A program made the translations under genes and the position numbers. DNA of 64,000 bases, taken from contig NZ_OBEL01000001.1 in assembly GCF_900215605.1 (NCBI RefSeq), positions 1,178,001 through 1,242,000 on the forward strand, written 5' to 3'. The notes beneath the pieces are model-generated. The model did not search any database. It saw only the letters and a list, made by a program, of their open reading frames with translations, and was not told the origin of the DNA. This DNA comes from Cohaesibacter gelatinilyticus. GTDB taxonomy: Bacteria; Pseudomonadota; Alphaproteobacteria; Rhizobiales; Cohaesibacteraceae. Shown in pieces: positions 1 through 64,000 of this stretch. The stretch's first letter is position 1. Every line of letters begins with the position of its first letter.

Positions 1-391
1 GGAAAGTTGCGAGGGCCGGCGCCATGCCTTTCTCGCCCTCACTCAGGAACGTTGCCCATCCATGGCCACTTTGGGTGGCTATTTCAGCGCCATTTTGTTT
101 GAGAGTTATGCGATGAAGGAGAACGGAAAGATCTGTCGCCAGATGCAAGAGATTTGAGGGATCCTTGCCGAATTGCTGACGCAACGCATCGACTTCTCTC
201 AAGGCGGCATGGCGCACAGTGCGGCGGCGCAGATACAATCCAAATGTTGAGACGCAAAGGAGTGTCACAGATGCTCCAATCAATATCCACCAGCCTGGAG
301 CCAGAGGCCACCAAGAGATGGCTTCACTTGGGAGGTGAATATCACGCAATGCCTCTAGTTGGCTTTGAAGTTCGGGCGAGAGTTGCTTCAT
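1..391 (-). CDS. DUF4381 domain protein (partial, C-terminus outside window)
   Basis: The gene starts at 391 and reads off the left edge, so about 130 N-terminal residues are visible. Its ATG overlaps the TGA of the DUF58 gene in an ATGA (388-391), indicating translational coupling. Residues about 34-54 form a single membrane segment, followed by a basic RRRTVR cytoplasmic stretch. An N-terminal helix, one transmembrane segment and a position after MoxR and DUF58 are typical of DUF4381 proteins of the MoxR/VWA (Bat-like) operons. These are thought to form a membrane assembly acting with the MoxR chaperone; the exact role is unknown. The family call rests on this architecture and the neighbours. 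Confidence 0.75.
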   Translation of the reverse strand, partial: MKQLSPELQSQLEALRDIHLPSEAISWWPLAPGWWILIGASVTLLCVSTFGLYLRRRTVRHAALREVDALRQQFGKDPSNLLHLATDLSVLLHRITLKQNGAEIATQSGHGWATFLSEGEKGMAPALATF

Positions 392-1335
392 GATCTTGCC
401 CCTTGATGGTTTTGGCTGGAAGCGGATCGTTTGTCCGGATTGAGCAGACTGCGCGGATCGTCTCCGGTCGAAATGGTATGAAAGGCCATGCCACGGCGCC
501 GAGTGAGTGCATGCAAGCGATCAAGACGATCCGAATAAGCCAGGCTGTATTCGTCCAATGATCGCGATTTGAGCGAGGATAAGGAGAGAATGTCCTCGCC
601 ATTCGTGACGCGTCCGGCAGATCTTGGTAGAGCTTCGTCAAGCGGATCATTCACCATGATTAGCGTGATATGAGCTCTGAGGGACAGGCGCTGAAGTTCC
701 TGTTCAGTGACATCATTAAAATCCCAGAAATCACTTATGAGAAAAACCAGAGCCCCCGGGCGTACGCTATGGCGCAGGCGGCGAATGGCTTTAGGTAGAG
801 CAAGCTCTTGACCAACTGGTTGATCAAGGTGAGTTGCTTCTGCTGCAGCTTCCATGAATTCCAGAACCGCCCTGCGTGTGCGGGCGGCTTTGAAGTCCTT
901 ATAGCCATCCTTGTGCAAAAGCAGTCCGCCTACACGATCACCGCCATCATGACCAACCCATGCCAATTGAGCGGCAATTTCGGTGGCCAGGTTGGATTTG
1001 AACCGAACGCGGGAACCAAAATGCATCATGGCTCTGAGATCCAGCAAGATATGAACAGGGCGCTCACGCTCTTCCTGAAACAGTTTGGTATGAGTTTGAC
1101 CTGTGCGAGCGGTCACGCGCCAATCAATGTTCTTGACGTCATCGCCTGGTTGATAGACACGAGACTCAGCAAATTCCATGCCGCGTCCCAGAAATATCGA
1201 GCGATTGGTGCCCCATTGATGCGTGCGAACGCGGCCTGAGGGAGCAAAACCTGTTGTGCCACGGGGAGGGCGAGCACGGATCAGATCTGGCTTGCCGATT
1301 TCAATCCCCGGAAGTTTGGAGTTGGTCTGAGCCAT
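388..1335 (-). CDS. DUF58 domain protein (MoxR-associated)
   Basis: 315 residues. The stretch around residues 50-75 (GRGMEFAESRVYQPGDDVKNIDWRVTART, quoted in part: YQPGDDVKNIDWRVTAR) is the hallmark of DUF58, and a von Willebrand-like fold follows with HILLDLRAMM. The start has a strong AGGAGA site upstream and lies 11 bases after the MoxR stop. DUF58 proteins are near-constant partners of MoxR AAA ATPases and precede a DUF4381 protein, as here. They are believed to take part in maturation or metal insertion of envelope or enzyme complexes, but the client of this operon cannot be read from the window. Confidence 0.9.
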   Translation of the reverse strand: MAQTNSKLPGIEIGKPDLIRARPPRGTTGFAPSGRVRTHQWGTNRSIFLGRGMEFAESRVYQPGDDVKNIDWRVTARTGQTHTKLFQEERERPVHILLDLRAMMHFGSRVRFKSNLATEIAAQLAWVGHDGGDRVGGLLLHKDGYKDFKAARTRRAVLEFMEAAAEATHLDQPVGQELALPKAIRRLRHSVRPGALVFLISDFWDFNDVTEQELQRLSLRAHITLIMVNDPLDEALPRSAGRVTNGEDILSLSSLKSRSLDEYSLAYSDRLDRLHALTRRRGMAFHTISTGDDPRSLLNPDKRSASSQNHQGARS

Positions 1336-1346
1336 GCTGCTCTCCT

Positions 1347-2363
1347 TTAGCTAACGGGGATGCGATTGATCAGCTCGGAGATGAAGTCATCGCGTGTATG
1401 ACCATCAGCCTCAGCTTCGAAACTCAAAATGATACGATGACGTAAAATATCGTGAGCAATGGCTTGCACATCCATGGGAGTAACGAATTCGGAACCACGC
1501 ATCCATGCATGAACGCGAGAGCAACGATCTAGCGCAATGGTGCTTCGGGGGCTGGCGCCATAGGCCAACATATGTGCCAGATCTTCGCCATACAGAGCCG
1601 GAGTTCGCGTTGCCTGGATGATCTGGATGATGTAATCGGTCAAAGCTTCGGAAGAATGGACTTGAAGCGCTGCCTTGCGTGCCGCAAAAATGGCATTGGC
1701 GGGGATCATGACTTCTGGATCGGTGGCTTCGCCCTGTGCTTCACCGCGTATGATGCGAAGGATTTCTTTCTCAGCAGCAGCATTTGGATAATCGATATTC
1801 ACATGCAGAAGAAAGCGGTCAAGCTGAGCTTCTGGCAGAGGATAGGTACCTTCCTGCTCAATCGGGTTCTGAGTAGCCATTACCATGAATAGATCTGGTA
1901 GTTGGTAGGTCTTGCCAGCTACGGTCACCTGACGCTCTGCCATAGCTTCGAGAAGGGCTGATTGCACCTTTGCGGGTGCGCGGTTGATTTCATCTGCAAG
2001 GATAAGACTGTGAAAGAGAGGGCCTTCCTGAAACGTGAAGTGACCTTGCTCCGGGCGATAGATTTCAGTGCCGGTCAAATCTGATGGCAACAAATCAGGA
2101 GTGAACTGGATACGGCGGGCATCACAGTCAATGGTCTGAGCCAACGCGTTGACGGCTTTGGTCTTTGCCAAGCCTGGTGCGCCTTCCAGCAGAATATGGC
2201 CATCGGCAAACAGAGCAAGAAGAAGACGATCTACGAAGCGCTCCTGTCCGACGATGCGTGCATTCATATGCTTGCGTAAGCAAGAGATGACTTTATTGTC
2301 GGTACCAGAGTTCGAGCCAAGCGGTTGTGCACCCTCAAGTGAAGGTTGGGAGAGAGTATTCAT
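1347..2363 (-). CDS. MoxR-family AAA+ ATPase
   Basis: 338 residues from the chosen ATG at 2363, which has an AGGA site nine bases upstream; an in-frame ATG at 2417 would add 18 unconserved residues. Walker A is seen in LEGAPGLAKTKAVNALA, Walker B in LILADEINRAPAKVQSALLE, and sensor 1 in MVMATQNPIEQEGTYPLPEAQ, all classical for MoxR. The C-terminal lid domain is present. The protein is a cytoplasmic chaperone-type ATPase that works with VWA-fold partners. It heads the moxR-DUF58-DUF4381 set and follows yfdX by 66 bases containing a hairpin. Confidence 0.93.
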   Translation of the reverse strand: MNTLSQPSLEGAQPLGSNSGTDNKVISCLRKHMNARIVGQERFVDRLLLALFADGHILLEGAPGLAKTKAVNALAQTIDCDARRIQFTPDLLPSDLTGTEIYRPEQGHFTFQEGPLFHSLILADEINRAPAKVQSALLEAMAERQVTVAGKTYQLPDLFMVMATQNPIEQEGTYPLPEAQLDRFLLHVNIDYPNAAAEKEILRIIRGEAQGEATDPEVMIPANAIFAARKAALQVHSSEALTDYIIQIIQATRTPALYGEDLAHMLAYGASPRSTIALDRCSRVHAWMRGSEFVTPMDVQAIAHDILRHRIILSFEAEADGHTRDDFISELINRIPVS

Positions 2364-2391
2364 CGGAAGATCCTGTGAAAACTGGAGGAGA

Positions 2392-2414
2392 GGGAAGGTC
2401 TGCAAGGCCTTCCC
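2392..2414 (-). other. Hairpin between yfdX-like gene and moxR
   Basis: Nine-base arms gggaaggtc (2392-2400) and ggccttccc (2406-2414) with one wobble pair enclose a five-base loop. No T-tract follows on the minus strand, so it is not an obvious terminator. It sits just before the moxR ribosome-binding site and could be a processing or stabilising element in a yfdX-moxR transcript. Confidence 0.4.
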
Positions 2415-2429
2415 CACAACAGGAGAAAG

Positions 2430-3074
2430 TTAGAGAATTTCTTTCAACTCATAACCTTGTTTAGGAACTGCTGTTTCCTCGAATTCCTCGACAACAACAG
2501 AAGTTTCAATGGATTTGAGAACCATGTTGGCTTCATAGAAATTGCCTGCATTGATATCAATGATGGCCTTGTCGAGACTGGCAACGGACTTTGAGATTGG
2601 TAGCAAAGCATATTTGACATCCAGCTCTATATCGGCTGCTTTCATCATTTTGACGGCGTCAGAGGTCTTGCCATGCTGTGCCAGAACACCAGCCTTACCA
2701 ATCACAGCCGCATGGGCTGGAGTTGGTTTGAAGCCTTCTGAGAACAGGATGGATCGGTCAATCGGGGCACCAAAGCCTTTGTTTTCACCAAACTTGATGG
2801 CAAATTTGGCCAGCTTCTCATTGAAAATGCCACGTGCTTTCTTGACCAGATCCATGGCGGCATCGGTTTGGCCATCAAACAGAGCGAAGCGAGCGCCGCG
2901 TACATCCGAGAGAACTGCTTTGGCATGACCGGAAATTTTGATCTCGTTTGCGACGACCATTTCCTTGGCCATTTTGTCTTTTGCTGGTTCTGAGGCGTGT
3001 GCGGTTACGTTGAGTGAAGTGGCAGCCATAAGACCAGCAAGACCGAGCATTACGATTTTGGAAGCTTTGTTCAT
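2430..3074 (-). CDS. YfdX family periplasmic protein
   Basis: 214 residues. A signal peptide spans about residues 1-27 (LGLAGLMAATSLNVTAHASE, cleavage near HAS). The mature part is helical, with the order typical of YfdX: an early helix (ISGHAKAVLSDVRGARFALFDG), a region with AAVIGKAGVLAQHGKT, and a C-terminal helix (LDKAIIDINAGNFYEANMVL). YfdX proteins are stress- or drug-induced periplasmic proteins of uncertain function; in E. coli yfdX is controlled by the EvgA response regulator. Here a two-component system lies directly upstream on the same strand, which suggests similar control. Start supported by AGGAG eight bases upstream. Confidence 0.85.
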   Translation of the reverse strand: MNKASKIVMLGLAGLMAATSLNVTAHASEPAKDKMAKEMVVANEIKISGHAKAVLSDVRGARFALFDGQTDAAMDLVKKARGIFNEKLAKFAIKFGENKGFGAPIDRSILFSEGFKPTPAHAAVIGKAGVLAQHGKTSDAVKMMKAADIELDVKYALLPISKSVASLDKAIIDINAGNFYEANMVLKSIETSVVVEEFEETAVPKQGYELKEIL

Positions 3075-3153
3075 GTTTATCTCCTGTTGTCAGAAACACT
3101 GTCGTTGTGTCTGAACAGAAGATAGAATGCCGATTTCAAACTGCGCTGAAGCG

Positions 3154-3175
3154 AACTTTAAATATATTTAAAGTT
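3154..3175. promoter_or_regulatory. AT-rich perfect palindrome upstream of yfdX-like gene
   Basis: A 22-base perfect palindrome with half-site aactttaaata, about 80 bases before the yfdX-like start and overlapping the last codons and TAA of the histidine kinase gene. It is a candidate operator, for example for the adjacent response regulator, or a weak transcript-end hairpin. Function is inferred only from symmetry and position. Confidence 0.4.
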
Positions 3176-4535
3176 TCGAAAAGCTCACAATGATGCGTAA
3201 TCCCGGAGAAGCATTCTCCAGTTTCAGATCTGCTTTATGCTGTTTGGCAATAGCAGCGACCAATGCAAGGCCCAAGCCATTGCCTGGTTTGGTTCGTGCA
3301 ACATCCAACCGTTCAAAAGGCTTCAGGATAGTTTCCAGTTTATTCGCTGGGATACCAGGGCCGTCATCCTCGATACTCAAATTGATACGGTCTTCGAAGG
3401 GCTTGACTGATACAGCAATATTGGTGCCGCTTGGCGTGTGAACTTGCGCATTCTTAAGTAAATTGACCAATAATTGTTCCACCATCCCTGTGTCACAAGA
3501 GATGAATGCTGGCGCGCTGCGTTCACTGTATGTCGGTATTAGCAGGTAATCCCCGGCGTCACTTAGTACTGGCTCATAAAGATCCGTGATCTTGTCGATC
3601 AAACTCCAAAGGTCTGCTCGCTTAAAGTGACTACGATCTGTTTGTGCCTTGATGTGCGAAATGCGCAAAATGGTGTCGAAGGTTTGATTGAGTTGGTCAA
3701 TCTCTCCCAAGGCATTGGTAAGAATTGGACTGGGGTCTTGGCCCTGCTCACAGGCATCAATTGCTTCGAACAACGCGATCTGAGCATGAGAGAGAGGTGT
3801 CTTGAGATCATGAGCAATGGCTGAAGCGGTCGTGCGCATGCTTGTCACAAGATCTGACAATTGCTCGATATTGGTGTTCATTTTGAGCGCAATCGCATCG
3901 ATCTGATCCTGGTTCTCGATCACTTTGATGCGGGCATTCATGTCACCTTGGGAAAAAGCACCAAGAGCTTGATCCATGGCATCTAGCTTCTGCGCAGACT
4001 TTTTGCTGGAAAGCCAACCGAGTATCAAGGTTCCTATACTCAAAATGATGGCGGATAGACCTAGCCAGATAAGAAGCTGTGTCTGTGTGCCGGTAATGAT
4101 CCGGGACGACCGGCCGACTATCAGGCGAAAGCTCTCTAGCTTTACGGCTTTGGCGTGAAAGGGAAGTTCCTTATCTCCTGATCGCAGCAATCTAAGGGTC
4201 ACTTTTCGCCAGCCGACAAAATCGGGCGCAAGTGAGATATTGCCTTCGATCCTGTTCAGGCTTTCATCGAACAGACCAACCGCGTGCTCCTGAGGCTCAA
4301 AACCGCTTGATAAAGCTCTTAAAGCTTTGATCAACCCATCTCGACCCTCATTCTCGAAAATCTCGGTGAAGAGAATGATCTCTTCTTCAGATTGGGCACG
4401 CAGCTCGCCTTCTAGTGCGGCGGTAACCACAGAGAAAATCAGAAAGCCGATCAGCACTAACATGCCCAGAAAGAGCAGCACGACATGAAAAGCAAGCTTG
4501 AATGGATTGGCAGAGACCGGGTTAACGAGGGGCAC
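3168..4535 (-). CDS. Two-component sensor histidine kinase
   Basis: 455 residues. Membrane segment 1 lies at about 14-40, a sensor region of about 110 residues follows, and membrane segment 2 is at about 153-175. Then come a HAMP-like linker (about 176-228) and the phosphoacceptor helix with AHDLKTPLSH, phospho-His242. The ATP-binding domain shows the N box (NLLKNAQVH, Asn362), the G1 box (DDGPGIP, 390-396) and the G2 box (GNGLGLAL, 419-426). It is an inner-membrane sensor that phosphorylates the OmpR-type regulator encoded just before it, with which it overlaps by 14 bases. The signal is unknown; the YfdX neighbour points to envelope stress, acid or drugs. Confidence 0.95.
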   Translation of the reverse strand: MPLVNPVSANPFKLAFHVVLLFLGMLVLIGFLIFSVVTAALEGELRAQSEEEIILFTEIFENEGRDGLIKALRALSSGFEPQEHAVGLFDESLNRIEGNISLAPDFVGWRKVTLRLLRSGDKELPFHAKAVKLESFRLIVGRSSRIITGTQTQLLIWLGLSAIILSIGTLILGWLSSKKSAQKLDAMDQALGAFSQGDMNARIKVIENQDQIDAIALKMNTNIEQLSDLVTSMRTTASAIAHDLKTPLSHAQIALFEAIDACEQGQDPSPILTNALGEIDQLNQTFDTILRISHIKAQTDRSHFKRADLWSLIDKITDLYEPVLSDAGDYLLIPTYSERSAPAFISCDTGMVEQLLVNLLKNAQVHTPSGTNIAVSVKPFEDRINLSIEDDGPGIPANKLETILKPFERLDVARTKPGNGLGLALVAAIAKQHKADLKLENASPGLRIIVSFSKL

Positions 4536-5199
4536 GGATCACATATCCCATATTGCGAATGGTATGAATGAGCGGTTCAGCAAAAGGCCTGTCGACTTTT
4601 TGACGCAGCTTGCTGATATGGGTCTCCACAACAGAGGTTCCTGGATCAAAGGTCAGATCCCAAACTTTCTCCAATATCATCGTGCGCGAGACAATACGGC
4701 TGCTATTTTCCATCAGATATTCGAGCAATGCGAATTCCTTTTGCAGCAAATCAATATCCCGCCCCTGGCGTTGCGCGCACCGACCAAGCAGATCAAGTGT
4801 CAGATCGTGAACGACCAACTCTGTCTTTTGGGTATTTTCCTGCGGGCGACGGGAGAGAGCAGTGATGCGAGCTGACAGTTCTGAAAAATGAAACGGTTTG
4901 ACCATATAATCATCCCCGCCAGCCAAAAGACCATCCACCTTGTCGTCGATATCTGCCATGGCGGTGAGAAAAATCACCGGGATCTGGCAGTTGGATGAAC
5001 GCAAGGCTTTGACGACAGATAAGCCATCCATACCGGGCATCATGCGATCGGCAATCAGCAAATCGCACTGATTGTAGAGACAATAGGTGAGGGCCTCTCG
5101 GCCATCGCTGACCCAATCCACCACATGCCCTTGCTCTTTCAAACCCTTGAGAACATAGTGGGCGGTCGTTTCGTCATCTTCGGCAATCAGGATTTTCAT
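4522..5199 (-). CDS. OmpR/PhoB-family response regulator
   Basis: 225 residues. The receiver domain (1-118) has the acidic pocket Asp8/Asp9, phosphoacceptor Asp51 (LLIADRMMPGMDG), a conserved Thr (FLTAMAD) and Lys in DDYMVKPF. The C-terminal winged helix (about 128-222) carries LLQKEFALLEYLMENSSRIVSR and ETHISKLRQKV, typical of OmpR/CopR-like regulators. It is the partner of the overlapping kinase. It opens the minus-strand gene row towards yfdX and moxR, whose expression it may govern. No strong Shine-Dalgarno is visible before the ATG. Confidence 0.95.
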   Translation of the reverse strand: MKILIAEDDETTAHYVLKGLKEQGHVVDWVSDGREALTYCLYNQCDLLIADRMMPGMDGLSVVKALRSSNCQIPVIFLTAMADIDDKVDGLLAGGDDYMVKPFHFSELSARITALSRRPQENTQKTELVVHDLTLDLLGRCAQRQGRDIDLLQKEFALLEYLMENSSRIVSRTMILEKVWDLTFDPGTSVVETHISKLRQKVDRPFAEPLIHTIRNMGYVIRAPR

Positions 5200-5356
5200 G
5201 ATCAGGTCACAAGCCTTAAGTCACTGTTTGACTACAGGGATAAGATGCTTTGCCGACAGGAGCAATTAAATTCCGTGGAGAATGGCGAGCTGGAATTGAT
5301 TTCAGCCATAAATCCAGACGAAGGTGAGCAACCGGTTGCAATATTGAGGTCCTATC

Positions 5357-5977
5357 ATGGATACAGCTACTCTGATCAAACTGTTTGGTGCATTCTTCGC
5401 CATCATGAACCCATTTGTGAATTTGCCCATCTTCCTGTCCATGACCAACGGCTATTCGGTGAGTGAGCAGCGTCAGTTAGCTCTCAAGATTGCTGCATTT
5501 TCTGTTCTGATGTGTTTGATCATTCTGGTTGCAGGCAAGCAGATCATCGGCTTCTTCGGAATCTCAATTGATGATTTCAGAGTCGCAGGTGGACTTGTCT
5601 TGGCAAGTATTGCCTGGTCCATGTTGCACGGAAATGAGAGCAGTTCTCATCACGGTAGTGAAGCAGAAAATAAAGCAAAGTCCTCATTGGACAGCATTGC
5701 ATTCTATCCGATGACATTTCCCATGATCGTGGGGCCAGGCACCATTGCGACGATCATCATCTATGCTGGGCATGCCAAAAACACATTGGAGATCGGAACA
5801 ATTGGAGCCATTATCTCCGTCATTCTCTTGATGCTCTATCTGGTCTTCTTTTTCTCATCAATTATAGGCAAGGTCCTGACCGAGACCATGCGCGTGATCA
5901 TGACCCGCCTCATGGGAATGATTCTGCTTGCAATCGCGGTGGAGATGCTGGTGGCCGGACTAAAGGCTTTGTTGTAA
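5357..5977 (+). CDS. MarC family integral membrane protein
   Basis: 206 residues with about six membrane segments. MarC/YhgN features are FFAIMNPFVNLPIFLSMT at the N-terminus and FPMTFPMIVGPGTIATIII in the middle. The family is widespread; a role in multiple antibiotic resistance was suggested by name but not confirmed, and some members are described as neutral amino-acid transporter-like. A GAGGT site precedes the ATG. The gene diverges from the two-component system. A second paralogue lies at 61303-61938. Confidence 0.9.
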   Translation: MDTATLIKLFGAFFAIMNPFVNLPIFLSMTNGYSVSEQRQLALKIAAFSVLMCLIILVAGKQIIGFFGISIDDFRVAGGLVLASIAWSMLHGNESSSHHGSEAENKAKSSLDSIAFYPMTFPMIVGPGTIATIIIYAGHAKNTLEIGTIGAIISVILLMLYLVFFFSSIIGKVLTETMRVIMTRLMGMILLAIAVEMLVAGLKALL

Positions 5978-6086
5978 GAATTAATCTCAGAGCGATAGTG
6001 AATCTCCAATCCATCTCATCCATGCGATATTTGCGCGATGAATCATATGGCTTGGCGAGATTTTCCTATGAGCAGATGTTCCTCGA

Positions 6087-6992
6087 TCAGCGCATATCGC
6101 CGCGGCGATCCGTCTCATATTTCCTGATACACTGAATGATCGTATCCTCCAAAATGCGCGCTGCAGGAGAGCTGGGGGCTTCCGAATTCTTGATGATTTC
6201 AATATTGCGCCGGATGTTGAAGTCAGCAATTTCCAGAAATATGACGTCTGGTGAGGTTGCGGTCTTGGCGGTCATTTCAGGCAGAATGGTTATGCCAACT
6301 TGATTTTTAATCATCGCCATCAATGACGTGATATTCTGAACAACCAATCCTGCATTAGCATGAAGATCTATGCATTCCGGTATATCGATGGATTTCGAAA
6401 GGCTGTTTGCGATGAGACGGTGTTGGGACAAATCCTGCCATGTAAGAGATCTGTCTAAGCGCGCCAAACTGCTATTTGCGTGACAAATCACGCCGAAGGC
6501 ATCGCTCAAAATCGTTTCTGTATAGAAGGGGGTGCTATGACCTTGCGTCGACGCGATCCCAATATCAATTCTGTTGCGTGACAGTTCCCTGATGACCGAG
6601 GCTGAATCCATATCCCGGACTTCGATGAAGATATCCGGATATTTCTCGAGATACTGAAAAATCGCATCAGGTAGGATCGTGCTTGCGATCGAGGGAACTG
6701 CAGCAAGCCTTACCCTTCCGCTTCTGGCTTTGGCAAAATCCAGAATTTCCTGAATGGTAGTATCGAATTGGCTGAGCTCACGTTCTGCCTGTTCCAGAAC
6801 GAACTCTCCCAAAGTCGTCAACTTGCTTTTGCGATCAGTTTCAAACAAGGGCTCACCCAGATTTTCCTCTAACTGTTTGAGCATCATGGAAATAGCGGAT
6901 GGGGTCCGGCCAAGGATATCTGCTGCACTGCTGAGATTGCCCGTCCGAGCCACTGTTGCAAAGCATCTGAGCATTTCGATTTTGATCGCCAT
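6087..6992 (-). CDS. LysR-family transcriptional regulator
   Basis: 301 residues from the ATG at 6992, chosen because AGGA lies about ten bases upstream and the winged helix starts at once (MLRCFATVARTGNLSSAADILG, quoted in part: RTGNLSSAADILG); an upstream in-frame ATG at 7055 adds 21 residues. The HTH covers about residues 5-62 (RTPSAISMMLKQLEENLGEPLF) and the periplasmic-binding-protein-like effector domain about 88-290. It diverges from the aldehyde dehydrogenase and probably controls that catabolic gene row. A palindrome at 7004-7017 is a candidate site. The inducer is unknown. Confidence 0.92.
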   Translation of the reverse strand: MAIKIEMLRCFATVARTGNLSSAADILGRTPSAISMMLKQLEENLGEPLFETDRKSKLTTLGEFVLEQAERELSQFDTTIQEILDFAKARSGRVRLAAVPSIASTILPDAIFQYLEKYPDIFIEVRDMDSASVIRELSRNRIDIGIASTQGHSTPFYTETILSDAFGVICHANSSLARLDRSLTWQDLSQHRLIANSLSKSIDIPECIDLHANAGLVVQNITSLMAMIKNQVGITILPEMTAKTATSPDVIFLEIADFNIRRNIEIIKNSEAPSSPAARILEDTIIQCIRKYETDRRGDMR

Positions 6993-7003
6993 TTCAATTT
7001 TCC

Positions 7004-7017
7004 TGAAATATATTTCA
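7004..7017. promoter_or_regulatory. Candidate LysR operator palindrome
   Basis: The 14-base perfect palindrome tgaaatatatttca contains T-N-A type symmetry and lies 12 bases upstream of the LysR start, inside the divergent promoter region with the aldehyde dehydrogenase gene. Such placement suits autorepression. No experimental support. Confidence 0.4.
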
Positions 7018-7101
7018 TTTATTTGATTTTGACTGAAATTAAAACCTGAGTCCATATTAACGCAACGATAAATACAGCTACGTTAGGCGAAGGTTTCCCT
7101 C

Positions 7102-8553
7102 ATGACTGATACAAAACTGAATCTGATTGCCGGCCAATGGGTCGCAGGTGAAAGTGAAATTGAAAATCGCAATCCATCTGATCTGTCAGATTTGATTGGC
7201 CTTTTCGCTCAGGCATCATCTGATCAGTTGGAAGCGACTTTGGATCAGGCACGCATTGCACAGGCGGAATGGGCGGCTTACGGCATTGAACGCAAATATA
7301 ACGTTCTGATGGCCATTGGCAATGAGCTGATGGCGCGCTCTGAGGAATTGGGAACTTTGCTATCTCGCGAAGAGGGCAAGCCTTTAGCGGAAGGTAAGGG
7401 CGAAGTCTATCGCGCTGGTCAATTCTTTACTTATTACGCGGCTGAAACCCTGCGCCAGATTGGCGAGAATGCCGACTCCGTTCGTGACGGCATTGAGGTT
7501 GATGTACGCCGTGAGGCAGTTGGTGTTGTCGCCATCATCTCCCCATGGAACTTCCCAACTGCCACCGCTTCCTGGAAAATCGCACCTGCATTGGCATTTG
7601 GTAATGCCGTTGTCTGGAAACCTGCTAATGCGACACCTGCATCTGCCGTGGCATTGGCAGAGATCATTGAGCGACAGGATATTCCAAAGGGCTTGTTCTC
7701 ACTTGTCATGGGTGCTGGGCGTTCGGTTGGGCAGCGTCTCGTTGAAAGCCCCAAGGTCGATGCGATTTCCTTTACCGGTTCTGTCCCTGTCGGCAAAGGC
7801 ATTGCGATAGCGGCATTGCAGAACCTGACCCGTGTGCAGATGGAAATGGGCTCCAAGAATGCTCTTGCTGTCATGGATGATGCTGACTTGGATCTGGCTG
7901 TATCTTTGGCACTTGGTGGTGCATTTGGCGGCACCGGTCAAAAATGTACGGCATCTTCACGTCTGATCGTTCATGAAGCAATTCATGATGCATTTGTGGA
8001 GAAGCTGGTTGCTGGCACTCAGGCCATGAAAGTTGGTCACGCTCTGGAAGCAGGGACTCAGATTGGCCCCGTTGTCTCAGAGCCACAGCTCAGTGAAAAC
8101 CTGGCTTATGTCGAGCTGGGGAAATCTGAAGGTGCGGAACTGGCCTGTGGTGGGCAGCGCTTGGAGATGCCAAAGCAGGGCTATTACATGTCTCCAGGCG
8201 TTTTTCTTGGAACCAGCAATTCCATGCGTATCAACCGTGAAGAGATGTTTGCGCCGCTGGCCGCTGTTATCAAGGTTGGTGGCTATGAAGAAGCACTTTC
8301 CGTGGTCAATGACACCAATTTCGGCCTGACTTCCGGCATTGTTACGCAAAATCTGGCACGCGCAACGCACTTCCGTCGTAATGCAAAAACCGGTTGTGTG
8401 ATGGTAAATTTGCCGACTGCGGGTACTGACTATCACGTGCCATTTGGTGGTCGTGGAGATAGCTCCTATGGTCCGCGCGAGCAAGGCTCTCATGCCAAGG
8501 ATTTCTATACGATTGTGAAGACCTCCTACATTTCCGCAGGAGTACCAAGCTAA
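7102..8553 (+). CDS. NAD(P)-dependent aldehyde dehydrogenase (2-oxoglutarate-semialdehyde DH-like)
   Basis: 483 residues, full length for the superfamily. Catalytic residues are Asn150 (SPWNFP), Lys173 (WKPAN), general base Glu248 (MEMGSKN) and nucleophile Cys282 (GGTGQKCTASSR). The overall wording (DVRREAVGVVAIISPWNFP, LPTAGTDYHVPFGG) resembles alpha-ketoglutaric semialdehyde dehydrogenases that end hydroxyproline and sugar-acid catabolism, but substrate cannot be fixed from sequence. It opens a plus-strand row; its stop overlaps the start of the dipeptidase-like gene by one base. Probably controlled by the divergent LysR protein. Confidence 0.9.
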   Translation: MTDTKLNLIAGQWVAGESEIENRNPSDLSDLIGLFAQASSDQLEATLDQARIAQAEWAAYGIERKYNVLMAIGNELMARSEELGTLLSREEGKPLAEGKGEVYRAGQFFTYYAAETLRQIGENADSVRDGIEVDVRREAVGVVAIISPWNFPTATASWKIAPALAFGNAVVWKPANATPASAVALAEIIERQDIPKGLFSLVMGAGRSVGQRLVESPKVDAISFTGSVPVGKGIAIAALQNLTRVQMEMGSKNALAVMDDADLDLAVSLALGGAFGGTGQKCTASSRLIVHEAIHDAFVEKLVAGTQAMKVGHALEAGTQIGPVVSEPQLSENLAYVELGKSEGAELACGGQRLEMPKQGYYMSPGVFLGTSNSMRINREEMFAPLAAVIKVGGYEEALSVVNDTNFGLTSGIVTQNLARATHFRRNAKTGCVMVNLPTAGTDYHVPFGGRGDSSYGPREQGSHAKDFYTIVKTSYISAGVPS

Positions 8554-9533
8554 TGCGGATCGATAATCTCCAATATGCCAATTGGTCGGAGAAAATTTTT
8601 CGTCAGATGCGCGAAGGTGGTTTGGACGCAGTCCACGTTACCATTGCCTACCACGAAAATTTTCGTGAAACAGTCCTCAATTTTGAACGTTGGAACCGCT
8701 GGTTTGAGCAATATCCTGAACTGATCATGGCTGGATATGAAGCATCCGACGTTGACAAGGCAAAGGAAACCGGTCGTACGGCGATCTTTTTCGGTTTCCA
8801 AAATCCAAGTCCTATCGAAGATGATATTGGATTGGTGGAGATCGTTCATCGTCTGGGCGCTCGCTTCATGCAGCTGACTTATAACAATCAGTCCTTGCTT
8901 GCGACTGGATGTTATGAAGCAGAAGACACCGGATTGACCCGTATGGGGAAGCAGGTCGTCAAGGAAATGAACCGGGTTGGTCTTGTGGTCGATATGAGCC
9001 ATTCCGCAGATCGCTCGACAATCGAGGCCGCAGATTTTTCCGAAAGACCTATCGCGATCACTCACGCCAATCCTCATGCATGGGCTCCAGCTCTTCGCAA
9101 CAAGAAGGATGATGTGATCCGTGCTGTGGTCGAAAATGGCGGTATGATGGGTTTTTCACTCTATCCCCATCACCTAAAGGATAAGTCCAACTGCACGCTC
9201 GAAGGCTTCTGCACGATGATTGCTCAAACTGCTGAGAAATTTGGTGCGGAACATCTGGGTATCGGTTCCGACCTCTGTCAGGACCAACCAGATAGCGTGG
9301 TGGAGTGGATGCGTGTGGGGCGCTGGACCAAGGAAATCGATTACGGAGAAGGCTCAGCTGCCGCTCCAGGTTTCCCGAATATGCCTGAATGGTTCCGCGA
9401 TAATCGAGATTTCGGAAATTTGGAAAATGGACTGCGAAATGTCGGCTTCAATGACGACGAAATCGCGGGGATTATGGGTTGTAACTGGTACCGGTTTTAT
9501 CAGAACAACTTTTGCGCAGCATCAGCCCTTTAG
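8553..9533 (+). CDS. M19 (membrane dipeptidase)-family protein with altered metal site
   Basis: 326 residues, with a TIM-barrel amidohydrolase pattern of renal-dipeptidase type. Seen are His150 (VVDMSH), His171 (ITHANPHA), Arg182 (LRNKK) and Asp240 (GIGSD), matching four family positions. The N-terminal His-x-Asp pair appears replaced (IDNLQY, Leu6/Tyr8), and the bridging Glu of the SIEG motif appears as GFQN (Gln83). A canonical binuclear zinc dipeptidase is therefore doubtful. No signal peptide is seen, so it is likely cytoplasmic. Translationally coupled to the aldehyde dehydrogenase, it probably acts on an intermediate of the same pathway. Confidence 0.8.
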   Translation: MRIDNLQYANWSEKIFRQMREGGLDAVHVTIAYHENFRETVLNFERWNRWFEQYPELIMAGYEASDVDKAKETGRTAIFFGFQNPSPIEDDIGLVEIVHRLGARFMQLTYNNQSLLATGCYEAEDTGLTRMGKQVVKEMNRVGLVVDMSHSADRSTIEAADFSERPIAITHANPHAWAPALRNKKDDVIRAVVENGGMMGFSLYPHHLKDKSNCTLEGFCTMIAQTAEKFGAEHLGIGSDLCQDQPDSVVEWMRVGRWTKEIDYGEGSAAAPGFPNMPEWFRDNRDFGNLENGLRNVGFNDDEIAGIMGCNWYRFYQNNFCAASAL

Positions 9534-9622
9534 CAGGTGATTGATACAATTCCCAGTGAATAAGGCTCAGCGAGAGAGAGCTAAATTGGGGGTGCTGCAT
9601 AGCCGTCACCAGGGAGGGAAAA

Positions 9623-11167
9623 ATGACGGATATTACAAGCGAAACACAAGAAGGCCAGGGCGAGACAAATAAGCCACTCTTCTACATCACAGGCGGTTTT
9701 ATTGCCATCTTCTGTCTGATTGCACTTGTGAGCCTTGATACACTGTCCGCTATCGTGGATTGGGGTTTCAATGTTTCTGCGACCTATTTTGGTTTATTCT
9801 GGCAAGTTCTGCTGTTGGCAACATTCTTGATCGGTTTGGCTTTATGCTTCCTGCCTGGCGGGAAAGCCATCATGGGCAAATTGGCCAAACCAGAATTCAC
9901 GGTCTTCCAATGGGGATCGATGATCATGTGCACCCTTCTTGCGGGTGGCGGCGTTTTCTGGGCTGCGGGCGAACCAATGGCGCACTTCCTGTCTTCTCCA
10001 CCTCTGTTTGGTGCAGAAGCAGGGACCGAGGCAGCAGTGAACCCGGCTATTGCGCAAAGCTTCATGCATTGGGGCTTTCTGGCTTGGGCGATCCTTGGAT
10101 CACTCAGCACCGTCATGCTGATGCACTATCATTATGACAAGGGCTTGCCGCTGGCGCCACGTACGTTGCTGTATCCTGTCTTTGGCGACAAGGCGATCAA
10201 CGGTCCAATTGGCCTGATCGCAGATGCATCCTGCATCATCGCCGTTGTTGCTGGTACTGTCGGGCCAATTGGTTTCCTGGGATTGCAGGTTAGTTATGGT
10301 CTTGATGATCTATTTGGGATTCCCAACACATTCGTGACTCAGGCTATTGTGATTGCCGGCCTTGTTGCGCTTTATACCGCTTCGGCGATGACAGGTCTAT
10401 CCAAGGGCATCCAAATCCTGAGTAAGCTGAATGTAATCTTGGCCGCTGGTCTGCTGATGTTCGTCCTGTTGGCGGGACCTACCGGTTTCATTTTCAGCAG
10501 TTTCTTCTCGGGGTTTGCGACCTACTTGGCCAACTTCTTCGATATGGCTCTTTATCGAGGTGATGCAGGCTTGTTTGGTTCTCCCGGCTGGCTCGGTTGG
10601 TGGACAGTTTTCTTCTGGGGTTGGTTCATGGGTTACGGACCATTGATGGCGATGTTCATTGCCCGTGTGTCCCGTGGTCGTTCCATCCGCTCCATTGTGA
10701 TCATGCTATCCATCATTGCTCCGATTGTTACCAACTTCTGGTTCACCATCGTAGGTGGAACAGGGATCGCGTTTGAGCTGCAACAGGCTGGTTCAGTCTC
10801 CGAAGCCTTCAAAGGCTTCAATCTTCCTGCAGCACTGTTGGCAATCACCCAGCAATTGCCTTGGGGCTTCCTTATCTCGATCCTGTTCCTGATCCTGACC
10901 ACGATCTTTGTGGCAACAACCGGTGATTCCATGACCTATGTGATTGCGGTTACAATGTCCAAAGAAGGTGATCCATCCATGCCAGTGCGTGTCTTCTGGG
11001 GTGTAGCGATGGGCCTGATGGCAATGATCCTGATCTCCGTGGGGTCGGGCGGTGTATCGAAATTGCAAAGTTTCATTGTCGTGACTGCCGTGCCGGTATC
11101 ACTGATCTTGATCCCTTCACTTTGGGATGCTGTTCGCATCACTCTGGCGAAGGGTAAGGAAAACTAA
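9623..11167 (+). CDS. BCCT-family transporter
   Basis: 514 residues with about twelve membrane segments. The family shows in the glycine-rich TM3 stretch before EPMAH (LLAGGGVFWAAGEPMAH, 104-121), HWGFLAWAI (149-157) and the signature WTVFFWGWFMGYGP...ARVSRGRSIR (about 327-356). BCCT carriers import betaine, choline, carnitine or similar zwitterions by ion symport or exchange. The usual aromatic box WWxxW is changed to WGWFMGY (Trp332, Trp334, Gly337, Tyr338), suggesting a substrate other than glycine betaine. A strong GGGAGGG site precedes the ATG. It is the likely uptake step of the surrounding catabolic locus. Confidence 0.92.
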   Translation: MTDITSETQEGQGETNKPLFYITGGFIAIFCLIALVSLDTLSAIVDWGFNVSATYFGLFWQVLLLATFLIGLALCFLPGGKAIMGKLAKPEFTVFQWGSMIMCTLLAGGGVFWAAGEPMAHFLSSPPLFGAEAGTEAAVNPAIAQSFMHWGFLAWAILGSLSTVMLMHYHYDKGLPLAPRTLLYPVFGDKAINGPIGLIADASCIIAVVAGTVGPIGFLGLQVSYGLDDLFGIPNTFVTQAIVIAGLVALYTASAMTGLSKGIQILSKLNVILAAGLLMFVLLAGPTGFIFSSFFSGFATYLANFFDMALYRGDAGLFGSPGWLGWWTVFFWGWFMGYGPLMAMFIARVSRGRSIRSIVIMLSIIAPIVTNFWFTIVGGTGIAFELQQAGSVSEAFKGFNLPAALLAITQQLPWGFLISILFLILTTIFVATTGDSMTYVIAVTMSKEGDPSMPVRVFWGVAMGLMAMILISVGSGGVSKLQSFIVVTAVPVSLILIPSLWDAVRITLAKGKEN

Positions 11168-11188
11168 CTTCACCAATCAAGATGACCA

Positions 11189-11212
11189 TTCCGGGGAGCT
11201 TCCCCGGGATGG
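11189..11212 (+). other. Strong hairpin after the BCCT gene
   Basis: Arms ccgggga (11191-11197) and tccccgg (11201-11207), extended by imperfect pairs, form a compact GC-rich hairpin 22 bases after the BCCT stop. No T-run follows, so it is more likely an mRNA 3'-end stabiliser or attenuator than an intrinsic terminator. Confidence 0.4.
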
Positions 11213-11323
11213 CCTGAACCAATCGATATCGCAATCATATTGCATAGTGATCATGTGCAGATTTGTACTCGGGTCATCATCCATTATCATTGTTTATGTT
11301 TGGGAGTGTGCCGGGAGGGCAAC

Positions 11324-13021
11324 ATGACTAGTGGCGAAATAGCGTCGGTCCCATTGCGAGATCCTAATGAAGTGATGAAATTGGCCAGACTTGGCTCCAT
11401 TCATCAATCTCGCCTTTCTTTTATGCGTATTCTCACACGTCGCATGGCTCGGGAAAAGTGGTCCTTTGACAGACCGGTTTTCGAAATTGATGATCAAGGC
11501 GTCGGCCATGCCGTTTATTCGGCCCATAGCCCTGAACGATCCTATTCACTGGTGGCTTTTGCTCATGATTTGCCCGCTGAGAAACGCTCGGATCGCGTTA
11601 TTGCAGAGGCTTGGGATGCCACATTCACGCTGTTTGATGGGGTGCCCACCAAAGCTGATATTGAACGTCTATCACAAAATGTCCCCCTGCAGGAGGTTGG
11701 CCGGGTGACGGGCTCTGAGTTGTCCGTCTCTCGCGCCAATCGTTCTGTACGGCTATGGGAGCATGTGGTCACCTGCTTGTCTGACGGAAAGCAGCCAGAT
11801 CTGGAGCAAATAGAAGCAGTTGGTTATTTGATGCGAACCACAGCCGTCTATGGATCAGGTAAACTCGGGGCAGCAGATCGTGAGATGATCGCAACACGAG
11901 AGGAATTCTCCACCCCATTTCAGGTCGAAATGCTGTCAGTCTATCTGACGCGTGCCTTTGTTCGTGATCTTGTGCAACATGTTGCAAAAGCCAAGGGTGG
12001 CGACAAGGCTGTCGATCTGGATATTGAAATTGCACGTTCCATGGGCATCGGCAATTCTACTGGCCTTGGCATGGCACCATTTCTTTTGAACCATCCGGTT
12101 CTGTTCAACAACTGGGTTGCCGCCAGAGAGACGGCTATTGCGCGTGTAAGAGCCCTCGATATGATTTCTGACAGCGAAGTCGAGCTTTTCAGATCATTGC
12201 TTGAACGATCTGTCTTATCGGCGGAGCATTGGCACTCCGCCCATGAAATCCAAATAGGAAAACTTGCTGATCTGCGTGGAGATCTGAATAAGCTACGAGA
12301 TCATTTGAAGAGCTTCGACTTTGCAGCATCACGCCCTTGGGACAAGCTCTATATTTGGGCTGAACAGAATCTGTCTCTTGAAGGGCAGGAATGCCTAGCC
12401 TCGCTCATGCTGGAGCCTTATAGCGGGATTGTTGATGACTTGGGCGATCGTATGGCGGCGGACAATACGCCGACTTTCCGTATTGCAGGTGCCATGACTT
12501 TGGGCGTCTTGAAAGATGTGCTCGAAGATGCTTATGGCTGGGCCCTGAAAACAGATTGGTCGGATCCGCAGAACAAAGCCAAAGCTTGGTACGTATCCGA
12601 GGAAAAGCTTGAGCCTCGCCTTGGTGAGCGCTTCGAAGAACCAATTGAGAATTACGAGCAACCGCTGGCTCCGGGAAGAGATGCTGCAGACCTTTATGAG
12701 GCGCTAAAGCATTGGCCATGCGAGACCAATGTCGCTGAATTCCTTCTTCGCCATCCTGAATACCGACATATCGTGCGCCGTGCTCAAATCGTAAATCGCG
12801 CGCCCTATGCCGAAATTCGTGACAACACGATTTCCAGCGATGTTCTGCCGATCGATATGCTCCGGTGCAAGCTGGCTTTCTTTGGTGCGGTTCATTTCGA
12901 CCCCCGCTCAGATCGCTGGGTCAGAATTTGCATGTATGGCGATGCCCCATTCCCGGAAGAGCTTTCTAAAGCCAATGCTGATTTCTGGGTATATCCAGAG
13001 CAGAAGGAGGTGCAATCATGA
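11324..13021 (+). CDS. Uncharacterised 565-residue protein of the osmolyte locus
   Basis: I do not recognise the family. The ATG at 11324 has GGGAGGG just upstream; an in-frame ATG at 11240 would add 28 residues with no conserved look. There is no signal peptide or membrane segment, so a soluble cytoplasmic protein is expected. Composition is mixed helical with many Trp, Asp and Glu, and no obvious nucleotide-binding or metal motif. It overlaps the DUF3726 gene in an ATGA (13018-13021), so the two are translated together and probably act together. Position between the BCCT carrier and an Ldh-type oxidoreductase suggests a catabolic enzyme or assembly partner. Confidence 0.8.
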   Translation: MTSGEIASVPLRDPNEVMKLARLGSIHQSRLSFMRILTRRMAREKWSFDRPVFEIDDQGVGHAVYSAHSPERSYSLVAFAHDLPAEKRSDRVIAEAWDATFTLFDGVPTKADIERLSQNVPLQEVGRVTGSELSVSRANRSVRLWEHVVTCLSDGKQPDLEQIEAVGYLMRTTAVYGSGKLGAADREMIATREEFSTPFQVEMLSVYLTRAFVRDLVQHVAKAKGGDKAVDLDIEIARSMGIGNSTGLGMAPFLLNHPVLFNNWVAARETAIARVRALDMISDSEVELFRSLLERSVLSAEHWHSAHEIQIGKLADLRGDLNKLRDHLKSFDFAASRPWDKLYIWAEQNLSLEGQECLASLMLEPYSGIVDDLGDRMAADNTPTFRIAGAMTLGVLKDVLEDAYGWALKTDWSDPQNKAKAWYVSEEKLEPRLGERFEEPIENYEQPLAPGRDAADLYEALKHWPCETNVAEFLLRHPEYRHIVRRAQIVNRAPYAEIRDNTISSDVLPIDMLRCKLAFFGAVHFDPRSDRWVRICMYGDAPFPEELSKANADFWVYPEQKEVQS

Positions 13022-13665
13022 GTCATTCTCTCAACGAAATCGAAGCGATGAGCAAACGCGCCGCCAGAGGTGCGGGACTTTCATGGGGATTGAGCGAAGA
13101 AGCGTCCAAAGGAACAAGATGGTTGGCTGCCTACGGATATCCTGGTCCGAAGCTTCTGGCTGACCTGCTGGAACTCAATGATCGCTTGCCACATATCGAT
13201 TTCACACCCATGTCTCTGGATGGGGTATGGTGCGCACCAGCAGGCCGTTTGAGCCCGCTTATTGCAGGTGCTGCCATGAGTGACTGCGCCATCAAGATGG
13301 AAGCTGGAGAGGTTATCTCCATGCGACATGTGAGCTTTCCTTTGCTGGTTGTTCCGTTTGCCGCAGGTGCGGCTTTGCGGTTGAATGCACCGGTTGCGGT
13401 GAAATGGGGCAATGTTCGTCTGACCACAAACGGCAAATCTCTCTGTGCTCAGGGCGAGTATGACGAGATGCTAACAGATCATGCCGACTTGGTGGAATGT
13501 GCGGCTCCTGTGGCCATGACATCTCCTGCCAAGCCCGTCATGCGTGCCGATGTCGATGAAGAATGCTGGGAACGGCTTGGTGCCTTCGCCCACAGAACTT
13601 ATGCACCCGCTACAGACGCTTCGAGGCTTCTGGGGGCCGGTGCTGGTCTCAATGATAATGACTAG
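13018..13665 (+). CDS. DUF3726 domain protein
   Basis: 215 residues. The N-terminus (LNEIEAMSKRAARGAGLSWG, then EEASKGTRWL) is the characteristic start of DUF3726, a family of unknown function. The rest is small-residue-rich with no membrane segment. The start codon overlaps the stop of the 565-residue protein, which implies a functional pair, perhaps two subunits. It is followed by an intergenic palindromic repeat and the Ldh-family gene. Confidence 0.8.
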   Translation: MSHSLNEIEAMSKRAARGAGLSWGLSEEASKGTRWLAAYGYPGPKLLADLLELNDRLPHIDFTPMSLDGVWCAPAGRLSPLIAGAAMSDCAIKMEAGEVISMRHVSFPLLVVPFAAGAALRLNAPVAVKWGNVRLTTNGKSLCAQGEYDEMLTDHADLVECAAPVAMTSPAKPVMRADVDEECWERLGAFAHRTYAPATDASRLLGAGAGLNDND

Positions 13666-13671
13666 TGCGTA

Positions 13672-13720
13672 TTCCCGAAAAGTTGAAGCATTTTTCGGAC
13701 AAGAATTCGCTTGAAACAAG
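13672..13720. repeat. Rhizobial-type intergenic palindrome
   Basis: Arms ccgaaaa (13675-13681) and ttttcgg (13692-13698) enclose gttgaagcat, followed by acaagaattcgcttgaaaca. This resembles the widespread Rhizobiales intergenic element of the type CCGAAAA...TTTTCGGAAAAG.TCATGC. A second piece, accgaaaatgc, occurs near 13753. I saw no other full copy in the window but did not search exhaustively. Confidence 0.5.
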
Positions 13721-13772
13721 AGTGTATTGCCATTTTCAGTGAGCCAACGATCACCGAAAATGCTTAACGAGA

Positions 13773-14795
13773 ATGGATCGGATGATTAAGACGGAAACTC
13801 TTTCCCTCGCTGAGATCGAGGACCTGGCTTTCAAGGCATTGGTGCAGGCTGGTACCGACGAAGCAAATGCGCGCCCTTTGGCTCAGGCGACTGCTGTCAC
13901 TGAAGCTGACGGTGTGTCTTCTCACGGTTTGGCATATATTCCGATCTATTGCGAGCATGTGCAATGTGGCAAAGTGGATGGCAAAGCCAAGCCAATCGTG
14001 ACACGACCCAAGCCGTCTGTGGTGAAAGTTGATGCGGCTACAGGTTTTGCCCATGCTGCAATTGACAAAGGATTTGAAGAGCTTGTTCCGCTTGCGCGTG
14101 AGCAAGGTGTGGCTGTTCTCGCCATCAATAATTCCTATAATTGTGGCGTTCTTGGAATTCATACACAGCGTCTGGCTCAGCAAGGATTGCTGGCTATTGG
14201 TTTTACCAATGCGCCTGCATCCATTGCTCCTTCAGGTGGTCAGAAACCGGTCGTTGGCACAAACCCGTTCTCGATTGCTGCGCCAGATGGACAAGGCAAT
14301 GCGGCCATTCTGATTGACCAAAGCGCCAGCACCATCGCAAAAAGTGAGGTCATGAAACATGCCCGTGAAGGGCAGGAGGTTCCACTTGGCTGGGTGTTGG
14401 ATGCGGACGGCAACCCAACCACTGATCCAGCCGAAGGTTTGAAAGGTTCCATGGCTCCGTCTGGAGGCTACAAGGGTGTAGGTATAGCACTTATGGTAGA
14501 GATGATGGCAGCGGCGATGAGCGGGGCGACTTTGGGCATTCATGCAAGTCCATTTTCTGGAACAGTAGGTGGCCCACCAAAAACCGGCCAATTCTTCATC
14601 GCAATTGATCCGCAAGCAACATCGGCTGGAGATTTCGCTGAGCGAATGGTGCAGTTGGTTGGCGCAGTCCATGCACAACCAGAAGCTCGCCTTCCAGGTG
14701 ATGGGCGACGCAATAAAAGCAAGAATGCTCAGACAAATGGCGTTGCGGTAAATAGTGCTGTGCTTGATAAAATTCGTGCAATTATAAGCGAATAG
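13773..14795 (+). CDS. Ldh-family (malate/L-lactate/L-sulfolactate-type) NAD(P) oxidoreductase
   Basis: 340 residues, typical family length. Seen are the catalytic His region (EADGVSSHGLAYIPIY), GVLGIH, the PSGGQKPVVGTNPFSIAAP motif and LIDQSASTIAKSEV, followed by GYKGVGIALMVEMMAAAMSG, all standard in this fold. Family members reduce or oxidise 2-oxo/2-hydroxy acids, ureidoglycolate, or cyclic imines (delta1-pyrroline-2-carboxylate and piperideine-2-carboxylate reductases). The last would suit an osmolyte or imino-acid locus, but substrate is not decided by sequence. An alternative ATG lies at 13782; neither start has a strong Shine-Dalgarno. An intrinsic terminator follows. Confidence 0.88.
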   Translation: MDRMIKTETLSLAEIEDLAFKALVQAGTDEANARPLAQATAVTEADGVSSHGLAYIPIYCEHVQCGKVDGKAKPIVTRPKPSVVKVDAATGFAHAAIDKGFEELVPLAREQGVAVLAINNSYNCGVLGIHTQRLAQQGLLAIGFTNAPASIAPSGGQKPVVGTNPFSIAAPDGQGNAAILIDQSASTIAKSEVMKHAREGQEVPLGWVLDADGNPTTDPAEGLKGSMAPSGGYKGVGIALMVEMMAAAMSGATLGIHASPFSGTVGGPPKTGQFFIAIDPQATSAGDFAERMVQLVGAVHAQPEARLPGDGRRNKSKNAQTNGVAVNSAVLDKIRAIISE

Positions 14796-14822
14796 ATCCA
14801 TCTAGCTTATTCAGTTCAGATA

Positions 14823-14849
14823 AACGCGGGTCACTGGCCCGCGTTTTTT
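14823..14849 (+). terminator. Intrinsic terminator after Ldh-family gene
   Basis: Eight-base arms aacgcggg (14823-14830) and cccgcgtt (14838-14845) with loop tcactgg and a T-run. It overlaps the stop of the convergent GlxA-type gene. Confidence 0.85.
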
Positions 14850-15834
14850 AATTGGTTGTTGTGATAACCGGGATGTCAGAGGGTGTTCTCTCCTCACTTG
14901 GCGGTTTGCCGAAATAGTCTTTATAGACGCGGGAGAAATGAGAGAAATTTGTAAACCCAGTTGCTATAGCAATATCGCTGATCGAGACCGGAGACTGAGT
15001 TAAAAGCTCCTTGGCTTTTTCAAGCCGAATATCGCGATAGAAACCTGAAAAAGATTTCCCGCCTTTCTGCTCAAACAGGCGTTGCAATTGTCTGGGACTG
15101 ATATTGACCAAATGGGCAATCTGCTTGAGATCCAACGGATCTGCGATATGACTGATCATCAAATCGATTGCAGATAACAAGGTCGGGTTTTGAATGTTAT
15201 ATTGCTGATCCAGACCAACCCTCTGAGGTGCATCATGGGTGCGAATGCTCGTATGGATGAACCAGTCGGAGATTTTATGCGCAAATTCACTACCATGATG
15301 GCTGGCAATAATCGCAAACATCATGTCGAGTGGAGAAATACCGCCCGCACATGTGAAGCGATCGCGATCAATCACATATAAGCTCCGTTCCATCAGTGCT
15401 ATTGGATAGGACTCCAGAATGGCTTCATAATGTTGCCAGTGAATGGTGAAGCGTCGATCTTGCATGACGCCAGCTTTGACCAATAATGCACTCCCTCCCG
15501 AGATACCACCAAGTTTGAGGCCGTTGGCGGCCAGCTTTCTCAAATAGGAAAAAGTCTCTTTATCATCAAAGAGCAGCGGATTTCCCCCTGCAACTACGAA
15601 CATGAGATCAAAATCCAGATCGGTCTGGTTGATCGCCTCAGTCTTGAACATGCTCATGATTGAGGAACTGGTTTCTCCACCATCTGGAGAGATGAAACGC
15701 ATTTCGTAGAGAAGATTATCTGACAAGAGATTCGCGGCGCGCAAAGGCTCTACTGCCGATGAGAGCGACATAAGTGCGTATCCTTCAATAAGAAGGAAAC
15801 CGACTTTCTTGATGGTTGAATCACTGACCTGCAA
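14848..15834 (-). CDS. GlxA-family regulator (DJ-1/PfpI-like domain plus AraC HTH)
   Basis: 328 residues. Residues about 8-175 form a class I glutamine-amidotransferase/DJ-1-like sensor domain (KVGFLLIEGYALMSL, GISGGSALLVKAG). Residues about 225-320 form the double AraC HTH (LDLKQIAHLVNISPRQLQRLF, DIAIATGFTNFSHFSRVYKDYF). Relatives such as GbdR and SouR control glycine betaine, dimethylglycine and sarcosine use in Pseudomonas. Here the gene diverges from soxBDAG, so it is the likely activator, responding to sarcosine or a related N-methyl compound. Ser rather than Cys appears at the nucleophile elbow, so no amidase activity is expected. Confidence 0.92.
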   Translation of the reverse strand: MQVSDSTIKKVGFLLIEGYALMSLSSAVEPLRAANLLSDNLLYEMRFISPDGGETSSSIMSMFKTEAINQTDLDFDLMFVVAGGNPLLFDDKETFSYLRKLAANGLKLGGISGGSALLVKAGVMQDRRFTIHWQHYEAILESYPIALMERSLYVIDRDRFTCAGGISPLDMMFAIIASHHGSEFAHKISDWFIHTSIRTHDAPQRVGLDQQYNIQNPTLLSAIDLMISHIADPLDLKQIAHLVNISPRQLQRLFEQKGGKSFSGFYRDIRLEKAKELLTQSPVSISDIAIATGFTNFSHFSRVYKDYFGKPPSEERTPSDIPVITTTN

Positions 15835-15862
15835 TACGATAAGCCTGCAAAATTGAACCGAA

Positions 15863-15900
15863 TGTCATATATAGAACATATAATGACATATATAGAATAT
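15863..15900 (+). promoter_or_regulatory. Direct-repeat operator candidate upstream of soxB
   Basis: Two 17-base direct repeats, tgtcatatatagaacat (15863-15879) and tgacatatatagaatat (15884-15900), begin 21 bases apart, two helical turns, in the divergent GlxA-type/soxB region. Direct repeats on one helix face are the usual site form of AraC-type activators. Binding by the adjacent GlxA-type protein is inferred. Confidence 0.6.
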
Positions 15901-15951
15901 CTTCGCTAGCTTTTTTATGGCTCAATAGTCTCACGAGAAAGAGGTGAGACA

Positions 15952-17202
15952 GTGCGCTATTCCGGATTAAAAGTTCTGCTTGAAGGCCTGAAGGGTCAAA
16001 CTGGCTGGAAGCCGGTTTGGCGGCAATCCGAGCCGAAGAAGCACTATGATTTCATTATCATCGGTGGAGGTGGGCATGGCTTGGCTACGGCTTATTACCT
16101 GTCCGAAATCTATGGCCAATCAAATATCGCTGTTTTGGAAAAAGGTTGGATTGGTGGCGGCAATGTTGGTCGCAATACAACAATCATTCGTTCCAACTAT
16201 CTTCTTGACGGCAATGAACCTTTCTATGAGTTCTCTCTCAAGCTTTGGGAAAATCTTGAGCAGGATCTGAACTATAACGCGATGGTCAGTCAGCGCGGGA
16301 TCTATAATATTTATCATTCTGATGCCCAGCGTGATGCATTTCGCCGTCGAGGCAATGCGATGCGGTTCAATGGGGCCGATGCTGAGCTGCTGGACGCGTC
16401 TCAACTTCGAGAGTGTTTTCCTTATCTTGATTATGAAAATGCGCGCTTCCCAATTCAGGGGGCATTGCATCAACCGCGTGGCGGTACCGTTCGCCATGAT
16501 GCTGTTGCCTGGGGTTATGCGCGCGCGGCCGATGCCAATGGGGTCGATATCATCCAGAATTGTGAGGTCACAGGCTTCAAAATCGGAAATGGCAAGATAT
16601 TGGGGCTTGAAACGTCAAAAGGTTTCATCGGAGCGGGTAAGGTGGCCAGTTGTGTTGCTGGATCTTCCTCTCGTGTCATGGCCATGGCAGGGCTCAGGTT
16701 GCCAATTGAAAGTCACGTCTTGCAAGCTTTTGTGACAGAAGGCCTCAAGCCCTTGATCGACAGCGTTATCACTTTCGGTGCGGGACATTTTTATGTCAGT
16801 CAGTCGGACAAGGGTGGCCTTGTCTTTGGTGGAGACCTGGATGGCTATAACAGTTATGCCCAGCGCGGTAATCTTCCGGTCATTGAGGACGTCGCAGAAG
16901 GTGGAATGGCGCTGATGCCAATGATTGGCCGCGCCCGTTTGCTCCGGTCATGGGGCGGCATCATGGATATGTCCATGGACGGCTCACCCATCATAGATAG
17001 AACTCCCGTGGAAGGGCTCTATTTTAACGGTGGCTGGTGTTATGGCGGCTTCAAGGCCACTCCTGCATCCGGATATGCCTATGCTCATTTGCTGGCGACC
17101 GATACACCCCATGAAACTGCCAACGCCTATCGTCTTGATCGGTTCCGTACCGGAGCCTTGATCGATGAAAAGGGCGTCGGTGCCCAGCCAAACCTGCATT
17201 GA
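15952..17202 (+). CDS. soxB: Sarcosine oxidase subunit beta
   Basis: 416 residues from a GTG with GAGGTGAG upstream. The Rossmann FAD motif GGGGHG (38-43) is preceded by hydrophobic beta strand FIII. The conserved GGTVRHDAVAW (178-187) includes His182, at the place of the covalent flavin His of heterotetrameric sarcosine oxidase beta subunits. The C-terminus (GGIMDMSMDGSPIID, GGWCYGGFKATPASG) also matches. The subunit oxidises the N-methyl amine; the methyl group passes as an iminium through the complex to tetrahydrofolate on the alpha subunit. First gene of soxBDAG-folD-purU. Confidence 0.95.
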   Translation: MRYSGLKVLLEGLKGQTGWKPVWRQSEPKKHYDFIIIGGGGHGLATAYYLSEIYGQSNIAVLEKGWIGGGNVGRNTTIIRSNYLLDGNEPFYEFSLKLWENLEQDLNYNAMVSQRGIYNIYHSDAQRDAFRRRGNAMRFNGADAELLDASQLRECFPYLDYENARFPIQGALHQPRGGTVRHDAVAWGYARAADANGVDIIQNCEVTGFKIGNGKILGLETSKGFIGAGKVASCVAGSSSRVMAMAGLRLPIESHVLQAFVTEGLKPLIDSVITFGAGHFYVSQSDKGGLVFGGDLDGYNSYAQRGNLPVIEDVAEGGMALMPMIGRARLLRSWGGIMDMSMDGSPIIDRTPVEGLYFNGGWCYGGFKATPASGYAYAHLLATDTPHETANAYRLDRFRTGALIDEKGVGAQPNLH

Positions 17203-17209
17203 GGATATC

Positions 17210-17497
17210 ATGATTATCAATCATCCAATTTTGGGTCCACGTGATGCGCAGGAATTTGTGTATCTGGGGGATGCAGCTCTGATCAATCGCCCTGATGGTA
17301 TGGTGCCGGAGGCTGACGATCAGTTCCATGACTATATCTATCTTCGTGAAAACAAAGCAGGACTTCACCGCGAATTGTGGTTTCACGAACAGGGCGATCG
17401 CTCCTGGCTGGTCGTTACCCGCAACACCATCACGCACGAGATTGTCGAAGTCGAACTGGCTCATGGTGTTGTATTGAAAGCGAGGCAGGAAAAATGA
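17210..17497 (+). CDS. soxD: Sarcosine oxidase subunit delta (zinc ligands altered)
   Basis: 95 residues from the ATG at 17210, preceded by GAGGAT. GPRDAQEF (9-16), INRPDG and ELWFHEQGDRSWL are the family landmarks. In characterised SoxD a CxxC near the N-terminus, a His and a later Cys bind zinc. Here the CxxC position reads H5-P-I-L8 and the later Cys is Asp63; only His59 remains. The small subunit stabilises the complex, so a metal-free variant is plausible, as is a related demethylase complex with a different substrate. The stop overlaps the soxA ATG (ATGA, 17494-17497). Confidence 0.9.
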   Translation: MIINHPILGPRDAQEFVYLGDAALINRPDGMVPEADDQFHDYIYLRENKAGLHRELWFHEQGDRSWLVVTRNTITHEIVEVELAHGVVLKARQEK

Positions 17498-20451
17498 CAC
17501 AGACCCATCGTATTCCCGGCGGTTTGATCAACCGAGACAAAAGCCTGTCTTTCGATTTTGATGGTGCGCGTTATCAGGGATATGAAGGCGATACTCTTGC
17601 CTCAGCTCTGATCGCAAACGGCGTGAAATTGGTAGGGCGGAGTTTCAAATATCACCGCCCTCGTGGTATTCTGAGCGCCGGTTCGGAAGAACCGAATGCC
17701 CTGGTCGAGTTGCGCAACGGTGCTTTTCAGGAGCCCAACACCCGTGCAACGACAGCTGAATTGTTTGATGGACTGGTAGCCAATAGTCAAAATCGTGGTT
17801 TCTCACTGCGTTTTGATCCAATGGCCATCAATGATTTTCTGTCGCCATTTCTGGCGGCGGGATTCTATTACAAGACATTCATGTGGCCAAAAGCCTTCTG
17901 GGAGAAGCTTTACGAGCCGGTTATCAGACATGCTGCCGGTTTGGGCAAATTGTCCAAACAGGAAGACCCTGACAGCTATGACAGAGGTTTTCTGCATTGC
18001 GATCTTTTGGTAATCGGATCTGGCCCAAGTGGGCTATCTGCTGCACTTGTCGCGGCTAGATCCGGTGCCTCGGTCATTCTTGCTGATGAAGATTTTCAGT
18101 TTGGTGGCAGACTGCTGTCAGACACAGATCTCTTGGTGGATGAGTTTGGTGTCTCATGGGTGGAGCACTGTCTTGAGGAATTGAGGCAACTGCCAAATGT
18201 CCGCCTCATGAAACGGACCACTATCTTTGGTGCCTATGATCACGGAATCTATGGCGCCATTGAGAAAGTATCCGATCATCTAACGTCTGTAGCAGATGGC
18301 AAACCACGCCAGACCCTTTGGCGTATCACATCCAAGCGCGCCATTCTCGCCGCGGGTGCAACTGAACGGCCAATCGCTTTTGCCAACAATGATCGCCCCG
18401 GTATCATGATGGCGGGAGCCATGCGCTCCTATGTCAATCGTTGGGCTTCTACTCCGGGCCACTCTGTTGCTCTGTTTACCTGTCATGATGAGGGACATAA
18501 GACGGCAAATGATCTGATCATGGCCGGCGTCAAAGTTGCTGCTGTTATCGATCCAAGAGCAGATGCTGCTTCTCAAGGTGAATATGAGATGATCCGTGGT
18601 GGCAAGGTCGTTGATACCAAGGGCCGTTTAGGGTTGCAGTCCATTCAGATTATAGATGCAAATGGGCAGCGCAGGGTGATTGAATGTGATGCGCTTGGTG
18701 TATCCGGCGGATGGAACCCAAATGTTCATCTGACCTGTCATCAGCGTGGATTGCCTCAATGGAATGCAGATATTGCTGCTTTTGTGCCAGGCGGTAACCT
18801 GCCGGTTGGCATGGTGGTTGCTGGATCAGCCGCAGGTCAGCTTTCAACTGCAGACGTTCTGAAAGCCGGCCGAGCAGCTGCTAATTCCTGTCTTGAAGAC
18901 TTGGGTAAAGCAGCATCTTCTATCGATTTGCCAAAAGCCGAAGGCGAGCCAATTGCGATTGCTCCATTCTGGCATGTTGCAGAATCAGGCCCCAAGGCGT
19001 GGCTGGATTTCCAGAATGATGTGACCATCAAGGATGTGAAACTGGCCCATAGGGAAGGGTTTCGTTCCGTAGAACATCTGAAACGCTATACGACATTGGG
19101 CATGGCGACCGATCAGGGCAAACTGGCCAATATTGGTGCACTTGCCATTCTGGCGGAACTGGAAAACAAGCCAATCAATGAGGTTGGTACCACTATGTTC
19201 CGCCCTCCCTATACGCCGGTTCCAATGGGAGCGCTGGCTGGAAGATCTCGTGGGAAAGATTTCCGCCCCGTTCGCAAAACACCCAGCCACAAATGGGCAG
19301 AGGAAAATGGAGCAACCTTTGTCGAGACCGGCAATTGGCTCCGTGCCCAATGGTTTAGCAGGGAAGGGGAAACCAATTGGCGGCAAAGTGTTGATCGCGA
19401 AGCTCTGGCAGTCCGAACATCCGTTGGCGTTTGTGATGTCACCACCCTCGGCAAAGTCGATGTCCAAGGCAAGGGTGCAGCTGCATTTCTAAACAAGGTC
19501 TATTGCAATGGCTTTGCTAAGCTTGCTGTCGGCAAGGCGCGTTATGGCCTCATGTTACGTGAGGATGGTTTTGCCATGGATGATGGCACTGCAGCGCGTT
19601 TGGCTGAAGATCATTTTGTTGTCACCACCACAACAGCAAAGGCCGTACCAGTTTATCGACATATGGAGTTTGTCCGTCAGGTTCTATGTCCTGAGTTGGA
19701 TGTGCAATTGATCTCAACGACTGAAGCATGGGCTCAATATGCAATTGCAGGTCCAAACTCCCGTGCGGTTCTGGAGAAGATTGTTGATCCCGATTTTGAT
19801 GTCTCAAATGAAGGTTTTCCGTTCATGGCGTGCTCGGAACTTACCATTTGCAATGGCATCAGAGCCCGTTTGTTCCGTCTATCATTCTCGGGTGAGCTTG
19901 CCTATGAACTGGCCGTTCCCACACGCTATGGCGATGCGTTGATGCGCGTTCTGATGGAAGCTGGCAAAGAGTTCGATATTACCCCTTATGGAACCGAGGC
20001 GCTTGGTGTCTTGCGTATCGAAAAAGGCCATGCGGCGGGGAATGAGCTGAACGGTCAGACCACTGCTGCCATGCTTGGCATGGGGCGCATGGTCTCGCAG
20101 AAGAAAGATAGTATCGGCATGGTATCGTCACGCCGCTCCGAGTTGAATCGGGAAGATGATCTAAGGCTCGTCGGCGTTATGCCAGTTGACGCCTCTCAAA
20201 CTGTACTCTCAGGTGCCCATGTCTTTGACAAACATGTGGAAGCTGTTGCGGCACAAGATCTGGGTTGGGTCAGCTCATCAGCCTATTCCCCGAACCTTGA
20301 AAGCTCTATCGGGCTTGCCTTTGTAAAACAGGGCGATCAACGACTTGGTGAGGAAATTCGCCTGATCAGTGCTGTTGATGGAGTGGATATGGCCGCCCGT
20401 CTTGTCAGTCCGCATTTTGTCGATCCAGAAGGAGGCCGTCTCCGTGCCTGA
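17494..20451 (+). CDS. soxA: Sarcosine oxidase subunit alpha
   Basis: 985 residues from the ATG overlapping soxD. The N-terminal part is a ferredoxin-like domain, then an NAD(P)-binding Rossmann motif GSGPSG (175-180). A second dinucleotide region includes AAGATERPIAFANNDRPGIM. The C-terminal 400 residues are a GcvT-like tetrahydrofolate domain (DVTTLGKVDVQGKGAAAFLN, ITPYGTEALGVLRIEKGHA). The subunit binds NAD and folate and makes 5,10-methylene-THF from the methyl group released at SoxB. Full length for the family. The 3' end overlaps the soxG GTG. Confidence 0.95.
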   Translation: MTQTHRIPGGLINRDKSLSFDFDGARYQGYEGDTLASALIANGVKLVGRSFKYHRPRGILSAGSEEPNALVELRNGAFQEPNTRATTAELFDGLVANSQNRGFSLRFDPMAINDFLSPFLAAGFYYKTFMWPKAFWEKLYEPVIRHAAGLGKLSKQEDPDSYDRGFLHCDLLVIGSGPSGLSAALVAARSGASVILADEDFQFGGRLLSDTDLLVDEFGVSWVEHCLEELRQLPNVRLMKRTTIFGAYDHGIYGAIEKVSDHLTSVADGKPRQTLWRITSKRAILAAGATERPIAFANNDRPGIMMAGAMRSYVNRWASTPGHSVALFTCHDEGHKTANDLIMAGVKVAAVIDPRADAASQGEYEMIRGGKVVDTKGRLGLQSIQIIDANGQRRVIECDALGVSGGWNPNVHLTCHQRGLPQWNADIAAFVPGGNLPVGMVVAGSAAGQLSTADVLKAGRAAANSCLEDLGKAASSIDLPKAEGEPIAIAPFWHVAESGPKAWLDFQNDVTIKDVKLAHREGFRSVEHLKRYTTLGMATDQGKLANIGALAILAELENKPINEVGTTMFRPPYTPVPMGALAGRSRGKDFRPVRKTPSHKWAEENGATFVETGNWLRAQWFSREGETNWRQSVDREALAVRTSVGVCDVTTLGKVDVQGKGAAAFLNKVYCNGFAKLAVGKARYGLMLREDGFAMDDGTAARLAEDHFVVTTTTAKAVPVYRHMEFVRQVLCPELDVQLISTTEAWAQYAIAGPNSRAVLEKIVDPDFDVSNEGFPFMACSELTICNGIRARLFRLSFSGELAYELAVPTRYGDALMRVLMEAGKEFDITPYGTEALGVLRIEKGHAAGNELNGQTTAAMLGMGRMVSQKKDSIGMVSSRRSELNREDDLRLVGVMPVDASQTVLSGAHVFDKHVEAVAAQDLGWVSSSAYSPNLESSIGLAFVKQGDQRLGEEIRLISAVDGVDMAARLVSPHFVDPEGGRLRA

Positions 20452-21034
20452 TTTTTCTTTGACACCATTGTCTGCAATGGGAGGAACGGCTCCTTCAGTC
20501 CAGTCAATTGGTGAACTGACCATTCGCGAAGAATGCAATTGGTCCTTGGCGTCTGTTTCTGTGCGGCAAGGACGGCATAACGAACTTCAGACATCACTGG
20601 AAGCATTTCTTGGCGGCAGTTTGCCCAAGGCCGAAGAGTGGAAAAGATCTGGTGATTTTGGAGTTTTCTGGACAGCTCCAAATCAATGGTTTGTGCAGGC
20701 CAATCATGAAACTCATGAAAATCTTTCCAGCTTGATCAAAGCGCAAGCTGGAGAGCATGGCAGTATCACTGAGCAAAATGATTCATGGGTGGTGTTCGAG
20801 CTGCAAGGTTCCATGGTTGCACTTAGAGAGTTGTTTGCCCGGCTATGTAATGTCGATTGGAGCAGATGTGTTGATGGCTTTGCCACACGTACACAGATCG
20901 ATCATCAAGGTTGTTTTGTGCTCTGCGGAGCCGATGAGAGTGATGAAAATTTGAAGTTTCATGTTCTTGGACCACGGTCTTCGGCACATTCGCTTCATCA
21001 TTCCATCTTGGCAATGGCAAAAAGCGTTTCGTGA
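20444..21034 (+). CDS. soxG: Sarcosine oxidase subunit gamma
   Basis: 196 residues from a GTG at 20444 that has GGAGG nine bases upstream and overlaps the soxA stop by eight bases. The sequence is weakly conserved, as in all SoxG, but has the family's GcvT-like second half (WVVFELQGSMVALRELFARLCNVDW, quoted in part: VALRELFARLCNVDW) and HVLGPRSSAHSLHHSI at the C-terminus. It is the structural gamma subunit of the heterotetramer. Function is assigned by gene order plus these features. Confidence 0.88.
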   Translation: MPDFSLTPLSAMGGTAPSVQSIGELTIREECNWSLASVSVRQGRHNELQTSLEAFLGGSLPKAEEWKRSGDFGVFWTAPNQWFVQANHETHENLSSLIKAQAGEHGSITEQNDSWVVFELQGSMVALRELFARLCNVDWSRCVDGFATRTQIDHQGCFVLCGADESDENLKFHVLGPRSSAHSLHHSILAMAKSVS

Positions 21035-21040
21035 GAAGAG

Positions 21041-21952
21041 ATGATGACCCATTTGAACAAGACCGCGAAAATCATTGATGGCAAGGTGTTTGCCGCGTCC
21101 ATTCGTCAACAAGTTTCAGATCACGTCAAATTGCTGAACTCGGAACATCAGATCATTCCAGGTTTGGCGGTTGTTCTGGTTGGTGGGGATCCTGCAAGTC
21201 AGGTCTATGTACGCAACAAGGCAAAGCAAACGCGCGAAGTGGGCATGCGAAGCTTTGAGCATAAGCTTGATGAGAGTGTGTCGGAAAGCACACTTCTGGA
21301 TTTGATCGTAAAGCTTAATCAAGATCCTGAAGTTCATGGCATTCTGGTGCAACTGCCTCTACCGGATCATATCGATAGTGCCAAAGTGATTGATATGATC
21401 GCAGTTGAAAAAGATGTCGATGGTTTTCACGTGGTGAATGTCGGGCGTCTCGCGTCAGGACTGGATGCTTTGACACCTTGCACGCCTCTGGGGTGTCTGC
21501 TCATGTTGAAGGACCTGCACGGAGATTTGTCGGGTAAGGAAGCGGTCATTGTTGGTCGCTCCAACATCGTTGGCAAGCCGATGGCTCAGCTTCTCTTGCG
21601 CAACCATTGTTCCGTTACGGTGGTGCATTCTCGCTCTCAAAATATCAAAGAGATCTGCCAACGAGCAGATATTTTGGTTGCCGCTGTCGGGCGTGCAGAA
21701 ATGGTCAAGGCTGACTGGGTGAAAGCCGGGGCCACAGTGATTGATGTCGGCATCAATCGCATTGAGAACAATAATGTAAAACCTCGTCTTGTCGGTGATG
21801 TTGATTTTGCCTCTGTCCAGCCAATTGCTGGAGCCATCACGCCGGTTCCAGGAGGAGTGGGGCCAATGACCATCGCCTGTTTGCTGGCCAATACTGTAAC
21901 GGCTTGTTGCCGGATACACGATCTTGCTGCGCCAGATGGTCTTGGCGCCTAA
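21041..21952 (+). CDS. folD: Bifunctional 5,10-methylene-THF dehydrogenase / methenyl-THF cyclohydrolase
   Basis: 303 residues. Diagnostic motifs are [14 protein letters not shown] with the catalytic Lys, [34 protein letters not shown] (NADP site) and [13 protein letters not shown]. It oxidises methylene-THF to 10-formyl-THF in the cytoplasm. Lying six bases after soxG, it takes the one-carbon unit produced by sarcosine oxidase. Together with PurU just downstream it regenerates free THF for further demethylation rounds. It may be a pathway-specific copy in addition to a housekeeping folD elsewhere. Confidence 0.96.
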
Positions 21953-22028
21953 CTATCGATCTGGTGAGTAACAGATCACAATTCTTCGCTCACCTCCCAA
22001 AAATCAAGACAATTCAGGAAATCTAGTG

Positions 22029-22913
22029 ATGAGTAAGTATGCTCTGACAGTGAAATGTGTGTCCAAACGTGGTGTTGTTGCCGCCATCTCCACTTATCTT
22101 GCCGCTCAAGGGTGCAATATTTCCGACAGTGCCCAATTTGATGATCAGGAGACCGGAAATTTCTTCATGCGCGTCACCTTCACCAGTGATGAGGGTAAGC
22201 AAATTGAAGAATTGCGTGATGGATTTGAGGAAACAGCTCGCAATTTCGAGATGGAAGCGGACTTTCATGATGAAAACGTCAAAATGAAAGTGCTCATCAT
22301 GGTCTCAAAATTCGGCCATTGCCTGAACGATATTCTTTATCGTTGGAAGATTGGTGCGTTGCCGATTGATATCGTGGCTGTGATTTCCAACCATAATGAC
22401 TATCAAAAGCTTGTGGTCAATCATGATATACCCTTCTATCGGGTCAAGGTGACCAAGGAAAATAAAGAGCAGGCAGAAGCGCAGCAGCTTGAGATCATTG
22501 AAGAGAGCGGGGCGGAACTGGTTGTTCTGGCGCGTTATATGCAGGTGCTATCGGACGAGATGTGTACCAAGCTGTCCGGGAAAGCCATCAATATTCATCA
22601 CTCTTTCCTGCCGAGCTTCAAAGGGGCTTATCCCTATAAGCAAGCCTTTGCTCGTGGCGTGAAAATGATCGGTGCTACATCCCATTATGTAACGCCTGAT
22701 CTTGATGAAGGGCCAATCATCGAGCAGGATATTGTGCGTGTGAGCCATGCTCAAAGCGCGAGTGATTATGTGAGCCTTGGCCGAGATATCGAGAGCCAGG
22801 TACTGGCCCGTGCAATCCATGCCCATGTTCACCGTCGTGCCTTCCTCAATGGCTCCAAGACAGTTGTCTTCCCGGCAAGCCCCAACAGCTTTGCGTCCGA
22901 ACGCATGGGCTAG
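22029..22913 (+). CDS. purU: Formyltetrahydrofolate deformylase
   Basis: 294 residues from the ATG at 22029; a GTG immediately before (22026) is an alternative, with AGGAA upstream of both. The N-terminal ACT domain (about 1-80, VKCVSKRGVVAAISTYLAAQ) is followed by the formyltransferase-fold domain with the catalytic Asn-His-Asp set: INIHHSFLPSFKGA holds Asn and His, and DEGPIIEQD the Asp. The enzyme hydrolyses 10-formyl-THF to formate and THF. It completes C1 disposal after sarcosine demethylation; no formate dehydrogenase is visible in the window. Confidence 0.95.
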   Translation: MSKYALTVKCVSKRGVVAAISTYLAAQGCNISDSAQFDDQETGNFFMRVTFTSDEGKQIEELRDGFEETARNFEMEADFHDENVKMKVLIMVSKFGHCLNDILYRWKIGALPIDIVAVISNHNDYQKLVVNHDIPFYRVKVTKENKEQAEAQQLEIIEESGAELVVLARYMQVLSDEMCTKLSGKAINIHHSFLPSFKGAYPYKQAFARGVKMIGATSHYVTPDLDEGPIIEQDIVRVSHAQSASDYVSLGRDIESQVLARAIHAHVHRRAFLNGSKTVVFPASPNSFASERMG

Positions 22914-23371
22914 AAGTCAATTTGATGTCAAACCTTCTTTGACTGATGGACAAAAGCGTCTTGTCCTTCTGGTTTTCTCTTAAACATCCATCTAACGAAC
23001 CAATGACTGCAAAGGGATGCATCCTGATTTTGTCATTGGTTCTTCATCTGAATATTTCAGGGCAAACAGAATGTGTTTAGTTAGTGTGTCCTGAACCTAT
23101 AGGCTCCATGTCATCACGGAGATTATTGGCACATGAAAGTTCAAGTGCATTAGGTATTAGATGAACGAGGTTATGGATATCATCCTGCTCAAGAGTTTGC
23201 AGAAGATACGATATTGCATCCTATGACTGGAGATAGTCGTCATGAGTTTGACTATCTGAAAGCCAAACTTGGGGGGATTATGCATTCCAGAATCTTCTGC
23301 TCAGCTGACCAGAAGTTCACGCCACCCCATGCATTGTTTTGAAGATTGAAGGGGAGCGGTGAAGCTTGTTA
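22914..23371. other. Gene-free stretch with an inverted repeat and a coding relic
   Basis: An inverted repeat with 11-base arms gaaccaatgac (22997-23007) and gtcattggttc (23032-23042) lies after purU; its loop contains the palindrome ggatgcatcc. It may end the purU transcript, although no T-tract follows. From 23133 to about 23338 the plus strand reads as an open frame broken by one stop near its start (23151), with text such as EFAEDTILHPMTGDSRHEFDY. It looks like a remnant of a gene that I cannot name. Confidence 0.35.
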
Positions 23372-23408
23372 CGAAAAAGGGTCTTCTGAAATCAATCAGA
23401 AGACCCTA
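23372..23408 (-). terminator. Intrinsic terminator of tRNA-Asn copy 1
   Basis: Twelve-base arms agggtcttctga and tcagaagaccct (23378-23407) with a six-base loop, followed on the minus strand by a T-run. It lies four bases after the tRNA CCA end. Confidence 0.88.
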
Positions 23409-23544
23409 ATTTGGCTCCCCAGGCCGGACTCGAACCAGCGACCCAGCGATTAACAGTCGCTTGCTCTACCAACTGAGCTACTGGGGAAAACTTGGTAACC
23501 GCAACAAGGTAGAAACCTTGAGCGTTGATGAGGTGGTTTCTAAT
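23374..23544. repeat. Direct repeat copy 1 (tRNA-Asn unit)
   Basis: About 171 bases including terminator, tRNA-Asn and about 57 bases of upstream promoter DNA. It is matched by 26674-26844 at an offset of exactly 3300 bases, with about ten single-base differences, all outside the tRNA. The whole unit is duplicated, not only the tRNA 3' end. Confidence 0.9.
23412..23487 (-). tRNA. tRNA-Asn (GTT), copy 1
   Basis: 76 bases including an encoded CCA. Acceptor arms TCCCCAG/CTGGGGA pair fully. The D-loop GTAGCTCAGTTGGTAGAGC, anticodon loop CTGTTAA (anticodon GTT) and T-arm GGTTCGAGTCC are all canonical. Identical to the copy at 26712-26787. Confidence 0.97.
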
Positions 23545-24018
23545 CCAGTTTACTCACCTTGCCAACCCCTAGATTGATAAAATTATAGGGAAAATATAAA
23601 AATGTCACAAGAAAACTCTCCCAGTCAGATTATCGAATATAGGGAGTAATTGGTTTTTGGCTTTCCGGAAGAACAGCAGCGTGAGAATAACTGTATCTGA
23701 GACAAGTGGCAGAGCCAAAATTCAAAAATGGTGATCATCAGTGATCTGAGAAGGGAGCATGGGTGAACATCCTCAATACATAGCCTCAATTGGCCAGGAC
23801 AGAATTGTAACTAACGGTGCCAATGCACGTATATATCTGAAGATAGAAGGGTCACTTGAAATCTGTCCAAATCAAACTCTTCCCCAAACTCGGTAGGGTC
23901 TTTGCAACAAGGAATGTGATCGCTCTATCAATCCTTTTGATTGCAACTTGATGTTGTCGCAAAAGAAGATCTAACCTCCTCCGTAAAATCGTCATCCTCA
24001 TTGTTCAGAGAAATCCAT
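23545..24018. other. Gene-free stretch
   Basis: No convincing coding frame, RNA or repeat is seen. A short in-frame run near 23880-23950 (LGRVFATRNVIALSILLIAT) faintly recalls the end of IS5-type transposases, but this is too weak to call. Confidence 0.3.
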
Positions 24019-24627
24019 ATGGCTTCCAAAGGTAAGAGATTTTCGAGTCCATCCGCATTGCGAAATCGTGAAGCAATCTGGAATATATTGCAGGCTTTTC
24101 TACCGGAAAAAGGTATGGTTCTCGAGATTGCCAGCGGTTCCGGAGAACATGCCATACATTTTGCAGCCCGTTTACCAAAATTGATCTGGCAGCCATCAGA
24201 TCCATCTTCCAAAGCGCGAGCCTCAATAAGGGAATGGTCAAGCGAGAAGCGGCTTGAAAATCTCCTGTCTCCTTTGGATATCAATGTGACAAATGAGGTT
24301 TGGCAGGTTGAACAGGCGGACGCGATCCTTGCCATCAATATGGTGCATATCAGTCCCTGGAGTGCGACGGAAGGATTGATGAAAGGTGCGGGTAAGTTAC
24401 TCCCGCGTGATGGGTGTCTGATACTCTATGGACCTTATAAACAAGAAGGCAGAGAGTTTGTGGAAAGCAACGTCGACTTTGATAACTGGTTACGCAATCA
24501 GGATATGCAATGGGGGATCCGTCAGTTGGAAGAGGTTGCCGAGTTGGCCGCGCAATGCGGCTTGAAACTCAGTTCAGTAATAGACATGCCAGCCAACAAT
24601 CTGAGTGTCATTTTCCGGCGGAACTGA
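24019..24627 (+). CDS. DUF938 family SAM-dependent methyltransferase
   Basis: 202 residues from the ATG at 24019; an in-frame TTG at 23941 would add 26 residues outside the family pattern. It shows ALRNREAIWNILQAFLP, the SAM-binding motif VLEIASGSGEHAIHFA and INMVHISPWSATEGLM, which are hallmarks of DUF938 (UPF0585/METTL26-like). Substrate unknown. It is intact, although it lies between the two tRNA-Asn copies in a decaying region. Confidence 0.9.
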   Translation: MASKGKRFSSPSALRNREAIWNILQAFLPEKGMVLEIASGSGEHAIHFAARLPKLIWQPSDPSSKARASIREWSSEKRLENLLSPLDINVTNEVWQVEQADAILAINMVHISPWSATEGLMKGAGKLLPRDGCLILYGPYKQEGREFVESNVDFDNWLRNQDMQWGIRQLEEVAELAAQCGLKLSSVIDMPANNLSVIFRRN

Positions 24628-24951
24628 TGAGAAAATATTGACAGAAGTTAAGAGTTGGATTTGGGTCTCATCAATTGAGGTCAAAGATCACAGTGAGAGT
24701 GATGCGAAAGGTTGACAAGAAGGGCACGCGCATCCAAGTAAATCCATCTAAGATCACTCATATGGGGCATTGTTCCGGTTTAGAAGTTCAGGGATATGAT
24801 TATAGATAGCTTACGACCAACACAAACAGAACAAAACTTTGAATTCGATTCATGTTTTGTATGGCAAATAAGTCTCCGCTTTCCTTTTTGCAGATAGTGG
24901 GTTGTCAGGTGGAAACGACAATAATGTCTATGAACCAATGCAGTATGGATT
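24628..24951. other. Gene-free stretch between convergent genes
   Basis: 324 bases between the DUF938 gene and the end of the chalcone-isomerase-like gene. I see no coding frame of note, no clear terminator and no repeat. Confidence 0.3.
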
Positions 24952-25488
24952 TCAGTTTTTACCTCTTAATTTGCGACTGAGTTGTGCGTTTCGACTTCTG
25001 TCAGAAAGCCAGATTCCCAGAACCCTTTCTCTGATGCCTGAATGCTGAATATTGCAAGTTTTACGACCGTTGAAGAAGAAGTGTAAGCTATTTCGGCTTT
25101 TTGCAATGGCTACGAACCGATCTGATTTCCTTACGGGTTTGAAGCAACCGTGCAGCTTTTGGGCGATTTGTGCATGGTCTTCACGTTTTCCCTCAAGGCG
25201 TTCCAATTCCGAGATTGAGGCCTTGACCAAACGGCTCCTGCTAAAGCTGCGCTTGTATTGCAATTTCAGAGCAAATGGTTTTGCCCATGCAAATGCGTTG
25301 CCTTGCTGAGTAAACAGAGTTGCCGAATACATACTGATTCCGAGAAAACTAACCTGAACCTGACCAATTTTTTGAGGTGCGGAAATCTGCTTGCGCACCT
25401 CACCCGGAACTGTTGCAGAATATGCAGAAACAGGGAGCGTTAAACCAATCAAAATGGTGATGAAGCTGATAAAAGACTTTCCTGGCAT
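24952..25488 (-). CDS. Chalcone isomerase-like secreted protein
   Basis: 178 residues. A signal peptide spans about residues 1-25 (FITILIGLTLPVSAYSA). The mature part follows the bacterial chalcone-isomerase-like (Chalcone_3) pattern: FLGISMYSATLFTQQG, then YKRSFSRSRLVKASISELERLEG and a C-terminal LGIWLSDRSRNAQLSRKLRG. The family is periplasmic and lacks proven isomerase activity. It often lies in a cluster with an MFS transporter, a cyclopropane-fatty-acid synthase-like methyltransferase and an amine oxidase. Here only it and a broken MFS gene remain, so it may be a leftover. Confidence 0.8.
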   Translation of the reverse strand: MPGKSFISFITILIGLTLPVSAYSATVPGEVRKQISAPQKIGQVQVSFLGISMYSATLFTQQGNAFAWAKPFALKLQYKRSFSRSRLVKASISELERLEGKREDHAQIAQKLHGCFKPVRKSDRFVAIAKSRNSLHFFFNGRKTCNIQHSGIRERVLGIWLSDRSRNAQLSRKLRGKN

Positions 25489-25587
25489 GGTATCTGCTTT
25501 CTTTGTTCGCGCTTTATCAAGATACGCAGAAGGCAGTTCTTTGGATCATCCAAGGCTTTATGGTTCGCTTTGAAAAGGGCAAAATGA

Positions 25588-26460
25588 TTACAGGATTTTT
25601 TGTGGTGTTTGATCTGGTTTGATGACCATAAACAGCATGATCAATGCGCCTGTTTTTAAGATACAAGGAACAATTGCATACAGAAACGCCAGTGCATTCA
25701 AAGCCTCAGGTGATTTGGTTGAACCTACGCTAAACCCTGACCAGGATAGAGCCGGCAAGATCAGGGCAAGTGAGGCTTTGCCGGAAAAAATCCAAAAACC
25801 AAATGCGACGGCTGGATTGAGAGATGTTTTTGTTTGATAGCGGCAGAAAAGAGCTGGAAGCAACATCATGTCCGCTCCCAGAGCAGCGCCCGATGCAATG
25901 CACACCAAGGCAAACCAGACCTGATCTCCACTGTTCAATGGGTAGGCCCACATAAAACTTATAATGGCCAGCACCATGCCGGAGGCTAAAGTATATCGCA
26001 TTCCCAAGCGTACTGATAGATATCTTCATAGAGGAGTCGAAGCTGCCGCTGCGATGAAAAACAGGACTAGAAATAATCCTGCCGTCCCTGGCATGAACAA
26101 ACGGTGCTCGACAAAAAAAACGAACAGGGTCGAAGTAATTGCAACTGGCATGGCATTGATAAAAGCCAATGCCAGAATATAGCAAACAGACTTATCAGCA
26201 AGTTACGTCCTGCTAGATGGCACGGAAACATCAATTGAAAGCCATTGCCCGGACATACCGATCGTTGCGATGAAGAGAGACATAGCAACAAAGAGCGCAT
26301 ACTTGGGTAAAGTCCCAAGCCGGAATGAAAACATGATCAGGAAACCATTTGTGATGCTGGGTATGTTTACTACGCTGAAAATGGCTATCTGGATTGCCGA
26401 GATAAGAAGAGGTTATGGATCGAGTTGGTCGATAAAATAAAGGCTCACAGTAATGTTGAG
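25588..26460 (-). pseudogene. MFS transporter pseudogene
   Basis: A single minus-strand frame from about 26460 to 25588 reads as a major facilitator protein (YFIDQLDP, FRLGTLPKYALFVAMSLFIATIG, AFINAMPVAITSTLFVFFVE, then the last 139 residues) but is cut by stops at 26413-26415, 26203-26205 and 26026-26028. The last replaces a Trp codon by TGA in the STPLW motif. The N-terminal region is also shorter than in intact relatives. It is of the MFS_2 type usually paired with chalcone-isomerase-like genes, as here. Clearly decayed by point mutation. Confidence 0.8.
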
Positions 26461-26672
26461 ATAACTTGAGTTGGATCAAGATTCCCTCGGGTATTTCAAT
26501 CATACCAGATTGTTAGGTACTCACTGTAGTGATGACACGCAAAAGGTCGATCAGCGACAGGCGCCGGAAATATCTGGGGATGTGCGTTGACTATTTGCCA
26601 TGTCCTGCTGTAGCGAATGCCTGTTTTCTATGGCAATCGCCTTTAAGATTCAACAGATTGGCAGGAACAAAT
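26461..26672. other. Gene-free stretch before tRNA-Asn copy 2 unit
   Basis: No coding frame with family resemblance was seen. It may hold further decayed sequence of the MFS gene's 5' end. Confidence 0.3.
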
Positions 26673-26708
26673 AAAAAAAGGTCTTCTGAAATTAATCAGA
26701 AGACCTTG
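26673..26708 (-). terminator. Intrinsic terminator of tRNA-Asn copy 2
   Basis: Arms of about twelve bases (aaggtcttctga and its complement, ending at 26707) with loop aattaa, then a run of at least six T on the minus strand. Compensatory base changes relative to copy 1 keep the stem intact. Confidence 0.88.
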
Positions 26709-26844
26709 ATTTGGCTCCCCAGGCCGGACTCGAACCAGCGACCCAGCGATTAACAGTCGCTTGCTCTACCAACTGAGCTACTGGGGAAAACTTGGTAACT
26801 GCAACAAGGTAGAAACCTTGAGCGTTGGTGAGGTGGTTTCTAAT
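26674..26844. repeat. Direct repeat copy 2 (tRNA-Asn unit)
   Basis: Partner of 23374-23544. Shares terminator, tRNA and upstream promoter DNA at a constant offset of 3300 bases. Confidence 0.9.
26712..26787 (-). tRNA. tRNA-Asn (GTT), copy 2
   Basis: Identical in all 76 bases to the copy at 23412-23487, including the encoded CCA and the CTGTTAA anticodon loop. Confidence 0.97.
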
Positions 26845-27012
26845 GGAGCCAATCGAAAATGCCAAGTCCTTTTTTTATTTGCTTGGGGAAAGTTTGTAGG
26901 TCGTGGATAAATCCTTCTCGATAGCTGCAAAGGACTGGAAATACACACTGCTTTTCCTATTTACGGATGATAACAACACCTTTTTAGTAGTGCAGGCTGG
27001 ACCTTCTCTTTC

Positions 27013-27333
27013 ATGATCACTCCGCGCAAATCAATTTCCCTGGGACAATGGACGATTGCCATGCCCGGTACGCCAAAGGCACGCCGCAGTTTGGGAATAA
27101 TACTAATTATTGGTGGAGTTCTGGGTTTTTTACCGGTGCTCGGTTTCTGGATGATTCCGTTGGGCCTTTTTGTTTTATCGGTGGATTCACCCTATTTACG
27201 ACGCTTGCGAAGGAAAGGTCAGGCGTTGCTCGAGCGGAAAAGTCGTTCTGACAAAGTCATCATGGCTTATCAAACGGGGGATTGGTCTCAGGTGAATGAG
27301 GCTGATAGGATGGACTTTCAAAAACAAGGATAG
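27013..27333 (+). CDS. Small membrane protein of unknown function
   Basis: 106 residues. A hydrophobic stretch at about 27-56 (LGIILIIGGVLGFLPVLGFW, then MIPLGLFVLSV) forms one or two membrane segments, followed by a basic cytoplasmic tail (LRRLRRKGQALLERKSR). It lies 39 bases before cobP and could be co-transcribed, but no role in cobalamin synthesis is known. No family firmly recognised. Confidence 0.65.
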   Translation: MITPRKSISLGQWTIAMPGTPKARRSLGIILIIGGVLGFLPVLGFWMIPLGLFVLSVDSPYLRRLRRKGQALLERKSRSDKVIMAYQTGDWSQVNEADRMDFQKQG

Positions 27334-27372
27334 ATTCCTCCTAAATCACTCAGACCACAAACGGACCTTGCC

Positions 27373-27921
27373 ATGACTAACTGTCGTTCAACTCTGATTT
27401 TTGGTGGGGCCCGTTCTGGGAAGAGTGAATTTGCTGAAGAGCTTTGCGAAAAGAGCGATCTGGAATTGCTCTATGTTGCTACTTCTGCCCCTCAAATGAA
27501 TGATGAAGAAATGTCAGATCGTATCAACTTGCATCAGGAACGACGAGGTCCTCGCTGGAAATTGATTGAAGAGCCCGTCTATCTGGCTACGTGTCTGCGT
27601 CAACATGCAAGAGAGGGGCAAGTGATCCTGGTTGATTGCCTCACACTCTGGCTTTCCAATTTGATGTTCGAGAATAAATATGTCGAGGAGCATAGCATGC
27701 AGCTTGCTCAAACGATCCAGGATTGCCCCGGAACGCTTATATTTATCTCAAATGAGGTTGGGCAGGGTGTTGTGCCAGAACATGCTTTGTCCCGCAAGTT
27801 TCGTGATTATCAGGGCCTCATGAATCAATATATGGCCAAGCAATGCGACAGGGTGATTGAAGTGCGGGTAGGGTTGCCTTTGATCTTGAAGCCAAGTCCT
27901 TATCCTGCGATCACCTTGTAG
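27373..27921 (+). CDS. cobP: Adenosylcobinamide kinase / adenosylcobinamide-phosphate guanylyltransferase
   Basis: 182 residues. The P-loop GGARSGKSEFAE at the N-terminus, DCLTLWLSNLM and NEVGQGVVPEHALSRKFRD are diagnostic of CobP/CobU. It phosphorylates adenosylcobinamide and then transfers GMP in nucleotide-loop assembly of coenzyme B12. First of the cob genes here, followed after 38 bases by cobQ. No cobalamin riboswitch was recognised upstream. Confidence 0.95.
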   Translation: MTNCRSTLIFGGARSGKSEFAEELCEKSDLELLYVATSAPQMNDEEMSDRINLHQERRGPRWKLIEEPVYLATCLRQHAREGQVILVDCLTLWLSNLMFENKYVEEHSMQLAQTIQDCPGTLIFISNEVGQGVVPEHALSRKFRDYQGLMNQYMAKQCDRVIEVRVGLPLILKPSPYPAITL

Positions 27922-27959
27922 AACGATTTGGAGCTTAAGATTCGGAGGATCAGGAAGCG

Positions 27960-29459
27960 ATGATGGCAGCAATCATGTTTCAGGGGACTGGCTCCAATGT
28001 GGGTAAATCGATGCTTGTGGCCGGACTTTGCAGAGCTTTAAAGCATCGCGGTCTCTCCGTTGCACCTTTCAAGCCTCAAAATATGTCCAACAACGCTGCA
28101 GTCACCTGCGATGGTGGTGAAATTGGTCGTGCCCAGGCGTTGCAGGCCATGGCTTGTGGGTTGCAGCCAAGCGTTCACATGAACCCGGTGTTGCTAAAAC
28201 CTCAAAGCAATATAGGCTCGCAAGTTGTTGTTCATGGCAAGGTCGCAGGGCAGATGAAGGCGCGGGACTATGCCGCTAATAAGGGAAAATTCCTGACTTC
28301 GGTTCTACACTCTTATGAGCATCTGAAAAGCCAATATGACATTGTAGTCGTGGAGGGTGCGGGGGCGGCTTCGGAGGTGAATTTGCGAGCTGGTGATATT
28401 GCCAATATGGGCTTTGCTCAGGCTGCGAATGTTCCTGTCATACTGGTCGGTGATATTGATCGAGGTGGAGTGATTGCATCCATCGTTGGAACGAAAACTC
28501 TCTTACCGCCTGAGGATTTGGCTTTGGTGAAGGGGTATCTGATCAATAAATTTCGTGGCGATGTGTCTTTGTTCGATTCTGGAATTGAAATCATATCCAA
28601 AGAAACGGATTGGCAGAATTTTGGGGTAATTCCCTGGTTTGATCGGGCAGCTACGCTTCCGGCAGAGGATAGTGAAGACCTAAAGCGTGATATCGTTTCA
28701 AGTGAAAGGAAGGGGAGGGTGCGGATTATTGTGCCAATCCTTCCGCGTATTGCGAATTTTGATGATTTGGATGCACTGCGGGCTGATGCTGATATTTCCT
28801 TGGAAATGATTGAGCCTGGTATGCCGTTGCCGCAAGGAGCAGACTTGATTTTGCTGATCGGATCAAAAACAACAATTGCAGATTTTAAGTTTCTCCAAAA
28901 TCAGGGTTGGGATATCGATATTCTATCTCATCATCGTCAAGGTGGTGCAGTCATGGGCTTATGCGGTGGCTATCAGATGCTTGGAAAATCCATTTCCGAT
29001 CCAAAGGGTGTTGAAACAGAGCCTGGAAGCGATTGTCTGGGATTGGGGCTGTTGGATGTCAAAACCATTCTGGATGGGCAAAAACGCACGGTTCAAGTAT
29101 CAGGTAGCCACTTGGAAAGCGGCAAAGATATATCTGCATATGAAATTCATATCGGTCAAACAGAAGGTGTTGATTGTGAACGACCACTTTTTGAGATTGA
29201 CGGAAATCCTGAAGGTGCAATGTCACAAGACGGCCTTGTGATGGGATCCTATCTTCATGGCGTTTTCAATGAAGATGCGTTTCGTGCGGCTTTCTTTAGC
29301 AAGTTGGGCGGTTCAGGGAAAGTGAACATGGCTTATCAGAATATGGTTGAAGAAAGCCTCGATTCTTTGGCTGAGCATATAGAGCACCATATGGATGTCG
29401 ATGCCATTTTGGAAATTGCCAAAGAAAGAAGGACTAGGTCATGTTCGGAAAGTGGCTGA
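27960..29459 (+). CDS. cobQ: Cobyric acid synthase
   Basis: 499 residues. The N-terminal ATP-binding amide synthase domain has the P-loop-like QGTGSNVGKSMLVAGL and QNMSNNAAVT. The C-terminal type I glutamine amidotransferase domain has nucleophile Cys in MGLCGGYQMLGKS and a His/Glu pair near SYLHGVFNEDAF. It amidates four carboxyl side chains of adenosyl-cobyrinic diamide. A strong GGAGGATCAGGA site precedes the ATG. The 3' end overlaps the convergent cobD gene by 26 bases. Confidence 0.96.
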   Translation: MMAAIMFQGTGSNVGKSMLVAGLCRALKHRGLSVAPFKPQNMSNNAAVTCDGGEIGRAQALQAMACGLQPSVHMNPVLLKPQSNIGSQVVVHGKVAGQMKARDYAANKGKFLTSVLHSYEHLKSQYDIVVVEGAGAASEVNLRAGDIANMGFAQAANVPVILVGDIDRGGVIASIVGTKTLLPPEDLALVKGYLINKFRGDVSLFDSGIEIISKETDWQNFGVIPWFDRAATLPAEDSEDLKRDIVSSERKGRVRIIVPILPRIANFDDLDALRADADISLEMIEPGMPLPQGADLILLIGSKTTIADFKFLQNQGWDIDILSHHRQGGAVMGLCGGYQMLGKSISDPKGVETEPGSDCLGLGLLDVKTILDGQKRTVQVSGSHLESGKDISAYEIHIGQTEGVDCERPLFEIDGNPEGAMSQDGLVMGSYLHGVFNEDAFRAAFFSKLGGSGKVNMAYQNMVEESLDSLAEHIEHHMDVDAILEIAKERRTRSCSESG

Positions 29460-30504
29460 ATAGCAATGCAGCATAACCAAGACCAACTGCGCAGATTTCC
29501 AAGCCGCAAGCCCACGCATAAATGGAGACTGCTGACTTGATTTCGCGCGCTCCGATATCTTTCCGGCCAGTTTCGTTGACATATGGTTCCTTGCTCACTT
29601 TATCACCATAAATGCGAGGACCGGATAGGGTGATATTGAGAAGATAGGCCATTGCCCCTTCGGGCCAACCGGCATTGGGTGATCTGTGTTTTGGGGCATC
29701 CAGCCAAATCTTCTTAACATTGCTCCAAATGCCAGTGGAGGGGTGTTTTTCTCCAGGACCTTTAGGTCTTAATTTACCTCCGAGAAGAAGCAGGATCATG
29801 GAGATGCGTGCTGGGATCAGATTGACTACATCATCCAGCTTGGCCGATGCCCAGCCAAAATATTGATAGCGCTCATTCTTGTGGCCGATCATGCTGTCAG
29901 CCGTATTGATCGCCTTATAAGCAAACAACCCGGGTAGCCCGCCAATCAATAGCCAAAAGAGGGGGGCGACAACACCATCCGAAAAATTCTCGGCAGTGCT
30001 TTCTATTGAAGCTCTGGCAATGCCTGCTGCATCTAGTTGCTCCGGGTCTCGCCCGACAATCATTGAAACTGCTTTTCTTGCTTCGTTTAGATCACCGTTT
30101 GAGAGTGGTTGCCAGACCCGATAGACATGATCACTGAGACTTCTTTGCGCGATGAAGACAGAAGCGATGAGGCCAGTAGCAAGAATTCCTCCGATTCCCA
30201 GATCAAATAGTAGTTTCTGAATGATTGCGCCAACACCTAATGCAGGAACGATAAGGTAAAGAGGCATGAGCATGCCTCGGAACCGAGTCATATGAATATC
30301 CTGACGTTCAGGAGGTAGAGTAAGTGGCGCGTTTAGGCTTTTCTCGAGCGATGAAATGAACGTCCCGATCCACACCACTGGATGAGGAAGTCTTCGCCAG
30401 AACCAATCTGGATCACCAACCAGTGCATCCATGATCAGAGCCAAAAAAGCGATCAAAAAAGTGGCTGCAAAGTAGGAATCGGAAAGAACAAACCAATCAG
30501 TCAT
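29434..30504 (-). CDS. cobD: Adenosylcobinamide-phosphate synthase
   Basis: 356 residues, an integral membrane protein of the CbiB/CobD family. Typical are ALVGDPDWFWRRLPHPVVWIG at the N-terminus (quoted in part: WRRLPHPVVWIG), ESTAENFSDGVVAPLFW, KAINTADSMIGHKNERY and SPNAGWPEGAMA. It attaches the aminopropanol phosphate arm to cobyric acid. The start overlaps the cobC stop by eight bases. It uses the product of CobC as co-substrate. Confidence 0.95.
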   Translation of the reverse strand: MTDWFVLSDSYFAATFLIAFLALIMDALVGDPDWFWRRLPHPVVWIGTFISSLEKSLNAPLTLPPERQDIHMTRFRGMLMPLYLIVPALGVGAIIQKLLFDLGIGGILATGLIASVFIAQRSLSDHVYRVWQPLSNGDLNEARKAVSMIVGRDPEQLDAAGIARASIESTAENFSDGVVAPLFWLLIGGLPGLFAYKAINTADSMIGHKNERYQYFGWASAKLDDVVNLIPARISMILLLLGGKLRPKGPGEKHPSTGIWSNVKKIWLDAPKHRSPNAGWPEGAMAYLLNITLSGPRIYGDKVSKEPYVNETGRKDIGAREIKSAVSIYAWACGLEICAVGLGYAALLFSHFPNMT

Positions 30505-31522
30505 TTGCTGCCTCTACCACAAAGCAGTCAAGCGCTGACACGAAGCGTTTTAGCTCCGCGTCCTGCATCGGAATGCCAAGCCTTAGCCAGCGATCTTGGT
30601 AAGTGAATATGCGGCTCCAGATATGGTGCTTGGCCAAATGCATGTGCAGCCTTCGAGCATATTCACTCTCAATCAGCAGATAGAGGCCGGTTCCACCAAC
30701 AACAGATAATCCATGCCTGGCTAAACAGCTTTGTAATCGCTCGCTCCAATGAGTTAGGAGCTCACGCTCTTTTTTATGCCATTCCAGATCTGATAGAGCC
30801 TGACTTCCAACTTTCAATGCTACGGATGAAGCAGTCCAGGGGCCGTGAAAGCTTGTTATCTTGTTTGTGATCTCCTCACTTCCAATCACAAATCCTAGCC
30901 GTATGCCTGCAAGGCCAAAGAATTTCCCAAAACTTCGAAAAACAACAATATTGGACCGGGAGCTGAGGTGGGGTATGATGCTTTGGGTAGGATCTATATC
31001 GCCAAACGCTTCATCGATGATCAAGGTGCTGTTTGATTTTTGCAGGTGAACAGAAAATTCTAACAATTCTGGCGATGAAAGGGTGTGGCCATCCGGGTTG
31101 TTGGGATTCACAACAATCACGCAGGATCGTTGGTCAATATTCTGCGCAAGAAGGTCATCAATGGCAGTAAAACCGGAACAGGGCACACCAGCCAGCTCCA
31201 TGGCACCTCTGTGCTCACTATAGGTAGGCTCTGCTATATGGCACCGACCGGGTTTCAAGATATGAGGAATGCTGTTGATCAGGATTTGTGTACCGGGGCC
31301 GGCTACAATTGTTAAATCCTTGGGGCATTGATAAGCCAGACGGGCAGCTTCAAGACAGGTTTTGAGGTCAGTTGTGCTTGGTAGCTCCCGGATGTCAGAG
31401 AGTGCACGATCTATTGAGAATGGATAGGATCGCCGGTTGATACCGGTAGAGAGGTCCAGCCAGTCTTCTTTTTGTCCGCCATATGCCTCCATGGCCCAGC
31501 CAAGGTCGCCACCATGCAACAT
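30497..31522 (-). CDS. cobC: Threonine-phosphate decarboxylase
   Basis: 341 residues from the ATG at 31522 (GAGAG upstream); an in-frame GTG at 31534 is an alternative. Class I/II PLP aminotransferase fold: HGGDLGWA at the N-terminus, VVNPNNPDGH, DEAFGD and the PLP lysine region FRSFGKFFGLAGIRLGF. It makes (R)-1-amino-2-propanol phosphate for CobD, with which it overlaps. Upstream DNA is shared with the divergent nuclease-like gene. Confidence 0.94.
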   Translation of the reverse strand: MLHGGDLGWAMEAYGGQKEDWLDLSTGINRRSYPFSIDRALSDIRELPSTTDLKTCLEAARLAYQCPKDLTIVAGPGTQILINSIPHILKPGRCHIAEPTYSEHRGAMELAGVPCSGFTAIDDLLAQNIDQRSCVIVVNPNNPDGHTLSSPELLEFSVHLQKSNSTLIIDEAFGDIDPTQSIIPHLSSRSNIVVFRSFGKFFGLAGIRLGFVIGSEEITNKITSFHGPWTASSVALKVGSQALSDLEWHKKERELLTHWSERLQSCLARHGLSVVGGTGLYLLIESEYARRLHMHLAKHHIWSRIFTYQDRWLRLGIPMQDAELKRFVSALDCFVVEAAND

Positions 31523-31667
31523 GATCACTCTCACCCATTCTTCGCTGGCAGGATTGCCAAGACACTTGCATCGCTCTTACCTATCTGTGTTATGGATTGC
31601 AAGCTGGCGAAGTGGTGTAACTCTGTATTGATTCATGCCCGCATTCAATAATGGAACGGAAGTTTAA

Positions 31668-32405
31668 ATGGCGCAGAAAAAGACCCTTGCAGAATTGATC
31701 GCCAAATCCGGAGCCTGGCTGGATGAGGGACGGAGCGGTACATTAAGGGAAGCAAAAAGAAATCGTCCCGCCAGCACTCTCCTTGCCAGTCATTTCAGAG
31801 CCTTTGAGCGGATCAAGAAGCGGCTGTTCAAGGGCAGTTTGTCCATTTCTGATCTCGACCCGGTTGAAGCCTGCATCGTTGAAGCTTTGCAGGGCTGTGA
31901 TCTTGTTCTTCAAACGGAGGAGGGCATCCTGCGCGCCCACACGCCGCAGGCAAGACGGTTCATTACTGGCGGTTGGTTGGAAGAGGTGGCGTGTCTGGCT
32001 GCGCTTGAGGCTGGGGCAGATGAGGTGCGCTATGGGCAGTCAGTGCGCTGGAGAATCGATGGCTATGAAGGTGAGAATGAGATTGATGTGATCGCCCGTT
32101 TTGATCAACGTCTTGCTTTCTATTCCTGCAAAGCTTTTGGGGCTGGATATCAAAGATCGAATGATCGCCGCCGTAAGAAACTAATGGAAGCCCTGCATGA
32201 GGCTGACAATCTTGCGGACCATTTTGGCAGCCAAAACAGCTTTGTCGGCCTAATTCTTACCACCGATCTCTATGACAATTATAATAGAAAACCCAAATAT
32301 GAAGCGCTGTTCGGCAAAGCCCGTGCGCTGAATGTGCAGCTCATCACATTGGATGACATGAAATGGGGACGATTGATCAAGGCAATGGCACTGGCTAAGG
32401 AATAG
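31668..32405 (+). CDS. Stand-alone DUF1887/Card1-like PD-(D/E)XK nuclease
   Basis: 245 residues, no CARF domain visible. Residues 100-156 read TGGWLEEVACLAALEAGADE ... ENEIDVIARF ... LAFYSCKA. Glu105, Asp140 and Lys155 (with Ser153-Cys154 before it) match the active-site pattern of the Card1/Can2-type C-terminal nuclease (xWLE...NEIDV...xCK). The N-terminal 95 residues are helical and basic without a known fold. Whether it cuts DNA or RNA, and in what setting, cannot be told. It lies between cobC and tRNA-Cys with no defence genes nearby. Confidence 0.65.
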   Translation: MAQKKTLAELIAKSGAWLDEGRSGTLREAKRNRPASTLLASHFRAFERIKKRLFKGSLSISDLDPVEACIVEALQGCDLVLQTEEGILRAHTPQARRFITGGWLEEVACLAALEAGADEVRYGQSVRWRIDGYEGENEIDVIARFDQRLAFYSCKAFGAGYQRSNDRRRKKLMEALHEADNLADHFGSQNSFVGLILTTDLYDNYNRKPKYEALFGKARALNVQLITLDDMKWGRLIKAMALAKE

Positions 32406-32563
32406 CAAGGTCAATTATGAATCAAGCCATGATCCCGCCCGATCAGCAATGACACTGCTGAGTTCATGAAAACGAAAAGCTATGTTTTACAATTTCACAC
32501 AGGTACCAGGCACGCTTGAAAAGCTCAAACAAAAACAAATTATATGTGATCTGAGAAAAGAGT

Positions 32564-32637
32564 TGGAGGCTCGAGCCGGAATCGAACCGGCGTACACGGA
32601 TTTGCAATCCGCTGCGTCACCACTCCGCCATCGAGCC
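32564..32637 (-). tRNA. tRNA-Cys (GCA)
   Basis: 74 bases including an encoded CCA. Acceptor arms GGCTCGA/TCGAGCC pair, the anticodon loop is TTGCAAA (anticodon GCA) and the T-arm contains GGTTCGATTCC. No other tRNA lies next to it. Confidence 0.96.
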
Positions 32638-32898
32638 TTCCTGCGTTGTGGTGGATGGTGTATAGCGAAACCAGTTCGGGCCGACAAGTCGATATCCACC
32701 AAAATTTGAACTTTTTGACAAAACTCACCGAATGAGCTGTTCAAAGCGAGACAAAAGGTTCGAAAAATGCGGCGAACGCCCTTGCAACGGGCTTGCGGCA
32801 GGGATAATCACGGGGAAGGGTAAAAAAGAAGCGGGTATTTATGGACCTTTGGCTCGCTTCTTGGCCGCTGGGATCAACTAGAGACAGGATATTCTGTT
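32638..32898. other. Intergenic region with inverted repeat
   Basis: Holds an inverted repeat aagaagcg (32826-32833) / cgcttctt (32855-32862) about 40 bases before the PCMT-like gene. No coding frame is seen. Confidence 0.3.
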
Positions 32899-33552
32899 AT
32901 GGGCGAATATGCAGATGCACGCCGCCAGATGGTGGACAACCAAATTCGGACCACCGATGTAACTGCCTATAATGTGCTGGAGGCATTTGAGGTTGTCCCT
33001 CGCGAATTGTTCGTACCAGCTCATCTGCGGAATCTGGCTTACAGTGACGTCGATATCGTGATCTCGGATAGTCGTTGCATGATGCAACCTTCGCCGCTCG
33101 CCAAATTACTTCAGTTGGCTGATATCAAATCTGAGGATTTGGTTCTGGTGATTGGTGCGCAGGCTGGCTATACCGCTGCACTGGCTTCCAAGATGGCAAA
33201 TACCGTCGTCGCTGTCGAAAGTGACGAAGCTCTGGTTGAGCAGGCACAGGACACCTTGACGGGTTTGGGTTTTGACAATGTCGCCATGATCAGTGGTGAT
33301 ATTGCCAAAGGATATGTATCTGAAGGTCCTTATGACGTGATTGTCATAGAAGGGGCTGTGGAACAGTTGCCGGATGATCTGCTGAATCAGATGAAAGATG
33401 GCGGCGTTCTGGTAACGGTTGACGGCAAGGAGCGCCGCGCAGAGGCTATCAAGATTTTGCGCAATGGTGAGAGCTTCTCTCGTATCCCTGCGTTTGATAC
33501 CAATGCACCAATTCTCACAGAATTCTCCAAGCCGGTCGGTTTCAGTTTTTAA
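32899..33552 (+). CDS. Protein-L-isoaspartate methyltransferase-like protein (divergent)
   Basis: 217 residues. The fold is that of PCMT (MVDNQIRTTDVTAYNVLEAF, VPRELFVPAHLRNLAYSD), but the SAM motif I is LVLVIGAQAGYTAAL (82-95) rather than the usual glycine-rich VLEIGTGSGY. The substrate loop reads RCMMQPSPLAKLLQ. This divergent type commonly precedes tolC in alphaproteobacteria. Methylation of isoaspartate is therefore uncertain. Followed by a terminator, then tolC. Confidence 0.85.
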   Translation: MGEYADARRQMVDNQIRTTDVTAYNVLEAFEVVPRELFVPAHLRNLAYSDVDIVISDSRCMMQPSPLAKLLQLADIKSEDLVLVIGAQAGYTAALASKMANTVVAVESDEALVEQAQDTLTGLGFDNVAMISGDIAKGYVSEGPYDVIVIEGAVEQLPDDLLNQMKDGGVLVTVDGKERRAEAIKILRNGESFSRIPAFDTNAPILTEFSKPVGFSF

Positions 33553-33578
33553 GAAAAATCCTTGCCTTTGAAAATATA

Positions 33579-33611
33579 CAAGCCGTCTGTATGTGCTACA
33601 GGCGGCTTTTT
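33579..33611 (+). terminator. Intrinsic terminator after PCMT-like gene
   Basis: Arms aagccgtctgta (33580-33591) and tacaggcggctt (33597-33608) with one wobble pair, loop tgtgc, then a T-run. Confidence 0.88.
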
Positions 33612-33861
33612 GTTTGTATTTGCAGAAAATCTAAAATACATTTCGTTACAAAAGTTCTGTATAAACTGGCGCTTGATCTGTTGCGAGAATGCAGCATTAG
33701 TGATTTTTTAACGCCTCGAGGTGTGCGCGGTACTAGGAATGCAACAGCAATCTGCCTATTGTGCCGCCACAATCAAGAATATTCAGATCTGGAAATTGAT
33801 CTTCGGACGATTGGGCGCGAAACCTGATCATTCAGGCATAACATGTGCAAGGAGCAGGGGC

Positions 33862-35250
33862 GTGAGAAGCTTTAAGACAGCAACAGTCTGTGCAGTAGCG
33901 GCGTTGGCATTGAGCGTATCCTCCGTATCGGCAGAAACCCTCCAGCAGGCATTGGCGCTGGCTTATCAGAACAATCCTACGCTGAATGCGGCAAGGGCCG
34001 GGCTACGCGCGACTGATGAAAATGTGTCTCAGGCCTTGTCCGGCTATCGTCCCACTGTCAATGGGACGGCAAGCGCCACGCGTCAATGGACCAGCATCGA
34101 ACAGTTTTCTGGGTCTGCCAAGCGCAATGAGACCAATTCAACCAATCTGGGTTTGCAGGTCGATCAGATCCTATTCCGTGGTATGCGTACCAAGAATGGC
34201 GTGAAAAAAGCCGAATCCGCCGTTCTTGCTTCTCGTGCGACATTGGAGAATACCGAACAGACGGTTCTCTTCGATGTTGCCTCCGCCTATATGGATGTTC
34301 TTCAAAACCAGGCGATCCTTGAACTGCGAAAACAGAATGTGTCTTTCTTGCAGGAGCAGGTTCGCTCGGCAAAGGATCGATTTGCCGTCGGTGAAACCAT
34401 TTCCACCGATGTTGCACAAGCAGAGGCCCGTCTGTCTGGCGCTATCTCACAGGTTAATTTGGCAAAAGCCAATCTGGCCTCCAGTCGTGCAACTTATCAG
34501 CAATTGGTTGGTAAGAAGCCGGGGAAATTGGCAGCCGGATATTCCGTGGACAAATTGTTCCCACGCAAATTGAACTCAGCAATTTCATCTGCGCTGACCG
34601 AACACCCAGCTATTCGTGCAAGTCAGCATAATATTGATATCGCTCAGATGGATGTGAAGCTTGCTGAAGGCGAATTGTTGCCAACGCTTAGTGTGCGTGG
34701 AACGGCAGCACGTTCGTGGCAGGATCAATCCAGCCGTGGTTCCAGTGCAGAGCAGACGACCAATAGCGCTTCCATCATGGGTACTTTGTCCGTGCCCATC
34801 TATCAGGGCGGTCGCGTGAGCTCCAAGGTGCGTCAGGCTAAGGAAACTTTGGGCCAGCGCCGTATTCAGCTTGATCTATCTCGTGATCAGGTTCGGGCTG
34901 CAGTGATTTCTGCGTGGAGCATCTATGAGGCTTCCATCCCCCAGATCTCTGCTGCTCAAGCGCAAGTAGAAGCTTCTCGCCTTGCGCTGCGCGGCGTGAT
35001 CGAAGAGCGTGGCGTGGGGCAGCGAACCACTCTGGACGTCTTGAACTCTCAAGGTGAGTTGATTGATGCGCGCATCTCGCTGGTCACTGCTCAACGTGAT
35101 CGCATCGTCGCTTCATTCCGCATTGCATCAGCCATTGGCCGCCTGACTTCCAATCGTCTTGATTTGCCGGTTGCTCGCTATGATACGAAGAAGCATTATA
35201 AGCAGGTACGTGACAAATGGTATGGTTTGCGCACACCAGATGGACGCTGA
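33862..35250 (+). CDS. tolC: TolC-family outer membrane efflux protein
   Basis: 462 residues from a GTG at 33862, chosen for AAGGAG upstream and an immediate signal peptide (ATVCAVAALALSVSSVSAE, cleavage near residue 23). The two-fold repeat of outer-membrane-factor domains is visible: ETLQQALALAYQNNPTLNAA begins the first and SALTEHPAIRASQHNIDIAQ the second, each with long coiled-coil helices. It forms the trimeric exit duct for RND/ABC/MFS pumps and type I secretion. The RND pair at 55.5-59.8 kb is one possible partner. Confidence 0.93.
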   Translation: MRSFKTATVCAVAALALSVSSVSAETLQQALALAYQNNPTLNAARAGLRATDENVSQALSGYRPTVNGTASATRQWTSIEQFSGSAKRNETNSTNLGLQVDQILFRGMRTKNGVKKAESAVLASRATLENTEQTVLFDVASAYMDVLQNQAILELRKQNVSFLQEQVRSAKDRFAVGETISTDVAQAEARLSGAISQVNLAKANLASSRATYQQLVGKKPGKLAAGYSVDKLFPRKLNSAISSALTEHPAIRASQHNIDIAQMDVKLAEGELLPTLSVRGTAARSWQDQSSRGSSAEQTTNSASIMGTLSVPIYQGGRVSSKVRQAKETLGQRRIQLDLSRDQVRAAVISAWSIYEASIPQISAAQAQVEASRLALRGVIEERGVGQRTTLDVLNSQGELIDARISLVTAQRDRIVASFRIASAIGRLTSNRLDLPVARYDTKKHYKQVRDKWYGLRTPDGR

Positions 35251-35271
35251 TTTGAGCGAGTTTTTCATTTG

Positions 35272-35299
35272 AGCCGGATCTCGAGGGTCCGGCTTTTTT
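35272..35299 (+). terminator. Intrinsic terminator after tolC
   Basis: Arms agccgga (35272-35278) and tccggct (35288-35294) followed by six T. Confidence 0.87.
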
Positions 35300-35541
35300 G
35301 ATTCTGGGTCGCGTCAATGTCGGTATCCATGAAAACTGGGCGTTAATTATTGCGTGCAAGGATTAGTGGGATAATGGGGAAAGCTTTGAAAAGCGGTTTC
35401 CATGCACAGCGGAATGGTGCTTTTTATGCGAACAGATTTTCTAACGCAGTTAAACAGCTTATAGTGATAGAACCAGCGAATCATTTCTGCGGTGGAATGT
35501 GATTTGCAGCACTACTGGTTTTCAGTTTTCGGGTGAGGCCT

Positions 35542-36330
35542 ATGTCTAATACCAACGCAGCTCAGGAACCTTCGATGGAAGAAATCCTGGCGTCCATTCG
35601 CCGGATCATTTCAGATGAAGAAGCCGCCATCGGTGGTGATGAGACACCAGAGCCGGAAGTTGCTGCCGAGCCCGAAGTCGATCCGAATGCCGAAATGGGT
35701 CAAGACGATCTTGATGCTCTGTTTGATGCGCCTGCTCCAGTTGAAGAAGAGCCAGCAGAGGAAGAAGATGATATGGCAGCCATGATGGCAGCCATGGAAA
35801 CGGATTCTGCTGAAGGTGAGGTTGAAGAAGAGGAAGAAGTTCTGGACCTGCCGACCGAGTGGCAGGAACAGGATTTGGTCCAACCTCATGACGATGATTT
35901 GATGTTCATGGAAGAGCAGGAAGAAGAGCCTGCTCCGGAAACAGTTGCAGAAGCTACCCCAGAGCCGATAGCGGAACCAGATCCAACGCCCGAGTTGGAG
36001 CAAATGGTTCAGTCTACGCTGGAAGAGAAGGTACCATCTCTTCTGAAAGCCACGATTGAAACCGAGCCGACACCACTGGATAATTTGCCTGATGTTGAAA
36101 AAGGCATGCCGCTGGTATCAAATCAAACCAGTGAAGTGGTTACCAATGCTTTTGAAAATCTGACCCACACGATTCTGTCCAACAATACACGGACCATGGA
36201 AAATGTGGTGGAAGACATGCTGCGCCCCATGCTCAAGGCGTGGCTCGACCAGAATTTGCCGGTAATGGTAGAGCGTCTGGTGCGTGCAGAGATTGAGCGA
36301 GTGTCCCGGGGTGAGCAGCATTATCGCTGA
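35542..36330 (+). CDS. popZ: PopZ-family polar organizing protein (DUF2497)
   Basis: 262 residues from the ATG at 35542 (GTGAGG upstream). The N-terminal helix PSMEEILASIRRIISDEE is the conserved client-binding segment. A very acidic Pro/Glu/Asp-rich linker covers about 35-165, and the C-terminal oligomerisation helices (LTHTILSNNTRTMENVVEDM, LKAWLDQNLPVMVERLVRAE) close the protein. PopZ condenses at cell poles and anchors ParB and other proteins. The tolC-popZ-valS order is usual in alphaproteobacteria. Confidence 0.92.
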   Translation: MSNTNAAQEPSMEEILASIRRIISDEEAAIGGDETPEPEVAAEPEVDPNAEMGQDDLDALFDAPAPVEEEPAEEEDDMAAMMAAMETDSAEGEVEEEEEVLDLPTEWQEQDLVQPHDDDLMFMEEQEEEPAPETVAEATPEPIAEPDPTPELEQMVQSTLEEKVPSLLKATIETEPTPLDNLPDVEKGMPLVSNQTSEVVTNAFENLTHTILSNNTRTMENVVEDMLRPMLKAWLDQNLPVMVERLVRAEIERVSRGEQHYR

Positions 36331-36585
36331 TCACCCGCACCAACCTGAAATTACCTGGTTTTGTGGCAAATTTGCGCTGATTGCCTATTAAAGGTGGGCG
36401 ATTGGCGCATGGCTCGTCTCTGACGGTTGACAGACCGCCACAGAATGGGATTTACACCATACAAAGATATATTTGTGGTCGTTGCCTGCATGTTTGCAGG
36501 AATAAGGCATTTGCAGGCAAACCATAGGATTTGTTGACAGGTAGTGAGGGCGTGCATGCTCTCTTGCTTGCGATATGGAAGTGCA

Positions 36586-39444
36586 ATGCTGGAAAAAACA
36601 TTCGATGCGGCCAATGTGGAGCCGCGCCTGTATGAAGAGTGGGAAAAATCTGGTGCCTTCAATGCTGGCGCTGGTAAAAAGGATGGACAGGACAGTTTCT
36701 GCATCGTCATTCCACCACCGAATGTGACTGGTTCCCTGCATATGGGCCATGCACTGAACAACACTCTGCAAGATATCATGATCCGCTACCACCGTATGGG
36801 TGGCAAGGATGTTCTCTGGCAACCGGGTATGGATCACGCCGGTATTGCGACCCAGATGGTCGTAGAGCGTCAGCTGGCAGCCAATGGTGAGCCAGGCCGT
36901 CGTGATATGGGGCGTGAGGCCTTCCTTGAACGGGTTTGGAAATGGAAAGGCGAATCTGGCGGCACCATCTTCAATCAGCTTCGCCGATTGGGCGCGACAG
37001 CCGACTGGTCACGCGAACGTTTCACGATGGATGAAGGTTTGTCGAAAGCGGTTCAGAAGGTTTTTATTGAGCTTTATAATGATGGGCTGATTTATCGTGG
37101 CAAACGTCTCGTCAACTGGGACCCCAAATTCGAAACGGCAATTTCCGACCTCGAAGTGGAGAACAAGGAAGTTGACGGCCATATGTGGCATTTCAAATAT
37201 CCACTGGCTGGCGGCGAGACCTATACCTATGTTGAAAAGGATGAAGACGGCAACGTCGTTTTGGAAGAAGAGCGCGATTACATCTCGATCGCGACAACGC
37301 GACCCGAAACAATGCTCGGCGATGGTGCCGTTGCTGTCCATCCTTCTGATGAACGCTATGCACCGATTGTTGGCAAGCTTTGCGAAATCCCTGTTGGGCC
37401 GAAGGAGCATCGCCGCCTGATCCCGATCATCACCGATGAATATCCTGATCCGGATTTTGGTTCAGGTGCGGTGAAGATTACCGGTGCTCACGATTTCAAT
37501 GATTATGGTGTTGCTCGTCGCTGCGACATTCCTTGTTATCGCCTGATGGACACCAAAGCTGCCATGCGCGCAGATGGTGCTCCTTACGCGGAATGCGCAG
37601 AATTGGCTGTTGAGATCGCCAAAACCGGCAATCTGCCATCCGAGACAGAAGTTGATGCAATTAACTTGGTTCCTGATGAATATCGTGGTCTGAACCGGTT
37701 TGAAGCGCGCAAGCAGATTGTCGCTGCCATAAATGGGGAAGGTCTTTGCGTTTTCGCCAAGGATGACGAAGGCAATGACATTCCTTTTGTCGAGAACAAA
37801 AAGGTCATGCAACCATTCGGAGACCGGTCCGGTGTTGTTATTGAACCCATGCTGACCGATCAGTGGTTTGCTGATGCCAAGACCCTTGCGAAGCCCGCCA
37901 TTGCATCTGTAAAGGAAGGACGGACCAACTTCGTTCCGAAGAATTGGGAAAAGACTTATTTCGAATGGATGGAGAATATCGAGCCGTGGTGTATCTCCCG
38001 TCAGCTTTGGTGGGGGCATCAGATTCCGGCCTGGTATGGTCCGGAAGAATCCGTTTTTGTCGCCCATGACGAAACCGAAGCCATGGCTATGGCCAAAGAG
38101 AAATTTGGCAAAGAGGTTGAGTTGGTTCGTGATGAAGATGTTCTGGATACCTGGTTCTCATCTGCTCTTTGGCCATTTTCCACACTTGGCTGGCCTGACA
38201 AAACACCTCAGCTTGAGCGATATTATCAGACCGATGTCCTGGTGACTGGTTTTGATATCATTTTCTTCTGGGTTGCTCGCATGATGATGATGTCCCTTCA
38301 TTTCATGAAGGAAGAGCCATTCCATACCGTCTATGTTCATGCGCTGGTGCGCGATGAAAAAGGCGCCAAAATGTCCAAGTCCAAGGGCAATGTCATCGAT
38401 CCGTTGGATCTGGTAGACGAGTATGGAGCTGACGCTGTTCGCTTCACGCTGGCTGCAATGGCTGCTCAAGGTCGTGATATCAAGCTTGCCACCAGCCGGG
38501 TTGCCGGCTATCGCAACTTCGGTACAAAACTCTGGAATGCGACCCGTTTTACCCAGATGAATGGCTGCGCGCGCATTGAAGATTTTGACCCGAACGGCGT
38601 GAAGGAAATAGTTAACCGTTGGATCGTGACTGAGTTGGCCAAAACCGCCAAGGAAGTGTCCGAAGCCATCGAAACATATCGTTTCAACGATGCGGCCAAC
38701 GGACTTTATCGCTTTGTTTGGAATCTGTATTGCGATTGGTATATTGAGCTGACCAAGCCTATTCTCCAGGCAGAAGGTGAGAGTGGTGCCAAGACAGAGA
38801 CGCAGGCTTGCGTTGCCTGGGTTCTGGATCAGATCTGTGTGCTTCTGCATCCATTCATGCCTTTCATCACCGAAGAGCTCTGGGCGGAAACCGGTAAGAA
38901 CGGTCCAGTACGTGAAGGTTTGCTGATCCTTGAAAAATGGCCAAGCTATTCCATTGAAGACACCGGTGCTGCCGATGACATCAACTGGCTGGTTGATATC
39001 ATCACGGCAATCCGCTCCGTCCGTTCCGAGATGAACATAACGCCATCCACTCAATTGAAGCTGGAAATCGTGGGCGCGTCTGATCAGACCAAAGCCCGCC
39101 TGAAAGCTCAGGATGCAGTTATCAAGCGTCTGGCTCGTGCTGAAGAGATCAAGGTTTCAGCTGATGTACCACAAGGCTCAGCCCAAGTAGTCGTGGGTGA
39201 GGCTACCATTGCTCTGCCTCTGGCTGGCGTGATTGATCTGGATGCAGAAAAAGTCCGCCTGGAAAAAGAGATCGACAAGATCTCCAAGGTTGCGGCCAAA
39301 TTCTCCGGCAAGCTGAATAATGAGCGCTTCGTTGCCAATGCTCCAGCTGAAATAGTCGAAGAGCAGAAGAGTAAACTGGCTGAACAAGAAGCTCTGAAAG
39401 CCAAAGTTCAGGAAGCTCTGAATCGTATCATGGCTGCTCTTTAA
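36586..39444 (+). CDS. valS: Valyl-tRNA synthetase
   Basis: 952 residues from the ATG at 36586 (GGAAG upstream). Class I signatures: PPPNVTGSLHMGHAL (HIGH-type) and GAKMSKSKGNVIDP (KMSKS). The editing domain (IATTRPETMLGD ... GTKITGAHDFND-like VKITGAHDFNDY) and a C-terminal coiled-coil arm (VRLEKEIDKISKVAAKFSGK) are present. Charges tRNA-Val. No T-box leader is seen in the 255 bases upstream, as expected for this group. Confidence 0.97.
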   Translation: MLEKTFDAANVEPRLYEEWEKSGAFNAGAGKKDGQDSFCIVIPPPNVTGSLHMGHALNNTLQDIMIRYHRMGGKDVLWQPGMDHAGIATQMVVERQLAANGEPGRRDMGREAFLERVWKWKGESGGTIFNQLRRLGATADWSRERFTMDEGLSKAVQKVFIELYNDGLIYRGKRLVNWDPKFETAISDLEVENKEVDGHMWHFKYPLAGGETYTYVEKDEDGNVVLEEERDYISIATTRPETMLGDGAVAVHPSDERYAPIVGKLCEIPVGPKEHRRLIPIITDEYPDPDFGSGAVKITGAHDFNDYGVARRCDIPCYRLMDTKAAMRADGAPYAECAELAVEIAKTGNLPSETEVDAINLVPDEYRGLNRFEARKQIVAAINGEGLCVFAKDDEGNDIPFVENKKVMQPFGDRSGVVIEPMLTDQWFADAKTLAKPAIASVKEGRTNFVPKNWEKTYFEWMENIEPWCISRQLWWGHQIPAWYGPEESVFVAHDETEAMAMAKEKFGKEVELVRDEDVLDTWFSSALWPFSTLGWPDKTPQLERYYQTDVLVTGFDIIFFWVARMMMMSLHFMKEEPFHTVYVHALVRDEKGAKMSKSKGNVIDPLDLVDEYGADAVRFTLAAMAAQGRDIKLATSRVAGYRNFGTKLWNATRFTQMNGCARIEDFDPNGVKEIVNRWIVTELAKTAKEVSEAIETYRFNDAANGLYRFVWNLYCDWYIELTKPILQAEGESGAKTETQACVAWVLDQICVLLHPFMPFITEELWAETGKNGPVREGLLILEKWPSYSIEDTGAADDINWLVDIITAIRSVRSEMNITPSTQLKLEIVGASDQTKARLKAQDAVIKRLARAEEIKVSADVPQGSAQVVVGEATIALPLAGVIDLDAEKVRLEKEIDKISKVAAKFSGKLNNERFVANAPAEIVEEQKSKLAEQEALKAKVQEALNRIMAAL

Positions 39445-39472
39445 GAGCGTCGATGAAGTCATGATCTTGTTA

Positions 39473-39506
39473 AGCCCCGGCAGAGTTTCACTGACCGGGG
39501 CTTTTT
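39473..39506 (+). terminator. Intrinsic terminator after valS
   Basis: Eight-base arms agccccgg (39473-39480) and ccggggct (39495-39502), then five T. Confidence 0.9.
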
Positions 39507-39607
39507 GATACTCAATATATCCGAAGCTTTCCTAAGGTTTTGACAGTATCAGTTACTGAAAACCAAATAGGATGTGTGAAGGTAGATGGAATGTACAAAG
39601 GTGAGAA

Positions 39608-40234
39608 ATGACATTTTCCAATCCAAAAATTCTTTTTGTAATGGCGGCTTCTGCGGAATATGGAGCGCAATTGCAGCAGCTGATAAAGCCTTTGATGATT
39701 GGTGTGGGCCCGGTTGAGGCAGCTGTGAATTTGACAGCGGAATTGGCAAATTTGACCCATCAGGGTAAAAAACCGGATCTGATAGTCTCACTTGGATCTG
39801 CCGGATCGCAGCATTTGAAACAAACTGAAGTCTATCAAGCTGCCAGCCTGTCCTACCGGGATATGGATGCATCAGCACTAGGTTTCGAAAAGGGAACAAC
39901 GCCTTTCCTCGATATCCCGGCAATTGTGGAAATGGAACATTTTCTGAGTTCCGTACCAAAGGCCTCTCTTTCCACCGGTGCGAATATCGTTTCCGGGGAA
40001 GATTATGAAGCAATCAATGCAGAGATGGTGGATATGGAAAGCTTTGCCATCTGGCGCGTTTGTGAAAAATTCGCTATGCCAATGATTGGATTGCGCGGTA
40101 TCTCTGATGGAGAGAAAGAGCTGCAGCAGATTTCTGACTGGACAGAATATCTGCACATAATCGATGAAAAACTCGGCCTGGTTCTTCAGGAAATGAAGCG
40201 CGAATTTGGTGGCTGGCAGGACTGTCTTGCCTAA
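39608..40234 (+). CDS. 5'-methylthioadenosine/S-adenosylhomocysteine nucleosidase-like protein
   Basis: 208 residues of the PNP/UDP-phosphorylase fold. Seen are GVGPVEAAVNLTAEL, SLGSAGSQ, the ribose-binding VDMESFAIWRVCEKF and the catalytic Asp region GLRGISDG. A DW-containing loop near the C-terminus (ISDWTEYL) is common in alphaproteobacterial members. Hydrolyses MTA and/or SAH to adenine, recycling the products of SAM-dependent reactions. AAGGTGAG precedes the ATG. Confidence 0.9.
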   Translation: MTFSNPKILFVMAASAEYGAQLQQLIKPLMIGVGPVEAAVNLTAELANLTHQGKKPDLIVSLGSAGSQHLKQTEVYQAASLSYRDMDASALGFEKGTTPFLDIPAIVEMEHFLSSVPKASLSTGANIVSGEDYEAINAEMVDMESFAIWRVCEKFAMPMIGLRGISDGEKELQQISDWTEYLHIIDEKLGLVLQEMKREFGGWQDCLA

Positions 40235-40308
40235 GATCACCGCGTTTCTGTTCTATTTCAAAGATGTTTTGTCGACACTATAGGAGCGTTGAAAGAATTG
40301 AAAAACAA

Positions 40309-40339
40309 AGGCTCCGATGTTTATCGTTGGAGCTTTTTG
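40309..40339 (+). terminator. Intrinsic terminator after nucleosidase gene
   Basis: Arms gctccgatg (40311-40319) and cgttggagc (40325-40333), including wobble pairs, then five T. Confidence 0.75.
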
Positions 40340-40418
40340 TTGCTTGAGCAAGAAACGGGCTGCAGGTAGGGCATCTTCCGACTAGCCTTGCTTCCATCAT
40401 CAAATTAAGGAGGCAAAC

Positions 40419-40889
40419 GTGGCTTTTCAGGTTAGAGGATTGGACCCAAAACCTTTTCAGAAATACTATGGCAAAAGCGAGGAAGAGCTGAAGTCGCTCG
40501 GAATTATTCGCTATCAAGTTGATGAATATCCGGGTTATCCAGATAGAGTGACCTTGAGTGAAGTGGAGGCTGGGGGGACGGTGTTGCTCATGAATTATGA
40601 GCACCTGCCAGTCGCGTCTCCTTATCGTTCAAGACATGCCATCTTCGTGCAAGAAGGTGCTCGGGAGGCAGATCTTGTGATCGACAAGGTACCAGACTCA
40701 TTGGCTACACGCATTCTGTCACTGCGTGCATTCGATGAAAATGATCATATCGTAGAAGCTGATCTTGCTGAGGGTGAGGCTATAGAGCCTACAATCCTCA
40801 GAATGTTGGGAAATACGGATGTTCAATATATCCATGCTCACTACGCCCAACGAGGCTGTTATGCCGCACTGATTGAGCGGAATGCGTAG
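40419..40889 (+). CDS. DUF1203 domain protein
   Basis: 156 residues from a GTG with a strong AAGGAGG site. The pattern of YQVDEYPGYPDRVTLSEVEAG, YRSRHAIFVQEGA and YIHAHYAQRGCYAALIER is that of DUF1203, a small soluble family of unknown function. The conserved central HAIFV and terminal H-x-H/C residues could form an active site. Monocistronic by its surroundings. Confidence 0.85.
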   Translation: MAFQVRGLDPKPFQKYYGKSEEELKSLGIIRYQVDEYPGYPDRVTLSEVEAGGTVLLMNYEHLPVASPYRSRHAIFVQEGAREADLVIDKVPDSLATRILSLRAFDENDHIVEADLAEGEAIEPTILRMLGNTDVQYIHAHYAQRGCYAALIERNA

Positions 40890-40891
40890 AG

Positions 40892-40920
40892 AAAAAGCCT
40901 GCGTCTTTTGACGCAGGCTT
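40892..40920 (-). terminator. Shared terminator between convergent genes
   Basis: Eleven-base perfect arms aagcctgcgtc (40895-40905) and gacgcaggctt (40910-40920) around tttt. On the minus strand a T-run follows, terminating the DUF815 gene; on the plus strand it follows the DUF1203 gene but has no T-run. Confidence 0.85.
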
Positions 40921-40947
40921 ATGTTTGGATATTTGGTCAAGTATAGC

Positions 40948-41826
40948 TTAACCCAGTACAACACCCTTTTGGCCCGCCAAATCCTGAATGAATTGCCATG
41001 CTACACGGCCGGAGCGGGAACCTCTGGTCATGGCCCATTCCAGAGCGCTGGCACGAAGCTCGTCTGCATCGATTTGGATGTGATATTCCACAACATAACC
41101 ATTGACCATGGAGAGGTAATCGTCCTGGGAGCAATTGTGAAATCCGATCCAAAGGCCAAAGCGGTCGGACAGCGAGACTTTCTCCTGTACGGATTCGCTC
41201 GGATTGATGGAGGTTGAACGCTCGTTTTCGATCATATCGCGCGGCATCAGGTGGCGGCGATTGGATGTTGCATAGAAGAGAACGTTGGTAGGGCGGCCTT
41301 CAATACCACCATCCAGAACCGCTTTGAGCGATTTATAGGCATTTTCTCCACTGTCGAAAGACAGATCATCGCAGAAAAGAATACAACATTCTTCGCGCTC
41401 GCGCAGAATGTTCATCAAAATAGGGAGCGATTCGATATCTTCTCGGCTGATTTCGATCAGCTTGAGGTTTTTCTCGTCATCATCTTTTTCCGCATTCACC
41501 GTTGCATGAGCAGCTTTGACCAGGGAGCTTTTGCCCATGCCACGTGCGCCCCACAAAAGAGCGTTGTTGGCAGGAAAGCCATTTGCGAAACGACGAGTGT
41601 TTTCGAGCACCATATCGCGATTGCGATCAATGCCTTTCAGCAGGCCCAGATCCACACGATTGATGTGTTTGACGGGGGCAAGATGCGGGTAGGGTTCGGT
41701 ATGCCATACAAATCCGTCAGCACCATCCAGTCTTGGCTTGGGTGCTTTTTCTGGAACAGCACGCTCCAGCACCTTGTGGATTTTTTTCAGGCTTTTGACG
41801 ATGGATTTCAACTCATTCGAAGACAT
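40948..41826 (-). CDS. DUF815 family AAA ATPase
   Basis: 292 residues. Walker A in LLWGARGMGKSSLVKA, Walker B in CCILFCDDLSFD, an arginine-finger-like RSGRVAWQFIQD at the C-terminus, and FYATSNRRHLMPRDM matching sensor 1 are typical of DUF815. Function of the family is unknown. AGGGGGC precedes the ATG. It diverges from yajC, the usual neighbourhood in Rhizobiales. Confidence 0.9.
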   Translation of the reverse strand: MSSNELKSIVKSLKKIHKVLERAVPEKAPKPRLDGADGFVWHTEPYPHLAPVKHINRVDLGLLKGIDRNRDMVLENTRRFANGFPANNALLWGARGMGKSSLVKAAHATVNAEKDDDEKNLKLIEISREDIESLPILMNILREREECCILFCDDLSFDSGENAYKSLKAVLDGGIEGRPTNVLFYATSNRRHLMPRDMIENERSTSINPSESVQEKVSLSDRFGLWIGFHNCSQDDYLSMVNGYVVEYHIQIDADELRASALEWAMTRGSRSGRVAWQFIQDLAGQKGVVLG

Positions 41827-42070
41827 GAAGCCCCCTTAATTATCTTCTGGACTGATAAGTGCTGAAAAACTCTGAAAATCAGGTCATTTAAGACCTCAAA
41901 GACCTTTCAACTTGGTCCAAGGAACACTATTTGTATCCATTGATTACCAGAGATGGGCGCAGAGTCCAGCCTGCTATTTGCAAAGCTGTGCTGGGCCGCT
42001 ATAGTCCGCTCAACCATAATTCGGATCAGGCATTCATGAAGCGCGCCGATCCCACGCCAAGGAGCAAACA

Positions 42071-42406
42071 ATGTTCGTTACGCCCGCTTACGCACAGGCA
42101 GCCGGAGCCGCTGGTACCTCTGATTTTCTTGTTTCAGTTGTCCCCTTCATCTTGATCTTTGTGATCATGTATTTCCTGATCATCCGTCCTCAGCGGACCC
42201 AGATGAAAAAACATGCGGAAATGATTGCAGCAGTGCGTCGTGGTGATACCATCGTGACTTCCGGTGGTTTGGTGGCAAAAGTGACAAAAGTGGTCGATGA
42301 TGCCGAAGTGCAGGCTGAGATTGCCGAAGGCGTAAAGGTCAAGATCATGCGTAAGGCCATAGCCGAGCTGCGCTCCAAAGGAGAACCAGCAGGCGACGCC
42401 TCCTGA
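42071..42406 (+). CDS. yajC: Preprotein translocase subunit YajC
   Basis: 111 residues. One N-terminal membrane segment (about 22-40, VVPFILIFVIMYFLIIRPQ) is followed by the family motif RPQRTQMKKHAEMIAAVRRGD and a small cytoplasmic beta domain (TSGGLVAKVTKV). It is an accessory factor of the Sec holotranslocon, forming a complex with SecDF. AAGGAG lies upstream. secD follows after 79 bases holding a strong hairpin. Confidence 0.95.
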   Translation: MFVTPAYAQAAGAAGTSDFLVSVVPFILIFVIMYFLIIRPQRTQMKKHAEMIAAVRRGDTIVTSGGLVAKVTKVVDDAEVQAEIAEGVKVKIMRKAIAELRSKGEPAGDAS

Positions 42407-42439
42407 TTACCAAATTTTGATATGAAGACCGTGATAGGT

Positions 42440-42470
42440 GCGACCCGCTTAGCGGGTCGCTCTTTCTTCC
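42440..42470 (+). terminator. Terminator-like hairpin between yajC and secD
   Basis: Nine-base perfect arms gcgacccgc (42440-42448) and gcgggtcgc (42452-42460) with loop tta, then a T-rich but interrupted tctttctt. It may attenuate transcription from yajC into secD. Confidence 0.6.
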
Positions 42471-42485
42471 GGAACGGATAGTCGT

Positions 42486-44093
42486 ATGTTACATTTTGCT
42501 CGATGGAAGGTTGGCTTGATATTGCTGACAATCGTCTTCGGACTTTTGTTTGCGTTGCCCAACCTGTTTTCCGAAAAAACACTCTCAAGTTTGCCGGATT
42601 GGTTGCCCAAGCAGCAGCTGGTTTTGGGTCTTGATTTGCAGGGTGGTTCGCACATTCTTCTGCAGGTGGAAGAAGCTGGAGTTATCAAGGAGCGCCTTGA
42701 GGTTCTTCGCGGTGACGTACGCTCTGTCTTACGGGAAGATAAAATTGGTTATACCGGTCTTGCGATCAAGGATAACTCCGTTCAGGTTCGAGTCCGTGAC
42801 GTCACCAAGCTCGAAGAGGCGCGGACCAAGGTTCGTACTCTGGTACAGCCAATCACTCAGTCTCTACTGGGTGGTGGTGGCGCACTGGAAAGCAGCTTGG
42901 AAACCACAGAAGATGGTGTGCTTCGTCTGACTTTGACACCTGAAGGCATCGAGTCTCGCGTTAATGCTGCGGTTTCCCAGTCCATCGAGGTGATCCGTCG
43001 CCGCGTGGATGAGTTGGGCACCACCGAACCATCCATTCAGCGTGAAGGAAATAGTCGCATTTTGGTTCAGGTGCCTGGTTTACAGGATTCCGATCGCCTG
43101 AAAACCATCCTTCAGTCCACCGCCAAACTAACCTTCCGCCTGGTTGATGTATCCAATTCAGTGGATGAAGCCATAACAGGTCGCCCACCTCTGGATAGTG
43201 AAGTTCTTTATTCCGCTGATGACCCTCCGGTTCCCTATCTGGTGAAAAAACGCGTTCTGATTTCCGGTGACGAATTGGATGATGCTCAGCCAACCTTTGA
43301 CCAGCAGACCAATGAGCCAGTAGTTTCCTTCCGGTTCAATACGTCTGGAGCACGTAAATTCGGTCGTGTTACTCAGCAAAATGTCGGACTGCCATTTGCC
43401 ATCGTTCTTGATGATGAAGTCATTTCTGCGCCGCGCATCAACGAGCCAATTCTGGGAGGGTCCGGCATTATTTCCGGTTCCTTCACAGTGGAAAGTGCCA
43501 ATGACCTCGCTGTTCTGATGCGCGCTGGGGCTTTGCCTGCTGATTTGACCATCATTGAGGAGCGTACAGTTGGCCCCGGTCTAGGGAAAGACTCCATCGA
43601 AGCTGGCGAGATTGCCGGTATTGTCGGCGCAATTGCTGTGGTGGTCTTCATGTTCCTAAGCTATGGTTTGTTTGGTCTGTTTGCCAATCTGGCATTGATT
43701 GCCAACATCACGTTGATTCTTGGTGCTTTGTCGGCACTTGGTGCGACACTAACCCTGCCAGGGATCGCGGGCATCGTGTTGACTGTGGGCATGGCTGTAG
43801 ATGCCAATGTGTTGATCTATGAGCGTATCCGCGAAGAAAATCGATATGGTCGCTCTACTATCGCCGCTATTGATGCGGGCTATAGCCGTGCATTGGGTAC
43901 CATTCTGGATGCCAATATCACAACTTTCATTGCCGCAATTATTCTGTTCTCGCTGGGATCAGGACCTGTCCGCGGTTTTGCGGTTACATTGGCCATCGGT
44001 ATTGTAACCACTGTCTTCTCCGCCTTTACATTCAACCGCCTGCTGGTGGCTGGCTGGGTTAAATCCCGCCGCCCATCTGAGCTGCCAATTTAA
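42486..44093 (+). CDS. secD: Protein translocase subunit SecD
   Basis: 535 residues. One N-terminal membrane segment is followed by a large periplasmic domain. LGLDLQGGSHILLQV is the conserved start, and the P1 base includes DELGTTEPSIQREG. Five C-terminal segments follow, with GLFGLFANLALIANI and the signature VDANVLIYERIREE. SecD with SecF uses proton motive force to help pull proteins across the inner membrane. Confidence 0.97.
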   Translation: MLHFARWKVGLILLTIVFGLLFALPNLFSEKTLSSLPDWLPKQQLVLGLDLQGGSHILLQVEEAGVIKERLEVLRGDVRSVLREDKIGYTGLAIKDNSVQVRVRDVTKLEEARTKVRTLVQPITQSLLGGGGALESSLETTEDGVLRLTLTPEGIESRVNAAVSQSIEVIRRRVDELGTTEPSIQREGNSRILVQVPGLQDSDRLKTILQSTAKLTFRLVDVSNSVDEAITGRPPLDSEVLYSADDPPVPYLVKKRVLISGDELDDAQPTFDQQTNEPVVSFRFNTSGARKFGRVTQQNVGLPFAIVLDDEVISAPRINEPILGGSGIISGSFTVESANDLAVLMRAGALPADLTIIEERTVGPGLGKDSIEAGEIAGIVGAIAVVVFMFLSYGLFGLFANLALIANITLILGALSALGATLTLPGIAGIVLTVGMAVDANVLIYERIREENRYGRSTIAAIDAGYSRALGTILDANITTFIAAIILFSLGSGPVRGFAVTLAIGIVTTVFSAFTFNRLLVAGWVKSRRPSELPI

Positions 44094-44111
44094 ACGCCGG
44101 AGGATCACAAA

Positions 44112-45053
44112 ATGAAACCACTTCGTCTGGTTCCGGACGGAACCAATATCCGGTTCATGACCCACCGCCGTTGGAGTTTCCCGCTGTCAGTTGTTCTGAT
44201 CGTGGCGTCTCTTGCTCTCTATGGCGTGTTCAACCTCAATTTTGGTATCGACTTTAAAGGCGGTACCTTAATTGAGATTAAGACAGCAGAAGATATTGCC
44301 GACCTTGGTGATATTCGTGGCAAGTTGAATGATTTGCGCCTCGGTGATGTCGAGGTTCAGGAATTCGGCGCACCAAATGACGTTCTTATCCGGGTGGAAA
44401 CTCAGGAAGGCGGCGAGCAAGCTCAGCAGGCCGTTGTCAATCAGGTCAAAGCAACATTGGGTGATAAAGTAACCTATCGCCGAGTCGAAGTTGTTGGCCC
44501 GCGTGTGTCTGGTGAACTGGCTTCTGCCGGCAGCATTGCAGTTCTATCTGCGCTGTTTGCTGTTCTTGTTTATATCTGGTTCCGGTTTGAGTGGCAGTTT
44601 GCATTGGGTGCAGTTATGGCAACCACTCACGACGTTATCCTGACAATTGGCATGTTTGCAGCTCTCGGGTTGGAGTTCAACCTTTCATCCATCGCCGCTA
44701 TTCTGACCATCGTTGGTTATTCGCTCAACGATACCGTGGTTGTTTATGATCGTATTCGTGAGAATTTACGCAAATACAAAAAGAAAGAATTGAAGGACAT
44801 CCTCGACCTTTCCATCAACCAGACTCTGTCTCGTACGGTTCTGACTTCGGTTACCACTTTGCTGGCGCTAGGCTCGCTCTATGTCTTGGGTAGTGCGGTT
44901 ATTAAAAGCTTCACCTTCGCTATGATCTGGGGCGTGTTTGTGGGTACTTATTCTTCGGTCTTCATGGCTGCGCCATTGCTTATCTTCCTTAAATTGCGCC
45001 CTGAGCATATGCAGGAGCAAAAGGATGAAGGCACGGAAGAGGCGAGTGCCTGA
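44112..45053 (+). CDS. secF: Protein translocase subunit SecF
   Basis: 313 residues. FGIDFKGGTLIEI near the N-terminus, VGPRVSGELASAG, and the six-segment core with YSLNDTVVVYDRIRENLRK are diagnostic. Encoded 18 bases after secD with GGAGG upstream. Works with SecD and YajC. Confidence 0.97.
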   Translation: MKPLRLVPDGTNIRFMTHRRWSFPLSVVLIVASLALYGVFNLNFGIDFKGGTLIEIKTAEDIADLGDIRGKLNDLRLGDVEVQEFGAPNDVLIRVETQEGGEQAQQAVVNQVKATLGDKVTYRRVEVVGPRVSGELASAGSIAVLSALFAVLVYIWFRFEWQFALGAVMATTHDVILTIGMFAALGLEFNLSSIAAILTIVGYSLNDTVVVYDRIRENLRKYKKKELKDILDLSINQTLSRTVLTSVTTLLALGSLYVLGSAVIKSFTFAMIWGVFVGTYSSVFMAAPLLIFLKLRPEHMQEQKDEGTEEASA

Positions 45054-45055
45054 CG

Positions 45056-45586
45056 ATGATTTTCAAATTGGGAAAAAAGGCCAAGGATACCGTGTCCGAC
45101 AAGGCGAGGGAGAAATCTACTTTGTCAGATCCTGATGCGCCAAGACCAGATGCCGCAAAAAACAAGCCCGATGGCTTTGTCGAAAATGCTGTGGCGATGG
45201 CGACGGGGCTGTCTCTTGTGGATGCGCATTATCCTGGCCATGACCCAATTGATTATTATGGCAATGGTGGCTTTCGTTTCGGCGACTATTCCCATCAGGG
45301 TTCCCTGATGTTTCTTCCCAGCGGCACGCGTCGCTGGGATATTTCTTCGCCTGAAGAATTCTCGGAGGAAGCCTTCACACAAGTCGTTGCTGAAGCAGAT
45401 GGAATCGAAATTCTTCTGATTGGTTCAGGCAATTCTCTTGTGCCGTTGCATCCGGAAATGAAAGCCAAACTCCGTGAGGTTGGGATCATCTGTGATGTAA
45501 TGGATACGGGTGCAGCTGTGCGCACTCTCAATATCCTGCTGGCAGAAGAGCGGGCTGTCGCTGCTGCAATTCTGGCAGTAGATTAG
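45056..45586 (+). CDS. Mth938/DUF498-domain protein (NDUFAF3-like)
   Basis: 176 residues. An N-terminal charged leader (1-35) is followed by the Mth938-like domain: GNGGFRFGDYSHQGSLMFLP, EILLIGSGNSLVPLHPEM and DVMDTGAAVRTLNILLAEER. Human NDUFAF3 (C3orf60), a complex I assembly factor, belongs to this family, and in alphaproteobacteria and mitochondria the gene is often tied to Sec or Oxa functions. Starts two bases after the secF stop, so it is part of that operon. The NDUFAF6-like gene follows. Confidence 0.88.
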   Translation: MIFKLGKKAKDTVSDKAREKSTLSDPDAPRPDAAKNKPDGFVENAVAMATGLSLVDAHYPGHDPIDYYGNGGFRFGDYSHQGSLMFLPSGTRRWDISSPEEFSEEAFTQVVAEADGIEILLIGSGNSLVPLHPEMKAKLREVGIICDVMDTGAAVRTLNILLAEERAVAAAILAVD

Positions 45587-45644
45587 CTCCAAGTTATTTT
45601 GGAATATCTTCTTCGCCGAGGCTTACCATCTTTAGGGGAGATCA

Positions 45645-46505
45645 ATGCCGGACCAGCAGACAGATCTGGCTTTTTGTCAGGACCAATTGCGCAAGTTCGA
45701 TCCGCTGCATCATTTCATGGCATTGGCGTCTTTGGAAATCCATAGGCCAGCATTGATGGTGCTCCATTGCTTCCTTGACGAGATAGAGCGCATTCCACTG
45801 CAAGTTAGTGAGCCGACAATGGGGGAAATTCGCCTGCAATGGTGGCTGGATGTAATCGCACGAGAAAATACTGATCTGGAGGGGAGGGACGGTCTGGAAA
45901 ATATCGGCCCAGTCGCGTCATGTCTGAAACTGATACAGCGAAACTATAATCTCTCACCCGATCATCTCATTCAGATCATAGAAGCGCGCAAATTTGATCT
46001 TTATAACGATCCTATGCCTGACTGGGATACATTTGAAACTTATGCCGGAGAGACTGAAGCTCTTCCACTCTTGCTTGCTGCTCAAATCCTCAATGATGGA
46101 ATAGTGCCCGAAATCTCGGATTTGTGCGGTAATGCTGCCATGGCAATTTGTCTTACCAAGCAACTGACGAATTTTGCACGCAATGCCAATCGGCAAAAGC
46201 TCTATTTGCCATTTGGGGAATTTTCAGAGGCTCAGGTGAACGAAGCGCAAATCTGGGTGCTCGAATCTGAAGAAGACATAATCTCTGTCTTGAAGCCAAT
46301 CGCGAACAAGTCCCATGATCACCATGTTCAGGCCCAACAGGAATTCAATTCATTAAAAGAAAAAGGCCAAGCCCATTTGGGCTCAGCCTTTTTGGAACTT
46401 GCTTTGGTATCAGCACGCCTCAAGCAGTGGAAGAAAAAACCACTTGCGCCAAAAAACATTCCGCTTTGGAAGCAATACTGGTCCATCTGGCGGTATGGTC
46501 GATAG
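45645..46505 (+). CDS. Squalene/phytoene synthase-family protein (NDUFAF6-like)
   Basis: 286 residues. The helical trans-isoprenyl synthase fold is recognisable from EIRLQWWLDVI and the later GNAAMAICLTKQLTNFARN. The first Asp-rich motif is reduced to DEIER (45-49), and the second lacks the DxxxD pattern. It is thus unlikely to make squalene or phytoene. This non-catalytic type matches the NDUFAF6 (C8orf38) group of complex I assembly factors. AGGGGAGA precedes the ATG. A terminator-like hairpin lies inside the gene at 46361-46393. Confidence 0.85.
   Translation: MPDQQTDLAFCQDQLRKFDPLHHFMALASLEIHRPALMVLHCFLDEIERIPLQVSEPTMGEIRLQWWLDVIARENTDLEGRDGLENIGPVASCLKLIQRNYNLSPDHLIQIIEARKFDLYNDPMPDWDTFETYAGETEALPLLLAAQILNDGIVPEISDLCGNAAMAICLTKQLTNFARNANRQKLYLPFGEFSEAQVNEAQIWVLESEEDIISVLKPIANKSHDHHVQAQQEFNSLKEKGQAHLGSAFLELALVSARLKQWKKKPLAPKNIPLWKQYWSIWRYGR
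46361..46393 (+). other. Terminator-like hairpin inside the NDUFAF6-like gene
   Basis: Outer arms aaaaggc/gcctttt and inner arms agccca/tgggct form a stem with one internal loop, and a T-run continues (389-393). It lies within coding sequence about 110 bases before the stop. Confidence 0.45.
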
Positions 46506-46524
46506 TTTCGACGCCTTTTCTTTC

Positions 46525-47943
46525 CTAAGTTTCTTGCGCAGCAATTGAGATTTCCTCAAGCCATGCTCTGGTATCGCCTAACGCACGCTTGGCCAATGCT
46601 TTCTTCTTGGAAAGTTGCTTCTCAACACCACGCATCTTGCTGCCATCTTCACGGCGCTTCGAGAATTCGACTGGAGGGAAGAGGCCAAAATTCACGTTCA
46701 TTGGCTGGAATGAACGCCGGCCACCATTGCTGTCGATCAGATGGCCGCCTGTAATATGGCCGAGCAAAGCGCCAAAAGCAGTTGTTTCCGGAGGTGGAAC
46801 TGCTGCATGACCCAAGGCTTCTGCAGCCAGAAAACGCCCGGTTAACAAACCGATCGCGGCACTCTCGACATATCCTTCACAACCTGTGATCTGGCCTGCA
46901 AAACGAAGATGCGGATGTGATTTCAGTCGCAAAGTATCATCTAGGAGTTTGGGCGAGTTAAGGAACGTATTGCGGTGTATGCCACCAAGGCGGGCAAATT
47001 GTGCATTTTCCAATCCAGGAATCATTCGAAATACATCGCTCTGAGCGCCATATTTCATCTTGGTTTGGAAGCCAACGATATTGAAGAGGGTGCCTAGCTT
47101 GTTGTCCTGCCGTAACTGAACGACAGCGTAAGGGTCGGTTTCCGGATCATGCGGATTGGTCAGGCCAACTGGTTTCATCGGCCCGAAGCGAGGTGTATCA
47201 ATTCCTCGTTCTGCCATCACTTCGATTGGCAGGCAGCCGTCGAAATATTTGGCTTTCTCCCATTCCTTGAACTCGGTCTTATCTGCCTCCAGCATTGCTG
47301 CTATAAAAGCTTTGTATTCCTCTTCATTCATGGCGCAGTTGATATAATCCGCACCAGTTCCACCGGGGCCTTTTTTATCATAACGGGATTGGAACCAAGC
47401 TCTATCCATATCAATGGAATCAAAATAGATTATCGGGGCAATTGCGTCGAAAAATGCCAGTGCGTCCTCGCCCGTTGCCGCCAAAATGGACTTTGAAAGC
47501 GGCTCGGATGTGAGAGGGCCTGTAGCAACAAGGCAGGAGCCATTGTCAGCACTTGGTAACTCATCGATCTCACCGCGTTCAATCGTAATCAACGGATGGT
47601 CATGCAGGGCTTTGGTGACCGTCTCGGAAAATGCTTCCCTTGCCACAGCCAATGCGCCACCTGCTGGAACGGTATTTTTGTCAGCACATGCCATGATCAG
47701 GCTATTGGCTTCGCGCATTTCTTGGTGCAATACTCCGACAGCATTGGCTTCAGCATCATCGGAACGGAACGAGTTGGAGCAAACTAACTCGGCGCAGTGA
47801 TCCGTAATATGAGCATCGGTGCTTTTGATCGGGCGCATTTCATGCAGCACAACCGATACACCATGACTGGCAATCTGCCATGCAGCTTCGGAACCGGCCA
47901 GGCCAGCGCCAATGATATGAATAGGAGCGACTTTTTCGTTCAC
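46525..47943 (-). CDS. trmFO: Methylenetetrahydrofolate-tRNA-(uracil-54) methyltransferase
   Basis: 472 residues from the GTG at 47943, preferred because the FAD-binding motif [17 protein letters not shown] then begins at once; an in-frame ATG at 48015 would add 24 residues. Family signatures: [44 protein letters not shown] and [12 protein letters not shown]. It methylates U54 of tRNA to ribothymidine using methylene-THF and FADH2. Convergent with the NDUFAF6-like gene. Confidence 0.94.
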
Positions 47944-48105
47944 GATGATATCCAGACTGGTTGGAAGAACGCCATTCTCTAGCACTGCAAGCCGATGAAG
48001 AAAAGCCCTGATCATACGAGACGAGCATCATAACACTTGGCAATGGTAGCTGGCCAATGCTATGGCCACAGCATAGATGCAATTCAGTTGAAGGTTCGCA
48101 GAATC

Positions 48106-48741
48106 ATGCCATCCATCCGTAACCGTCTTTTGATGATGATTCTGCTTGTCCCATTGGCAGGCTGCATGGCGCAAATGAATGAGAATCCAGACCGTTGGGC
48201 CGAGACCACCAAGATGCGCCTTCCAAGCAACGGCAATCTGTATATCTGCCATGGTTTTGGTTGCAAATTGAATTATGCCTTCAAACCTAACGATCAGGAT
48301 CTGGAAAAAGTCACCGAAATTCTGAAGAAGGGCGAAAGCAGTGCTGAGGCAGAGCGACAGTCAATGGGAGAGGCGATCCAATATTTCGAGACGCGGCTTG
48401 GGCCGCTGATCGGATCCGATAAGGACAAAGGTGGTTTGGATCTAACCAGCTCAGGGATCCCTGGCCAGATGGATTGTATTGACGAAGCCTCCAACAGCAC
48501 ATCTTATTTGATGTATATGCAGATGCATGGTTTGCTCAAGCACCACAGCGTTTCGTCACCAGTTGCAAGAGGATTCTTCCTTGATGGCAGATATCCTCAC
48601 GCCACTTCTGTTGTGAAACAAAAAGCTACCAAGTCACACTATGCGATTGATAGCTGGGTCAAAGATAATGGAGTGTTTCCAGTCATCAAGCCGTTGAAAA
48701 AGTGGTTTGCAGAAAAACCAGCAGGCTTGAGAGGCGCGTAA
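48106..48741 (+). CDS. Putative lipoprotein with transglutaminase-like Cys-His-Asp pattern
   Basis: 211 residues from the ATG at 48106. The signal peptide ends in the lipobox LAGC with Cys20, so a lipid-anchored protein is expected. Residues Cys124 (GQMDCIDEASN), His165 (RYPHATSVV) and Asp182 (YAIDSW) are spaced like the triad of transglutaminase/cysteine-protease folds. No family name is recognised with certainty. Divergent from trmFO. Confidence 0.8.
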   Translation: MPSIRNRLLMMILLVPLAGCMAQMNENPDRWAETTKMRLPSNGNLYICHGFGCKLNYAFKPNDQDLEKVTEILKKGESSAEAERQSMGEAIQYFETRLGPLIGSDKDKGGLDLTSSGIPGQMDCIDEASNSTSYLMYMQMHGLLKHHSVSSPVARGFFLDGRYPHATSVVKQKATKSHYAIDSWVKDNGVFPVIKPLKKWFAEKPAGLRGA

Positions 48742-48792
48742 AACTTCAGGTAATCTAATCGCCGAATAGATAGCTGATACACAAAAATAGAT

Positions 48793-48911
48793 CCCAGATA
48801 AAACGAAAGCCCACCGGGGGAGGAACCGGTAGGCTTCGTTTCTTGTTTCAAAACTGGGAGGAGGTGTTTTGAAACCATCGGGCTTTTGGGAGGAGATAAA
48901 GCCCGAATTCC
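48793..48911 (-). ncRNA. CcsR/cuckoo-type small RNA region with three CUCCUCCC loops
   Basis: Directly after the DUF1127 stop (minus strand) come three hairpins. Hairpin 1: cgggcttt/aaagcccg (48879-48905), minus-strand loop ATCTCCTCCCA. Hairpin 2: perfect ten-base arms gtttcaaaac/gttttgaaac (48845-48875), loop ACCTCCTCCCA. Hairpin 3: accgg/ccggt extended by an imperfect stem (48802-48840), loop TTCCTCCC, followed by a T-run as terminator. Anti-Shine-Dalgarno motifs in loops, placed behind a DUF1127 gene, are the hallmark of the CcsR RNAs of Rhodobacter and the wider alphaproteobacterial cuckoo RNA family. They may bind ribosome-binding sites or sequester a regulator. Ends are approximate. Confidence 0.82.
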
Positions 48912-49064
48912 TTATTTGCCAGCAGCGCGGCGGGCAACAAACTCGATATCACCGCGGCCAATGCCTAGATCATTCAGATCGCGGGTGCTCAGGCGGCTGA
49001 GTTCGGAGACAGTGTTGCGGTAATTACGCCACTGCCGATAGTTTTTCACGACATTATCAAACAT
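48912..49064 (-). CDS. Small DUF1127 protein (CcaF1-like)
   Basis: 50 residues beginning MFDNVVKNYRQWRNYRNTVS and continuing ELSRLSTRDLNDLGIGRGDI, the standard DUF1127 pattern (YRRTxxELxxLsxreLxDLGIxRxDI). Arg-rich, soluble. AAGGAAATGAG precedes the ATG. In Rhodobacter sphaeroides the DUF1127 protein CcaF1 binds RNA and affects maturation of the CcsR RNAs transcribed with it; the same arrangement is seen here, with the first hairpin starting six bases after the stop. Probably stress-induced. Confidence 0.92.
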   Translation of the reverse strand: MFDNVVKNYRQWRNYRNTVSELSRLSTRDLNDLGIGRGDIEFVARRAAGK

Positions 49065-49636
49065 TGCTCATTTCCTTGTGGTTATGCAACGTGGCACAAT
49101 CTCTTGCGATGCTCTGTGGCCTCGCTTTGTTGAAAATAGATATAATATGATTTGAAAAATTTTGCACCGCACAATATTGCATAGCTGTTTTGCAAGACAT
49201 GCATTCCTTGAATACATATTATCTCTGGACAAATATGAACAGAATTATACCGCGTTGATTCTCAAAGGTTTAATAGTATTGAAAATCTGAAGATCAGACA
49301 TTTCAGCCATTTGGAATAATATGCTGTCAATGGGTATGAAAAGCACTTGAAACGAAAATAAATGAATTTCGAGGGAACATGGATGTGAGTTTGGGGCTGT
49401 TGGAAAAGGTGCTTGAATAAAATGCAGGCAATGTGAAAATTTATAAAAACAGACAATGATGCTTATCGGTTCAAGTGAAAATCCGAGCTAATACAATAAC
49501 CAGGATCAGCGGTTGTTCGTGTGTCAAAGCTGACTGATATTGGAACCACCAAATTCAACCAATAATGACTAAGGCTTTGTACCTAACTCAAAGGACAAAG
49601 CCCAGATCTCAAGTCAGATATCATCTATTGAGCTAG
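49065..49636. other. AT-rich region without recognised genes
   Basis: About 570 bases. The right part before 49064 must hold the promoter of the DUF1127/sRNA transcript; AT-rich blocks occur near 49135-49150 and 49190-49240, but I could not fix -35/-10 boxes. At 49573-49602 the arms ggctttgt/acaaagcc may end the uvrA transcript. The open frame at 49262-49456 has no family features. Confidence 0.35.
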
Positions 49637-52522
49637 TTATTCAGCTGCGGCCTTGCGGCGGTCAACCAGTTCTTTCAGGAAGATCCCGGTATAGCTCCTG
49701 GAATTCTCAATCAGGTCTTCCGGTGTTCCCTGGCCAACAATGGTACCGCCACCATCTCCACCTTCAGGTCCCAGATCCAAAACCCAGTCAGCGGTCATGA
49801 TGACCTCCAAATTATGCTCAATCACGACAACAGTATTGCCTTGATTGACCAACTCATGAAGTACTTCCAGCAATTTGGCGACATCGTGGAAATGCAGGCC
49901 GGTCGTCGGTTCATCTAAAATGTAGAGTGTGCGACCGGTTGAGCGCTTGGACAGTTCCTTTGACAGCTTTACGCGCTGCGCTTCACCGCCAGACAGTGTC
50001 GTGGCTTGTTGACCAACCTTGATATAACCAAGTCCAACTCGCTGCAGAGTGATCATTTTGTCACGAACAGACGGAACAGCTGAAAAGAATTCTGCAGCCT
50101 CATCAACAGTCATTTCCAGTACATCGGCAATGGATTTCTCCTTGAATTTGACTTCCAAGGTCTCTCGATTATAGCGGTGGCCCTTGCAGACGTCGCACGT
50201 CACATAGACATCAGGCAGGAAGTGCATCTCAATCTTGATAACGCCATCGCCTTGGCAGGCTTCGCAGCGTCCACCCTTCACATTGAACGAGAAACGACCT
50301 GGTGCATAGCCGCGAACCTTTGCTTCCGGCAAGCCTGCAAACCATTCACGAATTGGTGTGAAGGCACCGGTATAGGTTGCCGGGTTGGAACGCGGGGTAC
50401 GGCCAATTGGCGACTGATCGATATCAATGATCTTGTCGATATGCTCCAATCCCTCAATGCGATCATGCGGAGCTGGCATATTCCGCGCCTTATTCAGCTT
50501 CATCGCAGCTCCCTTATAGAGGGTATCAATCAGGAAAGTCGATTTGCCGCCCCCTGATACGCCGGTCACACAGGTAAAGGTGCCCAGAGGAATGGACGCT
50601 GTAACATTCTTAAGATTGTTACCTCTCGCGTTGACAACGGTAAGTTCACGCCCTTTCTTTGCCTTGCGGCGGTCGTTTTCAATATGAATGCTCTTGGCAC
50701 CCGACAAATACTGTCCCGTGAGTGAGTTGGGGTCGGATAGAATATCACTCGGGGTTCCTTCGGAGACAACGCGCCCACCATGGATACCGGCACCCGGGCC
50801 AACATCAATGACGTGATCAGCAGTCAGAATGGCATCTTCATCATGTTCAACGACAATGACGGTATTTCCCAGATCGCGCAAATGACGAAGTGTATCCAGA
50901 AGGCGGGCGTTATCTCGCTGGTGAAGACCAATAGAAGGCTCATCCAGAACATAAAGAACGCCGGTCAGGCCCGAGCCAATTTGTGATGCAAGGCGAATTC
51001 TTTGAGACTCGCCGCCAGACAAGGTGCCGGAATTACGAGACAGGGAGAGATATTCAAGTCCTACGTCATTCAGAAAGGCCAGACGCTCGCGAATTTCCTT
51101 CAGAATCCGTTCAGCGATCTCCTTTTGTTGAGCGCTGAGCGTATCAATAAGACCGGTGAACCAGACGGTTGCATCCTTGATTGACAGCTTCGAGATATCC
51201 GCAATGTGCTTGCCATCCAGCTTCACAGCCAAGGCTTCAGGTTTCAAGCGATTGCCTTCACAAGCCGAGCAGGGATGGGTGGACTGATATTTGCCAATTT
51301 CCTCGCGTGCCCAATTGCTCTCTGTCTCTCGCCAGCGACGTTCCAGATTCGGAATGACACCTTCGAAAGGTTTGTTGGCTTTATAGGAGCGAGAACCATC
51401 ATCATAAACAAACTGGATCTTTTCCTTGCCAGTGCCGTAGAGAATAACTTCTTGCGCTTTGAAGGGGAGTTCTATCCATGGAACGGTCAGCTCAAACTGA
51501 TAATGCTTGGCTAAAGCCTCTAATGTCTGGCGATAGAACGGGGAGGTTCCTTTTGACCATGGTGCAATGGCTCCGTCCTTCAGACTTAATGACGTATCAG
51601 GAATGACGAGGTCAGGGCTGATCTGCAACTCGCTTCCCAAGCCATCACAAGTCGGGCAAGCGCCAAAGGGGTTGTTAAACGAAAAGAGCCGAGGTTCAAT
51701 TTCGGGTATGGTGAAGCCGGAGACCGGGCAGGCGAATTTCTCCGAGAATATCACTCGTTTGGGTTTACCATCGTCCTCGGTTTGATCAGCGAACTCAGCG
51801 ACAGCCAGCCCTTCTGCCAATTCCAAGGCCGTTTCCAACGAGTCGGCTAGGCGGCTTTCCATATCCGGGCGCACGACCACACGATCAACCACAACTTCAA
51901 TGTCATGTTTGAATTTCTTGTCTAGTGCAGGAGCGTCAGCAATTTCGTAGAACTCACCGTCAATCTTGACGCGCAAAAAGCCTTTCTTCATCAGCTCGGC
52001 GAGTTCTTTGCGATATTCCCCTTTGCGCCCACGAACAATTGGCGCCAGCAGATAGAGACGGGATTTCTCCGGGAGTTCCATGATACGGTCAACCATCTGG
52101 CTGACGGTTTGGCTCTTAATCGGAAGACCTGTCGCTGGCGAATAGGGAATGCCAACACGCGCAAACAGCAGGCGCATATAGTCATAAATCTCGGTGACAG
52201 TACCGACAGTTGAACGTGGATTGCGCGACGTGGTCTTTTGTTCAATGGAGATGGCGGGAGAAAGGCCGTCAATCTGATCGACATCTGGCTTTTGCATCAT
52301 TTCTAGAAACTGACGCGCATAGGCTGAGAGAGACTCGACATAACGCCTCTGGCCTTCCGCATAGATGGTATCAAAAGCGAGCGAGCTTTTACCTGAGCCC
52401 GATAAACCGGTCATCACAATCAGTTGGTCCCGCGGGATGTCGAGATTGACATTCTTGAGGTTATGTTCCCGTGCACCACGAATGGAGATTGATTTCTGGG
52501 AAGATAATGAAGTGTCAGTCAT
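49637..52522 (-). CDS. uvrA: UvrABC excinuclease subunit A
   Basis: 961 residues. Two ABC ATPase modules: Walker A in [14 protein letters not shown] and [14 protein letters not shown], signatures [18 protein letters not shown] and [18 protein letters not shown], Walker B in [12 protein letters not shown] and [12 protein letters not shown]. The second zinc finger (CEACQGDG ... [10 protein letters not shown]) is complete. The first reads CPVSG ... CPTCDG, so one Cys is missing, a variation I believe is common in alphaproteobacteria. Damage-recognition subunit of nucleotide excision repair. Divergent from ssb, a frequent SOS arrangement, though no clear LexA site was found. Confidence 0.97.
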
Positions 52523-52811
52523 GGTCGTAAAACATCCTTGGGAAGAGCGGATCTGCTACGTAAAATATGATTGGATTTGTTTCTGGACTCAGTGGGAGAT
52601 AAGCACACATCTGTCAGGAAACAAGCCGGATTGCTGATTCATGCCGGGATTTTTAGCATTTTCGATTGCATTTGTGCATGATTTGTTCCTTAATTCAAGA
52701 GGCGAGTACATTGCGATCTGATAAAGTCGTGGGAAGTGTCAGCGGATGGTGGCATGCTGGATCAAAACTGCTATGATCTCGCTCCAAGATTTGGCGTTAA
52801 CAAGATGGAAC

Positions 52812-53363
52812 ATGGACATGGCCGGAAGCGTAAATAAAGTCATCCTCGTAGGGAATCTGGGGGCTGATCCCGATATTCGCCGTACTCAGGATGGTCGGCC
52901 AATTTGTAATCTGTCCATTGCGACTTCCGAAAACTGGAAAGATCGCAATACTGGTGAACGTCGTGAACGTACCGAGTGGCACCGCGTTGTGATCTTCAAT
53001 GAAGGCCTGTGCCGTGTTGCAGAGAATTATCTGCGCAAAGGCTCGAAGGTTTATGTCGAGGGCCAGTTGCAGACACGTAAATGGCAGGATCAAAGTGGTC
53101 AGGATCGCTATTCCACAGAGGTTGTTCTGCAGGGCTTCAATTCCACATTGACCATGCTTGATAATCGTGGTGAAGGTGGTGGAGCTGGTCCGCAGGGCGG
53201 TGGCTTTGGTGGCCAGGGCGGCGGTAACGACTTTGGCGGAGGCGGCTTCGGCGGTCCTCAGGGCGGGCAGAGTGGCGGCGGTTTTGGCGGCGGTGGCCAG
53301 CAAGGCGGCGGTAGCCAAGGTGGCAGCGGTTTCAGCGATATGGATGACGATATCCCGTTTTGA
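52812..53363 (+). CDS. ssb: Single-stranded DNA-binding protein
   Basis: 183 residues from the ATG at 52812 (GGA six bases upstream); the next ATG at 52818 is also possible. The OB fold covers about 3-115 ([38 protein letters not shown]). A Gly-rich, Gln-containing flexible tail (about 120-172) leads to the acidic tip DMDDDIPF, which recruits repair and replication proteins. Essential in replication and recombination. Confidence 0.96.
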
Positions 53364-53400
53364 GCAATTCGCGTTTGAGCGCATAAATACTTCAATCAAA

Positions 53401-53434
53401 AGCCCGGTATGGTGTGAAATCTGCCGGGTTTTTT
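53401..53434 (+). terminator. Intrinsic terminator after ssb
   Basis: Arms cccgg (53403-53407) and ccggg (53424-53428), then six T. The stem is short with a long loop, but the T-run is good. Confidence 0.65.
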
Positions 53435-53551
53435 CATTTCTTCCAAAAGACTGCAAAGCTGGACGGGTATAGGCGCTGTGTGTTGAGTTCAACTTAGCAA
53501 TATTTATCAAGTTGCCTTGGGATAGCGTGAAATTGTAAGGAGGTCCTGATT

Positions 53552-54403
53552 ATGAACAAACATATGCAAGACAGCTATCTCAAGCGTATTGAGCGGGTTC
53601 TGGCTTATCTGTCAGATCATCTGGATGAAGATCTTGATCTGGATAAACTGGCGGATGTGGCTTGTTTTTCACGGTGTCATTTTCATCGTATCTATCACGG
53701 TTTGATGAATGAAACGGTGATGCAGAGTGTGCGTCGCCTGCGTATGCATCGTGCTGCTGGTGATTTGATTCGCACAAGTAGTGAGATTACTGCCATCGCC
53801 AAACGAGCCGGTTATGGAAGTGTCGAAGCATTCAGTCGCGCATTCAAGTCGTCTTATGGAGCTGCCCCGGCATCATATCGTTCTATTCGTCAGGACATTC
53901 CCGTTGTGTCTATCCCAACAATGGAGTTGAAGAAAATGTTTGACGTAGAAATCAAGTCAATTGATCCGATGAAACTGGCCTGTGTCGATCACCATGGCGA
54001 TTATATGCAGGTAGGAAAGGCCTTTGAAAAGGCGGGGATCTGGGCGGCGAAAAATGGTCTGCTTAATCAGACTGCCAAATCCATAGGCATCTATTATGAC
54101 GATCCGGCATCGGTCGAGACTGAAAAACTGCGCTCTGCTGCAGGATTCGTCGTTGATAAGGACTATAGTGATGAGGAATATGGCATTTCTACTCGTAGTG
54201 TCGGCGGTGGCCGTCACGCAGTATTGATCCATAAAGGACCCTATGCCGAGCTTGGGAAGGCTTATCAATGGTTCTTTGGAGCATGGCTTTCGGAAAGCGG
54301 AGAGGAAACCGCAGAGGCTCCGTGTTTTGAATGCTACCTCAATGATCCAAAAACAACGGTTCCGTCGGATCTGGTGACGGAAATCTACATGCCACTCAAA
54401 TAA
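53552..54403 (+). CDS. AraC-family regulator with GyrI-like effector domain
   Basis: 283 residues. N-terminal double HTH (about 8-110: LDKLADVACFSRCHFHRIYHG, ITAIAKRAGYGSVEAFSRAF). The C-terminal GyrI-like domain (about 125-283) has MKLACVDHHGDYMQVGKAFE and KGPYAELGKAYQWFFGAWL. The type resembles Rob/SbmC-like drug-responsive regulators that bind hydrophobic compounds. AAGGAGG precedes the ATG. No direct target is visible. Confidence 0.92.
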   Translation: MNKHMQDSYLKRIERVLAYLSDHLDEDLDLDKLADVACFSRCHFHRIYHGLMNETVMQSVRRLRMHRAAGDLIRTSSEITAIAKRAGYGSVEAFSRAFKSSYGAAPASYRSIRQDIPVVSIPTMELKKMFDVEIKSIDPMKLACVDHHGDYMQVGKAFEKAGIWAAKNGLLNQTAKSIGIYYDDPASVETEKLRSAAGFVVDKDYSDEEYGISTRSVGGGRHAVLIHKGPYAELGKAYQWFFGAWLSESGEETAEAPCFECYLNDPKTTVPSDLVTEIYMPLK

Positions 54404-54407
54404 ATGA

Positions 54408-54441
54408 AAAGGCTAAAGGAGGCGCCCCTTTAGCCTTTAAT
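54408..54441 (+). terminator. Bidirectional terminator between convergent genes
   Basis: Twelve-base perfect arms aaaggctaaagg (54408-54419) and cctttagccttt (54427-54438). A T-rich tail is present on both strands, serving the AraC/GyrI gene and the CDF gene. Confidence 0.85.
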
Positions 54442-54468
54442 CTGTTCAGAGATTTATTTGCACTGGAT

Positions 54469-55413
54469 CTAGATCTGATCGCCTTGTTCGGTTGCGACCT
54501 CGATATGGTCCTTATAACTCTGTGCTTCGATGAAAATACGCTTGATGAGCGGGAAGCGTTCTCGAATTTGACGTTCCAGGTCAGCAATCACGACCTCCAG
54601 CTGACCAACAATCATGCTATTCTCAAAATCGAGGCTTAAAGCCAGCAATACGTCATTCGGTCCGCGATGCAAGGTGCGGATCTCGTTGACAATAGTGACA
54701 GCTGGATGCGAAGTGACCATCTGAGCGAGTTCTTCTTCAGTCTCGATTGAAGCAGATTCTCCAATCAAAAGACCCTTTGTTTCATACGCCAACAACATGG
54801 CTGTGCCAGCCAAAATGATACCAATAATAATGGAGGCTGCACCATCCATCCATGGGATGTTCATATAATATGAAACGGCAATACCGATACCGGCAACGAT
54901 CAGGCCCAACATGGCGGCTGAATCTTCAAACAGGACGGTAAAGACGGTTGGATCCTTGGAGTCGCTTACAGCTTGCATCCAGCCACGCTTGCCCTTGGTG
55001 GAGCGAAATTCTTTTAATGCAACCCACCAAGCCCAACCTTCAAAGACTAACGCTGCCCCTAGAACAACAAAGTTGATGGTCGGATCGGAGACAGGGTGCG
55101 GATGCAGAACCTTTTGTATACCTTCATAAATGGAGAGGCCTGCGCCAACAGCAAAAATCAGCAGGGCCACGACAAAGGCCCAGAAATACAGCTCGGCGCC
55201 GTAGCCGAATGGGTGTTTCTTGTCTGCGGGACGGCTCGCTCGCTTCAAGCCATACAGAAGCAAGCCCTGATTCCCGGTATCGACAAGCGAGTGAATGCCT
55301 TCTGAAAGCATCGCGGAAGAGCCTGTGACGGATGCAGCGAAAAACTTGGTAATCGCAATCAAACCATTCCCCGCCAAGGCGGCATAAATAACCTTCTTCG
55401 AGCCAGAGGCCAT
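54469..55413 (-). CDS. Cation diffusion facilitator (CDF) family metal exporter
   Basis: 314 residues with about six membrane segments. The metal-site helices read SEGIHSLVDTGNQGLLLYG (with the H-x3-D pair) and later DGAASIIIGIILAG. HPFGYGAELYFWAF is the conserved TM2-3 loop, and a cytoplasmic ferredoxin-like domain follows (about 215-300). Exports divalent cations such as Zn, Fe or Mn by proton exchange; the metal is not defined. AGGAGAG precedes the ATG. Confidence 0.93.
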   Translation of the reverse strand: MASGSKKVIYAALAGNGLIAITKFFAASVTGSSAMLSEGIHSLVDTGNQGLLLYGLKRASRPADKKHPFGYGAELYFWAFVVALLIFAVGAGLSIYEGIQKVLHPHPVSDPTINFVVLGAALVFEGWAWWVALKEFRSTKGKRGWMQAVSDSKDPTVFTVLFEDSAAMLGLIVAGIGIAVSYYMNIPWMDGAASIIIGIILAGTAMLLAYETKGLLIGESASIETEEELAQMVTSHPAVTIVNEIRTLHRGPNDVLLALSLDFENSMIVGQLEVVIADLERQIRERFPLIKRIFIEAQSYKDHIEVATEQGDQI

Positions 55414-55542
55414 TCTGCTCTCCTGTCTTAAAGTCGTCGCGCCTATTATCTATGCGATTCTTGGCGACAGGTCTTTGACAATGGCTTTTATTTCATATAT
55501 TCGATAATACTAATATAAAAATTCAAGCCAGAGACCCTCGCC

Positions 55543-56604
55543 ATGCGCAACGCAAAATCATCCTGGATATCGTCCTCAAGAGCGACGTGGATCGTCACTC
55601 TTTTGTCGTCGGCAATGAAACCATCTCTGTTAAGTCTGTCAATCCTTCTTGGTGGGTTGACCACGGCTCATACCGAGAATTTCACCGTTCATCTCACTTT
55701 GATTGAGGATAAAAAAGCTGTTTATGCCACAGTCGAGACTACCAACTCAATCGCAGCAAGAGTACGCATTCCCGGTACAGTCACCGAACTTGCGGTAACT
55801 GAAGGAGATATGGTGAGGGAAGGACAAACTATCGCTCGTGTGGTCGATGAGAAGCTGGCGCTGAAAATACAGGCGGTGGATGCGGAGATCCGAGCCGCGC
55901 AACGAGAGATCGATAACATCAAGACCGATAAGGATCGTGCAGAAAGTCTCTATAAAAAGGGTACCATCTCCAAAGTCCGCCGTGATCAGATTCTTACACA
56001 GTTCGATGTGGCTTCCAGCAAACTGGAAGCAGCGCAAGCGGAGCGCGCCGTAATCGTTCGTCAGACGGAGGAGGGCGCTGTATTGGCCCCGCAATCCGGC
56101 CGTGTATTGAATGTACCATTGACTGTTGGTTCTGTCGTCATGCCAGGTGAAGCCGTCGCGACGATTGCCAGGGAAAATTACATCTTGCGTTTGGCCTTGC
56201 CTGAACGTCATGCAAGATTTCTTGCCAAGGGGAATATGGTTGAAGTTGCCGGGCGTGGGAACCGGTGTGACGAAAGCTGTGTCCGCGAAGGTAAAATTTC
56301 AAAAGTCTATCCGCAAATCTCAAATGGTCGCGTGCTGGCCGATGCGCATGTTGACGGTCTGGGCGACTATTTCGTTGGTGAGCGTATCCAGGTGCGTGTG
56401 CATGCTGGCTCACGCGAAACCTACCTGGTGCCTAAGGGCTACATCTTTACCCGATATGGCGTTGACTATGTGCGCTCCATCAGCGCCAAAGGTAAGCCGA
56501 TCGATATCGCCATTCAAGCGGGTCATGCTTATAAGCAAGATGGCAAGGATATGATCGAAGTCCTCTCCGGTCTTGGTGATGGCGACAAGCTGGTCAAGCC
56601 ATAA
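55543..56604 (+). CDS. RND efflux periplasmic adaptor (membrane fusion protein)
   Basis: 353 residues. The first 24 residues may be untranslated, because a cleaner signal peptide begins at the in-frame ATG at 55615 (MKPSLLSLSILLGGLTTAHT). The biotinyl-lipoyl halves (SIAARVRIPGTVTELAVTEGD and GAVLAPQSGRVLNVPLTVGS) flank a short alpha hairpin (about 110-165). Beta-barrel and membrane-proximal domains follow. It links the RND pump encoded next to an outer-membrane channel such as TolC. Confidence 0.9.
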   Translation: MRNAKSSWISSSRATWIVTLLSSAMKPSLLSLSILLGGLTTAHTENFTVHLTLIEDKKAVYATVETTNSIAARVRIPGTVTELAVTEGDMVREGQTIARVVDEKLALKIQAVDAEIRAAQREIDNIKTDKDRAESLYKKGTISKVRRDQILTQFDVASSKLEAAQAERAVIVRQTEEGAVLAPQSGRVLNVPLTVGSVVMPGEAVATIARENYILRLALPERHARFLAKGNMVEVAGRGNRCDESCVREGKISKVYPQISNGRVLADAHVDGLGDYFVGERIQVRVHAGSRETYLVPKGYIFTRYGVDYVRSISAKGKPIDIAIQAGHAYKQDGKDMIEVLSGLGDGDKLVKP

Positions 56605-56614
56605 GGGGATGACA

Positions 56615-59600
56615 ATGAAACTTGGAATTTCCGGCAATCTGGCGAAGTCATTCATTTCGTCGCCAATGACACCTTTGATGCTCATAACCGCCTTTGCCCT
56701 CGGCCTTGTGGCTTTGATGGCCTTGCCTCGCGAAGAAGAGCCTCAGATCTCAGTGCCCATGGTTGATATCCATGTGCGGGCTGATGGCTTGCGAGCGGAA
56801 GATGCGGTCAAGCTGATCACCGAGCCGTTGGAGACGATTGTCAAAGGTATTGATGGGGTCGAGCATGTCTATTCCCAAAGTATGGATGATATGGTCACCG
56901 TTACGGCTCGTTTCTTAGTGGGCACCAGCTCTGATGCTGCTGTTCTACGCGTGCATGATAAGGTCAAAGCAAACCTAAGCCAGATCCCGGTTGGGATACC
57001 GGAGCCGCTGATTGTCGGCCGTGGCATTGATGATGTAGCCATCACTGTGCTGACTTTGTCGCCAAAGCCAGAAGTGGCTGACAAATGGACCGATAATGCG
57101 ATTTATAACATTGCGGATGAACTAAGAGTGGAGCTGGCCAAGCTGGAAAATATTGGCCTGACCTATCTGGTTGGTGGTCGTCCGGACCAGATCCGTGTAG
57201 AACCAGATGCTGAAAAACTCTCGCTCTATGGTATCACGCTGCAGCAACTGGTCGGCAAGGTGAAGTCTGCCAATACCTCGTTTATGGTCGACGCGATGCG
57301 GGAACAGAATAAAGCGCTCCCGGTTGCTGTTGGGCAAACCCTAAGTGGTGTGCCCGATATTGGTCTTATCCTTCTCACCACCCGCGATGGTCGCCCGGTG
57401 TATGTGCAGGATGTTGCCAAAATTGTGGTTGGTGCATCTCAGAAGGAACAGCGGGTTTGGCATATGCCAAGACTGGAAGATGGATCCTTGGGTCGGTTCC
57501 CTGCGGTTTCTGTTGCCATAGCCAAGCGCAAAGGAGCCAATGCGGTCAACATCTCCAATGCCATTGTGGAGCGAGTGGGGCAACTCAAGGGGCAAATCAT
57601 TCCTCAAGGTCTGAATGTTGATATCACCCGTAATTATGGTGAAACTGCGAATGAAAAAGCCAATGAACTTCTCTATCACCTTGGCCTTGCCACCGTTTCC
57701 ATCGTTTTGTTGGTCAGTCTTGCAATTGGTTGGCGTGAAGGTGTCGTGGTGTTTATCGTCATTCCAACCACTATTCTCCTGACATTGGCTGCGGCCTATC
57801 TGATGGGATACACCATCAACCGCGTTTCGCTTTTCGCACTGATCTTTGCCATCGGTATTCTGGTTGATGACGCCATCGTCATGATCGAAAATATTGCCCG
57901 GCACTGGGCGATGAAGGATGGAAGGTCAAAAATTCAAGCTGCAATCGAGGGTGTGGCTGAAGTGGGCAATCCGACCGTTGTTGCAACGCTGACAGTCGTA
58001 GCGGCTCTGTTGCCGATGATGTTTGTCTCTGGCTTGATGGGCCCTTATATGAGTCCAATCCCAGCCGTGGCGTCTGCTGCAATGGTGCTATCATTCTTTG
58101 TGGCGGTGATGCTCACACCATGGCTGATGGATTGGATCGGCAAGGGTGACCATGCCGAAAGTGCAGATGGTGGCATTCTTGGCAAAAGCTATCGACTGGT
58201 TGCTGCCCCAATTCTGAAAGGGCGAAGTCGTTCCTGGATCTTTTTGTTGATTGTTGGGTTTGCCACTATCGGCTCCACATTGCTGATCTATACCAAGGAT
58301 GTGACGGTCAAACTGTTGCCGTTCGATAACAAGTCCGAACTACAGATCATTGCAGATTTGCCGGAAGGCACGTCATTGGAAATGACCGATCGTGTGTTGG
58401 CGGCAATTGCACGCGAAGTGCAAGTGGTGCCGGAAATTACCAATATTCAGTCTCACGTTGGATCAGCTGCGCCTTTCGGGTTCAATGGGCTTGTTCGACA
58501 TTATTACTTGCGAGCAATGCCTGAACAGGGGGATTTGCAGGTCAACCTGAAGGAAAAGCATGATCGTGACCGAACCTCGCATGAAATTGCGTTGCAAATT
58601 CGAAAACTGATTGCCAATGTCAAAGTACCTGCAGGCACCAGCCTTAAGGTTGTCGAGGTGCCTCCAGGCCCACCGGTTATGGCAACTTTGTTGGCAGAAA
58701 TTTACGGACCAAGCCCGCAAATTCGTCGTGATGTCGCTTCTGAGTTGCGTAAGCTTTTCGAGGCCGTTCCTTTTGTTGTCGATGTCGATGATAGCTTTGG
58801 AGCTCCGACCGAACGGGCACGCTTGCGCATTGATCAGGATAATCTGGAATATTATCGAGTTGAACAGGGCGATATCTATCAAACCATCGAATATTATCTC
58901 AACGGACAGGTGGTTGGGTATTCCCACAAAGGCAATGGTCGTCGTCCAGTTGAGATTGCAGTGAAGCCAAACAAGTCTGATCTCGCTATCTCCGAGCGCT
59001 TGCTCTCGATCCCGGTGCCACAAAATGTGATCCCCGGCGATCGCGGTGTCGTGGAACTTGGTGATGTTGTGCGAATAGATATGGAAAAGGTAAGCTTCCC
59101 AATCTTTCGTCATAATGGACGCTCAGCTGAAATGGTTATGGCGGAATTGGCGGGCGAGTTTGAAGCGCCAATTTATGGCATGCTCGCCATTCAAGAGAAA
59201 ATAGATGCTCATGATTGGGGGAACCTGCCCAAGCCAGAGATTATTCTTCATGGGCAACCGAAAGATGAAAGCAAGGTCGCCATGCTCTGGGATGGCGAAT
59301 GGGAGGTCACATGGGTAACGTTCCGAGATATGGGAGCTGCCTTTGCGATCGCTATTCTCGGTATCTACGCCCTCGTTGTGGCTCAGTTCCATTCCTTCCG
59401 TGTCCCATTGGTGGTGTTAACTCCAATTCCGCTGACATTGATTGGCATCATGGTGGGGCACTGGCTGTTTGACGCTGCCTTTACTGCCACTTCCATGATT
59501 GGCTTCATCGCGCTTGCTGGCATAATTGTTCGAAACTCGATCTTGCTGGTCGACTTCGTTGGGCATGAAAAAGGTTCAGGAAAAGAACTACGTGATGTGC

Positions 59601-59806
59601 TTTTGGAAGCTGGTTCAATCCGTTTCAAGCCCATCATGCTGACAGCGCTTGCGGCTATGATTGGGGCGGCGGTGATTCTGGCCGATCCGATCTTTCAGGG
59701 TTTGGCAATCTCGCTGCTCTTCGGTCTTGCTTCGTCAACACTGCTGACCGTGTTGGTCATTCCGGCGATCTATGTGGCGCTGAAGGGACCTGAAAAGACC
59801 ATGTAG
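56615..59806 (+). CDS. RND-family efflux permease
   Basis: 1063 residues from the ATG at 56615 (AGGGGATG upstream; ATG at 56609 also possible), eleven bases after the adaptor stop. Twelve membrane segments in two halves. The proton-relay segment GILVDDAIVMIENIARH holds the paired Asp. The porter domain includes GVEHVYSQSMDDMVTVTARF, and GIIVRNSILLVDF is the mirrored TM10 motif. It resembles the HAE1-like group with short N-terminal region. Substrates unknown. Confidence 0.93.
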   Translation: MKLGISGNLAKSFISSPMTPLMLITAFALGLVALMALPREEEPQISVPMVDIHVRADGLRAEDAVKLITEPLETIVKGIDGVEHVYSQSMDDMVTVTARFLVGTSSDAAVLRVHDKVKANLSQIPVGIPEPLIVGRGIDDVAITVLTLSPKPEVADKWTDNAIYNIADELRVELAKLENIGLTYLVGGRPDQIRVEPDAEKLSLYGITLQQLVGKVKSANTSFMVDAMREQNKALPVAVGQTLSGVPDIGLILLTTRDGRPVYVQDVAKIVVGASQKEQRVWHMPRLEDGSLGRFPAVSVAIAKRKGANAVNISNAIVERVGQLKGQIIPQGLNVDITRNYGETANEKANELLYHLGLATVSIVLLVSLAIGWREGVVVFIVIPTTILLTLAAAYLMGYTINRVSLFALIFAIGILVDDAIVMIENIARHWAMKDGRSKIQAAIEGVAEVGNPTVVATLTVVAALLPMMFVSGLMGPYMSPIPAVASAAMVLSFFVAVMLTPWLMDWIGKGDHAESADGGILGKSYRLVAAPILKGRSRSWIFLLIVGFATIGSTLLIYTKDVTVKLLPFDNKSELQIIADLPEGTSLEMTDRVLAAIAREVQVVPEITNIQSHVGSAAPFGFNGLVRHYYLRAMPEQGDLQVNLKEKHDRDRTSHEIALQIRKLIANVKVPAGTSLKVVEVPPGPPVMATLLAEIYGPSPQIRRDVASELRKLFEAVPFVVDVDDSFGAPTERARLRIDQDNLEYYRVEQGDIYQTIEYYLNGQVVGYSHKGNGRRPVEIAVKPNKSDLAISERLLSIPVPQNVIPGDRGVVELGDVVRIDMEKVSFPIFRHNGRSAEMVMAELAGEFEAPIYGMLAIQEKIDAHDWGNLPKPEIILHGQPKDESKVAMLWDGEWEVTWVTFRDMGAAFAIAILGIYALVVAQFHSFRVPLVVLTPIPLTLIGIMVGHWLFDAAFTATSMIGFIALAGIIVRNSILLVDFVGHEKGSGKELRDVLLEAGSIRFKPIMLTALAAMIGAAVILADPIFQGLAISLLFGLASSTLLTVLVIPAIYVALKGPEKTM

Positions 59807-59843
59807 CAAAATCTGAATCTGATTTCAGTTCAAAAGATAAGAG

Positions 59844-59875
59844 CTCCGGCGCGTGAAGATGAGCCGGAGTTTTTT
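59844..59875 (+). terminator. Intrinsic terminator after RND permease gene
   Basis: Arms ctccggc (59844-59850) and gccggag (59863-59869), then six T. Confidence 0.88.
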
Positions 59876-59958
59876 ATGCTCGCGTCAATGTGACCACATC
59901 TCTTTGGCAGATCGAATATAGTTTTCCGATATTTCAACTTCATTGAAAAAGAAGCGTC

Positions 59959-60333
59959 ATGAAAACTATGCTATCCACCTTCATCCTCTCGCTTGCTGCT
60001 CTAACGCAGCCCTTCGAAGTTCGTGCAGGTGAGGCCGATGTGGTGCAGGTTGCTTTGACACGATCGGGCGATGGAACCTATCAGGCATCTGTTACTGTAG
60101 AGCATGCAGATGAAGGATGGGATCATTATGCAAATGCTTGGGAAGTGGTTGCTCCAGACGGTACAGTGCTTGCTACACGCGTCCTTGCCCATCCGCATGT
60201 CAATGAACAACCTTTCACACGGTCCCTGAGCGGTATCGCGATTCCGAAGAACATTAAGAAGGTGCGTTTTCGCGCAAAGGACTCTGTTCACGGGTATGGC
60301 GGAAAAGAGATAGTGCTTCCGGTTAACCCGTAA
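59959..60333 (+). CDS. Small secreted protein of unknown function
   Basis: 124 residues. A signal peptide spans about 1-23 (FILSLAALTQPFEVRAGE). The mature part is a beta-rich domain with GWDHYANAWEVVAPDGTVLA and HPHVNEQPFTRSLSGIAIP, then RAKDSVHGYGGKEI. I recall similar conserved proteins in alphaproteobacteria but know no function. His-rich positions (His112 region, HPHVNE) could bind a metal. Confidence 0.75.
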   Translation: MKTMLSTFILSLAALTQPFEVRAGEADVVQVALTRSGDGTYQASVTVEHADEGWDHYANAWEVVAPDGTVLATRVLAHPHVNEQPFTRSLSGIAIPKNIKKVRFRAKDSVHGYGGKEIVLPVNP

Positions 60334-60445
60334 CAGTCAACTGAATGCTGTTGGAAAATAGAATAACAGCCCGTTCTTGGTCGCAAGTTTCCATTCGCAA
60401 GGGATAGGCTTTTGCCTGCTAACCAAACTAAGCAAGGACGAAAAG

Positions 60446-61237
60446 ATGATCAGATCAGATGTTTCGCTATCTTCCCAGATACGACGCGCCAAGGATTTCG
60501 CGGATCTCCACATTAAAGGAGATCCCCTCATTCTCTATAACATCTGGGATGCGGGTTCAGCCAATGCGGTTCAGGAAACTGGCGCAAAAGCAGTTGCGAC
60601 GGGGAGCTGGTCAGTCGCAGGAGCGCAAGGCTATCCGGATGGAGAAAAGTTGCCGTTGGATTTTCTTCTTATGATCGTCACGCGTATATTTGAGAGCGTT
60701 AATGTTCCGCTTTCTGTCGATTTTGAAGGCGGGTATGCAACTGAGCCAGAGGAACTGGCTGCGAATGTTGCCAAAATTCTTGGTACTGGGGCAATCGGCA
60801 TCAATTTTGAAGATCAGTTGGTCGGAAGTTCTGGGCTATATGATATCAAGATCCAAAGCGACCGTATCAAAGCCATCCGCTCAATGGCCGACGAAGCTGG
60901 TATTCCGCTCTTCATCAATGCGCGGACGGATCTGTTTTTGAAGGAAAAAGATCGTAACAAGCACAAAGATTTGATCGGCGAAGCCAAAGACCGAGTAGCA
61001 GCTTACGCTGAAGCAGGGGCGAGCTCTTTCTTCGTTCCGGCGCTTTTCAACACGGAGCTGATCAATGATGTCTGCGCGAATACTGAGCTTCCAGTCAATG
61101 TCATGAAGCTGGACAATAGTTTATCCAATAAACAGTTGGCCGATTGTGGTGTTGCGCGTATCAGTTATGGTCCGGGACCATTTCGTCAGGCAATGCAATG
61201 GATTGCTCAGAAAAGCCAAGTCGCTATTTCGGACTGA
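60446..61237 (+). CDS. Isocitrate lyase/PEP mutase-superfamily enzyme
   Basis: 263 residues from the ATG at 60446 (AAGGACG upstream); an ATG at 60377 in frame is unlikely. TIM-barrel landmarks are YNIWDAGSANAVQETGAKAV, the Mg site SVDFEGGYA, GAIGINFEDQLV and NARTDLFL. The KKCGH loop of isocitrate lyase is absent. Such proteins act as oxaloacetate decarboxylases, carboxyphosphonoenolpyruvate mutase-like or related C-C/C-P lyases; the substrate is open. Followed by a terminator shared with the convergent marC-like gene. Confidence 0.88.
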   Translation: MIRSDVSLSSQIRRAKDFADLHIKGDPLILYNIWDAGSANAVQETGAKAVATGSWSVAGAQGYPDGEKLPLDFLLMIVTRIFESVNVPLSVDFEGGYATEPEELAANVAKILGTGAIGINFEDQLVGSSGLYDIKIQSDRIKAIRSMADEAGIPLFINARTDLFLKEKDRNKHKDLIGEAKDRVAAYAEAGASSFFVPALFNTELINDVCANTELPVNVMKLDNSLSNKQLADCGVARISYGPGPFRQAMQWIAQKSQVAISD

Positions 61238-61252
61238 CCGATAAGATAGGCA

Positions 61253-61277
61253 AAAAGGAGGTGGCGTGCCTCCTTTT
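61253..61277 (+). terminator. Bidirectional terminator between convergent genes
   Basis: Arms aaaaggagg (61253-61261) and cctcctttt (61269-61277) around tggcgtg, with T-runs on both strands. Confidence 0.85.
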
Positions 61278-61302
61278 ATTTCAAATGAAATGTCAGCAGT
61301 GC

Positions 61303-61938
61303 CTAACTGGCAATAATCGCCTGAATACCATCGGCAATGAACTGAACCGAGAGGGCGGACAGCAGAACGCCGAGTAAGCGTGTCAGCACATTGCGTCCGC
61401 TTTCGCCAAGCAAACGCTCGACCGGGCTTGCAAGTAGGAACATCAGCATCACAAGTATCAGTACGAACAGAATAACCGCCAGGACCGAACCCTGATCCAC
61501 CCAGCCAGAAGATTGAGAAACCAAAAGAAGCACGGCAGAAATTGCGCCCGGACCGGCAATCAGCGGAATGGCAAGCGGAAAGACCGCAATATTGTGGATC
61601 TCATCATCGGTGAGAGCCTTCTGTGCTGACTTGGATTTGCGCTCCTTGCGCTTCTCGAACACCATCTCAAACGCAATGACAAAGAGAAGCAATCCACCGG
61701 CAATGCGAAACGCTCCAAGCGAGATGCCGAGAACAGACAGGATTGCCTGACCAATCAGAGCAAAAGCAATCAGGATAACCGCAGCAGTCAAAACGGCGCG
61801 AACTGCAATTTTCATCCTCTCCTGCTTGCTGGCACCAGATGTGATAGCAAGAAAAATAGGGGCGAGGCCCAACGGATCGATGGTGACGAACAAGGTCACG
61901 AATGCATTGAGCATCAAATCGAGGGGCAAACTGGCCAT
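61303..61938 (-). CDS. MarC family integral membrane protein (second copy)
   Basis: 211 residues with about six membrane segments. MARC motifs: FVTLFVTIDPLGLAPIFLAIT and FPLAIPLIAGPGAISAVLLL. Longer loop with charged KRKERKSKSAQKALTDDE than the paralogue at 5357-5977, from which it differs strongly. Function of the family is unsettled. AGGTGGAAA precedes the ATG. Divergent from gyrA. Confidence 0.9.
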   Translation of the reverse strand: MASLPLDLMLNAFVTLFVTIDPLGLAPIFLAITSGASKQERMKIAVRAVLTAAVILIAFALIGQAILSVLGISLGAFRIAGGLLLFVIAFEMVFEKRKERKSKSAQKALTDDEIHNIAVFPLAIPLIAGPGAISAVLLLVSQSSGWVDQGSVLAVILFVLILVMLMFLLASPVERLLGESGRNVLTRLLGVLLSALSVQFIADGIQAIIAS

Positions 61939-62137
61939 TTTCCACCTGTAGTTTGTGAATATTGCGTCTTATGAGGATAGTCGTTTTTGAAATGAGACGA
62001 AAGGCTTATAAGTTGGTGATGTCGGGCACAAGCCCCACCACATATTTTGCTAACAGGAGTATGACGGTAAACTTTGCTGATCAGTCTTGAATCGGATATA
62101 CAGACGTATCTTTTTGCTTAGGATTCGAGACGCTCCT

Positions 62138-64000
62138 TTGACAGACAATAACCAAACAACGACAGGGGGCGATATCGCCACCGATATCAAGCCCATTTCC
62201 ATCACGGAAGAGATGAAACGTAGCTATCTCGATTACGCCATGAGCGTGATCGTCAGCCGCGCTTTGCCAGATGTTCGAGATGGCCTGAAACCAGTGCACC
62301 GCCGCATTCTCTATTCAATGCATGAGAATGGGTATGAGTGGAACAAGCCCTACCGCAAATCCGCGCGTGTAGTCGGTGACGTGATGGGTAAATATCACCC
62401 GCACGGTGATAGCGCCATTTATGATGCTTTGGTGCGTATGACGCAGGATTTTTCCTTGCGTCTACCTCTGATAGATGGCCAGGGAAACTTCGGCTCCGTT
62501 GATGGCGATAGCGCTGCTGCCATGCGTTATACGGAATGTCGTCTGGAGAAGGTCACGACAACCATTCTTGGTGATCTGGACAAAGATACCGTCGATTTCG
62601 CAGCCAACTACGACAATTCCGAACGTGAACCTACCGTCCTGCCATCCCGCTTCCCAAACCTTTTGGTGAATGGTGCGGGCGGTATTGCCGTTGGTATGGC
62701 CACCAATATACCACCCCATAATCTGGGTGAAGTGATTGATGCATCTATCGCGCTTATCGATAATCCTGCTCTATCTCCAGAAGAACTGATGGAAATCGTG
62801 CCGGGGCCAGACTTCCCGACCGGCGGTCTCATCTTGGGGCGTTCCGGTATTCGTAGCGCTTACAATACCGGCCGTGGTTCGGTCATGATGCGCGGCAAAG
62901 TCGATGTCGAAGAAATCCGTAAGGATCGCAACGCATTGATCATCACCGAAATTCCATATCAAGTGAACAAGGCTTCCATGATCGAGAAGATCGCGGAAGC
63001 CGTGCGTGACAAGCGTATCGAAGGCATTTCCGACATTCGCGATGAATCTGATCGTCAGGGCATGCGCGTTGTGGTCGAGTTGAAGCGGGATGCAGTGCCT
63101 GATGTGGTTCTGAATCAGCTTTATCGTTTCTCACAGCTGCAAACTTCCTTCGGCACCAATATGGTGGCGCTGAATGGTGGAAAGCCAGAACTGATGAATC
63201 TGCGCGACGTTCTGTACGCCTTCAACGCATTCCGCGAAGAAGTCGTCAGTCGCCGTACCAAGTTCCTGCTGAACAAGGCACGTGAGCGCGCTCACGTCTT
63301 GGTTGGCTTGGCCATTGCTGTTGCCAATATTGATGAAGTGATCGCTACAATCCGTAAGGCCCCAGATCCGGCAACTGCTCGTGCAGAGTTGATGGAACGT
63401 CGCTGGCCTGCTCGCGATGTTGAAGCTCTGATCCAGCTGATCGATGATCCACGTCACAAACTTAACGAAGACGGCACCTATTATCTGTCTGAAGAACAGG
63501 CCCGCGCTATTCTCGATCTGCGTCTGCAGCGTCTGACTGCTCTTGGTCGTGACGAAGTGGGTGATGAGCTGAATGCCCTTGGTGAGAAGATCAAGGATTA
63601 TCTCGATATCCTGCGCTCTCGTGAGCGGATCTATTCCATCGTCAAGGAAGAGATGCTGGAGCTGAAAGAAGAATTCGCGACACCACGCCGGACAGAAATC
63701 GTCGAAGGTGGTGCTGATTTTGATGATGAAGATCTGATTCAGCGTGAAGATATGGTCGTGACCGTATCTCATGCCGGTTATATCAAGCGTGTACCTCTTT
63801 CCACCTATCGTGCTCAGCGTCGTGGTGGTAAGGGCCGCTCTGGTATGGCGACCAAGGATGAGGATTTTGTCACACGGCTGTTTGTGGGCAACACCCACAC
63901 GCCAGTACTCTTCTTCTCCTCTCGTGGTATTGCATACAAGATGAAGGTTTGGCGCCTGCCACTCTCTGCTCCAACAGGTAAGGGCAAGGCCCTGATCAAC
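62138..64000 (+). CDS. gyrA: DNA gyrase subunit A (partial, C-terminus outside window)
   Basis: 621 residues are visible from a TTG start at 62138; no ATG lies closer to the conserved [20 protein letters not shown]. The catalytic Tyr131 lies in AAAMRYTE. The quinolone-resistance region reads [12 protein letters not shown] with Ser92 and Asp96 (E. coli Ser83 and Asp87) in wild-type form. The GyrA box QRRGGKG at the start of the C-terminal domain distinguishes it from ParC. Introduces negative supercoils together with GyrB. Confidence 0.97.

Follow-up and report, generated by a model that had tools for sequence, protein, structure and literature searches.

A putative LsrB/VtlR-type promoter precedes a short DUF1127 gene and its 3'-end alpha-r14 RNA in Cohaesibacter gelatinilyticus

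Introduction

Alpha-r14 RNAs consist of three hairpins with CCUCCUCCC loops on variable stems (PMC10746234, PMC7143759), and families of three and four hairpins were described in 2011 (PMC3927594). According to the report on NfeR1 (Smr14C2, RF02344), the S. meliloti RNA has its own promoter, its anti-Shine-Dalgarno loops silence mRNAs, and the three loops are redundant in action (PMC10746234). The NfeR1 promoter carries an LsrB site, TGCA-N6-GCAT, at −72 to −60; LsrB binds this box, activates the promoter, and is required for NfeR1 expression (PMC10746234).

Two other systems combine related parts. In the CIN1 locus of Rhodobacter sphaeroides, the gene for the DUF1127 protein CcaF1 is followed by four CcsR RNAs (CcsR1-4) behind an RpoHI/RpoHII promoter, and CcaF1 is described as aiding RNase E in maturing the neighbouring RNAs. 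As defined in papers that cite the original work, cuckoo RNA/CIN1 loci have two to four hairpins with a conserved anti-Shine-Dalgarno loop and an adjoining short DUF1127 gene. The VtlR/LsrB regulon of Agrobacterium and Brucella comprises AbcR sRNAs and short DUF1127 proteins. The gene order trxB, vtlR, abcR has been published for Agrobacterium; VtlR of Agrobacterium binds to the promoter of a gene for a short protein, and in Brucella VtlR is a positive regulator of three DUF1127 genes (PMC7486931, PMC12595884). Redox sensing by Agrobacterium LsrB has been assigned to four cysteines. It is debated if DUF1127 proteins target RNA or proteins, and the short Agrobacterium proteins are described as acting via the sensor kinase PhoR (PMC12501420).

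Here we analyze a locus of Cohaesibacter gelatinilyticus and compare it with these systems. The window is the whole 64-kb stretch of DNA that was analyzed, and the genome set comprised 31 genomes, its own and 30 relatives.

Results

A DUF1127 gene followed by three hairpins

We confirmed the observation that a short DUF1127 gene on the minus strand is followed directly on its 3' side by an array of three hairpins with anti-Shine-Dalgarno loops, and the coordinates proposed in the original prediction held for both (Table 1). The ORF matched PF06568 at 54.1 bits against a Pfam cut-off of 23.3, and the best named matches of its protein are from Cohaesibacter MAGs. Compared with three close relatives (L002, L003, L004), its codons differ by 9, 8 and 17 silent and by 2, 2 and 4 residue-changing substitutions; this preponderance of silent changes shows that the ORF is under coding constraint. 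Upstream of the gene on the same strand is uvrA, a 234-aa ORF without a Pfam match adjoins the unit on the opposite strand, and downstream lies a GIDA-family gene (PF01134), which we take to resemble trmFO. The genome carries a second DUF1127 gene (G000:C1:193300, L083), whose locus had neither an Rfam match at E values up to 0.1 nor a box of the type described below within three mismatches. Elsewhere in the window, two tRNA genes about 3.3 kb apart (23415-23487 and 26715-26787) both score 67.9 bits with Rfam, possibly as the result of a duplication.

Table 1. Features of the DUF1127-alpha-r14 locus (window coordinates)
Feature	Position	Strand	Description	Basis
Conserved 26-nt promoter block including the box, TGCATGTCTTGCA AAACAGCTATGCA	49178..49203	minus	no mismatch to the search patterns	
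LysR-type T-N11-A box TGCATGTCTTGCA, putative LsrB/VtlR site	49191..49203	minus	like the LsrB box of NfeR1	
-10-like element TATTATATC, putative	49139..49147	minus	fixed spacing from the box	
DUF1127 small protein gene	48912..49064	minus	50-aa ORF, PF06568 match	
alpha-r14 (ar14, RF02344) sRNA	48802..48911	minus	73.3 bits, model 1-123 of 123	
Hairpin 1	48878..48906	minus	loop contains CUCCUCCC; CTCCTCCC at 48895-48888	predicted fold
Hairpin 2	48845..48875	minus	ten-pair stem; loop contains CUCCUCCC; CTCCTCCC at 48863-48856	predicted fold
Hairpin 3	48800..48842	minus	loop UUCCUCCC; TTCCTCCC at 48825-48818; would double as terminator	predicted fold

The first stem begins after 5 unpaired bases past the stop codon, within the ten bases originally given, and the fold contains the ten-pair stem expected of the middle hairpin. 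The last hairpin had been described as carrying a T-run; it is indeed terminator-like, but its T tail is imperfect. The minimum free energy of the array was −48.9 kcal/mol, compared to −29.2 ± 3.4 kcal/mol in 200 shuffles (z −5.9). By a rule that was fixed only after the feature was already known, three CCTCC-loop hairpins within 110 nt were found in 0 of 120 dinucleotide-shuffled strands, and a cluster of two in 2 of 120. The loop octamer taken alone was rejected as evidence: it occurs twice in the window, both times at the array, with 1.4 occurrences expected. The CCUCCUCCC motif is complete in loop 2 and reads UCUCCUCCC in loop 1, but unlike in NfeR1 the third loop is shortened to UUCCUCCC. 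This shortening is common to L098 and L099, L101 likewise reads TTCCTCCC at this place, and several other relatives that score above the ar14 cut-off deviate from the motif in one loop.

Membership in the alpha-r14 family

With its short DUF1127 gene adjoining three hairpins with anti-Shine-Dalgarno loops, the locus is of the broad cuckoo kind, and to this extent the Pfam match and the fold bore out the original prediction. Its narrower assignment to the CcsR RNAs failed when the covariance models were run: the CcsR1 model (RF02791) gave 25.8 bits where 65.3 are required, whereas ar14 gave 73.3 bits against a gathering score of 58.8, over the full length of the model. The array is a full-length member of the alpha-r14 (NfeR1) family and resembles NfeR1 in its three anti-Shine-Dalgarno hairpins, its variable stems, and its length. 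Based on the published family descriptions and the Rfam score, three loops are the rule in alpha-r14 RNAs and the array is found by a public model. It had been regarded as unusual for its three loops and as likely to escape family models; three- and four-loop families have been in print since 2011 (PMC3927594), and the ar14 score exceeds Rfam's own threshold.

The order of a DUF1127 gene and then anti-Shine-Dalgarno RNAs, probably on one transcript, is shared with the CcaF1-CcsR1-4 operon, and the association is in print for CIN1. The locus could accordingly be a CcsR-type operon, in which RpoH drives a DUF1127 gene induced by heat and oxidants together with CcsR RNAs. Apart from the model scores, the upstream region argues against such an operon. 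The best RpoH1-type site in the 336 nt upstream agreed with the consensus (that of S. meliloti RpoH1) in 8 of 13 letters, a chance level reached by 200 of 200 shuffles, and the conserved feature in this region is a LysR-type box at about the position found in NfeR1. CcsR membership is not supported, given the low CcsR1 score and the chance-level RpoH-type site, and we regard an RpoH-driven operon of this type as quite improbable. In place of the RpoH promoter and four CcsR RNAs of Rhodobacter, the Cohaesibacter locus has a LysR-type box and one three-hairpin unit.

Linkage of DUF1127 genes with alpha-r14 RNAs

Across the 31 genomes, ar14 scored above its cut-off at 39 places in 19 genomes. At 36 of these the RNA begins 21-89 nt past the end of a same-strand Pfam DUF1127 match; at a 37th (L147) there is a DUF1127-like ORF that Pfam missed, and at L143 and L144 no DUF1127 ORF was found. 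Conversely, 40 of 84 DUF1127 matches have a downstream ar14 match of any score, among the matches listed. The 80 named DUF1127 loci contain 117 over-cut-off ar14 matches, 21 of which directly follow a DUF1127 gene and 9 of which lie at 120-300 nt; the other 87 have no DUF1127 gene directly upstream, and the fusion is therefore lineage-bound. Many of the compared loci are from close relatives, so these conservation counts are not independent. We aligned 38 of the 39 over-cut-off places: both partners have changed in 11 of the 29 predicted stem pairs, and the loop columns are largely kept.

This pattern bears upon whether the hairpins are anything beyond a terminator or stabilizer at the 3' end of the DUF1127 mRNA, a role without action in trans for which hairpin 3 has the appropriate terminator-like form. 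Stabilization alone would not require loops to be kept while stems change in pairs. The array is also kept where the DUF1127 gene is degenerate or absent (see below), and loops of this family are reported to silence mRNAs in S. meliloti (PMC10746234). A purely structural role thus appears very improbable to us, and we favor an RNA that would act through its loops.

Other arrangements were noted in the survey. Seven genomes of the genus contain weak ar14 matches (L157-L163; 26.8-35.1 bits) without DUF1127, mostly with one or two CCTCC hairpins and in differing contexts. In Roseibium aestuarii (L047, 1656-1914) six CCTCCTCC-type motifs stand in series past a DUF1127 gene, and two ar14 matches there fall narrowly short of the cut-off (56.9 and 56.4 bits). 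In Breoghania corrubedonensis (L017, 546-1259) four over-cut-off ar14 copies stand in series upstream of a DUF1127 gene.

A conserved box in the promoter region

The putative LsrB/VtlR site lies upstream of the DUF1127 gene, in a 26-nt block that is kept across the genus. It reads TGCA-N6-GCAA, departing in its last letter from the published TGCA-N6-GCAT; it matches the published VtlR motif CAATGCAGCCATGCA in 12 of 15 letters and the pattern GCAT-N3-TG-N3-T in 5 of 7 set letters. The −10-like element begins 59 or 60 nt after the start of the box in 32 of 37 rows, a count that favors a fixed spacing because the search was restricted to 52-75 nt after the box. If this element is correctly identified, the usual geometry would put the box near −71 to −59, which roughly matches the spacing between LsrB box and promoter core in NfeR1.

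When one mismatch was allowed, a search of the 31 genomes gave 46 matches to the 26-nt pattern and none to the reversed-pattern control. Thirty-six of the 46 matches lie upstream of an over-cut-off ar14 and cover 36 of the 39 ar14 places, the exceptions being both G018 copies and the G012 copy, with two mismatches in its box. TGCA-N5/6-GCA occurs within 260 nt upstream in 68 of the 80 named DUF1127 loci, many of them from close relatives, with 2.96 expected from letter shuffles; 6 of the 21 adjacent DUF1127-ar14 pairs in these loci lack the strict box. Among 71 rhizobial ar14 copies without an upstream DUF1127 gene, the exact box was found 40-120 nt before the RNA in 14 (background 0.077, about 5 expected), and a box with at most one mismatch in 34 (background 0.245, about 17 expected). 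On these numbers the box is not a feature of alpha-r14 RNAs at large, and we rejected it as a general mark of the family.

Two observations would fit a stand-alone alpha-r14 gene driven from a promoter of its own within the DUF1127 gene, the latter being a mere neighbor: NfeR1 has its own promoter in S. meliloti (PMC10746234), and in L143 and L144, uvrA-locus orthologs from two genomes (G008 and G012) without a DUF1127 gene there, the box stands 88-91 nt ahead of the start of ar14. At the Cohaesibacter locus, however, the box precedes the DUF1127 gene, which unlike in NfeR1 sits between promoter and RNA, and the first stem follows the stop codon by 5 nt. The confined distance between DUF1127 gene and RNA in 36 of 39 places also speaks against a chance neighborhood. 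An E. coli-style promoter scan was uninformative: no site was returned for the minus strand, and the proposed promoter was missed as well. We consider a separate promoter for the RNA unlikely, and prefer a putative promoter ahead of the DUF1127 gene.

Boxes were also found at other positions. There is a further one-mismatch box at G000:C2:214600. A perfect match to the 15-letter VtlR motif precedes a DUF599 gene (L166, 1501-2347; G000:C1:1737026), and box and DUF599 gene (87% identical) occur together in two relatives (L197, L198), which suggests that the DUF599 gene may be a further LsrB target. In a genome of another family (L191; G024:C49:67665), two weak ar14 matches flank a box, and the same locus holds an LsrB ortholog that is 60% identical.

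Alpha-r14 copies at the uvrA locus

We compared the flanks of 37 ar14 loci of the genus and family, with the copy in the window and one G018 copy left out and the sequence of L098 too short to tell. Seventeen of the 37 cluster by shared flanking ORFs; the 234-aa ORF adjoins ar14 in all 17, and uvrA is found in 16. By contrast with ar14, which is present in all 17 copies, the protein gene varies. The DUF1127 ORF exceeds the Pfam cut-off in L095, L099, L100, L101 and L146; in L148-L156 the DLG stretch is missing from it, no more than 25 of 37 positions match, and its score is just at the cut-off. The remaining three copies are L147, where Pfam missed the ORF, and L143 and L144, where none was found. 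The box is readable in 16 of the 17 copies, with at most one mismatch in 15 and two in the G012 copy, and a G018 copy (L101) is without a good match. The RNA, and with it nearly always the box, thus persists where DUF1127 is degenerate or absent. Because the RNA outlives the gene, alpha-r14 is probably the one of the two products that is more strongly maintained at this locus.

An LsrB ortholog without cysteine

A single thioredoxin reductase gene (trxB) scored over the cut-off in the genome, and a LysR-type gene follows it; the region with both genes and the box and RNA described below is L206, 978-3270 (G000:C6:17500-22500). Among the matches listed, the best for the product of this gene were from Pannonibacter, Stappia, Agrobacterium sp. 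and Ensifer (71, 67, 63 and 60% identical; 464-415 bits), and the next match in any of these four genomes reached 124.5 bits at 32%, indicating an LsrB ortholog. Its closest PDB chain is 9hh1 (3e-128), a code that occurs in a paper on Agrobacterium LsrB. Behind the LsrB gene, L206 also contains a box with three mismatches and an AbcR/ar15-like RNA with one anti-Shine-Dalgarno hairpin, its ar15-like score of 28.6 bits being under the cut-off of 40. The order is the same as that published for trxB, vtlR and abcR in Agrobacterium.

The LsrB of C. gelatinilyticus contains no cysteine. In a set of 21 sequences, none was found in this protein and in those of four others of the genus, and one (position 190) in 12 of the genus; outside the genus there are none in Pannonibacter and Stappia, four in Agrobacterium sp., and three in Ensifer. 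No LsrB match was obtained in G005, a 64% complete genome. The published thiol redox switch cannot operate in the C. gelatinilyticus protein, because it lacks cysteine.

Discussion

The array is an ordinary member of the alpha-r14 family, and the informative part of the locus is its promoter and regulator; what is new here is the proposed wiring of the locus, the RNA being a further member of a known family. We found no paper that joins DUF1127, alpha-r14 and LsrB in one unit, in a literature search whose reach did not extend to the original cuckoo, the 2021 CcaF1, the 2017 NfeR1 and two Agrobacterium papers.

We think it likely that the locus is a transcription unit of two parts, the short DUF1127 gene and the alpha-r14 RNA in its 3' end, behind an LsrB/VtlR-type promoter, with LsrB activating a single transcript from which a processed RNA would block Shine-Dalgarno sites. 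The parts that can be read from the DNA are the box and its spacing to the −10-like element, the gene, the covarying hairpins and the LsrB ortholog, together with their conservation. LsrB, encoded behind trxB, would bind the TGCA-N6-GCA box near −70 and activate a sigma-70-type promoter. A single transcript would then run through the DUF1127 gene and end at hairpin 3, the DUF1127 protein would be translated from it, and an RNase E-type cut near the stop codon would free an alpha-r14 RNA of about 110 nt. We infer activation, translation and cutting from the anatomy of the locus and from its relatives. By analogy to NfeR1, the three loops may pair with the Shine-Dalgarno regions of target mRNAs and so block their translation.

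The unit resembles the VtlR/LsrB regulon of Agrobacterium and Brucella in having a LysR-type gene behind trxB and boxes before an ar15-like RNA and a short DUF1127 gene. It differs in additionally carrying alpha-r14, in the absence of cysteine from the regulator, and in an ar15 match that stays under the cut-off. Our more far-reaching interpretation is a tentative one, which we hold at somewhat less than even: that in the Cohaesibacter/Stappia group a cysteine-free LsrB, and not a redox switch, drives the DUF1127-alpha-r14 unit, and that this unit forms a bridge from the operon of DUF1127 plus cuckoo RNA to the independent sRNA of NfeR1 type, promoter and sRNA being kept while the protein gene decays and disappears. 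By such a loss at the uvrA locus, the 3' end of an mRNA would become a stand-alone sRNA gene.

The cysteine-free LsrB raises the question of which signal is sensed. Close relatives that retain the RNA and a recognizable box, with a degenerate protein gene or none, offer a natural comparison. If the proposed wiring is true, LsrB, short DUF1127 proteins and alpha-r14 RNAs, which are usually studied apart, would be one unit in this lineage.
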